Virus record (IMG/VR): IMGVR_UViG_3300005613_000225 | Location: 1 to 34,399 of that record | DNA length: 34,399 bases | Reading direction: 5' to 3' (one strand) | Origin: a virus | Shown: in pieces, positions 1 through 34,399 of the stretch | Layout of the letters: the number at the start of each line of letters is the position of its first letter | Position numbering within the stretch: the stretch's first letter is position 1 | Translations under genes and position numbers: made by a program | The notes under the pieces: model-generated | Databases searched by the model: none | What the model was told of the DNA's origin: nothing | Seen by the model: the letters and a program-made list of their open reading frames with translations, nothing else

Positions 1-162
1 TACCTTCCTGAACAACCCAAAGACTTGAGTTGAATTCAAATCTTCAGCAGGAACTTCAAAAGTAAAGTGCTCCTCTGGAAGTGAATCAGTCTCATAAGAA
101 CTGTAAGAATTCAGAGTGTATTTGGAATCAAATTTGACTGTGAGTTTTGCTTCGTAAGTCAT
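1..162 (-). CDS. Hypothetical protein, 5' part only (cut by window edge)
   Basis: An open frame begins with ATG at 162 and runs off the left edge after 54 codons, so only the N-terminus (MTYEAKLTVKFD...) is visible. It is hydrophilic and acidic, with no signal peptide or membrane segment, and I do not recognise a family. It is the first gene after the terminator at 195-218. A TTGACT-17-TATAGT promoter overlapping that terminator probably drives it. No clear Shine-Dalgarno sequence precedes the ATG. The compact protein-like composition and its position behind promoter signals support a real gene; its function is unknown. Confidence 0.65.
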   Translation of the reverse strand, partial: MTYEAKLTVKFDSKYTLNSYSSYETDSLPEEHFTFEVPAEDLNSTQVFGLFRKV

Positions 163-185
163 GATGAAGTGATTTGAATGATTAT

Positions 186-214
186 ACTATAAAACCCCTT
201 GAAGGAAAAGTCAA
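186..214 (-). promoter_or_regulatory. Sigma70-type promoter overlapping a terminator
   Basis: On the minus strand TTGACT (214-209) is separated by exactly 17 nt from TATAGT (191-186). A TATAAT also lies slightly downstream (186-181), but its spacing to the -35 is too long. The -35 box is inside the stem of the terminator at 195-218, so one operon ends and the next begins within the same 30 bp. Confidence 0.55.
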
Positions 215-218
215 GGGG
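195..218 (-). terminator. Rho-independent terminator of the 233-5148 operon
   Basis: Read on the minus strand, CCCCTTGA and TCAAGGGG form an 8-bp perfect stem (218-211 with 202-195) with an 8-nt loop, followed by TTTT. It lies 15 nt after the stop codon of the ligase-like gene and closes the operon. Confidence 0.75.
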
Positions 219-242
219 TATGTGCCAATTTTTTAATTGGCC
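219..242. repeat. 24-bp repeat copy 1, at the 3' end of the ligase-like gene
   Basis: This 24-bp stretch matches 1836-1859 at 22 of 24 positions. It contains the inverted repeat GCCAATT/AATTGGC with a 4-nt loop (224-241). Both copies cover the stop codon of a minus-strand gene in the same operon. It could be a small hairpin or a trace of recombination between gene ends. Confidence 0.6.
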
Positions 243-1114
243 CACTTTTTGATTTGGTTGAAATTTGCAGAACTGAATACTTCACGATCTACAAGTTTAA
301 TCATCTTCCCAGATTCATCAGAAATGATAAATCCCTCCTGTTTAACTTTAAGACCATTAATATATGCAGTTGGAGCATCATGAATGATCAGAGAATCAAT
401 AAACTCCTCTTTCATCTCAATTACCATCTGATAAAGATTTGTGAGATGGTTGCATCCTAAAATAGAGGTAAGAGTCTCATCTGTAAGTGGTATTCCCTCA
501 CGAATACAAAAATTAATTGATTTCTTGCGTTCTTGAACTTCTTTCTCAGTTAAAAACTGAATGTTCTCCACATTTACGGAAGGTGCGGATGTATTTCCGC
601 AGACTCGATCTACACTTGGTTGAATCCATTTTACATTTTCCGTATCCTCAAACATTTGAAGAATGGGAAACGCAACAACTTCCCTTAGGTCGTTTCCTTC
701 TGCGTAAAATGTGTGTGGAGCAATCACAATTGCTTGATTGATGACTTCTGGGAAATGATATGAAATAAGTTGTGGATCATATACATTAGACCCACCAAAT
801 CCAATGAAGTCTCCCTGATAGATTGCATCAGTTCTTGGAAGATATTCAAAGCAATCATGAAGAATTTCTGCAACTGCATCCTCATAATGAAGATCAATCT
901 CTTCATGAGAATGTGCAATCCGAATTTTCTTTTTGTTAAAGACAGCTTTAGTGCCAACAAAGAACTTACCAGTGGCAGGATTGGTTCCCCATACAATTGC
1001 AGGGGACCCATCCATCTTTACTGAGATATGATGTGGATTGAAAAGAGTTTCAATTGCAGAGAGATCACCAGTCAGAATGGTGTCTTCAATATGCTCAATG
1101 TGCTTGTTTTGCAT
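233..1114 (-). CDS. Covalent nucleotidyltransferase-like protein (RNA/DNA ligase fold), putative
   Basis: A 293-aa protein with the motif set of the ATP-dependent ligase/capping superfamily. Motif I is KMDG (residues 33-36), whose lysine would carry the AMP. A motif III-like segment is IYQGDFIGF (98-106), motif IV is QEGFII (259-264), and motif V is KMIKLVDRE (270-278). The order and spacing fit RNA ligase-type catalytic cores. The start is placed at ATG 1114, which overlaps the upstream stop as TAATG; an in-frame TTG at 1138 would add 8 residues but lies inside the upstream small gene. It is the last gene of the operon, followed by a terminator. By family, such proteins seal or repair nucleic acid ends; the substrate here is unknown. 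I infer the fold from motifs only. Confidence 0.65.
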   Translation of the reverse strand: MQNKHIEHIEDTILTGDLSAIETLFNPHHISVKMDGSPAIVWGTNPATGKFFVGTKAVFNKKKIRIAHSHEEIDLHYEDAVAEILHDCFEYLPRTDAIYQGDFIGFGGSNVYDPQLISYHFPEVINQAIVIAPHTFYAEGNDLREVVAFPILQMFEDTENVKWIQPSVDRVCGNTSAPSVNVENIQFLTEKEVQERKKSINFCIREGIPLTDETLTSILGCNHLTNLYQMVIEMKEEFIDSLIIHDAPTAYINGLKVKQEGFIISDESGKMIKLVDREVFSSANFNQIKKWAN

Positions 1115-1242
1115 TAATGAGTGTGAGTGTGTTCGCAAGTGTGCTCATGGTCCACAACAAGACCTGGGATATATGGATGTCCAAATTCCCAAAGTAGAGT
1201 TGCGACTAGTCCTACAAATAGATACTTGAGTGAGTTATTCAT
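1114..1242 (-). CDS. Small single-span membrane protein with His-rich tail (42 aa)
   Basis: The ORF starts MNNSLKYLFVG and has one hydrophobic segment (about residues 5-18). A short GHPYIPG motif follows, then a hydrophilic tail HEHTCEHTHTH containing six histidines and a cysteine. It is tied into the operon on both sides: its ATG overlaps the preceding gene's stop as ATGA (1242-1239), and its own stop overlaps the next ATG as TAATG (1116-1112). The 44-aa protein at 2754-2888 has the same plan (LKY, hydrophobic span, P-x-IP, HxH ending), so the two look like paralogues. It probably sits in the inner membrane with a metal-binding tail. It does not match the high-light-inducible motif. Function unknown. 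Confidence 0.75.
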   Translation of the reverse strand: MNNSLKYLFVGLVATLLWEFGHPYIPGLVVDHEHTCEHTHTH

Positions 1243-1772
1243 GATACTAAAAATTGTTTTTCGTAGTTTAACAGGTCTTGAGGTGCCGGAATGATATTAT
1301 CATCACATTTCTCAGAGTTCTTCCACCTAGATCCATTCTTCCGATAAAGTTGAATGTCAAGATGCTTGTACTTAAGATTGGTCGGCACATATACCTTATA
1401 GTCGATCCCATCATTGTTTGTCAAGAGGCTCAACTGCTTGTTTTCTGATTTCGTGACGGTGATCGTGGAACATGCCAACCAAAAAAGATTTTCAAACAGA
1501 TCATAATCTTCCAAATACTTATCTGGGTTATCCATAATCATTCGCCCAATGAACTGTGGAGATAGGCAATGATCGGTTGTTTTTTCATCCAGATTATTCA
1601 TCGCAGATTCACTAATCAATCCAAGATGATTAACACTTCCAGAGTCAAAAACATTGATGTAAAAGATTCTGGAAATTGGTCGATAAAAATCTGGATCTCC
1701 CCAGTCAGCAACGTTTGCTTTTAGTGCATTAAAAGCGACTTTACAATACGCTTTCCAATTTCGTTTTTTCAT
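1239..1772 (-). CDS. Hypothetical protein (177 aa)
   Basis: I do not recognise this protein. It begins with a basic stretch (MKKRNWKAYCK) and is otherwise mixed alpha/beta in composition. A TDHCLSP segment (66-72) and GRMIMDNP (76-83) look like conserved turns. There is no signal peptide or membrane segment. Its stop overlaps the ATG of the following small membrane gene by 4 nt, which argues for coupled translation. A 62-nt gap separates it from the gene upstream, the largest gap within this operon; the gap holds a weak TATACT but no convincing -35. Confidence 0.7.
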   Translation of the reverse strand: MKKRNWKAYCKVAFNALKANVADWGDPDFYRPISRIFYINVFDSGSVNHLGLISESAMNNLDEKTTDHCLSPQFIGRMIMDNPDKYLEDYDLFENLFWLACSTITVTKSENKQLSLLTNNDGIDYKVYVPTNLKYKHLDIQLYRKNGSRWKNSEKCDDNIIPAPQDLLNYEKQFLVS

Positions 1773-1834
1773 ATTGACTCATAAAATAGTGTGGGCATTG
1801 TCAGTATAAAGGAACATCATCGGATAATTTCCGA

Positions 1835-2089
1835 TTATGTGCCAGTTTTTGAATTGGCCTTCTTACGGACCTTTTTCTTTGGTTTTTCTTCAGGTTTGAG
1901 TGATGGATACTTGTATCGAACATCAATCTTCAAACGGGGTTTTTTAATCTTATCATATTGTTTTTGCATGTGCTCATAACACATGAAATATGCAATTTTT
2001 TTTGCCTTTCCATCCACCCATTCCATGCGAACGGGAAACATATCATATGGAAAGAGTTTGTCAAGTTCTTCTTTTGAAAGTCGGGGCAT
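1835..2089 (-). CDS. Small basic hypothetical protein (84 aa)
   Basis: This 84-aa protein has a folded-looking N-terminal part (PRLSKEELDKLFPYDMFPVR) and a strongly basic C-terminal tail of Lys, Pro and Arg (residues 66-80). The tail would suit nucleic-acid or membrane binding. Its ATG overlaps the stop of the oxygenase gene upstream as TAATG. Its 3' end carries one copy of the 24-bp repeat also found at 219-242. No family recognised. Confidence 0.7.
   Translation of the reverse strand: MPRLSKEELDKLFPYDMFPVRMEWVDGKAKKIAYFMCYEHMQKQYDKIKKPRLKIDVRYKYPSLKPEEKPKKKVRKKANSKTGT
1836..1859. repeat. 24-bp repeat copy 2, at the 3' end of the small basic gene
   Basis: It differs from 219-242 at only two of 24 positions, lies in the same orientation, and again spans the end of a minus-strand gene. 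The internal inverted repeat is less perfect than in copy 1. Confidence 0.6.
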
Positions 2090-2754
2090 TACAAATACTT
2101 TCTGGCAATTTTGTTACATTTTTCACGAAAGTGAGAATGTAAGGACGTTGAAAATTTGGAAAGATTCATATGATCAGTTCCATTATCGTGTCTTGCTGTC
2201 ATCATATCATAATACCTCCACCTACGCAAGTCTTCCATATCCGGAATGTATGAAGTTGTCCAGAAGACAATCACATCACGATCACCATAAGTAACATCGT
2301 TTACGCAATGTGGGGTTCCAGTTTCGTAGGTGATTCCATATCCAGGATCAAGTTTAAATTTTTTTTCTTCACAATTCAACCACAAAACTAACTCTCCACC
2401 ATGATATGAGTTTGGAGGGTTTAAAAAAACTGTTGTGCTGAAATGTCCACAATTAATGTGGTCGAAGTGTGGTCGATAATAACCGCCTTTTGGTGTCTTA
2501 GTTCCCATTGGCACTGAACTATGTTTAGCATAGGTAAAGTTCAAAAACTCTAAGTTATTATCTAATCCATTGAAAACAATTGGGTGATCTAAATTACATT
2601 GAAAATTTTTTTTGACTAAACTTAAATCCTTATCTGGAAATTTTTGAGATTTTGTTAGAGATTGAAGTCCATTGTGCCACTCCGATTCGCCCATAATTTT
2701 TTGGATGGACCTTAATTGATCATAATTAAAAAATTTAGATATCAAATAATTCAT
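2089..2754 (-). CDS. 2-oxoglutarate/Fe(II)-dependent oxygenase (prolyl-hydroxylase-like)
   Basis: A 221-aa cupin-fold dioxygenase. The iron ligands are visible as H96-x-D98 (in YYRPHFDHI) and H149 (in TGTPHCVND), with R159 placed to bind 2-oxoglutarate. GGELVLW (119-125) is the usual strand between them. Length and motif order fit PKHD-type hydroxylases, which oxidise protein side chains or nucleobases using O2 and 2-oxoglutarate. Marine cyanophages commonly carry several such genes. It is overlapped by TAATG at both ends: with the small His-tailed membrane gene upstream and the basic protein downstream. The substrate cannot be told from sequence. Confidence 0.85.
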   Translation of the reverse strand: MNYLISKFFNYDQLRSIQKIMGESEWHNGLQSLTKSQKFPDKDLSLVKKNFQCNLDHPIVFNGLDNNLEFLNFTYAKHSSVPMGTKTPKGGYYRPHFDHINCGHFSTTVFLNPPNSYHGGELVLWLNCEEKKFKLDPGYGITYETGTPHCVNDVTYGDRDVIVFWTTSYIPDMEDLRRWRYYDMMTARHDNGTDHMNLSKFSTSLHSHFREKCNKIARKYL

Positions 2755-2888
2755 TAGTGGATATGAACAATACCATTTTCATGAACGTGAGGAATTATTG
2801 GATTATATAAATGCGTCTGACCATGTTGAATTCCGGCACCCAATAATCCAAAAAAGATGAGAATGGGAACATATTTTAAAAATTTCAT
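2754..2888 (-). CDS. Small single-span membrane protein with His-rich tail (44 aa)
   Basis: The protein starts MKFLKYVPILIFFGLLGAG, a basic start followed by one hydrophobic helix (residues 4-20). A polar tail follows with seven histidines, including HVH and a terminal HIH. It shares its layout (LKY, span, P-x-IP, HxH end) with the 42-aa protein at 1114-1242. Its stop overlaps the oxygenase ATG as TAATG, and a CTAAATA motif lies 22 nt upstream. An Fe(II)- or other metal-binding role next to Fe(II) oxygenases is possible but is only inference. Confidence 0.75.
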   Translation of the reverse strand: MKFLKYVPILIFFGLLGAGIQHGQTHLYNPIIPHVHENGIVHIH

Positions 2889-2910
2889 GAGTCTTTTGAA
2901 AAGATCGATT

Positions 2911-2917
2911 TATTTAG
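2911..2917 (-). promoter_or_regulatory. CTAAATA late-promoter-like motif
   Basis: Minus-strand CTAAATA ends 22 nt before the ATG at 2888 and uses the TAA stop of the upstream oxygenase. It resembles T4 late TATAAATA. Alone it could be chance in AT-rich DNA; the repeated spacing at other genes gives it some weight. Confidence 0.3.
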
Positions 2918-3522
2918 TCAAGATATATTGAAGCAGCAGAATGAACCCATCCTGTAACAATGTATTTTGCATTTGATTTGGGTGGATATCCACGATGAAC
3001 ATAAGTCCATGTTGCGGGAAATATAATCATTTTTCCCATTTCAGGTTGAATCCGAGTCCCATCAATAAATTCTGTATATCCATCCTCAAAAACATCATTC
3101 AAATACCAAATAAAGGTCAAAAATCTTGGAGCTTTTTCTTCATTCACACAACTAAAATCACTATGCCAAGTATAAAATTCACCAGGCAAAGTCCTCTGCA
3201 TTTGATAACCATTGTCTTGAAATCGATGAGACACTGTTTCTAATTGTGCCCAATCGTATTTTTCAACATACTTGTGCAAATTTTTATTTAAAGACTTGTA
3301 GAATATATCATCAATTTCCTTCCAATCATCATAGTCAGAAAATGTGAGATCTGTAGATTGTTTAATTCTGGGAATGTATCCAGATCCAACTATTCCATCA
3401 TAAGTTCTTTTATCATTTTCAAATTTTTCAATACATTTCTTACAAAATTCCTCTGATAGTTCGTTTGAAATGATTTCAATAAGATCACTAAATTTTTCAA
3501 ACTTATGTTTATGATTTGTCAT
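2914..3522 (-). CDS. 2-oxoglutarate/Fe(II)-dependent oxygenase
   Basis: A 202-aa protein with the double-stranded beta-helix signature. Iron ligands are H120-x-D122 (FYTWHSDF) and H176 (TYVHRGYPP). The 2-oxoglutarate contact is probably K186 in AKYIVTGW, and FPATWTYVH (168-176) is typical of the 2OG-FeII_Oxy_3 group. It is distinct in sequence from the second oxygenase downstream, so the operon encodes two different enzymes rather than a recent duplication. Between them lies only the 44-aa membrane peptide. Substrate unknown. Confidence 0.85.
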   Translation of the reverse strand: MTNHKHKFEKFSDLIEIISNELSEEFCKKCIEKFENDKRTYDGIVGSGYIPRIKQSTDLTFSDYDDWKEIDDIFYKSLNKNLHKYVEKYDWAQLETVSHRFQDNGYQMQRTLPGEFYTWHSDFSCVNEEKAPRFLTFIWYLNDVFEDGYTEFIDGTRIQPEMGKMIIFPATWTYVHRGYPPKSNAKYIVTGWVHSAASIYLD

Positions 3523-3530
3523 GGTTCTTT

Positions 3531-3908
3531 TTAAATGTTATATTGGTATAGGAATCCATCATCAGTAGTATAATGCACTTTGTCAATTCCCGATTCCTTT
3601 AATGCAAGGGAGCAAATGGGACATGGTTTTGCCATTCTCAATTTATTTTGGGGATTAACTCTTGCTACTACTATTGTATCACATTCCTCCCTACATTTGA
3701 CAAGAGCTGCAATCTCAGCATGAAGATATATTTTCTCATGAAGACCCACACGCTCTGCAAATTTTGCTTGAAGTGGATGTGATTTTGATTCTAAGTTAGT
3801 TGCAGTCACCACAACCTTGCTCTTATTTAACAAGATTGCACCAACTCTTTTTTTAGATGGTGAAGACTTGGCCACCTCAATGGCAAGATCATAAACTGAA
3901 TCAAACAT
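3531..3908 (-). CDS. Cytidine/deoxycytidylate deaminase-family protein
   Basis: A 125-aa zinc deaminase with HAE (residues 63-65; His is a zinc ligand and Glu the proton shuttle) and PCPIC (95-99; two Cys zinc ligands). These define the CDA/dCMP deaminase fold. The start is taken at ATG 3908, which overlaps the helicase stop by 8 nt (ATGTTTGA); an in-frame codon at 3935 lies deeper inside the helicase gene. Members deaminate free nucleosides or nucleotides, tRNA or DNA bases. It is shorter than T4 dCMP deaminase and I see no allosteric-site region, so the substrate is open. Confidence 0.8.
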   Translation of the reverse strand: MFDSVYDLAIEVAKSSPSKKRVGAILLNKSKVVVTATNLESKSHPLQAKFAERVGLHEKIYLHAEIAALVKCREECDTIVVARVNPQNKLRMAKPCPICSLALKESGIDKVHYTTDDGFLYQYNI

Positions 3909-5148
3909 AACCAACCGCAGGAATGCCCTTGTCAAAGATCGTATTCACCAGTTCCTGTAGGCGTCGTGCAGTGGCAACACCAGTCTTAGAATGAACAGGA
4001 ACAGTCACATAACCACAAGGTTTACGATAAGAATCAAGTTGACCAGCAATCAACTTACCATCTGCAATGTCCTGAGAGTCATCACGATCCATACGAATCA
4101 CACGACCAATGGTTTGTGCCATCTCAATAATGGGAAGTTGACGAAGAAGAATCGCATGAGTCAAACCAGGAACATTGATACCTTCAGACAGAATGCTGTA
4201 ATGAAACAGAACAAACTTACGAGACTTATCTTTACCCCAGGATTGCAGAGTCTCAAAGAACTTCTCACGATCAACTTTCTGACGATTCACATAAGCACCA
4301 TACTTAGAGGTGATATGAAGAACATCATAACCACGCATCTCAAGTTGAACCAAAAGATCTGATTTGGTCAGAGTATTCCACAGAACTTTGGTATTTGGTG
4401 CAGCAACCAACACTTTAGCCGAATCATCATCAAGTTCATCCAGAACATTCAATACAGTATCACGATCAATGGAATGTGCATTCTCCTTGTTTCGTTGGAC
4501 ATCAGTCTGATAAGGAACAATCTGAGGAGGAATGATACTACCATTGTCAATCAATTCCGGTGCAGGAACGTTGATAATCGTATTGCCATAAATCTCAGAA
4601 TTATTCATACCACGACCCAAGGGACTCCGAGAGAACTTTGGAGTTGCAGTAAAGAAATAAGCATTATCAGAACTCATTGATGTTGCAGCAACACCCACAA
4701 AATGACCCTTCTGAGTTGCATTGTGTGCCTCATCAAAATAAGCATAGTTGATCTCAATGCCAGAATCAACAACACGACTCAAAGAATGATACGTTGTAAA
4801 GAGAATCACATGAGTATTGAAACAATCTTTGAGTTTTACAAACTTCTCAATCTTATCCAGATTAGTGGATCTCCAGTGATGAGTCTCACCAGAATGGACA
4901 TGACCGATCACGAAGTCCACATGCCCCCTCAGAGCACTCTCAAACTCCTCAGACAACTGTGTAGCCAGAAGGATACGAGGAGCAGCAATGACCACCGTCT
5001 GAGGCGTCTCTGAGGCGCTGAGACGACGCTTCAGATCCTCAATCATGATCATGGTCTTACCACCACCTGTAGGGCAGTAGACACACCCTCTGGAGGTTTT
5101 CAGTAGGGCATCCAGAGCACGTTTTTGATGAGGACGAAGAGTAAGCAT
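3901..5148 (-). CDS. Superfamily 2 DEAH-box helicase
   Basis: A 415-aa SF2 ATPase with a Q-motif-like RPHQKRAL at residues 5-12, Walker A PTGGGKT (26-32), DEAH (139-142) and TATP (167-170, motif III). In the second RecA domain there is SEGINVPG and motif VI QTIGRVIRMDR. Both RecA domains are complete. The start is ATG 5148, preceded by GGGAG at good spacing, and a TGCTATAAT extended -10 lies about 25 nt upstream. It opens the nine-gene operon ending at 233. I do not think it is UvsW, because the N-terminus begins directly at the helicase core. It probably remodels DNA or RNA; the exact role is unknown. Confidence 0.85.
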   Translation of the reverse strand: MLTLRPHQKRALDALLKTSRGCVYCPTGGGKTMIMIEDLKRRLSASETPQTVVIAAPRILLATQLSEEFESALRGHVDFVIGHVHSGETHHWRSTNLDKIEKFVKLKDCFNTHVILFTTYHSLSRVVDSGIEINYAYFDEAHNATQKGHFVGVAATSMSSDNAYFFTATPKFSRSPLGRGMNNSEIYGNTIINVPAPELIDNGSIIPPQIVPYQTDVQRNKENAHSIDRDTVLNVLDELDDDSAKVLVAAPNTKVLWNTLTKSDLLVQLEMRGYDVLHITSKYGAYVNRQKVDREKFFETLQSWGKDKSRKFVLFHYSILSEGINVPGLTHAILLRQLPIIEMAQTIGRVIRMDRDDSQDIADGKLIAGQLDSYRKPCGYVTVPVHSKTGVATARRLQELVNTIFDKGIPAVGYV

Positions 5149-5171
5149 GAATCTCCCGTGTTGACAAAGTT

Positions 5172-5180
5172 ATTATAGCA
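5172..5180 (-). promoter_or_regulatory. Extended -10 promoter for the helicase-deaminase-oxygenase-ligase operon
   Basis: Minus-strand TGCTATAAT (5180-5172) combines a perfect -10 hexamer with an upstream TGN. The -35 region falls in the terminator stem and is poor, as is common for extended -10 promoters. The ATG lies 24 nt downstream, with GGGAG before it. Confidence 0.55.
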
Positions 5181-5181
5181 G

Positions 5182-5204
5182 AAAAAAAGACCCCCGAAGG
5201 GGTC
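5182..5204 (-). terminator. Rho-independent terminator after the 513-aa helicase gene
   Basis: Minus-strand GACCCC/GGGGTC forms a 6-bp stem closed by a TTCG tetraloop, followed by seven T residues. It lies 29 nt beyond the helicase stop codon and immediately before the next operon's promoter. Confidence 0.85.
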
Positions 5205-5208
5205 CTGT

Positions 5209-5229
5209 GACAATTTGAGAACTGACACA
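5209..5229 (+). repeat. 21-bp intergenic repeat, copy 1
   Basis: The plus-strand sequence, core TTTGAGAACTG, matches the minus strand of 16247-16267 at 19 of 21 positions without gaps. Both copies begin within a few bases of the 3' end of a minus-strand gene, but they are inverted relative to each other. Role unknown. Confidence 0.6.
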
Positions 5230-5232
5230 CAA

Positions 5233-6774
5233 TCATTCAAAAAGTGATTTTACGGAACGATCATCGCAAATTTCAGATAATGTAACTAGAGAGTGGACAA
5301 TATCTTTAACTTTATCCCAGGAAGCAGTATAATACTTATCAAACTCTTCTACAGTCAATTCCCAATGACCGCCTGGAGTAGATGGATAATGAAACTCAAA
5401 TGTATTTGCAATACTAAGAACCTCATAAAAAATTTTTGGATCTACATCATAATCATTACAATAGTTCATACACATTTTCTGCATATCATATTCATATTTT
5501 TTTGCAAGAATGTTACCATGTCCAGAATTCATACGAGTAGCACGACCAATGATTTGACGGGAAAGTTCAGTGCAATTCGTCGTTTTTGGATCACGAATTC
5601 GCAAGGAACAAATACCAGTAAGATTAAAAACGTTGATCCCAGCTTTTGCTTTATTATTAACAAGGAGGAATTGACAGTCAGACTCCTTATTCTTAAGACA
5701 TTCGAGAATATCATCTTCACTTGCAGAAGTAAAATCTCCCTCTAGATTGTAAAATCCTTTTTTTGTATGTGTCATAATAGAAATCCACTGACATGCGGGA
5801 GAATATCCATTATTATACAAAATACTCGACAACATTTCAACAGCATCATTTACATGAATTGAAAGTCTATTATTATTATTCCCTCCACACATAATCAAAG
5901 AAGATAGTTTAGAAACAACATTATAATCAATTCTCCGCAACTCTTCAAGTTTTTTGATATTACTTATATGATGATTGATAACATAATTTTCAAAAATTTC
6001 TTCACATTTTTGCCTATCAATAACGATTCGATCCTTACCATTGTATTTTTCAGTCACATAACCAGGATACTCAATATAGTTTTTACCCCATTTTGTAAGC
6101 AATGGACGTTCATTGACAGGACATAGATCATTCAAAAAATGAAAACATCCATCACCAACAACTCCTCGATGCTGTTTAGTTGGAGTTGCAGTAATACCAA
6201 AAACTAAATCAGTTTTTTCTAAAATGCTACTTGAAAACTTATATGCAGATCCTCCAAATTTTTCAGTATTATGGCCAATGACCTCTTCATACCATTGCTG
6301 TTCAGTGACTCCCAACCAAGAATGACACTCTTCAATAAATAACGCAGATTTATGACCAAAATCAATTAATTGTTGTCGATATACAAGACACTTGCCTTGA
6401 GTATTGCAAAGAGATGAATGTGTCAATCCAACAACAACTTTTTTTTCCTGTTTTAACCAACGAAATGCTTCATCAACAGACCTAGTAAAAAAATACCCAT
6501 GACTTTGACCAGCGTCCACAAAAGAATCTTTATCAATATTTTCAACATTTGGTGCAGTATAAATTACAAGTTCAACACCATTTTGAAACAAATGTGGAAT
6601 ATATACATTAGTAGTGCTAAACGTTTTCCCAAATCCCGTAGGACCTTGCATTAATTTAATTAAATATCTATGCCTTAACCTTTCGCTCTTATCTGAAAGA
6701 TAATCAAAAAATGGATTGATCATCCACTCTTCACGCAATTTTTTTGGATCCTTCAAAACCATTTTGTTTGACAT
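5233..6774 (-). CDS. Superfamily 2 helicase-like ATPase with EECH motif II
   Basis: A 513-aa protein with Walker A GPTGFGKT (44-51), EECH as motif II (148-151; the usual first Asp is Glu), TATP (195-198), and motif VI QIIGRATRM (407-415). The C-terminal 80 residues are an extra domain I do not recognise. The layout resembles helicase parts of type III restriction-like enzymes, but no nuclease motif is visible. A TTGACA-17-TATCTT promoter lies upstream and a terminator follows, so it is a single-gene unit. Only about 30% identity-level resemblance by eye to the neighbouring 415-aa helicase core, so not a recent copy. Function unknown. Confidence 0.75.
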   Translation of the reverse strand: MSNKMVLKDPKKLREEWMINPFFDYLSDKSERLRHRYLIKLMQGPTGFGKTFSTTNVYIPHLFQNGVELVIYTAPNVENIDKDSFVDAGQSHGYFFTRSVDEAFRWLKQEKKVVVGLTHSSLCNTQGKCLVYRQQLIDFGHKSALFIEECHSWLGVTEQQWYEEVIGHNTEKFGGSAYKFSSSILEKTDLVFGITATPTKQHRGVVGDGCFHFLNDLCPVNERPLLTKWGKNYIEYPGYVTEKYNGKDRIVIDRQKCEEIFENYVINHHISNIKKLEELRRIDYNVVSKLSSLIMCGGNNNNRLSIHVNDAVEMLSSILYNNGYSPACQWISIMTHTKKGFYNLEGDFTSASEDDILECLKNKESDCQFLLVNNKAKAGINVFNLTGICSLRIRDPKTTNCTELSRQIIGRATRMNSGHGNILAKKYEYDMQKMCMNYCNDYDVDPKIFYEVLSIANTFEFHYPSTPGGHWELTVEEFDKYYTASWDKVKDIVHSLVTLSEICDDRSVKSLFE

Positions 6775-6824
6775 AATTCAGTGGAGGTCAAAGGGCAATG
6801 TGATAGAAAACCGATCACTCCCAT

Positions 6825-6853
6825 AAGATACCCCGATCCCAGAACCCTGTCAA
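6825..6853 (-). promoter_or_regulatory. Sigma70-type promoter for the 513-aa helicase
   Basis: Minus-strand TTGACA (6853-6848), a 17-nt spacer and TATCTT (6830-6825). The -35 overlaps the stop region of the upstream 161-aa gene. The ATG is about 50 nt downstream. Confidence 0.65.
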
Positions 6854-7335
6854 GAGGTCTGCCAATCTTTTTTGAGTCTCACTCCAAGAACCCTCACCAT
6901 TAAGTCCAGACTCACCTGTTGTGGCCTACCTTTCCAACCATACCAATGAGTTTTCTTTCCCCTATCATGTGGAGGAAATTTACCCACCGTCCAGTATTGT
7001 TCTGCGGTAGCATCATAAACCCGACCTTCATATTGCAACCACCAGTGTTTCTCTCCCCTATAATCTTCCGCACTATATGAAACTAACTCCTCCGTATTCA
7101 TTAAGTAATATAAAGCTTGTGTCGCATGATAACAATGTCCATAATACTGAACCTTTCCTCTATCCTCTGGATATAATAACTTCTTATGTTTTAAAAGATC
7201 ATCACTGAGATTTCTTTGAATCAATCCCATCACTAATCCCATATTATTTTCATTGAACTCCCATGGTTCAAACTCCAAATATCTTGTAGATATAATCTCA
7301 TTCTTATTATATCTAGATCTTTCAACAATCTTCAT
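6850..7335 (-). CDS. Putative transglutaminase/cysteine-peptidase-fold protein (161 aa)
   Basis: I do not recognise a named family, but the residue pattern suggests a papain-like or transglutaminase-like fold. C68 sits at a helix start (GHCYHATQALYYL). H97 follows in KHWWLQ, and D108 is in GRVYDATAEQY, resembling the H..W...xDPT signature of transglutaminase-like domains. The protein is rich in Trp and Tyr and has no signal peptide, so it should act in the host cytoplasm. It has its own consensus-type promoter and is likely expressed early, which would suit a protein acting on a host target. The catalytic assignment is inference. Confidence 0.55.
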   Translation of the reverse strand: MKIVERSRYNKNEIISTRYLEFEPWEFNENNMGLVMGLIQRNLSDDLLKHKKLLYPEDRGKVQYYGHCYHATQALYYLMNTEELVSYSAEDYRGEKHWWLQYEGRVYDATAEQYWTVGKFPPHDRGKKTHWYGWKGRPQQVSLDLMVRVLGVRLKKDWQTS

Positions 7336-7374
7336 GAGCTTAGCTAAAGGCCCCTTATCTTCTCTGACAAGCCG

Positions 7375-7403
7375 ATTCTACTCACACTTTAGAGATTTGT
7401 CAA
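7375..7403 (-). promoter_or_regulatory. Sigma70-type promoter for the 161-aa gene
   Basis: Minus-strand TTGACA (7403-7398), a 17-nt spacer and TAGAAT (7380-7375). It begins just after the stop codon of the 779-aa fibre gene. Confidence 0.65.
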
Positions 7404-7406
7404 GTA

Positions 7407-9746
7407 TCAATAGAAATCATTCCAAGTAGTTCCATCATACCCTTGATGTTTATTAGTTGAAGAATTATAGATAAAAGCACCAGAATAAGTAGAAAGACCA
7501 TCTCTTTGTGCAGTAGTTAAAACTGGAGGCAATAAAAATGCAAGTTCATCAGTTCTTTCACTTAAGTCAATTGCAGATTTTGGTGAAGTAGTACTAAACC
7601 CAAGATTTGCAGTAAAAGTACTAAATCCAACAATTAAATTTGTATTAGAAATAACTCCACCATCTTCATTACTAATTGTTAATGCTGATCCAATAGTTGT
7701 GACACCAGTGATTATAAGATCACTATTAATAGCCGAAATTGAAGCACCAGCACCAGCAATTAGATTATTTGTAACATCTAATTCAAAAAATGTTGAGATT
7801 CCAGATGTTGTATAAAAGTTTTGACTCTCTGGGAATGAAATTGCACTATCGAGAAACAATTCTCCAAGAATTTGAACACTACTTCCAATTGATACAGATT
7901 CTGTACGAATCGCAACATTTCCCGCAATATCAACTTCATTAAAGGTACAGAATCCTACATTTGAATTACACTCAAATTGTTGAACTGTTGTTGCTCCACC
8001 TACCAATAGATTTTCAAGAACTTCAAGGTTTGAAAATGTTGAGATCCCTTCAGAAACATTTAAATTGAAACTTGGTTCATTTGTAAAACTTAAAGCCCCA
8101 CCAACAATAAAATCATTGACTGTAGTAACACCAACATTCGTAAAATAATTAAAATTGGTCGCTTCTAATTTGAAGGTATTTGATACGGTAACATCATTAA
8201 ACGTTGAAACTCCTGATGTGGTGAAAATATTACTTCCATCTGGAAGTAATACTGGGTTTGTAAAGACTGCATTTCCGTTGACTGTGAGATTTCCATCAAC
8301 ATCAAGATCAAATGCAGTTGAAATTCCAGAAGTTGAATTGTATATTAAAGTTCCACTAATTGTAATATCATCATCAATTGTAGTTGCACCATCAATATAA
8401 ACAGTTCCCTCTAGAGAGGAATTTCCCACAACTTGAAGTTTTACATTCGGATTTGTGGCACCTAATCCCAAATTACCATCTTTTGTAAGAGTCATATCCT
8501 CACTAAAGGGATTTCCTCTCAACCATCTAAATGCACCATTTGCATTTGCAATCGATATATTTCTTCCTAAAAAGAATATATTGTCACCATTTGAGTAGTT
8601 TGATAACTCTAATCGATCAATTTCCTGTCTAAGTTCAGCTGTACTTTGACCAATTCCTAGGTCTCCACCTAGATTTAAAGTTGCAGCACCAGTTTCAGTT
8701 AGAATTTCTAAGTTTGTTCCCTCCTGTTGAAAAAGAACTAAGGTTGACTGCGGTTGAGTTGTACCAATACCAATCGCACCATTTGTGACATTAAAAATGG
8801 AACCACCAGTTCCGACTCTTAGACTGTTTTGTGTGACAGTTAAAATGCCAACTGCAAGATCTCCTGTAATATCTGCTCTAGAAACAGTAAATGCAATACC
8901 AGCATCAATGATATTTGCAGAAACAAATCCAACACGAATATCTGGAGTTCCTGTGAGTGATCTTGCCGTAGATGCAACAGCAGTTAAAGTTCCAGTAACT
9001 TCTGCATCAGTAAAAGTTGAAAATCCAGATGAAATAACATCACCTTCAACTTGTCCGACTAAACTCCCAATAAATCCACCTTGGGCAGTTAAAATGCCAC
9101 TAATTTGTAAATTTGGTTCTAACTTGAAATCTGGAATTAGTGGTATTTTATCAAGTTCTAATCTTGGAATTCTCGCTTGAGTTACAATACCAGATGTAAG
9201 TTCATCCGCATTTAGATCTGTTAAGAAATTGCCATCACCAACAAATCTAAATGCTGTAATAACACCAGATGCATATACGGAACCCTCTCTAACGGCAAAT
9301 CCAGTGAAACCTGCTTCTGGGTTTGCACCAACCTGCAATGTGAATTGTGGAAGTAATGTGCCGATACCAACGTTACCTCCATTGTAGATACTGGAAACAC
9401 CAATACCAGTATCTACATCCACCCACTGTGAAGTTGGAATATTTGCAAGAGCTGATCCATCACCAAAGAAAGAAACAACTCCACTTCTGGCAGTCAGAAT
9501 TCCATTTGTGAATGAAAAATCTCCAATAATAACACTTTTACCAATTCCAGTTTCAAGTGTTGCACCAGCAGAAACGATAACTTCTGAAAATGTAGTGAGA
9601 CCAGAAAACGTCGCATCCCTTCGGACATCAAAAAACTTCTGTGGAATTGAGGTTCCAATACCAACTAGAGATCCATTGACGACAAAAGTTTGTTCGTCAA
9701 CTTGAACACCCTCTCTAAAATTAAATACCTTCTTATAGTTAGCCAT
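7407..9746 (-). CDS. Tail fibre-like virion structural protein (779 aa)
   Basis: A long repetitive protein made of beta-rich segments. Recurrent units resemble GIGTxxPxxxL and GVSTFxxLxVxxNLxVGG, the pattern of trimeric fibre shafts and adhesin heads. The N-terminus (ANYKKVFNFREGVQVDEQTF) probably attaches to the particle. The C-terminus (about residues 720-779) carries a YNSSTNKHQGYDGTTW segment common at the tips of phage fibres. It follows the 1945-aa fibre gene and is preceded by TAATAAATA, a T4-late-like promoter. It probably takes part in host recognition. There is no chaperone-type autoprotease domain. Confidence 0.75.
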   Translation of the reverse strand: MANYKKVFNFREGVQVDEQTFVVNGSLVGIGTSIPQKFFDVRRDATFSGLTTFSEVIVSAGATLETGIGKSVIIGDFSFTNGILTARSGVVSFFGDGSALANIPTSQWVDVDTGIGVSSIYNGGNVGIGTLLPQFTLQVGANPEAGFTGFAVREGSVYASGVITAFRFVGDGNFLTDLNADELTSGIVTQARIPRLELDKIPLIPDFKLEPNLQISGILTAQGGFIGSLVGQVEGDVISSGFSTFTDAEVTGTLTAVASTARSLTGTPDIRVGFVSANIIDAGIAFTVSRADITGDLAVGILTVTQNSLRVGTGGSIFNVTNGAIGIGTTQPQSTLVLFQQEGTNLEILTETGAATLNLGGDLGIGQSTAELRQEIDRLELSNYSNGDNIFFLGRNISIANANGAFRWLRGNPFSEDMTLTKDGNLGLGATNPNVKLQVVGNSSLEGTVYIDGATTIDDDITISGTLIYNSTSGISTAFDLDVDGNLTVNGNAVFTNPVLLPDGSNIFTTSGVSTFNDVTVSNTFKLEATNFNYFTNVGVTTVNDFIVGGALSFTNEPSFNLNVSEGISTFSNLEVLENLLVGGATTVQQFECNSNVGFCTFNEVDIAGNVAIRTESVSIGSSVQILGELFLDSAISFPESQNFYTTSGISTFFELDVTNNLIAGAGASISAINSDLIITGVTTIGSALTISNEDGGVISNTNLIVGFSTFTANLGFSTTSPKSAIDLSERTDELAFLLPPVLTTAQRDGLSTYSGAFIYNSSTNKHQGYDGTTWNDFY

Positions 9747-9762
9747 TGATGGTGTTTTGAAT

Positions 9763-9771
9763 TATTTATTA
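9763..9771 (-). promoter_or_regulatory. T4-like late promoter motif (TAATAAATA)
   Basis: Minus-strand TAATAAATA contains the TAA stop of the 1945-aa gene and ends 16 nt before the ATG at 9746. The same 9-mer, again including a stop codon, precedes gene 26 at 26419-26427. It matches T4 late TATAAATA in its AAATA core. Confidence 0.5.
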
Positions 9772-12700
9772 TAGGACTCTAATAATGTAGAAAAGACCAA
9801 TGTAAGGGGGTAGATTTCGATTTGTTCCGGTGACTCCTGAAAGATCTGCTGTAACTGTGTGTCCGTGCCCACCAGCATTTCCCGTATTATGTCCATGACC
9901 ACCACCATCATTTGTATTGTGATTATGGCCCCCAGCACCACCAATATTGTGTGCGTGAGCACCATTACCACCAATACTGTGTCCATGATTTGGTGCGGTA
10001 TTTGTATTATGGCCATGGGCACCAGCCCCACCAGTCCCACCATGACCATGATTACCTGCGGCATTTACACCGTGACCATGATTTCCAGAGTTTCCTGTTC
10101 TAAGGTTCCTATAATTGTTTCGTGCAGATCGACTATTTCGATTTCCATACTCTACAGCTGATCCTTCAGTTCTACTGTAGTCATGTGTATGATTTCCTCC
10201 ACCAGTGGCATTATGGCCATGAGCACCACCACCACCAACGTTATGTCCATGGTTACCCACATTACTGATATTATGACCATGAGCACCAGCACCACCAATA
10301 TTGTGTCCATGATTTGGTGCGGTATTTGTATTATGAACGTGATCTCCGACCGCATTCACACCATGAGTATGGTTTGAAACATCACTTACATTATGAGTGT
10401 GATCAGAAACATTTGATGCATTAATATTATGAGTATGACTGATAACATCAGAATCTTTTTGACCACCAGTTCCACCAAGATTATAGATACTTCCGGCAGT
10501 CACAACAAATCGATCTGTCAAATCTGGCAATAGGAATGTGGATCCTGATGGATTTGCACCATATGGGAAACTCAATCCACCATTAGTCAATGTATCATAA
10601 AGTTCTGGATATGTCGCCTGAGACAATGTAGAACCATCACAAACTTTCCAATTTGCTGGAATGGAGCTGCTATTTCCTGCCCATGAAATAATTGCACCAA
10701 TTGGTGGTAAATTTGGAGCATCAATAAATTGTGCAGAAATATCACCAACAACATCAAGATCATCATCAATTCTAGTGAGTCCAGTCGCACTATCTAACGT
10801 TAAGTCTCCAGAAGTAGTCTCAATTTTTGAGGTGGATGCGGCAACGCCAATATTAATATCTGCAAGATCTGCACCAGCATCACCTTGAATCAGTCCTGCA
10901 AAAGTGCCAACACCAGCAACATTTAGAGCGCCTTGAATATCAGCACTTCCACTAGATCTAAATCTTCCAGTGACTTCAAGGTTTGCATCAATTTTTGTAT
11001 TACCAGTAACATTTAAAACATTGTTAACAGTGAGTGGGCCATCAAATTGTGAAAGAAGTGTCTTAGCAGGACCACCTTCAACAACTAGACGTTGACCAAT
11101 GGTAACTTCATCAAAGATAACGCTCAGAACTGATGCATTTTCGCCACGAACAGTTGGAATTGGTGCATCAAATGTAGATTGCTCACCAGTTGATGGATTA
11201 ATAATCGTATTACCAATGAAGAAGTCACCATCATTGTTCATAGCGGTGTATACAACCACACCACCAGATCTCTTTTGAGACTGTGTTAGAAACTCTTCTT
11301 TATCAGTCAAACTGATTGTTTGTACCTGAGGTAGACCAGTTGAATAGTTACCAGGACCATATCCTAAGTATTCAAATGTATGACCAGAACCTCTCAAAAT
11401 AGAAGGTCTACGAAGTTCTGCACCTTTAACTTTAATTCTACGAACAAGTGCTCCCTGTTGATGTGTCTTTGTATCCGCACCAAGATAACCTCTGATGACA
11501 GTTAATTCATCATTGTTTGATCCAGAGAGTTCAGAACTGGCGATTCTCATGATTTCGCCATTAATTTCAATAAAGGATCCAATTGGGAATCTCTTATCCG
11601 TAGAAATGCCAGAGTTTGGCATACTGATGATAACTTTATTATCAGTCTCACCAGAACCAAGATCATTGTTCAGAATGCCAGATTCACCATCAAATAAGTT
11701 ATAAACTCTGGAACCAATAGATTCAGTATCTGCAGTAATATCACCACCCTTTGCATTAAATGCTGAAGGAAGAATTAGATGTGGATTTGTTCTTAATTCA
11801 TCATTTGTTGCGATTGTTACGGTCAGAATACCAACTCTTTCAAGAACGGTATAGTCACCAACTTTATTGTTAGATGTATCTACCAAACGGAAACTAGATC
11901 CAGCAACAAGGCCATGTGCATTGTTAGTAACAATTGTTGAGATGCCACTGAAAGTAATGATTGTGTTAATTCCAACAACCTTTCCACAATCAATGAGATA
12001 TTGATTCTCAATTGGATTTGGATCGCCAGAAGTAATAGCAAAGGAAACTTGTGTCTTAGATGGAGTTGAAAGAACTCGATAAATTCCATCATCAGTCTTA
12101 CCAACACCAGTCAGTTGAATTGCATTATCAACAAAAGTTGTAATGCCAGAATTTGCAATTGTGATCTCTGCACCAGTAAATCCATCTAGATCAAGTGTCT
12201 CTCCATCAGAATATCCAGATCCACCAGAAATAATCTGAACATTTTCTACTGCACCACCAGAACCAACAGTGACTCTTGCTGTTGCTCCATCCCAGTCAGA
12301 TGTTCCATCATTTAGAAGTTTGACATTATAGTAATCACCTTCGGTAAATCCACTTGCTCCAGTGAGAGTGGAGTACGTCACAATACCAGATAAGTTATGA
12401 GGACGATCTAATGTGACAGTTGCAATACCAACGACATCATTTCTTTCAAATGAAACAATTGTCCTACCAAAACCAATCGCCTTAGATAGATAGTCAACAC
12501 TTTCTCTGGTGATGCTATTTTCGGGGTCATCAACAGCAACATCTGCAATTGGAGATCTCTTTGCAAAAGATTTAGCTGCTCTTGGGTTTGGATCTACATT
12601 ATCTCTATCAAGTTGTGGATAGAATCTTTCAATTTTTGGTAGAAACTTAAGATTTGTAAATTCTTCAGTAATTGCATTATTTGCCGCAAGAACATTAAAG

Positions 12701-15606
12701 TGATAGATACCATCACTAATTCCTGGAATATGCTTCTGAATAACTTCAGATCTGTAAACACTTAAGTTTGTATTATTATCTACTCTCTGATATCTTGCCA
12801 TTAAAGCAATTCGATTATTCATATCAGATGTGAAATCACCAGGACTTCTGGGATTTCCATTTACATCAGTTGTGGAATATGTAAATGTCTTATCATCTAA
12901 GACTGATGTAACTGTGAATGTTCCATTGTATCCACTTAAAGCTGCACCAACAACATTTGTTGTGCTCTGAACATCAACAATTTTAACAACATCACCAACA
13001 TTTAAGTCATGAGGAAGATCTACTCTTGTGGTGATTGTAGAACCAGTTACAGAACATGTAGAAATATATCTTGGATTTCGGTTGAAGTCATAATCATTGA
13101 CATCAATAGATGAAATTGTAAAGTCTTGATTATTTCTTGCGGAAGTTGAATTGCTATCTTGTAAGATGAAACCATCAACTGGGTTTCTTCCGAGAGCAGA
13201 TTCCTTTGGTACAAAATATCGTACTTTATAAATCTTATCTCCTAGGTTACGGTTATCAGAACGTCTCTTGAGATAAGTTTCACTCGTTTGAGCACCGATT
13301 CCAATAATACCACCCTGACTTAGAAATGAATTATAAATTTCATTATTTTCATTGACGTGAATAAACCAGTTGTTGTGATTTGGATCAAAAAGAATTGGAC
13401 AACCAATTTCATTTGCAGCCTTATCAGAAACTCGACTTTCAACTCTGAGACCAGTTCCACCATATACTGTAATCGCTTCTCCTCTTAAAGCATTGCTTAG
13501 AGTTGAAGCAACTCTGAAGAGTGCCAGATTGATTCCATCTACAATTGCATAGTAAATGGTATCTTCTTCAAGGTTTTCGGGAAGATCTCCATCTTCACTT
13601 AGAATACGAACCTTTTCACCAGTGACTAGATTGTGATTTACTGCACATGAAAAACGACCCTGTGCATCTAGACCAACAATATCAGTGATTCTTTCCTTAG
13701 ATCCCTGACCAGTTGCGATAGTAGATGATGTGGATACTACATTGTCAGTGATTAGAATGTTTGCAGAATATTCAGTGGCATTAACGCTTACAAAAAGTTT
13801 ATCTCCCTGTCTTGCACCAATTCGATAACCCTGAGAAATAATTGCAGGAGGGTTATCCTGATCAGTAAATCCAAATAGATAGAGATGACTTGTAATACCA
13901 ACAGAAGTTGTGAGACCAACATCTAGTGTGAAAAGATCAATCTCAGTCTCTTCTTCTGAGATTGATTTTGGTGCAACAATTGATGTAATATAACCCTGAT
14001 CATCTTTTGCAAATGCTTCAGCCTTAAATCCATTGGAAATAAGAGCAATTTGTCCAAAGTTTGAGTTTGAGTTTGTAATGGATGCGTCACCACCAGTTTC
14101 ACAAACAAAATGACCATTAAATCCAATAGCGAACACAGACACAATCTGAATGATTGAATCATTATTCATCTTAATATGATGAGTTTCCCATCCACGACGA
14201 TAGACAGCACGGCTATCAAGGTGATAAACAGTATTTGAATTGGTAGAACTGGAACCAGATGCCAATGCACCACCAGTTACCTTTGTGATGGGAATGGAAT
14301 CATAAGTTCTAGATACTGGGTTATATTTTACGAAAGCACGGTCATCCTTCTGCAGAGAAACAGCAGTGAACTGTGCAACAACCATGCTTCGGAATCCAGA
14401 TGCAGTTGCACCATCCGCAAGCATTCCATTCATACCATAAACGGAACGTAGAGAGACGTTGAAGACGTACGGAGATGCACCTGTGACTGTATCGGTCTCA
14501 ATTGTTGCATCCGCCCCAGAGACGATTCCAGTGGCAGCCAAGAGGGGATCTACATCAGGTAATAGATAGGTAAAACTAGTTGCAGAAGGTACTGATTGTA
14601 CGAAAGTCGAAATGTTGTAATCTGCTGGAGAAACACCCTTAATCTTAATTGGAGTACCAACTGTTAGATCATGTGGGGAATTTGTATTGACAGTAACAAC
14701 AGACGTTGGACTGACACCATCACCAGAGAAAATGCTGGAAATTGTGATTGGGTCAGATGCGAATGCACCTACAATTTCCCATTCAATCCGACTCTTGGAG
14801 AATCCTTGTGCTTGAGTGGGGAACTTCTGGTCAATATTTCTTCCAGATGCTTCATTAAAAGCATTTGAAAGTTTGCTATAATACATATCAAGGTCAGTCA
14901 GACCAGTGCCATCAACTTGATTGACACCATCAGCAAATCCAAAACAAACAAGTTTATGGTGTGAGAATGTGGGTCTAGACTTATTAATATCTGAAAAGTC
15001 TTGAGGATCTGTATAAACTTCAGAATTTAGATCTCCATCAAAAAAAGTAAAGTCTCTAAAGTAACAAGTACCAGTTAAACGAATTAAAGAAGTATTTCCA
15101 GCATCATCATCAGTTGGATTTGGCACATACATTGGACGAATCTTTGTCTTTCTAAGATCCAATCCAACAATTGCAGTACCTCTTGGAAGAATACAACCAC
15201 CATGAATACTATTAAACTTATATAACATGTTGTCTTCAACATCCAAGTCGAAGACAGACTCTAGAGAAAGAGTTAGAGTGGACTGTGCAAGAGTCTCTGT
15301 CCCACCAGGGGAGATTGCTTTTGCAACTCCGGCGTCATCTTTAATCTTAAATCCTGGACGGTTATCGACAAAGTGATCACCGGGAAAAAGTAAAATTGTA
15401 GTTCTATCAAATAAATCGTTATCGTTTCCTCTTACATAAGAAAATCTTGCTGACTCGATAAGAGCTCTTTGAAGTGTCTTAAATGGTTGGGATAATGAAT
15501 TGCCCTGGTTCTCGATGCTATCAGTTGCACCAATGTCATTTGGATTCACATACAGAATTTTTCCCTCTGTATTCTTAATAAAATTCTGAAGTTTACTAAG
15601 AGGCAT
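9769..15606 (-). CDS. Giant tail fibre / receptor-binding protein with collar domain and HxH needle
   Basis: A 1945-aa virion protein. The N-terminus (KILYVNPNDIGATD..., QPFKTLQRALIE) resembles the start of pectate-lyase-like beta-helix fibres. The long middle is beta-rich with scattered GGSGYSDGE-type repeats. Around residues 1632-1710 (PIGAIISWAG, WKVCDGSTLS, FLLPDLTDRFV) is a phage tail-collar domain as in T4 gp12. Residues 1724-1916 contain 17 HxH motifs, mostly every 10 residues, like the GxHxH iron-binding needle of T4 gp37 but far longer. The end NLPPYIGLFYIIRVL is typical of collar-containing fibres. Translation may be controlled by the hairpin at 15611-15654. The T4 equivalent is uncertain (features of both gp12 and gp37). 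Confidence 0.85.
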   Translation of the reverse strand: MPLSKLQNFIKNTEGKILYVNPNDIGATDSIENQGNSLSQPFKTLQRALIESARFSYVRGNDNDLFDRTTILLFPGDHFVDNRPGFKIKDDAGVAKAISPGGTETLAQSTLTLSLESVFDLDVEDNMLYKFNSIHGGCILPRGTAIVGLDLRKTKIRPMYVPNPTDDDAGNTSLIRLTGTCYFRDFTFFDGDLNSEVYTDPQDFSDINKSRPTFSHHKLVCFGFADGVNQVDGTGLTDLDMYYSKLSNAFNEASGRNIDQKFPTQAQGFSKSRIEWEIVGAFASDPITISSIFSGDGVSPTSVVTVNTNSPHDLTVGTPIKIKGVSPADYNISTFVQSVPSATSFTYLLPDVDPLLAATGIVSGADATIETDTVTGASPYVFNVSLRSVYGMNGMLADGATASGFRSMVVAQFTAVSLQKDDRAFVKYNPVSRTYDSIPITKVTGGALASGSSSTNSNTVYHLDSRAVYRRGWETHHIKMNNDSIIQIVSVFAIGFNGHFVCETGGDASITNSNSNFGQIALISNGFKAEAFAKDDQGYITSIVAPKSISEEETEIDLFTLDVGLTTSVGITSHLYLFGFTDQDNPPAIISQGYRIGARQGDKLFVSVNATEYSANILITDNVVSTSSTIATGQGSKERITDIVGLDAQGRFSCAVNHNLVTGEKVRILSEDGDLPENLEEDTIYYAIVDGINLALFRVASTLSNALRGEAITVYGGTGLRVESRVSDKAANEIGCPILFDPNHNNWFIHVNENNEIYNSFLSQGGIIGIGAQTSETYLKRRSDNRNLGDKIYKVRYFVPKESALGRNPVDGFILQDSNSTSARNNQDFTISSIDVNDYDFNRNPRYISTCSVTGSTITTRVDLPHDLNVGDVVKIVDVQSTTNVVGAALSGYNGTFTVTSVLDDKTFTYSTTDVNGNPRSPGDFTSDMNNRIALMARYQRVDNNTNLSVYRSEVIQKHIPGISDGIYHFNVLAANNAITEEFTNLKFLPKIERFYPQLDRDNVDPNPRAAKSFAKRSPIADVAVDDPENSITRESVDYLSKAIGFGRTIVSFERNDVVGIATVTLDRPHNLSGIVTYSTLTGASGFTEGDYYNVKLLNDGTSDWDGATARVTVGSGGAVENVQIISGGSGYSDGETLDLDGFTGAEITIANSGITTFVDNAIQLTGVGKTDDGIYRVLSTPSKTQVSFAITSGDPNPIENQYLIDCGKVVGINTIITFSGISTIVTNNAHGLVAGSSFRLVDTSNNKVGDYTVLERVGILTVTIATNDELRTNPHLILPSAFNAKGGDITADTESIGSRVYNLFDGESGILNNDLGSGETDNKVIISMPNSGISTDKRFPIGSFIEINGEIMRIASSELSGSNNDELTVIRGYLGADTKTHQQGALVRRIKVKGAELRRPSILRGSGHTFEYLGYGPGNYSTGLPQVQTISLTDKEEFLTQSQKRSGGVVVYTAMNNDGDFFIGNTIINPSTGEQSTFDAPIPTVRGENASVLSVIFDEVTIGQRLVVEGGPAKTLLSQFDGPLTVNNVLNVTGNTKIDANLEVTGRFRSSGSADIQGALNVAGVGTFAGLIQGDAGADLADINIGVAASTSKIETTSGDLTLDSATGLTRIDDDLDVVGDISAQFIDAPNLPPIGAIISWAGNSSSIPANWKVCDGSTLSQATYPELYDTLTNGGLSFPYGANPSGSTFLLPDLTDRFVVTAGSIYNLGGTGGQKDSDVISHTHNINASNVSDHTHNVSDVSNHTHGVNAVGDHVHNTNTAPNHGHNIGGAGAHGHNISNVGNHGHNVGGGGAHGHNATGGGNHTHDYSRTEGSAVEYGNRNSRSARNNYRNLRTGNSGNHGHGVNAAGNHGHGGTGGAGAHGHNTNTAPNHGHSIGGNGAHAHNIGGAGGHNHNTNDGGGHGHNTGNAGGHGHTVTADLSGVTGTNRNLPPYIGLFYIIRVL
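9859..10437 (-). repeat. Decapeptide (30-bp) direct repeat coding 17 HxH motifs
   Basis: Within the fibre gene, a 30-bp unit encoding HGHNxxGxGA-type decapeptides repeats with drift. Motifs include HTH, HVH, HGH, HAH and HNH. One interruption carries an Arg/Asn-rich insert (near 10080-10180). Near-identical units recur in both halves (HNTNTAPNHGHxIGG), suggesting duplication by slippage or recombination. By analogy with T4 gp37, each trimer level could bind a metal ion. Confidence 0.85.
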
Positions 15607-15610
15607 GGAT

Positions 15611-15654
15611 ATAAAGTCGCTAACTTTTCTTTATGATCTATTTAGCGACTTTAT
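15611..15654 (-). promoter_or_regulatory. 13-bp hairpin over the initiation region of the giant fibre gene
   Basis: Minus-strand ATAAAGTCGCTAA (15654-15642) pairs perfectly with TTAGCGACTTTAT (15623-15611) across an 18-nt loop. The right arm ends 4 nt before the ATG at 15606, so it would cover the ribosome-binding region. A CTAAATA motif straddles the end of the left arm. It could also act as a 3' end signal for the tRNA transcript, but no T-run follows. Confidence 0.65.
15639..15645 (-). promoter_or_regulatory. CTAAATA late-promoter-like motif inside the hairpin
   Basis: Minus-strand CTAAATA lies at the left-arm/loop junction. A T4-type late start would fall a few bases downstream, in the loop, giving transcripts that lack the left arm and cannot form the hairpin. 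Confidence 0.4.
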
Positions 15655-15670
15655 AACTGTATGATTAAGT

Positions 15671-15753
15671 GCGAGAAGGGGGACTTGAACCCCCACGTCC
15701 TAAAGGACAACAAATTTTAAGTCTGGTGCGTCTACCAATTCCGCCATACTCGC
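15671..15753 (-). tRNA. tRNA-Leu(UAA)
   Basis: An 83-nt minus-strand sequence folds as a class II tRNA. The acceptor GCGAGTA pairs with TTCTCGC with one T-T mismatch. The anticodon loop CTTAAAA gives anticodon TAA, and there is a variable arm GTCC/GGAC. The T-arm has a GGGGG stem and TTCAAGT loop. No CCA is encoded. The anticodon stem contains a weak C-T pair. It reads UUA (and perhaps UUG), a frequent codon in this AT-rich phage. It lies one base after tRNA-Ile and is probably cotranscribed from the promoter at 16212-16240. Confidence 0.9.
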
Positions 15754-15754
15754 T

Positions 15755-15829
15755 TGGTAGGACCGCCGAGAATTGAACTCGGTTCACACGCTTATAAGGC
15801 ATGGGCTTTAACCAATAAGCAACGGTCCC
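15755..15829 (-). tRNA. tRNA-Ile(UAU)
   Basis: A 75-nt minus-strand cloverleaf. The acceptor GGGACCG pairs with CGGTCCT (G-T at the first pair), the D-stem is GCTT/AAGC, and the anticodon stem is CATGC/GCGTG around loop CTTATAA (anticodon TAT). The T-stem is CCGAG/CTCGG with a TTCAATT loop, and the 3' CCA is encoded. It reads AUA, which bacteria usually decode with a lysidine-modified CAU tRNA, so the phage brings a direct decoder. It is separated from tRNA-Leu by one nucleotide. Confidence 0.9.
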
Positions 15830-15835
15830 AAAAAA

Positions 15836-16003
15836 TCAAATATCACATATAGGGGGATGATATTTGAGATACTCGGTGAAAGTCATTTTCATTTCCTTCT
15901 GAGTCATACCACAATGCTCTGCAGCATCTGGTAGATTCATTTTAGCATAGAAAAGAGCTTCATTTGCTTCTTTTACGTTTTCTGGTGTAGTTTTCTTTTT
16001 CAT
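15836..16003 (-). CDS. Small hypothetical protein, possible helix-turn-helix (55 aa)
   Basis: The ORF starts MKKKTTPENVKEANEALFYA. The central stretch LPDAAEHCGMTQKEMKMTF (24-42) has the helix-turn-helix look of AA.xxGMTxxxM, as in small DNA-binding proteins. The C-terminus is YHPPICDI. It starts 5 nt after the stop of the 62-aa gene and ends 6 nt before tRNA-Ile, in the same early unit. The HTH reading is tentative. Confidence 0.7.
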   Translation of the reverse strand: MKKKTTPENVKEANEALFYAKMNLPDAAEHCGMTQKEMKMTFTEYLKYHPPICDI

Positions 16004-16008
16004 TTAGT

Positions 16009-16197
16009 TTATAGATCTGCGTAAGATATTTTATCTTCTGGAAGATTTGATTTGCTCAATTTCAAAATGTCCATAAATTGATTGACAGTTTGACATTCAA
16101 TAGTTTTAATTGATCCTTCTGTTCCAAAAAGCAAAAATGTGCGACTGGTTATATCAATCACAATACCCATGACGGTTTCTGTGTTCATGTCTACCAT
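16009..16197 (-). CDS. Small hypothetical protein (62 aa)
   Basis: MVDMNTETVMGIVIDITSRT begins a short beta-rich protein with a hydrophobic core strand (GIVIDI, TFLLF) and an acidic, soluble C-terminus. It may be an SH3-like or small beta-barrel fold, but I do not recognise it. It is first in the early unit containing the 55-aa gene and the two tRNAs, downstream of a TTGCCA-17-TATACT promoter. Confidence 0.65.
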   Translation of the reverse strand: MVDMNTETVMGIVIDITSRTFLLFGTEGSIKTIECQTVNQFMDILKLSKSNLPEDKISYADL

Positions 16198-16211
16198 TGA
16201 AGGACTCCCAT

Positions 16212-16240
16212 AGTATAACCCAATACATGGGGGATGGCAA
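16212..16240 (-). promoter_or_regulatory. Sigma70-type promoter for the small-gene/tRNA unit
   Basis: Minus-strand TTGCCA (16240-16235), a 17-nt spacer and TATACT (16217-16212), 14 nt before the ATG at 16197. It follows the end of the late tail operon. Confidence 0.6.
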
Positions 16241-16246
16241 GGGACC

Positions 16247-16267
16247 TGTGACAGTTCTCAAAGTGTC
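16247..16267 (-). repeat. 21-bp intergenic repeat, copy 2
   Basis: Minus-strand core TTTGAGAACTGTCACA; 19 of 21 positions match 5209-5229 read on the plus strand. It directly abuts the stop codon of the 232-aa gene. Confidence 0.6.
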
Positions 16268-16966
16268 CTACTCTTGAATATTGGGTAAGAAATTATTAAT
16301 TCTATTGATCTTCGATTGAGTTTCATCTATTGCTGCCTTGGCAGCCCATTTTCTAGTTTCATATTCCTTAATTTCTTCTTTAAATGCATCGGATGTATTA
16401 ATCAATGAGGTTCTTCCAGATTGTGCATCATTTGCAGCATTGACTGCTGCTTGTTGTTGTGCAAGAAATTCTGCACAAGATGTTCCACAAGATGATGGAA
16501 GAGTTGTGTTGATTGTTCTCAAAACAACACTATTTCCAATTCCAGTCAAAGTCGCAACAAAACTATCAACACCTAAACCAAGGTTTGAAGTATTAATTGT
16601 TGTATTGGACCCGATTCCAGAAGTTAAATCAACAGTTCCATTATCTCCATATGGATCATCGCCACCATAATTCCCACCACTAAGATTTTCTAGATTTCCC
16701 CTCGCCCTTTCATAAAAATAAGTGACTCCAATACTTACAGAGCATCCACAACTAATCGCTGCGGTAGCAATTGCAACTGCTGATTCAAGATTCACATTAT
16801 AATCGACAACTTTCTGTGCCAATTGTTGATCAGTTGGAACTGTAAGTTCAATCAATTGTGGAATATATTGATCCTCTTTAGATCTAAGTTCTGTTAAAAA
16901 TATAATATCATTTTCAAGTCTTTGAAGATCTTCTTGGTACTTATCTCTTAGTTCTTTTTTCGACAT
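16268..16966 (-). CDS. Virion-associated hypothetical protein with coiled coils (232 aa)
   Basis: A 232-aa protein with charged helical ends (residues 1-60 and 185-232, likely coiled coil). The middle is a Gly/Asn/Thr-rich segment (95-150), and there is a Cys pair at SSCGTSC (157-163). AIATAAISCGCSVSIGV (65-81) is hydrophobic and could be a short membrane or buried segment. It is the last gene of the late tail operon and its ATG overlaps the upstream stop as TAATG, so a structural or assembly role is likely. No family recognised. Confidence 0.65.
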   Translation of the reverse strand: MSKKELRDKYQEDLQRLENDIIFLTELRSKEDQYIPQLIELTVPTDQQLAQKVVDYNVNLESAVAIATAAISCGCSVSIGVTYFYERARGNLENLSGGNYGGDDPYGDNGTVDLTSGIGSNTTINTSNLGLGVDSFVATLTGIGNSVVLRTINTTLPSSCGTSCAEFLAQQQAAVNAANDAQSGRTSLINTSDAFKEEIKEYETRKWAAKAAIDETQSKINRINNFLPNIQE

Positions 16967-17847
16967 TACTCTAATCTAATAATATCAGGATTTAAATTTG
17001 TATATCTATCTATAACTCTTTCTTTATCAGCATTTATTTTCATTGGCGACTTTTTCAAATCTTCGGGGCCATTTCCTTTATACTCAACAATCAATCTATC
17101 AACATCTTTTCTTTCTCCAAAAACATGATAAAAATATTCTAAATCAGACGCTTGATGAGAGACATATATTTTATTGTCTTCAATCTTTTTCACATGTAAA
17201 GAACCACATGATTTTCCGATCGGAGTAAGTGAAACCGTGATACTTTCTTCATGAACAAGTCCTGTCCAGTAATCTGGAAGATGAATAATCTTTTCCTTTG
17301 TTCTGCCACGAACATAAACTCCACCTTCTGGACCCTCAAGAGATGCATAACGCAATCTCATTCCCTCTTTTGTTGGATGTTGAATGTCGAATGATTTGAG
17401 GTTACTTGCAGAAAGAACGCCAAAGTTTCCAAATGGTGCCTTGACTTCAATACCAGAAGAAATTATATTTGCAGTTTTATTTTTACCTGCGGTAATATGA
17501 GAACTTGATTCAACACAAGTTCCCACATTAAGTTTAACCGAACTTGAGGTATCCGAACTTAACTTTAATGCCGCACCCAGTATGGTCATTGTTCCCACTT
17601 GAGTATGAGCACCAATGAAGTTTGTTGCTCCAGTTACTTCTAATGAAAATGGAAGACCCTGTACTGTTAGTGGTGGGCCAATCGCAACAGTCGCTCTATC
17701 AATTCCAACAGCGGGAACAGCACCAAAATATGCTGGTCCATTTACGGTTAAAAGTCCTGGAAGTAACTTACTAAAAGTTAAATTAACTGATGGAATAGCA
17801 CCAACATGAAGTTTTCCAGTTGTAATTTGATTAAATGATCCTGCCAT
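16966..17847 (-). CDS. Virion structural protein with C-terminal fibre-type domain (293 aa)
   Basis: The N-terminal half is beta-rich and repetitive (GKLHVGAIPS, LLTVNGPAYFGA, TMTILGAALKL), like fibre shafts. The C-terminal domain begins near residue 150 with FDIQHPTKEGMRLRYASLEG, then GGVYVRGRTKEK, HLPDYWTGLV and SITVSLTPIG. This is the SLEGPE/LPDYW domain seen at the ends of many phage tail and fibre proteins. It lies in the baseplate operon downstream of the spike-like gene. It may be a short fibre or baseplate appendage; the precise position in the particle is unknown. Confidence 0.75.
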   Translation of the reverse strand: MAGSFNQITTGKLHVGAIPSVNLTFSKLLPGLLTVNGPAYFGAVPAVGIDRATVAIGPPLTVQGLPFSLEVTGATNFIGAHTQVGTMTILGAALKLSSDTSSSVKLNVGTCVESSSHITAGKNKTANIISSGIEVKAPFGNFGVLSASNLKSFDIQHPTKEGMRLRYASLEGPEGGVYVRGRTKEKIIHLPDYWTGLVHEESITVSLTPIGKSCGSLHVKKIEDNKIYVSHQASDLEYFYHVFGERKDVDRLIVEYKGNGPEDLKKSPMKINADKERVIDRYTNLNPDIIRLE

Positions 17848-17849
17848 AA

Positions 17850-18428
17850 CTAGATTCCTCTCAGAGATTTAGAAATACCAGACAATGTATTCACCCACCC
17901 ACCACCAAGATAATCACTCACAAGAGATGCGACATAAGAAGATCCTCCATTTTTCATATCCCCAATCATCTTAAGAAATCCATTCGCATCAAGAACCAAA
18001 TCCTTTTCAGATAGAATTTGAACTTCTCCACCTTGAATTCTCAATGTTTCATTGGTCTGTATGCTAATGAGACCATTTGAAATGACTTCAAACTTTCCTT
18101 CTGGAGAAATTCCTTCAGTCTCAAGAATGATGTTTTTCGCCTTAAGTTTGATGTTTCCATCAGCAACTAACACAAAGTCTCCATTCTGACAGTAAATGGA
18201 CTTTGAAACGTTTTCTTGCTGACGAACAGAAGCATCAGGTTCTACATTACAAACTTCTTTACTAGGTCCAGTTGTAATAGTTGTTTTTGCACCATTCGAC
18301 CAATGAGTTTCACAGTTCCCCGCCTTTGTCCATGTTGTCAACTCTCGACCAGTATCATCCTCCCTTCCAGGTCCAGCAAGTATGGATGCGAATTGATTAT
18401 CAAATAAACGATATGATCTCTTGCTCAT
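17850..18428 (-). CDS. Putative baseplate spike protein with beta-helix repeats (192 aa)
   Basis: Residues about 80-155 contain short repeating strands of the type NGDFVLVADGNIKLKAKNII, SNGLISIQT, GGEVQILSEKDLVLDANGF. These resemble the intertwined beta-helix at the C-terminus of T4 gp5 and of VgrG spikes. It starts 1 nt after the stop of the gp5-like gene, which has an OB domain but no visible beta-helix. I therefore infer it supplies the spike shaft as a separate subunit. The last 30 residues (GGGWVNTLSGISKSLRGI) are Gly-rich. Confidence 0.6.
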   Translation of the reverse strand: MSKRSYRLFDNQFASILAGPGREDDTGRELTTWTKAGNCETHWSNGAKTTITTGPSKEVCNVEPDASVRQQENVSKSIYCQNGDFVLVADGNIKLKAKNIILETEGISPEGKFEVISNGLISIQTNETLRIQGGEVQILSEKDLVLDANGFLKMIGDMKNGGSSYVASLVSDYLGGGWVNTLSGISKSLRGI

Positions 18429-20627
18429 TTATCTAGGAATACATTGAACGACAGAAAGTGTGCTGCTTTGATATCTTGCAACTTCTTGTTCTGAGAAGTC
18501 AGTTATCTTTGTGAAAGAAAGAACAGGTCTAAAAACAGCACCCGCTCCAGTTTTACTATTTATTTGAATCTCTGGGATTTCAGTAAAACCACAAACTTCA
18601 CCTTCAATGATAATTTCAACAATTTGACCAGAGTCAGTATATCTTCCAGTAAGAGTCAGACCAGACTTTTCTGGTGTAATTACAATTTCATCATCCTGAG
18701 AATACCCAAATCCAGTAGAAATAATATTGATTTCATCTAGACATCCAACAACAGGTGTAGTAATAATCTGATCAGGATCACTTGGACCAACTGGTTCAGT
18801 CGGATTAGTATCTGGATTTGGATTTGGATTCACAACATTTGAACCATCATCATCAGTTCCAGGAGTGGTTCCAGGAGTGGTTTCAGATCCTCCACCAACG
18901 GGAGAAGTTGGTGTAGTTGTAGATCCTCCACCAACATCAGAACTTGCACCTGGACTTGGACTGAAAGTTGTAGATCCATCTGGTCCTGGATAGTATCCCC
19001 ATCCACCATTTGTAATAACAATACTTTGAATTGACCCATCATCATTTAAAGTGGTATAACCACCAGCACCACTTCCACTTCCACAAGGATCATCAAAAGT
19101 TATGAATGGAGGATAACGATAACCAAGTCCTCGATTTGTAATTAACGTTCCAATGACAGATCCATTTTGACTTACAACTGCTGCAGCTAAAGCTTCTGCT
19201 GTTGGATTTCCACCAAAAATACTAACCACTGGTGGTCCACAATTTTCTGGTGTTAAATCACATGAAGAGAATCCATCATCAGTCAGACCTGCTTCATTTA
19301 ACCATGCCACTGCATTATCCACAATAGGTGGAACATTCAATTGACTTAAGAACTTATTATAATCATCAACATTTTTTGCCGTAGGTCCTCCCCAGGGACT
19401 TGAATTAAACTTAGTCACCTCCAAACAATTCTTTTCCAAACAAAGAAATCCAACAAGGCCTAAAACTTGATCAATTGCACTTGATACTGCTGAACCAATA
19501 TCCAAAACACCATCAATCAAGTCCTCAATATCTTCAATGATTGGATCTAAGACACCTTGAATTGAATTTATTACATTATTCACTAATGAATTAATAAACT
19601 GTTCTGCAGCACAAAGAGGAGATGCTGAAATTCTTCCAAGTAATGCTGCAACAAAATCTCCAATTAGATTTGGAAGATCTTCGATTGTAGTTTGAAAAAT
19701 ACAAAAGATGATATCTAGAATTTCATTGATGACTGCATCTCTTATATCTTTTAAAACATCTCCCAGAATAATTTCTAGTGCTTTGCTGAGCAGTTCTCTA
19801 ATTTTTCTTAGAACATAATTTCGGATTCTCTGAATCAGAGATCTCATGACTGCGGCAATACTTTCAATAACCTTCTCAATTTGACCAATAAAATCATAAA
19901 CCTTATTGATACCACCGATTACATAAGTATTATAATATTTTTTGACTCCCTGTAATATCGTAACAAGTTTTGAAATCTCAACTCTGATTCTAGATACAAT
20001 ATCATCCCCACAGTTATTGGGACCATTAAATTGCTGATCTAATATTGAACGTTCTCTAATATCAAAACTGCTGGGGACAAAATATCCCCTTTCCGTATCA
20101 TCTCTGACTTGAGTGACACCAACCTTGCCTGTTGGATTTGCAGTTTTTCCTTGCTCTGATGATAATGATTCTGGATCTGGATTCTTTCCTTCGCTTACGA
20201 TTCTCCACGCAGGATAATTGCTGTAATTGAAGAGTGGACCTGCCTTGAAAAGATCAGCACCATCTAGAAGTTCTTGTGTAGAAAATTCAATTGTATTGTC
20301 CCATCGATCTAAAATACCATCGATGATTGGTTGCTGAGCATCATCAGCATCTAAAAAGTATCCAGTTACAATTTCACCACCAACAATACCACTTGACTGT
20401 CCATTATCTGCACCAGCTGTGGTTGGTTTTTTAATAAGGGCACGGGGAAGATCTTCATCAGGAAGAACTGATGTGTCTGAAGTATGATACCCTAAAATTC
20501 TTACTGGTACTCTTTCTCCCCACACTGAAGATGTTGGTGGAGATGATACTGGAATTTTTCCAATCCAATATCTATAACCATCCCGTCCTAAAAAATAACT
20601 TTTATTGAGAGTGTCTTCAATGCTCAT
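18429..20627 (-). CDS. 5: gp5-like baseplate hub protein (OB fold), no lysozyme domain
   Basis: A 732-aa protein. The N-terminal 110 residues match the gp5 OB domain: YWIGKIPV (20-27), VRILGYHTSDTSVLPDEDLP (42-61), GGEIVTGYFLDADDAQQPII (83-102). Residues about 205-395 are long amphipathic helices (IRNYVLRKIRELLSKALEII and similar). Two GYxxPP-type beta segments follow, then a Pro/Gly/Thr/Asn-rich linker (about 550-620) and a C-terminal domain. T4 gp5's central lysozyme is absent; a hydrolase is encoded nearby in a separate protein (21880-23808). Its ATG overlaps the gp27-like stop as ATGA, as expected for partners in one complex. Confidence 0.75.
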   Translation of the reverse strand: MSIEDTLNKSYFLGRDGYRYWIGKIPVSSPPTSSVWGERVPVRILGYHTSDTSVLPDEDLPRALIKKPTTAGADNGQSSGIVGGEIVTGYFLDADDAQQPIIDGILDRWDNTIEFSTQELLDGADLFKAGPLFNYSNYPAWRIVSEGKNPDPESLSSEQGKTANPTGKVGVTQVRDDTERGYFVPSSFDIRERSILDQQFNGPNNCGDDIVSRIRVEISKLVTILQGVKKYYNTYVIGGINKVYDFIGQIEKVIESIAAVMRSLIQRIRNYVLRKIRELLSKALEIILGDVLKDIRDAVINEILDIIFCIFQTTIEDLPNLIGDFVAALLGRISASPLCAAEQFINSLVNNVINSIQGVLDPIIEDIEDLIDGVLDIGSAVSSAIDQVLGLVGFLCLEKNCLEVTKFNSSPWGGPTAKNVDDYNKFLSQLNVPPIVDNAVAWLNEAGLTDDGFSSCDLTPENCGPPVVSIFGGNPTAEALAAAVVSQNGSVIGTLITNRGLGYRYPPFITFDDPCGSGSGAGGYTTLNDDGSIQSIVITNGGWGYYPGPDGSTTFSPSPGASSDVGGGSTTTPTSPVGGGSETTPGTTPGTDDDGSNVVNPNPNPDTNPTEPVGPSDPDQIITTPVVGCLDEINIISTGFGYSQDDEIVITPEKSGLTLTGRYTDSGQIVEIIIEGEVCGFTEIPEIQINSKTGAGAVFRPVLSFTKITDFSEQEVARYQSSTLSVVQCIPR

Positions 20628-21880
20628 TGCGTCTTTCTTCCATTTGTATCTCTAATCAATCTCAAATATGTATAGGATTGTTGTGCAGAAATATAGTGAC
20701 ATAATTCTTTGATCAAATATTTTCCACTAATGACATCATCATATTCATAATTACATCCAACTTTTGGAATATTGACCGAAATCACATCACCAGCATGTAA
20801 ATCAAAATTAGAAGGTATTGTAATATTTATGACCTGACTAAAAAGAACGTTATATCTAAAAGGTGATTGTGATAAGAACTGACTATAATCAATATTTACT
20901 TCGCTTGGATTATTTTCAAGATCTAAAACAGCACTAAAAAGTCGAGACTGTTTTTCTGATAATTCCTCAGGGGCCTTCCAGGAGGATTTGCCCAAAGTGT
21001 CAATAGCAAATGATGAATCATCAATTTTAAATTCTATTGGTTTATCAATTGTACTGGTTGTATATGGATTTATGACATATCTTTTTGATCCATATCCACC
21101 ATATTGTGTGACCTTGATAAGATCTTTTGTTTGTTCTTCACTATAAGATAAAATCTTTCGATTCAAATCAAATCCCTGAGGATCATATTGAGTTCTCATT
21201 ACATTTGTATAAAAATATTCTTCAGCACTGGGTTGGGATGATAAGTAATCCGTGGAAAAGAAATTATATCCTCTTCTTGTTTCATAGAATAAGAATCCAG
21301 AAGATTTATCTGGTTTATCTCCAACAGATCTTCCTGCAATATTCATAATTACAGTGAATGGTTTTCTATTATTTCCCTGATAAGAAAATTTAGATGTAGA
21401 TGGATTTGAAAAATATTGTTTATCTGTTTGAAGTTCTCTCTTCAAAATACTCTCAACATTTTGATTAGATGCAACCGCTGGTAATTTTCTTTGAACTCTT
21501 GATGTTGAGTCTGTAAAATAATCTTTTGATATTAAATTTAAACTAAAGAACTCATTGTTATTTTTTGTGATTAATCCTGATGGCAAAAAACATTTCAGAT
21601 CATTTAGATTGAGAATCTGTTTTCTTTGATTTTCAATTTTGATCTTAAACGATTCATAACCTTGAATTGGAAGACCAGAATACAATGGTTCGTTAAATTT
21701 ATCTCCATTAATTCTATTTTTTCCACTATCCATCACGACAATCTTAGATGTCATGACAGGGGAAAAAATATCCTCATAAAATCTAAATTCAGAAACACCT
21801 GGAGAAATATCAACGGTCTTCTCTCCATCTGCAGAGGTAATATCAAATTGTAAATATTTTGAATATTCTGATGCTGACAT
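20624..21880 (-). CDS. 27: gp27-like baseplate hub subunit
   Basis: A 418-aa protein with no membrane segment. The N-terminal region (YLQFDITSADGE, EFRFYEDIFSPVMTSKIVVM) and the C-terminal HAGDVISVNIPKVG plus KYLIKELCHYISAQQSYTYL have the look of the gp27/gpD hub fold. This fold forms a trimeric ring linking tube and spike. The length is close to T4 gp27 (391 aa). It sits directly before the gp5-like gene with a 4-nt overlap and starts with a TAATG overlap from the hydrolase gene. The position supports the call as much as the sequence does. Confidence 0.7.
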   Translation of the reverse strand: MSASEYSKYLQFDITSADGEKTVDISPGVSEFRFYEDIFSPVMTSKIVVMDSGKNRINGDKFNEPLYSGLPIQGYESFKIKIENQRKQILNLNDLKCFLPSGLITKNNNEFFSLNLISKDYFTDSTSRVQRKLPAVASNQNVESILKRELQTDKQYFSNPSTSKFSYQGNNRKPFTVIMNIAGRSVGDKPDKSSGFLFYETRRGYNFFSTDYLSSQPSAEEYFYTNVMRTQYDPQGFDLNRKILSYSEEQTKDLIKVTQYGGYGSKRYVINPYTTSTIDKPIEFKIDDSSFAIDTLGKSSWKAPEELSEKQSRLFSAVLDLENNPSEVNIDYSQFLSQSPFRYNVLFSQVINITIPSNFDLHAGDVISVNIPKVGCNYEYDDVISGKYLIKELCHYISAQQSYTYLRLIRDTNGRKTQ

Positions 21881-23808
21881 TAGGTATATGCTGCAGATAG
21901 ATTTGCTATACTATTTAATGCATCATCACTGATACTCATGATAACTGGGGCAAATTGTTTCTGACTATAGTTTGGAGTTTGTTGTGATGGAGTTCCAACT
22001 AATGCCACAACTGGTCCTCTTGCAGTTGATCTTTGAAGGGAACTGATTTTTTTCTGATCGATCGGATGATTTTTAATCCAATCAATAGGATCAATTTCAG
22101 ACCCTTGTGGTCCAATCTCCCAATGCAAATGTGGTCCATCTACTTTACCAGTAGAACCCACACGGCCAAGAATTGCACCTTTTCCAAATGTTTGACCAAC
22201 TCTAAATCTAGATTTTTGCATCATATGTGCAAAAAAGTGAATTTGTCCATAAAAAGAATCCACCCATTCGATGTAGTTTCCATAACCATTATCATAACTA
22301 TTTCTTAAAACTTTTCCTGGTAAATATGCTCTTAGTGGAGTCCCTTCATTTTCTTCAATATCAATACCCCTATGCATTTTACGCCACCTTTCACCATATC
22401 CAGAGATAATTCTTGGTCTACCTTCACCCCTTTTAATTGGTGTATATGGAATATTAACTGGAGTTCCAGGGCCTCTTGTTCTACTCCTTGAACTACCAGT
22501 TGTTCCTCTTGCAGGAAGAAAGCGAATATTTTCATCTCCTTTGGGTGCTTGAGGTTTTGGTGGTTCAGGAGTAGTTGGGACAGATCTGGGGGGTTTTGCT
22601 GCAATATATCTAGATGTTCTTCCATACTCAAATGAACCAGGACCAACAAAATTCCCAAAGATATTATCACCAGCATTTCTTCTTCTTAATTCAGTTGAAC
22701 TAGCTCTATCTGGTCTTAGACCTGCCGCAAGAAAATCTGTTCTATTTTCGACCCATTTACGAGCATTTCTTTGTAACTGTGGATTTGTAATTGCTTTAAG
22801 AGTTTCATCAATTTCTCTTGCAGCGACATTTCTTGAAACCTTCTCTGCAGCTACATACGCATCTATTGCAGACTCTCTATCTTTGATATTTTTAAATTGT
22901 TTAACTGCCCTCTCAACTGGCTCATATTGTTTTCCATTTTCAGCAATAAGAATATTTCGGATACTTTTTCCACCAGGAAATACTCCTGCACGTTGACGAT
23001 TGTAGACAGATTGTGCAACATCTGCACGACCCTGAGGATCAGAATCTTCTAAAGATGTAACTGCAACTAATGTCCAAAGATCTGGATCTCTTTTTGCTGG
23101 TTTTGGTGCTGGTGCTGGTGCTGGAGTGGGTGTTGGAGGTCTTTGTCCCTGATCATCATCTTTTGGTTCTTCAGGTGGAGCAGTAGTAATGTCTAATATT
23201 TCTTTTTTAACTCTATCAAAATCAGTTCCAAGTTGATTAAAATCCTCGACCAATCTATCAATTTTTTCTTGCAGTTTCCCTTCTCTATCTTTAAAATCAA
23301 AGTTCATAATATTTCTAGTCGCTTGACCCACAATGTCTATAATTGATCCAAAGATACTGCTAATATTACCTATATTATTTTTACTCAAATCAATAATATT
23401 ACCAATACGATATCTTAATATACTAATTCCACTTAATATCTGTGGAAGTGTATTTGCAATCCATCCAAGTATTAACATTCCCATGGAAGTCATAATCTTT
23501 CCAAGGAATCCCTTTCCACGATTTAAAACAGATCCAGCACTAATCGCCCCTGCAATACTTTTTACAGAGGAAGCTTCCAAAAGATCTTTTCTCTTCTGTC
23601 TTCTTTGACGCTCTAAAAAGCGAAAGGTTAATCTTTTTTCAGCTTGATATGCCTTTTCTCCTGCAAGTTTTTTTCTTGTGAATATTTTTTTTGTGTTTAA
23701 TGAGGCCCTTTTAACAAATGATGTAGTTCTTTGAAGTTTAATGATACTTTCATCCACCGAGGATCTCTTAAAAGCACTTCTTAAAATTGGTGAATTTAAA
23801 GATGCCAT
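21880..23808 (-). CDS. Tail-associated cell-wall hydrolase with SleB-like and M23 peptidase domains
   Basis: A 642-aa protein. Residues 1-75 are very basic, and 104-130 is hydrophobic (MGMLILGWIANTL). A coiled coil (172-205) and a Pro/Ala linker (211-240) follow. Residues 243-395 resemble SleB/hydrolase_2 (LWTLVAVTSLEDSDPQGRAD, with E254 the likely catalytic Glu, then QSVYNRQRAG). Residues 465-575 form an M23 metallopeptidase with all zinc ligands: H479-x3-D483 and H560-x-H562 (PHLHWEIG), plus H528. It should cleave host peptidoglycan during DNA injection. It replaces the lysozyme domain missing from the gp5-like protein. Confidence 0.8.
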   Translation of the reverse strand: MASLNSPILRSAFKRSSVDESIIKLQRTTSFVKRASLNTKKIFTRKKLAGEKAYQAEKRLTFRFLERQRRQKRKDLLEASSVKSIAGAISAGSVLNRGKGFLGKIMTSMGMLILGWIANTLPQILSGISILRYRIGNIIDLSKNNIGNISSIFGSIIDIVGQATRNIMNFDFKDREGKLQEKIDRLVEDFNQLGTDFDRVKKEILDITTAPPEEPKDDDQGQRPPTPTPAPAPAPKPAKRDPDLWTLVAVTSLEDSDPQGRADVAQSVYNRQRAGVFPGGKSIRNILIAENGKQYEPVERAVKQFKNIKDRESAIDAYVAAEKVSRNVAAREIDETLKAITNPQLQRNARKWVENRTDFLAAGLRPDRASSTELRRRNAGDNIFGNFVGPGSFEYGRTSRYIAAKPPRSVPTTPEPPKPQAPKGDENIRFLPARGTTGSSRSRTRGPGTPVNIPYTPIKRGEGRPRIISGYGERWRKMHRGIDIEENEGTPLRAYLPGKVLRNSYDNGYGNYIEWVDSFYGQIHFFAHMMQKSRFRVGQTFGKGAILGRVGSTGKVDGPHLHWEIGPQGSEIDPIDWIKNHPIDQKKISSLQRSTARGPVVALVGTPSQQTPNYSQKQFAPVIMSISDDALNSIANLSAAYT

Positions 23809-23811
23809 TGT

Positions 23812-25509
23812 TTATACCCTCAAATTATATACAGATTTTGCGAGTGGTATGAATGGATTAAGTGGATCTGATGTTGAAATCTCAGGAATCGTTGTCGGAG
23901 AAGTACTTGGAACTGGATTTTGATTTTTCTTAGTTCCTCCCAAATTAGAAAGATCAATAACTGTTGGAGATCCCTCAACTGCACCAACTTGTGACAAAAA
24001 TCTTCCTTGTTCACTTCTTGTTTCAGTTGGTTTCACAGAACTTGCATCACCTCTTAAAATATTTTTAGTCTCCTCTTCTTTCTGATAAGGAATAACTTCA
24101 AGTTTTTGTGCTTTTGGTCTCCCTTGAGTTCCCTGAGGTGTAGTAGTTGGTGCTTTTGGTTTATAGTTTACTTGCTTTTCAAGAAATCCTACGATACCTT
24201 TATTAAAATCATTAAAGATTGTTTCATCCCAACTTGGTTGCCATTGAGAATCAATTAAATCTGTAACATATTGCCCCAACTCATTTCCTAAAATTCCTCC
24301 ACCAACTGCACCAGCAACTGATAATGGGCCGCTTGCTACTCCAGAACCAATAATTGCTCCTGCAGCTGCACCAAGTCCTGAAGTTCCATATGATAAAAGT
24401 GTTTGTGGAATAATCGGCAAAATTGCTTGTGCTGGACTCTTTCCAGAATCCAATCTATTCTTTGCAGATGCTGCAAAGAGACCAAGATTTATAATTGGAA
24501 CTAAACGTCTAACAGTACCTTTCGTGAGATCACCAAGAAACCCTTTTACATTTTTAGTAATTCCGCCCAGTTTATCTAAGATATTTTTTGAACCCTTAGG
24601 AGGTATTGGTGGTTTAACTGAACCTCCAGGTGCAGCAGGAGGTCTAGGTCCAGGTCCTGGGGGTTTGCCTGCAGGTGGTTTTCCTCCAGATGTTGGTGGT
24701 TTTCCTGCAGGGGGTTTAGTTGTTGGTGGTCTTCCTGAGGGTGGTCTAGTTGTTGGTGGTTTGGGCCCTCTTTTGAATAAATTACCTAACCATTCAAATG
24801 GTTTTTTCAGTAAAAACCCAGCTAAAGATAAACCAATTTTGGCAAGAGATGATGTTAATCTAATTAAACCACCATCTAATGTAGAAAATGCAAGTATTGC
24901 GGCTCCAACACCTTTCGCAATTTCTATCTTTAATTCGTCAAATTGTTCTTTATTTCCTTCCGATTTTGCCTTGAATGCTTTAATAATTTTGTCTGTTAAC
25001 CAACCACCAAAAAGTAATCCTAGGGCAGCCTTTAATCCATTTAAAGGTCCCTGAATTGCCTTTGTAGCTTTTTGAGTTGGTGCAACAATTGCATTACTAA
25101 TTCTATTTTCTAATACAGTTTCTGCTTGTCCGAACGATTCTCTTTCGGCAAGTCTAGTTCTACGATTTTTTTCCTGTAAGATTCTTTGTTCTTCTCTCGC
25201 AGTTTCTCTAGTCAATCCACTAGAAAGTGAACCAAGACTTGTACCAATTGCAAGAATATTTCGATTAATTTCTTCCAACTGAGTTGAAAGAAAATTATAT
25301 GTCTTCTGCTGTTCTTCTTCTCTATCAGTTGTTATGTTCTGTAGGAGTCTTGAGAAAGATTTATTGACTGAAGCTACAACTCTAGACTCAATAAGTTTTT
25401 CTCTGGGTTTTAAAGCACTAACGACGGCATCTTCATCAGAAGTTGAACCACCAAAAAACCTTGATGGTTCAATTCCTCTCTTTTTGACCTTGGACTCATC
25501 AGATGCCAT
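23812..25509 (-). CDS. Probable tape-measure / hub protein (gp29-like role)
   Basis: A 565-aa protein with a helical, charged N-terminal part (residues 40-135, coiled coil). Hydrophobic helices lie at 160-172 and 200-235. A Pro/Lys/Gly linker (249-306, PPTTRPPSGRPPTTKPPAGK) and a Gly/Ala-rich hydrophobic region (about 365-415) follow. Length is close to T4 gp29 (590 aa), the tail-length ruler. Position supports the role: it directly follows the gp26-like gene and its -1-frame extension, where tape-measure genes follow G/GT-type chaperones. Sequence similarity to gp29 is not evident by eye. It overlaps the -1 frame by 11 nt. Confidence 0.6.
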   Translation of the reverse strand: MASDESKVKKRGIEPSRFFGGSTSDEDAVVSALKPREKLIESRVVASVNKSFSRLLQNITTDREEEQQKTYNFLSTQLEEINRNILAIGTSLGSLSSGLTRETAREEQRILQEKNRRTRLAERESFGQAETVLENRISNAIVAPTQKATKAIQGPLNGLKAALGLLFGGWLTDKIIKAFKAKSEGNKEQFDELKIEIAKGVGAAILAFSTLDGGLIRLTSSLAKIGLSLAGFLLKKPFEWLGNLFKRGPKPPTTRPPSGRPPTTKPPAGKPPTSGGKPPAGKPPGPGPRPPAAPGGSVKPPIPPKGSKNILDKLGGITKNVKGFLGDLTKGTVRRLVPIINLGLFAASAKNRLDSGKSPAQAILPIIPQTLLSYGTSGLGAAAGAIIGSGVASGPLSVAGAVGGGILGNELGQYVTDLIDSQWQPSWDETIFNDFNKGIVGFLEKQVNYKPKAPTTTPQGTQGRPKAQKLEVIPYQKEEETKNILRGDASSVKPTETRSEQGRFLSQVGAVEGSPTVIDLSNLGGTKKNQNPVPSTSPTTIPEISTSDPLNPFIPLAKSVYNLRV

Positions 25510-25687
25510 TTGCTTGTTTATGCTTTAGTTCTTCTTCCTCTAAGTATGCTTGGAGAAGAGAAACATATACTTCCCTTTCCCACGGCATCATATCTTCTAA
25601 CTCCGTCAAACTATATTTATGGTGCTGCATTAAAGCAAAATTAGTTTGATAATATGAAGTTAGAGATTCATGTGCCAGGGCTATGCG
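25499..25687 (-). CDS. -1-frame extension of gene 26, tail-assembly chaperone C-terminal part (GT-like)
   Basis: A 62-codon open frame runs from the slippery site to TGA at 25501-25499. It begins RIALAHESLTSYYQTNFALM, continues HHKYSLTELEDMMPWEREVY and ends LKHKQANGI. It is clearly protein-like: charged, helical, with a PWERE motif. The frame stays open a few codons upstream of the heptamer, but no ATG, GTG or TTG precedes codon 20; the first ATG is internal (25630) and would remove a third of it. A -1 shift at 25693-25687 would join it to gp26 residue 237, giving a 299-aa fusion. It overlaps the tape-measure gene start by 11 nt. Alternatives are CTG initiation at 25678, or a truncated 43-aa product. 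Confidence 0.7.
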   Translation of the reverse strand, partial: RIALAHESLTSYYQTNFALMQHHKYSLTELEDMMPWEREVYVSLLQAYLEEEELKHKQANGI

Positions 25688-26397
25688 AAAAAAGACGCTA
25701 AACCCTCCAGAACGATCTCATTTTCCACACCAGTCTTTGGATTTTTAACCTTCAATTCATGTTTGAGTCTGGGCATTGTTAAAAAGAATTTCTCGACATT
25801 CGCAAACTGTGCGGATGTAAGATTGCCCACAAACTCATCCAATTCTTTCTTTGTACAATCAGAAGAATTCCAAGACTCTTCTTCAGAATAAACTTGTTCA
25901 ATACAACTTGAAATAATTTCAAATCCCTGATCAATATTCACATCATCATTATTGAAGTTTGTCTTTACAAACTCATTTAGTGATGGGTACTTCATTCTGA
26001 GAGTTAGTTCATCATCAAGTTTAATATCTCTAGTATGCTCTGGATCCATCTGAACTTGAATATCATCAATATTAATCTGAACATTCACTTCAGTTTCATT
26101 ATCATCAGGGCAAGTCACAATAACATCAATCAATTCACCAACAGACTTACCACGAACATTCAAAAAGAGATACTCAATATCAAATGTGGAAAGATCATCA
26201 ACTTTAATTCCTCTTGTTAGAATACATGCAGAAAGAACATTCTTAATAGCTTCAGTAATCTGCTTCATGTTTTCACTTTCAAGAGCGAGAATCAAGATCT
26301 TTTCTTCTCGTACTAGAAATGGACGATATTTGATTTTCTTTTTAATAGATGGCAACTCAAGTTCATATACTGGAGTTGTAGACTTTGGTAAAGGCAT
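25681..26397 (-). CDS. 26: gp26-like baseplate hub / tail-assembly chaperone
   Basis: A 238-aa protein resembling the T4 gp26 baseplate family (T4_baseplate). Visible features are YELELPSIKKKIKYRPFLVR then EEKILILALES (residues 11-41), a conserved ILTRGIKVDDLSTFDIEYLF segment (59-78), and a charged C-terminal half. It is preceded by the TAATAAATA late motif and followed by the tape-measure gene. Its last codons (TCT TTT TTC GCA TAG) contain a -1 slippery heptamer. That suggests two products: gp26 alone and a gp26 fusion with the 62-residue extension, as for lambda gpG and gpGT. Confidence 0.8.
   Translation of the reverse strand: MPLPKSTTPVYELELPSIKKKIKYRPFLVREEKILILALESENMKQITEAIKNVLSACILTRGIKVDDLSTFDIEYLFLNVRGKSVGELIDVIVTCPDDNETEVNVQINIDDIQVQMDPEHTRDIKLDDELTLRMKYPSLNEFVKTNFNNDDVNIDQGFEIISSCIEQVYSEEESWNSSDCTKKELDEFVGNLTSAQFANVEKFFLTMPRLKHELKVKNPKTGVENEIVLEGLASFFA
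25687..25708 (-). promoter_or_regulatory. Putative programmed -1 ribosomal frameshift site
   Basis: Minus strand: GGAGGG (25708-25703), a 9-nt spacer, then T_TTT_TTC (25693-25687) in frame as X_XXY_YYZ, two codons before the TAG stop of gene 26. An upstream Shine-Dalgarno-like stimulator at about 10 nt is the arrangement known from E. coli dnaX. No start codon lies where GGAGGG could serve ordinary initiation. Downstream ATGAA/TTCAT could form a small weak hairpin. Confidence 0.7.
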
Positions 26398-26418
26398 AAT
26401 ATACGATGATATTTTTTG

Positions 26419-26427
26419 TATTTATTA
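26419..26427 (-). promoter_or_regulatory. T4-like late promoter motif (TAATAAATA)
   Basis: Minus-strand TAATAAATA includes the stop codon of the gp54-like gene and ends 21 nt before the ATG of gene 26. It is identical to the motif at 9763-9771. Confidence 0.5.
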
Positions 26428-27306
26428 TGAACTAGAAACGAAATTTAAAGTATCTGATGAATTGCCAATGGTAGGATCCCAAGATAATCCCTTCCCAGAA
26501 ACAAAGTTATCAACTTGATTCTGATTAAAGATATTTTGAGATAATGTTTCAGATGGACTAGCAGATGTAAAATACTGTGAGAGTGATGCGTTTGATTCTG
26601 TTGTTCCAGTATTTTGACTTGCGTTTGTTCCTGTAATAAAATCACCAGCATTCAAAACAGATCGAACAGAACCAATCTGTAAAGGACTTGCATATCTTAT
26701 AGAATAATCATCTTTAGTTCCTCCCATGATATAACGATCAAAATTAAAGTCAACACTAATTCTTAAAATTGAATTAGGATTCTCATATGAGACAGGTGTT
26801 GAACTTACAGATACTGGAAATAATGAAATGAAGTTATACTGAACACCTTTTTTATAATCTCGATCAAACTTGGCAAGTCTCATTCCTTCACATTTATATT
26901 GATCTGGATATCTCATGCGATAAAAATATCCTCTAGATCTTGTATCAGCAGTTCCTGCACCAGAAATGTATTCAATCCAATACTCAAAAAACTTTAGAAC
27001 TTTATAGTCTGAGTCGCAATAAAATCCTAAAGTAATGTTGTTAAACAATCTAGTGTGTGCGTATTGCTGTTGAACACCAGTAAAGTTTCCCTCTACTGTT
27101 GTTGTTGCAAGAGTGGATCCAGGTAAAGATGCATCATAGCACAGTAAACCTGCCGCTCTTGATATGAAATCAGAATCAACACCACGATATGATAGAGAAT
27201 CCTTAAGTTTATATGGAAACCCACCAAACAAGACCTCATAATGTGAGGCTTGAGCGACATTCATTAATGTAGATTTTAAATCTGATACTTTCTTTGGACT
27301 TGGCAC
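26425..27306 (-). CDS. 54: gp54-like baseplate-tail tube initiator
   Basis: A 293-aa protein of the T4 gp19/gp54 tail-tube superfamily. Landmarks are YEVLFGGFPYKL (23-34), GLLCYDASLPGSTLATTTVE (53-72), GNFTGVQQQYAHTRLFNNIT (73-92) then LGFYCDSDYKVLKFFEYWIE (93-112), and FNFDRYIMGG. It is much longer than tube protein gp19 (about 165 aa) and close to gp54 (320 aa), which starts tube polymerisation on the baseplate. The C-terminal 80 residues are Ser/Asn/Thr-rich. It starts with GTG at 27306, 29 nt from the divergent gp4 gene. No clear promoter of its own is visible. Confidence 0.75.
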   Translation of the reverse strand: MPSPKKVSDLKSTLMNVAQASHYEVLFGGFPYKLKDSLSYRGVDSDFISRAAGLLCYDASLPGSTLATTTVEGNFTGVQQQYAHTRLFNNITLGFYCDSDYKVLKFFEYWIEYISGAGTADTRSRGYFYRMRYPDQYKCEGMRLAKFDRDYKKGVQYNFISLFPVSVSSTPVSYENPNSILRISVDFNFDRYIMGGTKDDYSIRYASPLQIGSVRSVLNAGDFITGTNASQNTGTTESNASLSQYFTSASPSETLSQNIFNQNQVDNFVSGKGLSWDPTIGNSSDTLNFVSSS

Positions 27307-27307
27307 T

Positions 27308-27314
27308 CTAAATA
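27308..27314 (+). promoter_or_regulatory. CTAAATA late-promoter-like motif for the plus-strand operon
   Basis: Plus-strand CTAAATA ends 21 nt before the gp4 ATG (27336). It overlaps the GTG start of the divergent gp54-like gene. Spacing equals that of the minus-strand copies. Confidence 0.4.
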
Positions 27315-27335
27315 CCTATAGTGATTTTTGTATGA

Positions 27336-27773
27336 ATGTCATATAAGGGAAAGTTCCGCCCCTCAAATGTAAAAAAATATAGAGGAGACCCAACTAACAT
27401 TATTTATAGGTCTCTATGGGAATTGCGCTTTATGAAATACTGTGACTCAAATGAAAATATTCTTGAGTGGGGAAGTGAAGAATTTTGGATTCCATATCTT
27501 TCACCTTTAGATGCTAGAGTTCATCGATACTTTCCAGATTTTTATATCAAAGTTCGTGAAAAAACTGGTGACATTAAAAAGTATGTGATTGAAATTAAAC
27601 CCAAAAAACAATGCACTGAACCAAAAGTCCAATCAAAGAAGACCAAAAAGTACATTTATGAAGTCACAGAGTATGCTAAAAATCAAGCAAAGTGGAAGGC
27701 TGCCAGAGAGTTCTGTGAAGATCGTAGATGGGAGTTCAAAGTTCTTACTGAAGATGATCTTGGGATAAAATAA
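27336..27773 (+). CDS. 4: gp4-like head completion protein (TnsA/PD-(D/E)XK fold)
   Basis: A 145-aa protein matching T4 gp4 (head completion). Core residues are E29 (YRSLWELRFM), D68 (RYFPDFYI), and E86-x-K88 (YVIEIKPKK). These are the PD-(D/E)XK pattern of TnsA-like endonucleases. It probably acts at the portal, trimming or sealing packaged DNA before tail joining. It heads the only plus-strand operon of the window. Its TAA stop overlaps the next ATG as TAATG. Confidence 0.85.
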   Translation: MSYKGKFRPSNVKKYRGDPTNIIYRSLWELRFMKYCDSNENILEWGSEEFWIPYLSPLDARVHRYFPDFYIKVREKTGDIKKYVIEIKPKKQCTEPKVQSKKTKKYIYEVTEYAKNQAKWKAAREFCEDRRWEFKVLTEDDLGIK

Positions 27774-28219
27774 TGGCAAGAAAATCTAGAGGAAGACTTG
27801 GTTATAAACAATTTTCTGGAGATGAGGCATATAAAAGAGGATTTGCACAATATCTTGAGAGAGATAAACCAAAATCAAGAATTGATATTTTAAAGGAAAG
27901 AATAAAAAATTTTTCCGATCCTGATGATTACATGTTAGAAATACTTAGTGTTTTTAATGAAACTGAGATTATACCAGAACCTGGAAAATATTATACTTTT
28001 GTTTATATTGCAAAAACCCCAGAAATACTCTATGACCAACATCCATTAATTGCTTGCACTTCAATACAGAGATGGGGATTTACTGGATTAAACTATCATT
28101 TTCCCATGATGAGAAATTATACTTGGGAAGAGGTAATTGGGCAAATGCATATCATCAATAACAATGAAATTCAATATATGAAAACTGTTCCATACAAAAA
28201 AATGCTAATAAATAACTAA
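27773..28219 (+). CDS. Conserved-looking structural/assembly protein (148 aa), unknown
   Basis: The N-terminus is basic (ARKSRGRLGYKQF). The C-terminal half has YYTFVYIAKTPEILYDQHPL (73-92) and RWGFTGLNYHFPMMRNYTWE (104-123). I have seen this P-L...GF-GLNYH pattern in other T4-like cyanophage proteins but cannot name it. It lies between gp4 and gp48, translationally coupled to gp4, so a head-tail or baseplate role is likely. Confidence 0.65.
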   Translation: MARKSRGRLGYKQFSGDEAYKRGFAQYLERDKPKSRIDILKERIKNFSDPDDYMLEILSVFNETEIIPEPGKYYTFVYIAKTPEILYDQHPLIACTSIQRWGFTGLNYHFPMMRNYTWEEVIGQMHIINNNEIQYMKTVPYKKMLINN

Positions 28220-28227
28220 AAAGATAA

Positions 28228-29097
28228 ATGGCGTCACGTATCAACTTACGATATCCTTTGGCGACTCTTGATCGAGAGTCTGATTATCTTTTAATGGACA
28301 TTATTGAATACAAACCGTCTGGTCTTTCTGGAACACCATTGAGAAGGGCGCTTACACAAGGAATCGGAAATCAAACGGCTACATTTATTGCTTCTATTAT
28401 TCTGCCAATACCAACTCAAATCACTTCTTCAAATGGAGTAAGTTGGAATGGCGGTGAGATGAATATTCTTGAAAGAGAAGCACTTGGCACACTCACTAGA
28501 ATTCAAGAATCTGGATTTAAAGATGCAATTGGTCAACTTGGTGATATGGGGAAAAGGGCAATCGATATTGGAAAGGGATCTCTTGAAGGCGGTGCAGTGA
28601 CCACTGGAATTGCATCTAAGATTATTCAGGCATTTGGAAGTCAAGTAACATTTGCTCAAGTTCTTGCCAGAAAAACTGGTCAGGTTTTGAATCCAAATAT
28701 GGAACTTCTGTTTCAGGGCCCTGGATTGAGATCATTTGATTTTAACTTTCAATTTGCAGCAAGAAATGAAGAAGAGGGGAGAATGATTAAAAATATCATT
28801 AGAACAATCAATAAAAATATGTCTCCAAAACTTACAAATAATGAGATATTTCTTTGCACTCCAAATATCTTTCAACTTAAGTTTCAGAGGGGTGGTGGGG
28901 ACCATCCATTCTTGAATCGATTCAAACAAATGGCATTGGTAAGTGCAGGTGTGGACTATACTGGATCTGGAACATATACAACATATGAAGATGGAACACC
29001 AACCATCATCAATATGGGATTAAGTTTTCAAGAACTTGCTCCTATTTACAGTCAAGATTATGATGGCGAAGAAGGTAGAAAAGGAGTTGGTTACTGA
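28228..29097 (+). CDS. 48: gp48-like baseplate tail-tube cap
   Basis: A 289-aa protein. The C-terminal half closely follows gp48: RKTGQVLNPNMELLFQGPGL (151-170), RSFDFNFQFAARNEEEGRMI (171-190), LCTPNIFQLKF, HPFLNRFKQMALVSAGVDYT, and LSFQELAPIYSQDYDGEEG near the end. A Gly/Ala-rich central helix region (100-150) is present. gp48 sits between baseplate hub and tube together with gp54, which is encoded divergently just 0.9 kb away. Its TGA stop overlaps the gp53 ATG (TGATG). Confidence 0.85.
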   Translation: MASRINLRYPLATLDRESDYLLMDIIEYKPSGLSGTPLRRALTQGIGNQTATFIASIILPIPTQITSSNGVSWNGGEMNILEREALGTLTRIQESGFKDAIGQLGDMGKRAIDIGKGSLEGGAVTTGIASKIIQAFGSQVTFAQVLARKTGQVLNPNMELLFQGPGLRSFDFNFQFAARNEEEGRMIKNIIRTINKNMSPKLTNNEIFLCTPNIFQLKFQRGGGDHPFLNRFKQMALVSAGVDYTGSGTYTTYEDGTPTIINMGLSFQELAPIYSQDYDGEEGRKGVGY

Positions 29098-29741
29098 TGA
29101 CTTATTTTAGAGAACTTCCAGAAGTCGAATATCCATCACCACTTTCGGATCGATCTTCTGACCGAGAATACATCACAATCAAAAATATTTTCAGAAGAGT
29201 CAAACTCAGAGATGATTTATATAATTCTCTGACTGCATTTGAAAAGTATGAGATCAAATCAAATCAAAGACCAGATATGGTCGCCAACGAATACTATGGG
29301 AATCCAGATCTTGATTGGTTGGTCTTAGTCTCCAATAACATTACAAATGTTAGAGATCAATGGCCTCTGACTGATAAAGAACTTTATGAATATGCTCTGG
29401 AAAAATACGGACCAAACCTGAATAAGAATGCATTCTATGAGACTACAGAAGTCAGAGATGATCAAAATCGATTAGTTTATCCAGAAGGAATTGTCGTAGA
29501 TTCTGATTTTACAATTCCAGATCCAGATAATCCATTCTTTACATTTAATCCTGTGCGAGGGATTACCTACTATGAATATGAGGTTCGTAAAAATAATGAA
29601 AAAAGATCCATTAGTTTGCTGAGAAATGAATATGTTCAGCAGGCCATAAACGATTTAAGGGAGGAACTATCTTACGACAGATCCTCCCAGTATATAAACA
29701 ATAAGGTAATTAAAGCGGATAATATCCGCCTTAGATCTTAA
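29097..29741 (+). CDS. 53: gp53-like baseplate wedge protein
   Basis: A 214-aa protein of the gp53 wedge family, close to T4's 196 aa. Landmarks are the N-terminus YFRELPEVEYPSPL and the core EYYGNPDLDWLVLVSNNITN (65-84), which is the hallmark GxPxLDWLVL element. PLTDKELYEYALEKYG and ITYYEYEVRKNNEKR follow. It links wedges around the hub. It ends in a 4-bp tail-to-tail overlap with gene 32, with no terminator visible between the converging genes. Confidence 0.85.
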   Translation: MTYFRELPEVEYPSPLSDRSSDREYITIKNIFRRVKLRDDLYNSLTAFEKYEIKSNQRPDMVANEYYGNPDLDWLVLVSNNITNVRDQWPLTDKELYEYALEKYGPNLNKNAFYETTEVRDDQNRLVYPEGIVVDSDFTIPDPDNPFFTFNPVRGITYYEYEVRKNNEKRSISLLRNEYVQQAINDLREELSYDRSSQYINNKVIKADNIRLRS

Positions 29742-30658
29742 CCTTCAGCAAGACGCTGGAAATAACTCAGGGTATCATCTTCATCAACCTCAGTGTCATT
29801 GCTTGACACAGTAATATCAGATGAGTTGAAGTCATCATCAGAAGATGTAGTGATTCCCTTACGCTCATTCTCAAACTCTTCTTCCTCAGCAACAATCTCA
29901 GGATCTTGAGTTTTGGAAACACCACGAACGCCGAGAACATAATCAAGACGCTTCTTCAGATCATCATAGGACTTGAATTGATCTGGAGCAGTCAGAGCAG
30001 TCAGAGAATACTCTTTATTCCAGATTGCTTCCATCGCCTCATCATCATCTAGAAGTGGTTGAGAACGAGAGAACTCAGAAGAGTCATAGTTCCAGTAACC
30101 AGCAACCTTCTTAATCTTCAGTTTGAAGTTGGCACCTTGCCAGAAATCAAAGGGATTGATGGGATCTTCATCTTCAAACTCAGGTTGCATGGCCGCAGTG
30201 ATCTTATCAAAGATCTTTTTGCCAAACTTGAAGAGGAAAACCTTACCTTCATTTTCAGGAGATACGGGATCCTTTACAACGTAGATGTTGGAATAGTAGG
30301 AGAGTTTACGCTTTTGCTTACGAGCAACATCTTTGTCAGAGTCAAGACCACTATTCCAAAGTTGTGAGTTGCATTCGGAAACAGGATCCTTCTGACCTAG
30401 AGTGGTGAGAGAGTTTTCAATGTACCAACCACCAGGGCCTTGGAATGCATGTGAATACATTTTTGCCCAAGGAAGATCTTCACCATTAGGTGCAGGTAGG
30501 AAACGAATGACGGCATAACCGTTACCAGACTTGTCTAGTTGTGGTTTCCAGAGACGATCGTCTCCACCACCAGTCTTAGACATTTTTTCGACTTCCTGAA
30601 CAAGTTTATTGGTCAAGGAACCGAGAGAGGATTTCTTTTTGAGATCAGAAAATGACAT
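29738..30658 (-). CDS. 32: Single-stranded DNA-binding protein gp32
   Basis: A 306-aa gp32 homologue. The N-terminus LKKKSSLGSL (residues 6-15) contains the basic-Ser LAST-like motif for cooperative binding. The OB core includes YAVIRFLPAP (48-57) and MYSHAFQGPGGWYIENSLTT (67-86). KLSYYSNIYVVKDP (118-131) and IFDKITAAM are typical. The C-terminal 60 residues are acidic and disordered, ending in DEDDTLSYFQRLAEG, the partner-binding tail. T4's zinc-binding Cys triad is missing; only H70 and C96 remain in the matching stretch. A perfect TTGACA-17-TATAAT promoter precedes it. Confidence 0.92.
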   Translation of the reverse strand: MSFSDLKKKSSLGSLTNKLVQEVEKMSKTGGGDDRLWKPQLDKSGNGYAVIRFLPAPNGEDLPWAKMYSHAFQGPGGWYIENSLTTLGQKDPVSECNSQLWNSGLDSDKDVARKQKRKLSYYSNIYVVKDPVSPENEGKVFLFKFGKKIFDKITAAMQPEFEDEDPINPFDFWQGANFKLKIKKVAGYWNYDSSEFSRSQPLLDDDEAMEAIWNKEYSLTALTAPDQFKSYDDLKKRLDYVLGVRGVSKTQDPEIVAEEEEFENERKGITTSSDDDFNSSDITVSSNDTEVDEDDTLSYFQRLAEG

Positions 30659-30682
30659 TTGATTTGGCCTGTGTACTTTTTG

Positions 30683-30711
30683 ATTATAGGGTGTTTAGAG
30701 ATCGCTGTCAA
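30683..30711 (-). promoter_or_regulatory. Perfect-consensus sigma70 promoter for gene 32
   Basis: Minus-strand TTGACA (30711-30706), a 17-nt spacer and TATAAT (30688-30683). The core hexamers and spacing all equal the bacterial consensus. The -35 lies inside the 3' end of the DUF1825-like gene. Confidence 0.8.
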
Positions 30712-31018
30712 GCTCTTTTCGGACTTCTTCAATGGTTTTTTTCATGTCAGAAAAGACATCTTGAACAGAGTATTTGTCGTATCCAAGCATTTCAATAAAT
30801 TCTTGAATAGCCTCTTTTCGTTCGATTGCATCTGGATCGTCACTCAAAGACAAACGAGCATACATAATGCTCTGCTTTTCAAGCAAATTGCAAAGACGAT
30901 CCAAGTGTTCTAACTTTTCTTCATCATCAAAATATTCATATGCTGCATAATCTCTACAAATTTCTTTTTGGAGGTGATTGATTTCATCCAATTCATTTTG
31001 AATAAAATCTGAATTCAT
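30695..31018 (-). CDS. DUF1825-like small cyanobacterial-type protein (107 aa)
   Basis: A 107-aa all-helical protein: IQNELDEINHLQKEICRDYA, then LLEKQSIMYARLSLSDDPDA, and a C-terminal amphipathic helix (DVFSDMKKTIEEVRKEL). The pattern of an N-terminal E.xxL helix, a KxxxMxRLxLSDDP turn and a C-terminal MF.DM helix resembles DUF1825, a family of cyanobacteria and their phages. I chose ATG 31018 over ATG 31030 because GGGAGA (31028-31023) is correctly spaced for the former. Function unknown; probably host-derived. Confidence 0.7.
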   Translation of the reverse strand: MNSDFIQNELDEINHLQKEICRDYAAYEYFDDEEKLEHLDRLCNLLEKQSIMYARLSLSDDPDAIERKEAIQEFIEMLGYDKYSVQDVFSDMKKTIEEVRKELDSDL

Positions 31019-31051
31019 GAATTCTCCCATAGTATTATTAGATACTCAAGA

Positions 31052-31058
31052 TATTTAG
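31052..31058 (-). promoter_or_regulatory. CTAAATA late-promoter-like motif
   Basis: Minus-strand CTAAATA includes the TAA stop of gene 33 and lies 33 nt before the DUF1825-like ATG. Same motif as at 2911, 15639, 27308 and 33020. Confidence 0.3.
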
Positions 31059-31309
31059 ATTGGTAATTTAGCTCTAGAAGTTTTTTTCATAAAGTTTAAA
31101 CGAATTGCATCCCACTTGAGTTTTTCCTTAAGTGGTTTGCTGATCAGTTTTGTAATTGAATCAACTTCAATACCATTGTTCTCACAAAAAAGAACGATGG
31201 CATCAATGTAATTGATCTTTTCTTTTAGAGCAATTTGTTCAATCTCTTGACAAAATCTTTCAGAAGTAATGAACTTCTTTTCTAATTCCTTTTGGAGTTC
31301 TGCTTTCAT
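31055..31309 (-). CDS. 33: gp33-like late-transcription co-activator
   Basis: An 84-aa protein. Landmarks are ITSERFCQEIEQIALKEKIN (14-33), YIDAIVLFCENNGIE (34-48) and LISKPLKEKLKWDAIRLNFM (55-74), then K and S-rich SRAKLPI. The Y-DA-xxxCENN core with the KEKLxxxAxxLN helix fits the phage late-transcription co-activator family. gp33 bridges RNA polymerase and the sliding clamp to activate late promoters. Its ATG overlaps the exonuclease stop as ATGA. Partner gp55 is not in this window. Confidence 0.8.
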   Translation of the reverse strand: MKAELQKELEKKFITSERFCQEIEQIALKEKINYIDAIVLFCENNGIEVDSITKLISKPLKEKLKWDAIRLNFMKKTSRAKLPI

Positions 31310-31992
31310 GTTTGATAATCCTTAAGTTTGTCTTGTACAAATTCCATTATGTAAGAATGCAAAAGTTTAATATATTTTGCTTTATCATACTCCTCGTAGA
31401 CAACACAATCGCCATCTTCGCAAGCCATGATAATCACGAATTTCTTTACAATTATACCAGTAATCTCATATAACATGCAAGCATATGCTGCACATTGTAC
31501 AAAATAGTGATCAATCCAACCTCTAGGTTTCTCACTCTTACTAGTCTTAAAGTCGATGATTGCAAGTTCTCCATTATATTCTGCAATACAATCGACAGTT
31601 CCTGCAATTCCTAGTTCTTTACTATAAAGAGATTGTTCAAGACAATGGACGTTATCAATGTTATTAAGTGTTTTGATAGAACACTGAAACATCATTTCAG
31701 AAAGTGGAAGAATATCTGAATTGCAATCCAGATTCTTCAGATACTGCTCCACAAGAGTGTGAAAGTCTGTACCACGACTAGTGGATTGTTTTGTAATTAA
31801 ATTTGCTTTTTCTTCTCCGACCTTCTTTCTCCAAGAAGAAAATTTATCTCTGTTCTTATGACTGATAACAGAAGTAATTGAAACAAGGCGAATCAGATCT
31901 TGATCAGAAGCGCCAGGCACTTTATAGTACCTGACGCCATCAATAGTTTCCCTTTTTAATTCAGGAAGTTCAATATCAACATGATTAAACAT
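31306..31992 (-). CDS. PD-(D/E)XK exonuclease (RecB/MGME1-like)
   Basis: A 228-aa nuclease. Motifs are RGTDFHTLVE (73-82), E119, AGTVDCIAEYNG (130-141) with catalytic D134, and AIIDFKTSK (144-152) with D147 and K149. The order is that of MGME1/RecB-type 5'-3' exonucleases, probably acting in recombination or DNA processing. It is cotranscribed with phoH upstream (TAATG overlap at 31992) and gp33 downstream. Substrate polarity cannot be read from sequence. Confidence 0.85.
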   Translation of the reverse strand: MFNHVDIELPELKRETIDGVRYYKVPGASDQDLIRLVSITSVISHKNRDKFSSWRKKVGEEKANLITKQSTSRGTDFHTLVEQYLKNLDCNSDILPLSEMMFQCSIKTLNNIDNVHCLEQSLYSKELGIAGTVDCIAEYNGELAIIDFKTSKSEKPRGWIDHYFVQCAAYACMLYEITGIIVKKFVIIMACEDGDCVVYEEYDKAKYIKLLHSYIMEFVQDKLKDYQT

Positions 31993-32750
31993 TAGAGACC
32001 AGCTTCCATTTTTGCGACAAGGTACTCCTTAACTATACCAGATCTTACGATATCGTCAACCCCAAACTCAACCAGATCAAAAGATGGCATTTTTCTTAAG
32101 ATATTCATAAAGTCAATGATACCATTTCTCTCATTGGTTCTTACAAGGTCAGACTGAGTAGCATCACCACAGAAAATAATACGACTATTCTCACCAATAC
32201 GAGTGATAATTGAGTCAAGTTCATGGAAATTTAGATTCTGGAATTCATCAACAATAATGATTGAGTTGTCAAAAGTAGTTCCACGAATGAATGAGGTGCT
32301 CCAGAAACTAATCGTTTCCTGAGCTTTGAGATTACCATAAAGCATTTCAAAATCAGAATCAGATGGCATCTCAAACATATACTTTACCATATTCTTATAT
32401 GGAATCTGATAAAGTGCTGATTTATCCTCATGGTCTCCAGGTAGGAAACCGATCTCTCTGGTCGCCACAAGGGACCTTACGATGTAAATCTTCTCATATG
32501 GTGTGACTTCACTTAAAACGTCACGGAGGGCGTTATAGAGGGCAATAAAGGTCTTTCCAGTTCCTGCACACCCATATGCAATGAGTTGTTTTCCTAAACT
32601 ATAAGAATTGAAAAAACTTCTTTGATTTTCGGTTAATGGTTCAATGTCTAATAGTAAATCAGAATTGATCGGTTTTTTTCGTTTCATTTGCTTTGCTGTA
32701 AGACCGACACCGATATTTTGCTGAGAGGAGCTTTTTCTTTTTCTTGGCAT
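31992..32750 (-). CDS. phoH: PhoH-like ATPase
   Basis: A 252-aa P-loop protein. It has a basic N-terminus, Walker A GCAGTGKT (60-67), VRSLVATREIGFLPGDHEDK (91-110), and Walker B IIIVDEFQN (164-172). FCGDATQSDL (motif III-like) and the DDIVRSGIVKEYL ending are typical. PhoH-like genes are widespread in marine phages and often linked to phosphate stress, though the biochemical role (RNA helicase or nuclease-associated ATPase) is unsettled. It overlaps neighbours by TAATG at both ends. No Pho box was seen nearby. Confidence 0.92.
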   Translation of the reverse strand: MPRKRKSSSQQNIGVGLTAKQMKRKKPINSDLLLDIEPLTENQRSFFNSYSLGKQLIAYGCAGTGKTFIALYNALRDVLSEVTPYEKIYIVRSLVATREIGFLPGDHEDKSALYQIPYKNMVKYMFEMPSDSDFEMLYGNLKAQETISFWSTSFIRGTTFDNSIIIVDEFQNLNFHELDSIITRIGENSRIIFCGDATQSDLVRTNERNGIIDFMNILRKMPSFDLVEFGVDDIVRSGIVKEYLVAKMEAGL

Positions 32751-32998
32751 TAGATTTTCTTTACGCGAGAACCTGGGGCTTTGGACGCTCTATCAAGAAC
32801 TTCATTCCAACCGGGATTTTTTGAGACAAGTTTATCTCTCCATTCACCAACCTCGGCACAACCGGGGGCAGTGGATGGATCAGACCAATCTCTATCCCAT
32901 TGTGGATTATCTAGTTTCCACTGTGTCCATTCGTGTACACTCAAACACACCTCTTTTTGCTCACCAGTTTCTTTATGAATGACAGGATATGTAGCCAT
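32750..32998 (-). CDS. Small hypothetical protein (82 aa)
   Basis: ATYPVIHKETGEQKEVCLSV begins a beta-hairpin-like domain with a Trp-rich middle (HEWTQWKLDNPQWDRDW). The tail is WNEVLDRASKAPGSRVKKI. The overall layout (TGE hairpin, short charged helix, GxxEVLxR tail) is like small phage FmdB-type proteins, but the zinc-binding CxxC pairs are not present. A CTAAATA motif ends 21 nt before its ATG. It is coupled to phoH by TAATG. Function unknown. Confidence 0.65.
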   Translation of the reverse strand: MATYPVIHKETGEQKEVCLSVHEWTQWKLDNPQWDRDWSDPSTAPGCAEVGEWRDKLVSKNPGWNEVLDRASKAPGSRVKKI

Positions 32999-33018
32999 AA
33001 GTTATAAAATCCACTCAA

Positions 33019-33666
33019 TTATTTAGTATGTTGACTCCAATTCATTGCTTCCGCAATCGTTGGAAATTGACCGGCAAAGATGCACTGACATTCCTTTGCA
33101 ATATCCATATGTTCTTTCTGAGTTCCATTCGCAGATCTCAGATCAATATAATGAATCCAAGAACGAATTGAACCTGTCATATAGATTCTTGTGGGTGTTG
33201 CAAGAGGCAGAACAAATCTTGCACATTCCTTTGCGATTCCAGATTCTAGCATGTTCTTATAAAGATCCATTCCCTCTTGAAAATATCTCTGAACTGCAAT
33301 TTCAAACTTTTGCTTTGTGAATGGATCAATATCATCAATGGAGTTTTGACGATTCTTTGTATCCTGGCGTCTTAGATCAAACATTGGAATTTCTTCAGAA
33401 AGCATGGAAGAATCTGCATACCTTTGAGAAAACTCTTGAAATGTAAAACTCCTATGACGAAGAATCTGTGCTGCAATACCTCTAGTGGTATTGATTTCCA
33501 GAGTCATATATGCCTGCTCAAAAATTGACCAGTGATTATGTTTAATACAATAGGCAAGAAGTTTTGCACTATTATCATTGTCCTGATTTGCAGGATTACT
33601 TACTCTGGCACAATAAGCAACATGTTTTTCTGCGTCAGGTGTGACTGAAATAAGTTTAACGTTCAT
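33019..33666 (-). CDS. thyX: Flavin-dependent thymidylate synthase ThyX
   Basis: A 215-aa ThyX with the signature RHRSFTFQEFSQRY (residues 70-83; RHRx7S motif). C-terminal RSWIHYIDLRSANGTQKEHM provides further active-site residues. It makes dTMP from dUMP using FAD and methylenetetrahydrofolate, and supplies thymine for an AT-rich phage genome. The start is ATG 33666, overlapping the upstream stop as ATGA; the frame extends to a TTG at 33675, which is less likely. It is followed by the CTAAATA motif. Confidence 0.93.
   Translation of the reverse strand: MNVKLISVTPDAEKHVAYCARVSNPANQDNDNSAKLLAYCIKHNHWSIFEQAYMTLEINTTRGIAAQILRHRSFTFQEFSQRYADSSMLSEEIPMFDLRRQDTKNRQNSIDDIDPFTKQKFEIAVQRYFQEGMDLYKNMLESGIAKECARFVLPLATPTRIYMTGSIRSWIHYIDLRSANGTQKEHMDIAKECQCIFAGQFPTIAEAMNWSQHTK
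33020..33026 (-). promoter_or_regulatory. CTAAATA late-promoter-like motif
   Basis: Minus-strand CTAAATA includes part of the thyX stop and ends 21 nt before the ATG at 32998. The spacing matches other copies. Confidence 0.35.
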
Positions 33667-33920
33667 ACAAACCAACTTCCTTGTAGAGATTTATGAGATT
33701 GTTTCATTGCCTTATAAAGTTTTTTAATTTCTTTATAAGACTCTTCTGCTGTAAGTTTTCCGCCACATGCCATGCTGGAAATATATCCAACATGAGTGGA
33801 AAAATTATGAATATTATTAATTTGTGCGATATCCAGAAAACTCATATCAGAATCTGGATTTAGTGGAGGAGTAGGATATAGAAATTTTTCCTTCTCCTGT
33901 TGTGATTTAGATGTAGTCAT
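33663..33920 (-). CDS. Small hypothetical protein upstream of thyX (85 aa)
   Basis: MTTSKSQQEKEKFLYPTPPL starts a soluble, mostly helical 85-aa protein with SMACGGKLTAEESYKEIKKL (49-68) and a helical KQSHKSLQGSW end. It is coupled by overlaps to the 52-aa gene before it (TAATG) and thyX after it (ATGA). No recognised family. Confidence 0.65.
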   Translation of the reverse strand: MTTSKSQQEKEKFLYPTPPLNPDSDMSFLDIAQINNIHNFSTHVGYISSMACGGKLTAEESYKEIKKLYKAMKQSHKSLQGSWFV

Positions 33921-34078
33921 TAGTCGTCATCATCCTCAAAGATTTCATCATAGTCCAATTCTCTAGGACCAAGTGATTCATGTCTATATGAATCTACATC
34001 AGAATAAACTTCTGATTTAAGAGAATCTAGTAGCAATTCCATATTACGAATGATAAGTTTGAGTCTATCTTTATTCAT
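33920..34078 (-). CDS. Small acidic hypothetical protein (52 aa)
   Basis: The ORF MNKDRLKLIIRNMELLLDSL... is one amphipathic N-terminal helix followed by a strongly acidic tail ending in EIFEDDDD. It is first in the thyX unit behind a perfect-consensus promoter (-10 about 24 nt upstream), and its stop overlaps the next ATG as TAATG. Function unknown; an acidic tail could mimic DNA or bind a basic partner, but that is speculation. Confidence 0.65.
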   Translation of the reverse strand: MNKDRLKLIIRNMELLLDSLKSEVYSDVDSYRHESLGPRELDYDEIFEDDDD

Positions 34079-34101
34079 ATGAAATAATATATCTCTTTCT
34101 A

Positions 34102-34130
34102 ATTATACACAAAAAAAGAGGAAGTGTCAA
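34102..34130 (-). promoter_or_regulatory. Perfect-consensus sigma70 promoter for the thyX-phoH unit
   Basis: Minus-strand TTGACA (34130-34125), a 17-nt spacer and TATAAT (34107-34102). The -35 contains the TGA stop of the upstream 51-aa gene. It probably starts the early transcript from 34078 towards the DUF1825-like gene. Confidence 0.8.
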
Positions 34131-34282
34131 TCTCCCTCTGCGTTTAACAATTTTTCAAACCACTCACGTAAATGAATAAGATAACAAGACCAATATTTAC
34201 AACCTCTATATGTTAATTGATAACATGCAGGTGGTCTATTGTCCTTGTCCATGTCATCATGATGATAGACATAGTTATTCAT
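34127..34282 (-). CDS. Small hypothetical protein (51 aa)
   Basis: The ORF MNNYVYHHDDMDKDN... continues with CYQLTYRGCKYWSCY (20-34), with three cysteines and aromatics, and an amphipathic C-terminal helix. It starts 4 nt after the stop of the 36-aa gene. It has coding-like composition, but no family is recognised. Confidence 0.55.
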   Translation of the reverse strand: MNNYVYHHDDMDKDNRPPACYQLTYRGCKYWSCYLIHLREWFEKLLNAEGD

Positions 34283-34286
34283 TTAA

Positions 34287-34397
34287 TTACTTTGCGGTTT
34301 TACATTGACCGATTTGACAAAGAGCAGCTTGATGCTTCCTTTCCTCTTTTTGTTTCTGTTCTTTAATCATTTGAAGAACATTGAGTTTGGTTGTCAT
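34287..34397 (-). CDS. Very small hypothetical protein (36 aa), at window edge
   Basis: MTTKLNVLQMIKEQKQKEER begins a 36-aa helical peptide with a Lys/Gln/Glu-rich centre and CQIGQCKTAK end. The ATG at 34397 is two bases from the window edge, so the true start could lie further upstream. It is followed closely by the 51-aa gene. Its short length makes the call tentative. Confidence 0.45.
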   Translation of the reverse strand: MTTKLNVLQMIKEQKQKEERKHQAALCQIGQCKTAK

Positions 34398-34399
34398 CA

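Follow-up and report, generated by a model that had tools for sequence, protein, structure and literature searches.

A block of nine co-oriented genes on the minus strand of a marine cyanophage genome fragment (positions 233–5148) is an accessory gene block with its own promoter, belonging to a T4-like phage of marine cyanobacteria and located just beyond the tail-fibre genes. We read it, with a probability of about 0.72, as a mosaic, promoter-headed cassette in which the two oxygenases are of protein-hydroxylase types and the last gene encodes a DUF6267 ligase-fold nucleotidyltransferase, the partner of an NMNAT-like protein in many relatives. This reading draws on what was computed here from the window, i.e. 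the whole stretch of 34,399 nucleotides analysed (IMG/VR record IMGVR_UViG_3300005613_000225), and from its relatives: the genes and their order, the promoter footprint, and the fold, motifs and co-occurrence.

Layout of the block and its variation among relatives

A preliminary description of this DNA had proposed a closed nine-gene operon with its own extended -10 promoter and a terminator on either side. The nine genes form a real block, with junctions of -8, +8, +25, -1, -1, +62, -4 and -1 nt in gene order; seven of the eight lie within -8 to +25 nt, the exception being the +62 nt between the genes for the 84-aa and 177-aa proteins. The promoter was also recovered, as an extended -10 element, TGCTATAAT, upstream of the helicase gene (5172–5180, minus strand). 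No -35 element is evident, because the extended -10 directly adjoins the tail of an intrinsic terminator (5187–5206, minus strand; 8-bp stem and T-rich tail), which belongs to the upstream gene and stands directly before the block. Most of the 11 readable relatives carry TGnTATAAT or a near match just after the terminator hairpin and at an equal distance from the helicase start, and the hairpin itself occupies the equivalent place upstream of the block in most of them. The promoter is a computed footprint, and the nine genes are probably cotranscribed.

Both terminators exist in the window, the one after the block (194–219, minus strand) consisting of a 9-bp stem and a T tail. The scan returned nine terminator-like sites (shuffled sequences gave 5.7 ± 2.6), and the two flanking the block were the strongest. 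The 3′ terminator, however, is not conserved, as any hairpin-plus-T site within 200 nt past the last gene was present in only 2 of 19 relatives, and the closure of the block at this end is peculiar to this window. No known RNA families were found within the block; the only two tRNAs of the window lie outside it, and the repeats around it are short two-copy pairs, taken as chance.

At least five of the nine genes were found in 15 relative contig clusters, and all nine gene types in seven of these. The preliminary description had set conservation of the gene order in cyanophage and host genomes against a scattering of the genes, which it had named as counting against its proposal. The order is kept in close relatives, including the isolates S-T4 and Sf-CH8, but across cyanomyoviruses the genes assort independently, since the deaminase gene is present in 3 of the 11 genomes tested and the DUF6267 gene in all 11, usually elsewhere in the genome. 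Insertions, swaps and losses distinguish the versions of the block in relatives, and in distant relatives its genes lie apart. The region at 5.5–13.4 kb of Synechococcus phage S-T4 (Tamkungvirus) resembles the block in gene types, helicase-to-DUF6267 order and promoter layout, but differs in having extra genes between the members, including two more 2OG oxygenases. These two bear the annotations ‘DNA endonuclease V’ and ‘ferrochelatase’, names that are misleading for 2OG oxygenases in related genomes and are corrected here. The block is thus a mosaic cassette, a changing assortment rather than a single pathway. What relatives retain most constantly is a short second UvsW-like helicase and, with it, several 2OG-Fe(II) oxygenases that belong to protein-hydroxylase types. 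A deaminase of the dCMP type, small proteins and the two His-tailed membrane peptides have been added to these.

Helicase, deaminase, oxygenases and small proteins

The enzyme identities given in the preliminary description hold, with the motifs GGGKT/DEAH, HAE and PCPIC, HxD...H and KMDG...EG...KL all present. The 415-aa helicase (3901–5148, minus strand) matches phrog_16 (E 1.1e-65) and ResIII (E 1e-16) and contains the core motifs of UvsW (GGGKT, DEAH and QTIGRVIR). It shares the SF2 helicase core and the PHROG with T4 UvsW but aligns to phrog_16 only from position 270, and the N-terminal substrate-recognition region of UvsW is absent in this comparison. Related genomes encode a separate, longer UvsW elsewhere; by sequence, the block encodes an additional UvsW-like copy. 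The 125-aa deaminase (3531–3908, minus strand) has a complete zinc site (H63AE and P95CPIC) and matches PF00383 (E 1.6e-11). Its best match in a profile search was the deoxycytidylate deaminase 4p9c (E 5.8e-9), with which it shares the zinc motifs HAE and PCxxC, although, unlike classical dCMP deaminases, its family has invariant N, K and HP residues of its own ahead of this site. By these motifs it is a distant relative of the dCMP deaminases that most likely supplies dUMP for thymidylate synthesis.

The first 2OG-Fe(II) oxygenase (2914–3522, minus strand; HSD120-122, H176) is of the prolyl-4-hydroxylase (P4H) type, matching PF13640 (E 5.9e-14), and its nearest solved structures are P4Hs. The second (2089–2754, minus strand; HFD96-98, H149) is of the PKHD/PiuC type, matching NF003974 with an E of 8.8e-27, which is under the cut-off of that model, and PiuC structures with an E of 8e-8. 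Both carry the HxD...H iron ligands and match a protein-hydroxylase family. This iron site is common to PKHD-type PiuC/YbiX and bacterial prolyl 4-hydroxylase, their best PDB and NCBIfam matches, although both block oxygenases score below the NCBIfam equivalog cut-offs. The matches of both are to these hydroxylases and not to the AlkB or TET/JBP types.

The types of the oxygenases bear on the joint function that had been suggested for the nine genes, namely a single pathway of nucleic-acid modification, repair or anti-defence that would deaminate or hydroxylate bases, unwind strands and re-ligate ends. A helicase, a deaminase, oxygenases and a ligase-fold enzyme do occur in one unit that close relatives conserve, which speaks for such a pathway; against it stand oxygenases of P4H and PKHD rather than AlkB or TET/JBP types, the independent assortment of the genes, and defence-system models that match only generic helicase and 2OG domains. 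We consider a single pathway of this kind, anti-defence included, highly improbable. For the oxygenases, the most likely targets of hydroxylation are proteins, either of the tail or of the host. Tail-fibre genes neighbour the oxygenase genes in S-PM2 and S-SCSM1, and no collagen-like Gly-X-Y repeats that could serve as hydroxylase targets were present in the two tail-fibre genes searched. Sullivan et al. 2010 (PMC3037559) proposed a metabolic role for the 2OG enzymes of cyanophages; here the oxygenases would draw on 2-oxoglutarate and thereby adjust nitrogen signalling and the energy supply of the host, the block being host-metabolism cargo. Such a role leaves unexplained both the sequence match to peptide hydroxylases and the site beside the tail-fibre genes in S-PM2 and S-SCSM1, and appears unlikely here.

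The two His-tailed membrane peptides of the preliminary description are real genes. The 44-aa peptide (2754–2888, minus strand), with one hydrophobic segment and a conserved HVHxNGxxHxH tail, matches phrog_3637 (E 7e-15) and has a median dN/dS of 0.11 (15 homologues). The 42-aa peptide (1114–1242, minus strand) has one hydrophobic segment, a His-rich tail with a conserved GHPxIPGLVVDHEHTHE core and a median dN/dS of 0.18 (14 homologues). The basic 84-aa protein (1835–2089, minus strand) matches phrog_1609 (E 3e-8), with a dN/dS of 0.30 (28 homologues). The conserved 177-aa protein (1239–1772, minus strand; 71 viral loci) has a confident predicted fold (pLDDT 91.9), for which a search against the PDB gave no significant match.

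Fold and motifs of the DUF6267 protein

The last gene of the block (233–1114, minus strand) encodes 293 aa, the ATG at 1114, in a TAATG overlap, being preferred over a TTG at 1138. DUF6267 was the sole Pfam model passed (E 3e-77). The family corresponds to PHROG 455 (phrog_455)/T4-GC_71, labelled as of unknown function in databases, and no mention of DUF6267 by that name was found in the literature searched. The earlier ligase-like call is upheld by the predicted fold and by motifs. In VIA, the confident structure model (pLDDT 90.4) matched the Naegleria RNA ligase with a Z of 8.8 (rmsd 3.8, 179 aligned) and T4 Rnl1 with 8.7, and all 50 entries among the matches listed were DNA, RNA or tRNA ligases. 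Foldseek alone was not significant (best E 0.096), HHalign to Rnl1 was marginal (E 0.0098, compared with 0.004 for Rnl1–Rnl2 and 0.025 for the best unrelated control), and sequence searches of the PDB, with the single sequence or a profile, gave chance matches only.

Motifs I, Ia, III, IV and V are invariant across 21 diverse members, down to 27% identity; the characteristic residues are K33xDG, K56, QGD102, E260G and K273. Motif I (KxDG) is complete, with K33, D35 and G36 invariant in the 21 sequences, as are E260 and G261 of motif IV. The acidic residue of motif III is an invariant Asp (D102) in place of the usual Glu. The two-lysine form of motif V (KxK) is not present: K273 is invariant, and the second position is Val or Ile (KLVDR, KIVDR, KLINR). 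In the aligned ranges of VIA, K33 and K273 fall opposite or within ~4 residues of the motif I and V lysines of the ligases. The protein shares with T4 Rnl1, Naegleria gruberi RNA ligase and T4 Rnl2 its predicted fold, the KxDG of motif I, the basic residue of Ia, the acidic residue of III, the EG of IV and the first lysine of V. It differs from them in the single motif V lysine, the Asp at III, a helical insert at ~190–240, an invariant N-terminal HxxHxED just ahead of motif I and no recognisable extra domain. It also falls outside Pfam RNA_ligase and RNA_lig_T4_1, as the Rnl1 (PF09511) and Rnl2 (PF09414) models gave no match to the DUF6267 loci of 12 phages, both matching T4.

Fold prediction and motifs thus support DUF6267 as a ligase-fold member of the covalent nucleotidyltransferase superfamily. 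Its most likely intermediate is a lysine–AMP adduct at K33, from which AMP would pass to a nucleic-acid 5′ end and activate or seal it; because of the motif III Asp and the missing second lysine of motif V, the activity could be lost or altered.

DUF6267 could be the DNA ligase otherwise apparently missing from marine cyanomyoviruses, sealing replication nicks. Ten of 11 cyanomyoviruses (S-T4, Sf-CH8, S-PM2, P-SSM2, S-SCSM1, S-BM3, S-SM1, P-HM1, P-SSM3 and S-CAM1) have no match to PF01068, PF01653, PF09414 or PF09511, whereas T4 matches three of the four models, and each cyanomyovirus has one DUF6267, often beside gp43-uvsX-gp41-mazG, a seat beside polymerase, UvsX and gp41 that would reflect its role. 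S-CRM01 and Stenotrophomonas phage DLP_6, however, also carry a PF01068 ligase, the closest structures among the matches listed are RNA ligases, and the 293-aa protein has no evident OB-fold domain; a replicative DNA ligase seems doubtful on this evidence.

Distribution and the probable NMNAT-like partner

About 470 phage records contain DUF6267, which is single-copy in each of the 11 cyanomyovirus genomes examined. A scan of 84,980 genomes found 19 loci; most sit on contigs from marine MAGs or single cells, and as these contigs probably derive from phages they give no clue to a cellular function. Records of the NMNAT-like protein parallel those of DUF6267 in Synechococcus, Cyanophage and Prochlorococcus entries (374/61/24 and 371/61/24, respectively), and its gene adjoins or is fused to DUF6267 in many phages. 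In S-SM1 the NMNAT-like protein is part of the virion (PMC3037559), and such proteins are also reported from the virions of S-SCSM1 (PMC9602691) and S-CREM2 (PMC10665884). From this co-occurrence and adjacency we infer that the two proteins work together; in many relatives DUF6267 is probably the partner that lies upstream, the other being the virion-borne NMNAT-like protein. The source record is a genome fragment, for which the pairing is known from relatives; in this lineage the DUF6267 gene would have moved into the tail-side block.

The pairing could also reflect an NAD cycle, DUF6267 taking AMP from NAD+ and its partner turning the released NMN back to NAD+. NAD+-dependent LigA has a single motif V lysine, as does DUF6267, and the HxxHxED just before motif I, like the co-occurrence, adjacency and fusion, would suit such a cycle. 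Nevertheless, DUF6267 has no recognisable NAD+-binding Ia domain, the NMNAT activity of the partner is annotation only, and no NAD+-dependent ligase is among the 50 structural matches listed, which is not an exclusion. PF01653, the adenylation domain of NAD+-dependent ligases, had no match in 13 phages, DUF6267 loci included. We hold such a cycle to be quite improbable. Beyond our reading of the block as a mosaic cassette, we tentatively suggest that DUF6267 and the virion-borne NMNAT-like protein might form a previously unrecognised two-enzyme system, in which an adenylyltransferase of ligase fold is coupled to the supply of nucleotide or NAD+ and which acts when the DNA enters or shortly afterwards. 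It could replace the DNA/RNA ligase apparently missing from marine cyanomyoviruses, the lineage of the window having its first enzyme moved into the tail-side hydroxylase cassette.

Now that DUF6267 has a proposed fold, active-site lysine and partner, its function becomes directly testable. The cyanomyoviruses that carry it are abundant in the ocean, and the findings lead one to ask how nucleic acid is joined in cyanophages that have no recognisable ligase.

Setting and boundaries of the block

From position 34399 downward, this 34.4-kb viral fragment carries genes for thymidylate synthase, PhoH, an exonuclease, an ssDNA-binding protein, and baseplate, tail and tail-fibre-like proteins, as is usual in T4-like myoviruses. 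Next come a 513-aa helicase-like gene (5233-6774, minus strand; GFGKT, EECHS and QIIGRATR), to which BLAST gave no relative among the loci searched, and then the block. The window also encodes two tRNAs, Leu(taa) and Ile(tat), at 15669-15829 on the minus strand, directly upstream of the long tail-fibre-like gene. The closest isolates are Synechococcus phages S-T4 (Kyanoviridae; 63% identity in DUF6267, the family of the last block gene) and Sf-CH8. The S-T4 record (NC_048049) contains the DUF6267 region at both 5.5 kb and 177 kb, near its two ends and with equal score, which suggests untrimmed terminal redundancy of the deposited sequence.

The block comprises nine minus-strand genes (5148 to 233) that may be cotranscribed, with junctions, in order, of -8, +8, +25, -1, -1, +62, -4 and -1 nt. 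A terminator (5206-5187, minus strand) separates it from the 513-aa helicase-like gene adjoining it upstream, and TGCTATAAT stands immediately after this terminator. Most of the 11 relatives with a readable helicase start likewise have, ahead of that start, first a terminator hairpin and then TGnTATAAT or something close to it; S-PM2 retains TGCTACAAT, with the hairpin not clear, and in one further relative (L184) the -10 element is GATATGAT. Conservation therefore backs the block's 5' boundary and its promoter. The preliminary description had the block closed at both ends, but its 3' boundary did not hold up equally well: the window has a terminator at 219-194 (minus strand), and a hairpin-plus-T site 3' of the last gene occurs in only 2 of 19 relatives. 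Additional small genes are found in relatives at 1773-1834, where the window leaves 62 nt between its 84-aa and 177-aa genes; this site is an insertion hot spot within the block.

Gene order and gene content

Contigs were gathered by similarity to DUF6267, the deaminase and the 177-aa gene, and the sample is skewed toward contigs with those genes. At least five of the nine block genes were present in 16 contig clusters, counting the window's own copy as one. All nine gene types occur in essentially the same order in seven clusters; peptide 1 precedes the first oxygenase in three, peptide 2 is relocated beside peptide 1 in three, the PKHD oxygenase is swapped for another oxygenase in two, and extra genes are inserted at several junctions. 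Outside the lineage the genes come apart: many contigs encode the deaminase without the block's other small genes, and among 11 complete cyanomyoviruses the deaminase is present in three and DUF6267 in all, mostly at other genome positions.

The block encodes a short, UvsW-like helicase of SF2; S-T4, Sf-CH8, S-PM2, P-SSM2, S-SCSM1, S-BM3, S-SM1 and P-SSM3 also encode a separate, longer UvsW. The deaminase carries a zinc site and has deoxycytidylate deaminase 4p9c as its nearest profile match (E 5.8e-9), from which its family differs in invariant N, K and HP residues of its own. Oxygenase 1 matches prolyl 4-hydroxylases, and oxygenase 2 matches the PKHD hydroxylase PiuC (E 8e-8), scoring 94 bits against NF003974, below the 143-bit cut-off. 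Genes annotated as 'DNA endonuclease V' or 'ferrochelatase' in relatives match 2OG oxygenases, partly above and partly below the Pfam cut-off, so the neighbourhood holds more oxygenases than its annotation shows. These misnamed 2OG-Fe(II) oxygenase genes lie at 11637-12200 and 9316-10173 in S-T4, and at 4124-4633 and 6909-8270 in cyanophage records L084 and L086, respectively; in S-PM2 and S-SCSM1 the oxygenase genes sit among tail-fibre genes. Structural similarity of phage 2OG oxygenases to the human prolyl hydroxylase EGLN3 is also reported in a published survey (PMC12774648). Each peptide combines one hydrophobic segment with a conserved His-rich tail and evolves under purifying selection. 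The 177-aa protein (1239-1772, minus strand) is strongly conserved across many other viral contigs (71 loci), yet its confident model gave no significant fold match.

A predicted ligase-like fold in DUF6267

The last gene (233-1114, minus strand) belongs to Pfam DUF6267 and PHROG 455, both catalogued without function, and was named T4-GC_71 in older cyanophage annotation. A model built from 54 viral sequences (pLDDT 90.4) aligned by VIA-align with Naegleria gruberi RNA ligase (Z 8.8), T4 Rnl1 (8.7) and T4 Rnl2 (6.6), and all 50 entries among the matches listed were DNA, RNA or tRNA ligases. Foldseek alone returned nothing significant (best E 0.096), with a DNA ligase as its top match. Residues invariant over 21 sequences, down to 27% identity, include K33-x-D35-G36, K56, Q100-x-D102, E260-G261 and K273, which we read as ligase motifs I, Ia, III, IV and V, although motif V lacks the second lysine. 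The VIA-align ranges place K33 opposite K35 of Rnl2. In the alignments with Rnl1, Rnl2 and the Naegleria enzyme, K273 comes within about one residue of the ligases' motif V lysines in the customary motif numbering. Sequence-profile comparison with Rnl1 was marginal (E 0.0098, where Rnl1 and Rnl2 give 0.004 with each other and the best of the unrelated controls gives 0.025), with motifs IV and V in register. The fold score and the five motifs uphold the earlier ligase-like call.

An NMNAT-like partner and the reading of the block

In S-SM1, P-SSM3, P-HM1 and S-CAM1, DUF6267 lies beyond uvsX-gp41-mazG and overlaps an NMNAT/cytidylyltransferase-like gene; in S-PM2, the NMNAT-like domain is in one frame with the DUF6267 end. 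Of 19 contigs taken from assembled prokaryote genomes, 10 show this neighbourhood, and in these the NMNAT-like partner follows DUF6267 within about 1.6 kb downstream; the isolate Nonlabens xiamenensis is among their sources. Both genes are present and separated in S-T4, Sf-CH8, P-SSM2, S-SCSM1 and S-BM3, and in cyanophages the two families have almost the same number of records; the proteins may also be physical partners. The N-termini of the S-SM1 NMNAT-like protein (L243, 8257-9420; MKKFSAFLNEA) and of DUF6267 in Stenotrophomonas phage DLP_6 (L248, 4317-5552; MMKFTQFLAES) recall what we take to be T4 capsid-targeting sequences. Four ligase models had no match in 10 of 11 cyanomyoviruses, while T4 matches three of the four; a conventional ligase accompanies DUF6267 in freshwater S-CRM01 and in DLP_6. 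The S-SM1 partner of DUF6267 has been detected in virions (PMC3037559), as have NMNAT-like proteins in S-SCSM1 (PMC9602691) and S-CREM2 (PMC10665884). In literature searched mostly outside subscription journals, we found no prior account of the DUF6267 ligase fold or of its pairing with an NMNAT-like virion protein.

The nine genes had been proposed to form a single nucleic-acid modification, repair or anti-defence pathway. The data do not require this, and the oxygenase types and independent assortment of the genes weaken it. The block is best read as a promoter-headed accessory cassette, stable in one lineage and mosaic outside it. Gene order, co-occurrence, motifs and fold are computational findings. 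By predicted catalysis and substrates, the oxygenases would be of protein-hydroxylase type, the helicase a spare copy, the deaminase one acting on nucleotides, and the last enzyme a ligase-fold nucleotidyltransferase that has been relocated. The cassette belongs to an already known kind of accessory region.

Follow-up and report, generated by a model that had tools for sequence, protein, structure and literature searches.

Gene Organization at the gp26 Locus

The window, i.e., the whole stretch of 34,399 nt that was analyzed, is IMG/VR record IMGVR_UViG_3300005613_000225 and derives from a marine T4-like, cyanophage-type bacterial virus. All features discussed here lie on its minus strand. The gp26 gene (25681..26397) encodes a protein of 238 amino acids, the putative short form of a chaperone analogous to TAC-N. 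This assignment is based on the open reading frame (ORF), on profile matches to PF12322 (T4_baseplate; 5.8e-74) and phrog_150 (baseplate hub; 6.5e-80), and on an AlphaFold model. The gene ends with GCG TCT TTT TTC GCA TAG, where the TAG stop codon occupies 25683-25681 and T_TTT_TTC, a slippery heptamer read in the frame of gp26, 25687..25693. A GGAGGG motif (25703..25708), a candidate internal Shine-Dalgarno (SD)-like stimulator, is located 9 nt upstream of the heptamer. The -1 frame is open from CGC at 25687 to TGA at 25501-25499, and this extension (25499..25687) of 62 sense codons plus the stop codon presumably encodes a TAC-C or gp51-type domain. The first ATG, GTG or TTG in this frame is the ATG at 25630, which is codon 20 and opens an ORF of 43 amino acids (25499..25630) in the ORF list. 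The predicted fusion product contains 237 + 62 = 299 amino acids. An earlier, sequence-only reading of this DNA had described the end of gene 26, the in-frame heptamer, the GGAGGG 9 nt upstream, and a -1 frame that is open for 62 codons without a start codon in the first 19. Direct reading of the minus strand confirmed all of this, as well as the overlap of the extension with the next gene, which amounts to 11 nt.

The next gene encodes a protein of 565 amino acids (23812..25509), which is probably the tape measure protein, as had been proposed. Its position agrees with this function, but profile searches revealed no homology to T4 gp29, and there was no match to a PHROG tape-measure family. 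In phage Cr30, a gene slightly further downstream, with one small ORF in between, is annotated as encoding a tail tape measure protein. The closest named isolate that was found is Synechococcus phage S-T4, with 81.9% identity in gp26 and 93.5% in the extension. In this phage and in Sf-CH8, the other nearest isolate, a piece akin to the 43-amino-acid ORF is annotated, which is probably not a real product. A search of NCBIfam yielded nothing of use, and Rfam at gathering thresholds reported two tRNAs and nothing else.

Conservation of the Slippery Heptamer

Loci encoding gp26 were collected from IMG/VR and from annotated phage records. Of 341 matching loci, 11 were removed because the end of the gene was missing or cut, and the remaining 330 represent 250 distinct sequences, including those of the window and of T4. 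They are mostly cyanophage-like contigs of marine origin, and the counts below should be read with the uneven sampling and the relatedness of these sequences in mind. An in-frame X_XXY_YYZ heptamer is found within 45 nt of the gp26 stop codon in 247 of the 250 distinct ends, compared with a background of 326 such heptamers per 55,943 codons of the gp26 body. The heptamer closest to the stop is T_TTT_TTN in every case that has one. At position -10, it is TTTTTTC in 168 sequences and TTTTTTA, TTTTTTT or TTTTTTG in another 35. Where the second heptamer codon is TTA or TTG, which replaces Phe by Leu, the slippery pattern is kept. With the amino acids taken as given, a slippery site is expected with a probability of ~0.36, and the likeness to a heptamer is partly due to conserved residues; FF and FL dipeptides elsewhere in gp26, however, have slippery coding in only 5 of 141 cases (47 cluster representatives). 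A heptamer arising by chance is ruled out by these frequencies.

The three sequences without a heptamer are those of T4 and of the Vibrio phages K483 and Kuja. The heptamer is present in distant groups, represented by Caulobacter phage Cr30, Pseudomonas phages pf16 and Astolliot, Vibrio phage CZ01, Aeromonas phage avDM12, Citrobacter phage Ci1, Stenotrophomonas phage Ps15 and Agrobacterium phage OLIVR5. When the gp26 of Cr30 was used as the query in a scan of IMG/VR, two loci only were retrieved.

Beyond the gp26 stop, the -1 frame stays open over a considerable distance in 246 of the 250 sequences; in one locus, L281, it closes at +80. For further analysis, the 246 sequences with a heptamer and an open extension were grouped into 47 clusters at 75% nucleotide identity, all 47 of which have the heptamer by construction. 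Thus, alignment of the gene ends across relatives supports the claim that this T4-like phage uses a -1 frameshifting device, as far as this can be judged from sequence.

Stimulatory Elements

The GGAGGG motif had been likened to the stimulator of dnaX. Across the 47 clusters, the pairing energy with the anti-SD sequence 6-16 nt before the heptamer has a mean of -6.2 kcal/mol, a likeness to an SD sequence that is partly explained by conserved E-G-L residues; elsewhere, it averages -0.5 over columns -150 to -31, and the next peak is at -3.6. Synonymous recoding gave a null value of -5.28, compared with an observed value of -6.30, and the observed mean was reached in none of 1000 draws. The motif may therefore be retained as a stimulator. 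According to a passage in PMC5009743, SD-like elements stimulate -1 ribosomal frameshifting when spaced 9-14 nt from the shift site, and the 9 nt in the window fall within this range.

Many relatives also appear to have a structured region 3' of the heptamer. With dinucleotide-keeping shuffles, the 60-nt 3' structure had z < -2 in 25 of the 47 clusters, compared with 1-7 of 47 at eight control offsets that lie upstream by 20 to 300 nt. At the offsets from +20 to +50, 10-12 of 47 clusters were also below -2, but these stretches overlap the stem region. In the window, no 3' stem-loop was found by folding against shuffles (z -0.22 in one test and +0.8 in the dinucleotide-keeping one), and a further run with shuffles that kept base composition only gave none either. 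The stem can be located in the 132 sequences with an ATG at +5 relative to the first base of the gp26 stop codon (ATG+5), which are related to one another and form 11 clusters: counted from the first base of the heptamer (hp), the pairs hp+12..20 / hp+34..42 form in 93% of cells, compared with 23-58% in 13 other registers. ATG+5 sits in the 5' arm of this conserved stem, and, because its bases are paired there, pairing alone could explain their conservation. The window has neither ATG+5 nor the stem.

Coding Evidence for the Extension

The extension matches phrog_634 (baseplate hub assembly catalyst; 1.1e-28), in line with the description of it as protein-like. It also matches the C-terminal end of phrog_150 (1.2e-5); this resemblance suggests that there might be phages in which gp26 and the extension are encoded in one frame, though none was encountered among the loci collected.

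In 78 of the 246 open extensions, including that of the window, there is no ATG, GTG or TTG before +30. Selection was assessed on 38 of these 78, i.e., those with the heptamer at -10 and without a start before +41. In the twelve codons just 3' of the stop, pN/pS was 0.37 for the -1 frame, whereas the two other frames had values of 1.12 and 1.27. For the window together with L001, L003, S-T4 and Sf-CH8, it was 0.07 in the -1 frame (ten pairs among five close relatives). An earlier, wider set, in which some sequences had a start inside the stretch, gave 0.37 for 41 sequences and 0.25 for a ten-sequence clade including the window. Judged from these substitution patterns, the -1 frame is read as protein even before the first usual start codon. 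Frameshifting explains purifying selection on such start-less codons, whereas translation of a free gp51 does not.

ATG+5 is present in 132 of the 246 relatives, and the heptamer is at -10 in all 132. The gp51 proteins of P-SSM2 and S-PM2 are annotated from this ATG. Only 4.5% of the 132 sequences have an SD sequence at or below -5 kcal/mol for ATG+5; for gp26 starts, the share is 39.6% (n = 225), and for starts of the next gene, 28% (n = 218).

Relation to T4 gp26 and gp51

The extension had been tentatively considered the counterpart of T4 gp51. In a search of just two sequences with filters off, to which the following E-values refer, the profile of the extension matched residues 200-245 of the 249 residues of T4 gp51 (2.6e-9), that of gp26 matched T4 gp26 (1.2e-24), with a weak second match to the body of gp51 (1.3e-5), and that of the fused product matched residues 16-245 of gp51 (8.8e-13). 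Thus, a relation to gp51 stands, but these matches support a different partition, in which the extension is equivalent to roughly the last fifth of T4 gp51, at its C terminus, and the whole fusion to nearly all of it. Hence, T4 seems to encode the short and the long form as two genes, and these genes are located on opposite strands. According to a passage in PMC3037559, the first ~200 residues of T4 gp51 are missing from its cyanophage counterpart, which is not explained there; the match of the extension to the C terminus of gp51 fits this remark, and frameshifting would explain it.

The AlphaFold2 model of gp26 has a mean pLDDT of 86.5 and a pTM of 0.78. When it was compared with 418 chains in VIA-align, the top match was 2ob9, the tail assembly chaperone of HK97 (Z 7.8, rmsd 3.9, 84 residues aligned), followed by rbstp2171 (3fgx; Z 7.8, rmsd 4.1, 86 aligned) and YqbN (3klu; Z 7.2, rmsd 4.1, 86 aligned), both of which are prophage chaperones. 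The next match has Z 4.8. In all three, the likeness spans the N-terminal ~95 residues of gp26 (residues 1-86 of gp26 for the HK97 chaperone), and a Z under 8 can reflect a common arrangement. In a viral structure library, the model matched mostly gp26-type "baseplate hub" proteins, but also the "baseplate hub assembly catalyst" of Acinetobacter phage ZZ1 (E 4.6e-6). A Foldseek search of the PDB with the model gave no match at E <= 0.001. Among solved structures searched by sequence, the gp26 profile had weak unrelated matches only (best E 0.029), and the extension profile had none. The agreement of the modeled fold with the independent evidence for frameshifting is notable, although a Z below 8 is no proof. 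Together, the frameshift signal and the likeness to the HK97 chaperone favor the proposal that gp26 and its extension are analogs of G and GT.

Alternative Explanations

The public annotation implies that gp51 is a separate small protein, whose translation begins beyond the stop codon of gp26 through reinitiation or translational coupling, in which case the heptamer would be incidental. The presence of ATG+5 in 132 of the 246 relatives, and its use as the annotated start in P-SSM2 and S-PM2, are consistent with this possibility. An in-frame ATG in homologs without a heptamer would indeed have spoken against frameshifting; what was found is the ATG together with a heptamer, which is retained with or without ATG+5. 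Moreover, ATG+5 is nearly devoid of an SD sequence and lies within the 5' arm of the stem, whilst in 78 sequences, that of the window among them, no start precedes +30, and the codons there are selected in the -1 frame. On the basis of the start-less selected codons and the near-absence of SD sequences, we reject free gp51 as the chief product of this clade, and the separate-protein explanation as a whole is very unlikely. Alternatively, both routes might operate in the phages with ATG+5, in which frameshifting would produce the fusion and some free TAC-C would be made besides. The co-occurrence of ATG+5 and the heptamer in these 132 sequences is compatible with such a dual arrangement, but it does not apply to the window, where no start precedes codon 20, and stem pairing by itself could account for the conserved bases of the ATG. 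We consider this combination improbable.

The T run could also cause slippage of the polymerase rather than the ribosome and, hence, indels in the mRNA. T runs can have this effect, which is raised for AAAAAAA and UUUUUUU in a passage of PMC4066793, and seven or eight Ts are present in 38 of the 246 sequences. However, the run consists of exactly six Ts in 208 of them, and the next base is a C in 183. In addition, the SD-like element at the spacing described for -1 frameshifting (9-14 nt; a passage in PMC5009743) and the 3' stems of many relatives are stimulators of ribosomal frameshifting. Transcriptional slippage is a very unlikely cause. Finally, the overlap of two frames at a homopolymer could be the signature of a sequencing or assembly indel that split one gene. 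Since separate contigs and complete isolate genomes show the same arrangement, which is common to 246 of the 250 distinct sequences, a 1-nt indel is not the cause, and the probability of such an error is negligible.

A Model for Production of Two Chaperone Forms

Programmed -1 frameshifting that yields gp26 as the short and gp26-51 as the long form of a chaperone is, therefore, very likely the correct reading, with a probability of roughly 0.92. The slippery signal, its conservation, the coding selection on the extension, and the homology of the fusion to T4 gp51 all point to it at the sequence level. We infer slippage itself, its efficiency and the chaperone role as follows. The gp26 gene would encode a tail assembly chaperone, i.e., a chaperone of the tape measure protein. 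Most ribosomes would terminate at the TAG, producing the short form of 238 amino acids, whilst some would pause on the internal SD-like GGAGGG and slip by -1 on T_TTT_TTC while tRNA-Phe occupies both the P and the A site. Slippage would result in the long form of 299 amino acids, with the gp51-type domain at its C terminus. If the analogy with lambda gpG/gpGT holds, the short form may coat the tape measure protein, whereas its longer counterpart may recruit tube or hub subunits.

For the cyanophage-type T4 relatives, the model can be extended. A dnaX-like signal, consisting of an internal SD sequence, T_TTT_TTN and a 3' stem-loop, might drive the shift, with its parts traded during evolution; the stem would then account for the annotated ATG of gp51 as a by-product, and the nearest relatives of the window would have lost both ATG+5 and the stem and rely wholly on the SD-assisted shift. 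We give this extension even odds. If it is correct, free gp51 is absent from these phages. The annotated start of cyanophage gp51 is probably not a start. None of 17 non-T4 annotated records that were examined joins gp26 and the extension in one feature, so such gp51 annotations may be wrong widely.

Comparison with Known Systems

According to a passage in PMC5009743, published in 2016, conservation of the G/GT frameshift is widespread among long-tailed phages, T4 being the exception; for the general frameshift in tail chaperone genes, the same source cites Xu, Hendrix & Duda (2004). The likeness of the gp26 locus to that of lambda gpG/gpGT includes a short chaperone ORF, a heptamer near its end, a -1 extension, a position before the presumed tape measure gene, and the resemblance of the gp26 model to the HK97 tail assembly chaperone. 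In contrast to lambda, however, the gp26 family differs by sequence (PF12322), and an SD-like stimulator is present, with a 3' stem in addition in many relatives.

The earlier reading knew of no description of such frameshifting in T4-like phages, but it is described for them, reportedly by Vladimirov et al. (2022) and in a passage of PMC12846349. Vladimirov, Gautam & Davidson (2022; Virology 566:9) identified the TAC-N and TAC-NC genes of T4-like phages, as cited in passages of PMC10885494 and PMC12846349. A short gene plus a separate, fused long gene is described for some T4-like phages in a passage of PMC10885494, and poly-T slippery sequences are presented as known -1 signals in T4-like TAC-N genes in one of PMC12846349. 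Those TAC-N and TAC-NC genes are probably the same genes as those discussed here. Reportedly, Vladimirov and colleagues found frameshifting to be conserved in several T4-like groups, with the T4 group using separate genes. Thus, frameshifting in T4-like TAC genes was already known, whereas the anatomy of the signal, i.e., the SD-like element and the stem, may be new. Among the matches listed by full-text searches, assessed by titles and the openings of abstracts and mostly outside subscription journals, none concerned an SD-like element or stem at the end of gp26, which is weak evidence of absence.

The E. coli dnaX signal, as described in passages of PMC5009743, likewise combines an SD-like element with a slippery heptamer, and many relatives of the window share its 3' stem-loop as well. 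However, the heptamer is A_AAA_AAG in dnaX and T_TTT_TTC here, the shift leads to a shorter product in dnaX and to a longer one here, and the window has no stem. As it shows two of the three dnaX-type parts, its signal is not classed as dnaX-type. As compared with T4, gp26 is homologous to its T4 namesake and the fusion to residues 16-245 of gp51, but the T4 genes are separate, on opposite strands, and without a heptamer near the gp26 stop. Frameshifting at gp26 would tie abundant marine T4-like phages to the general scheme of tape-measure chaperones, and T4, with its two separate genes, then looks exceptional.

Other features of the window

The 565-aa ORF (23812-25509, minus strand), a probable tape measure protein, contains in its translation a proline-rich, repeat-like segment, KPPTTRPPSGRPPTTKPPAGKPP..., at 24600-24790 on the minus strand. 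The gene at 27336-27773 on the plus strand matches phrog_218, head-closure protein, and has a second match, at 6.1e-24, to PF08722 (TnsA-like endonuclease N-terminal). On the minus strand, two adjoining genes at 2089-3522 each match phrog_61, 2OG-Fe(II) oxygenase, and this pair may represent a duplication. At 15669-15829 the same strand carries two tRNA genes side by side, one for tRNA-Leu (taa) and one for tRNA-Ile (tat).

Position of the shift site in gp26 relatives

Among the 250 distinct ends compared of the gene for gp26, the predicted short form of the tail chaperone, 19 have the heptamer at -31 relative to the stop (e.g., locus L329), and in these the stop comes seven codons later past the shift site. 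The scan of the 250 ends did not find a canonical heptamer in Vibrio phages K483 (L332) and Kuja (L340). In these phages, the -1 frame is open past the gp26 stop for 176 and 191 nt, respectively, and another slippery site is possibly used instead.
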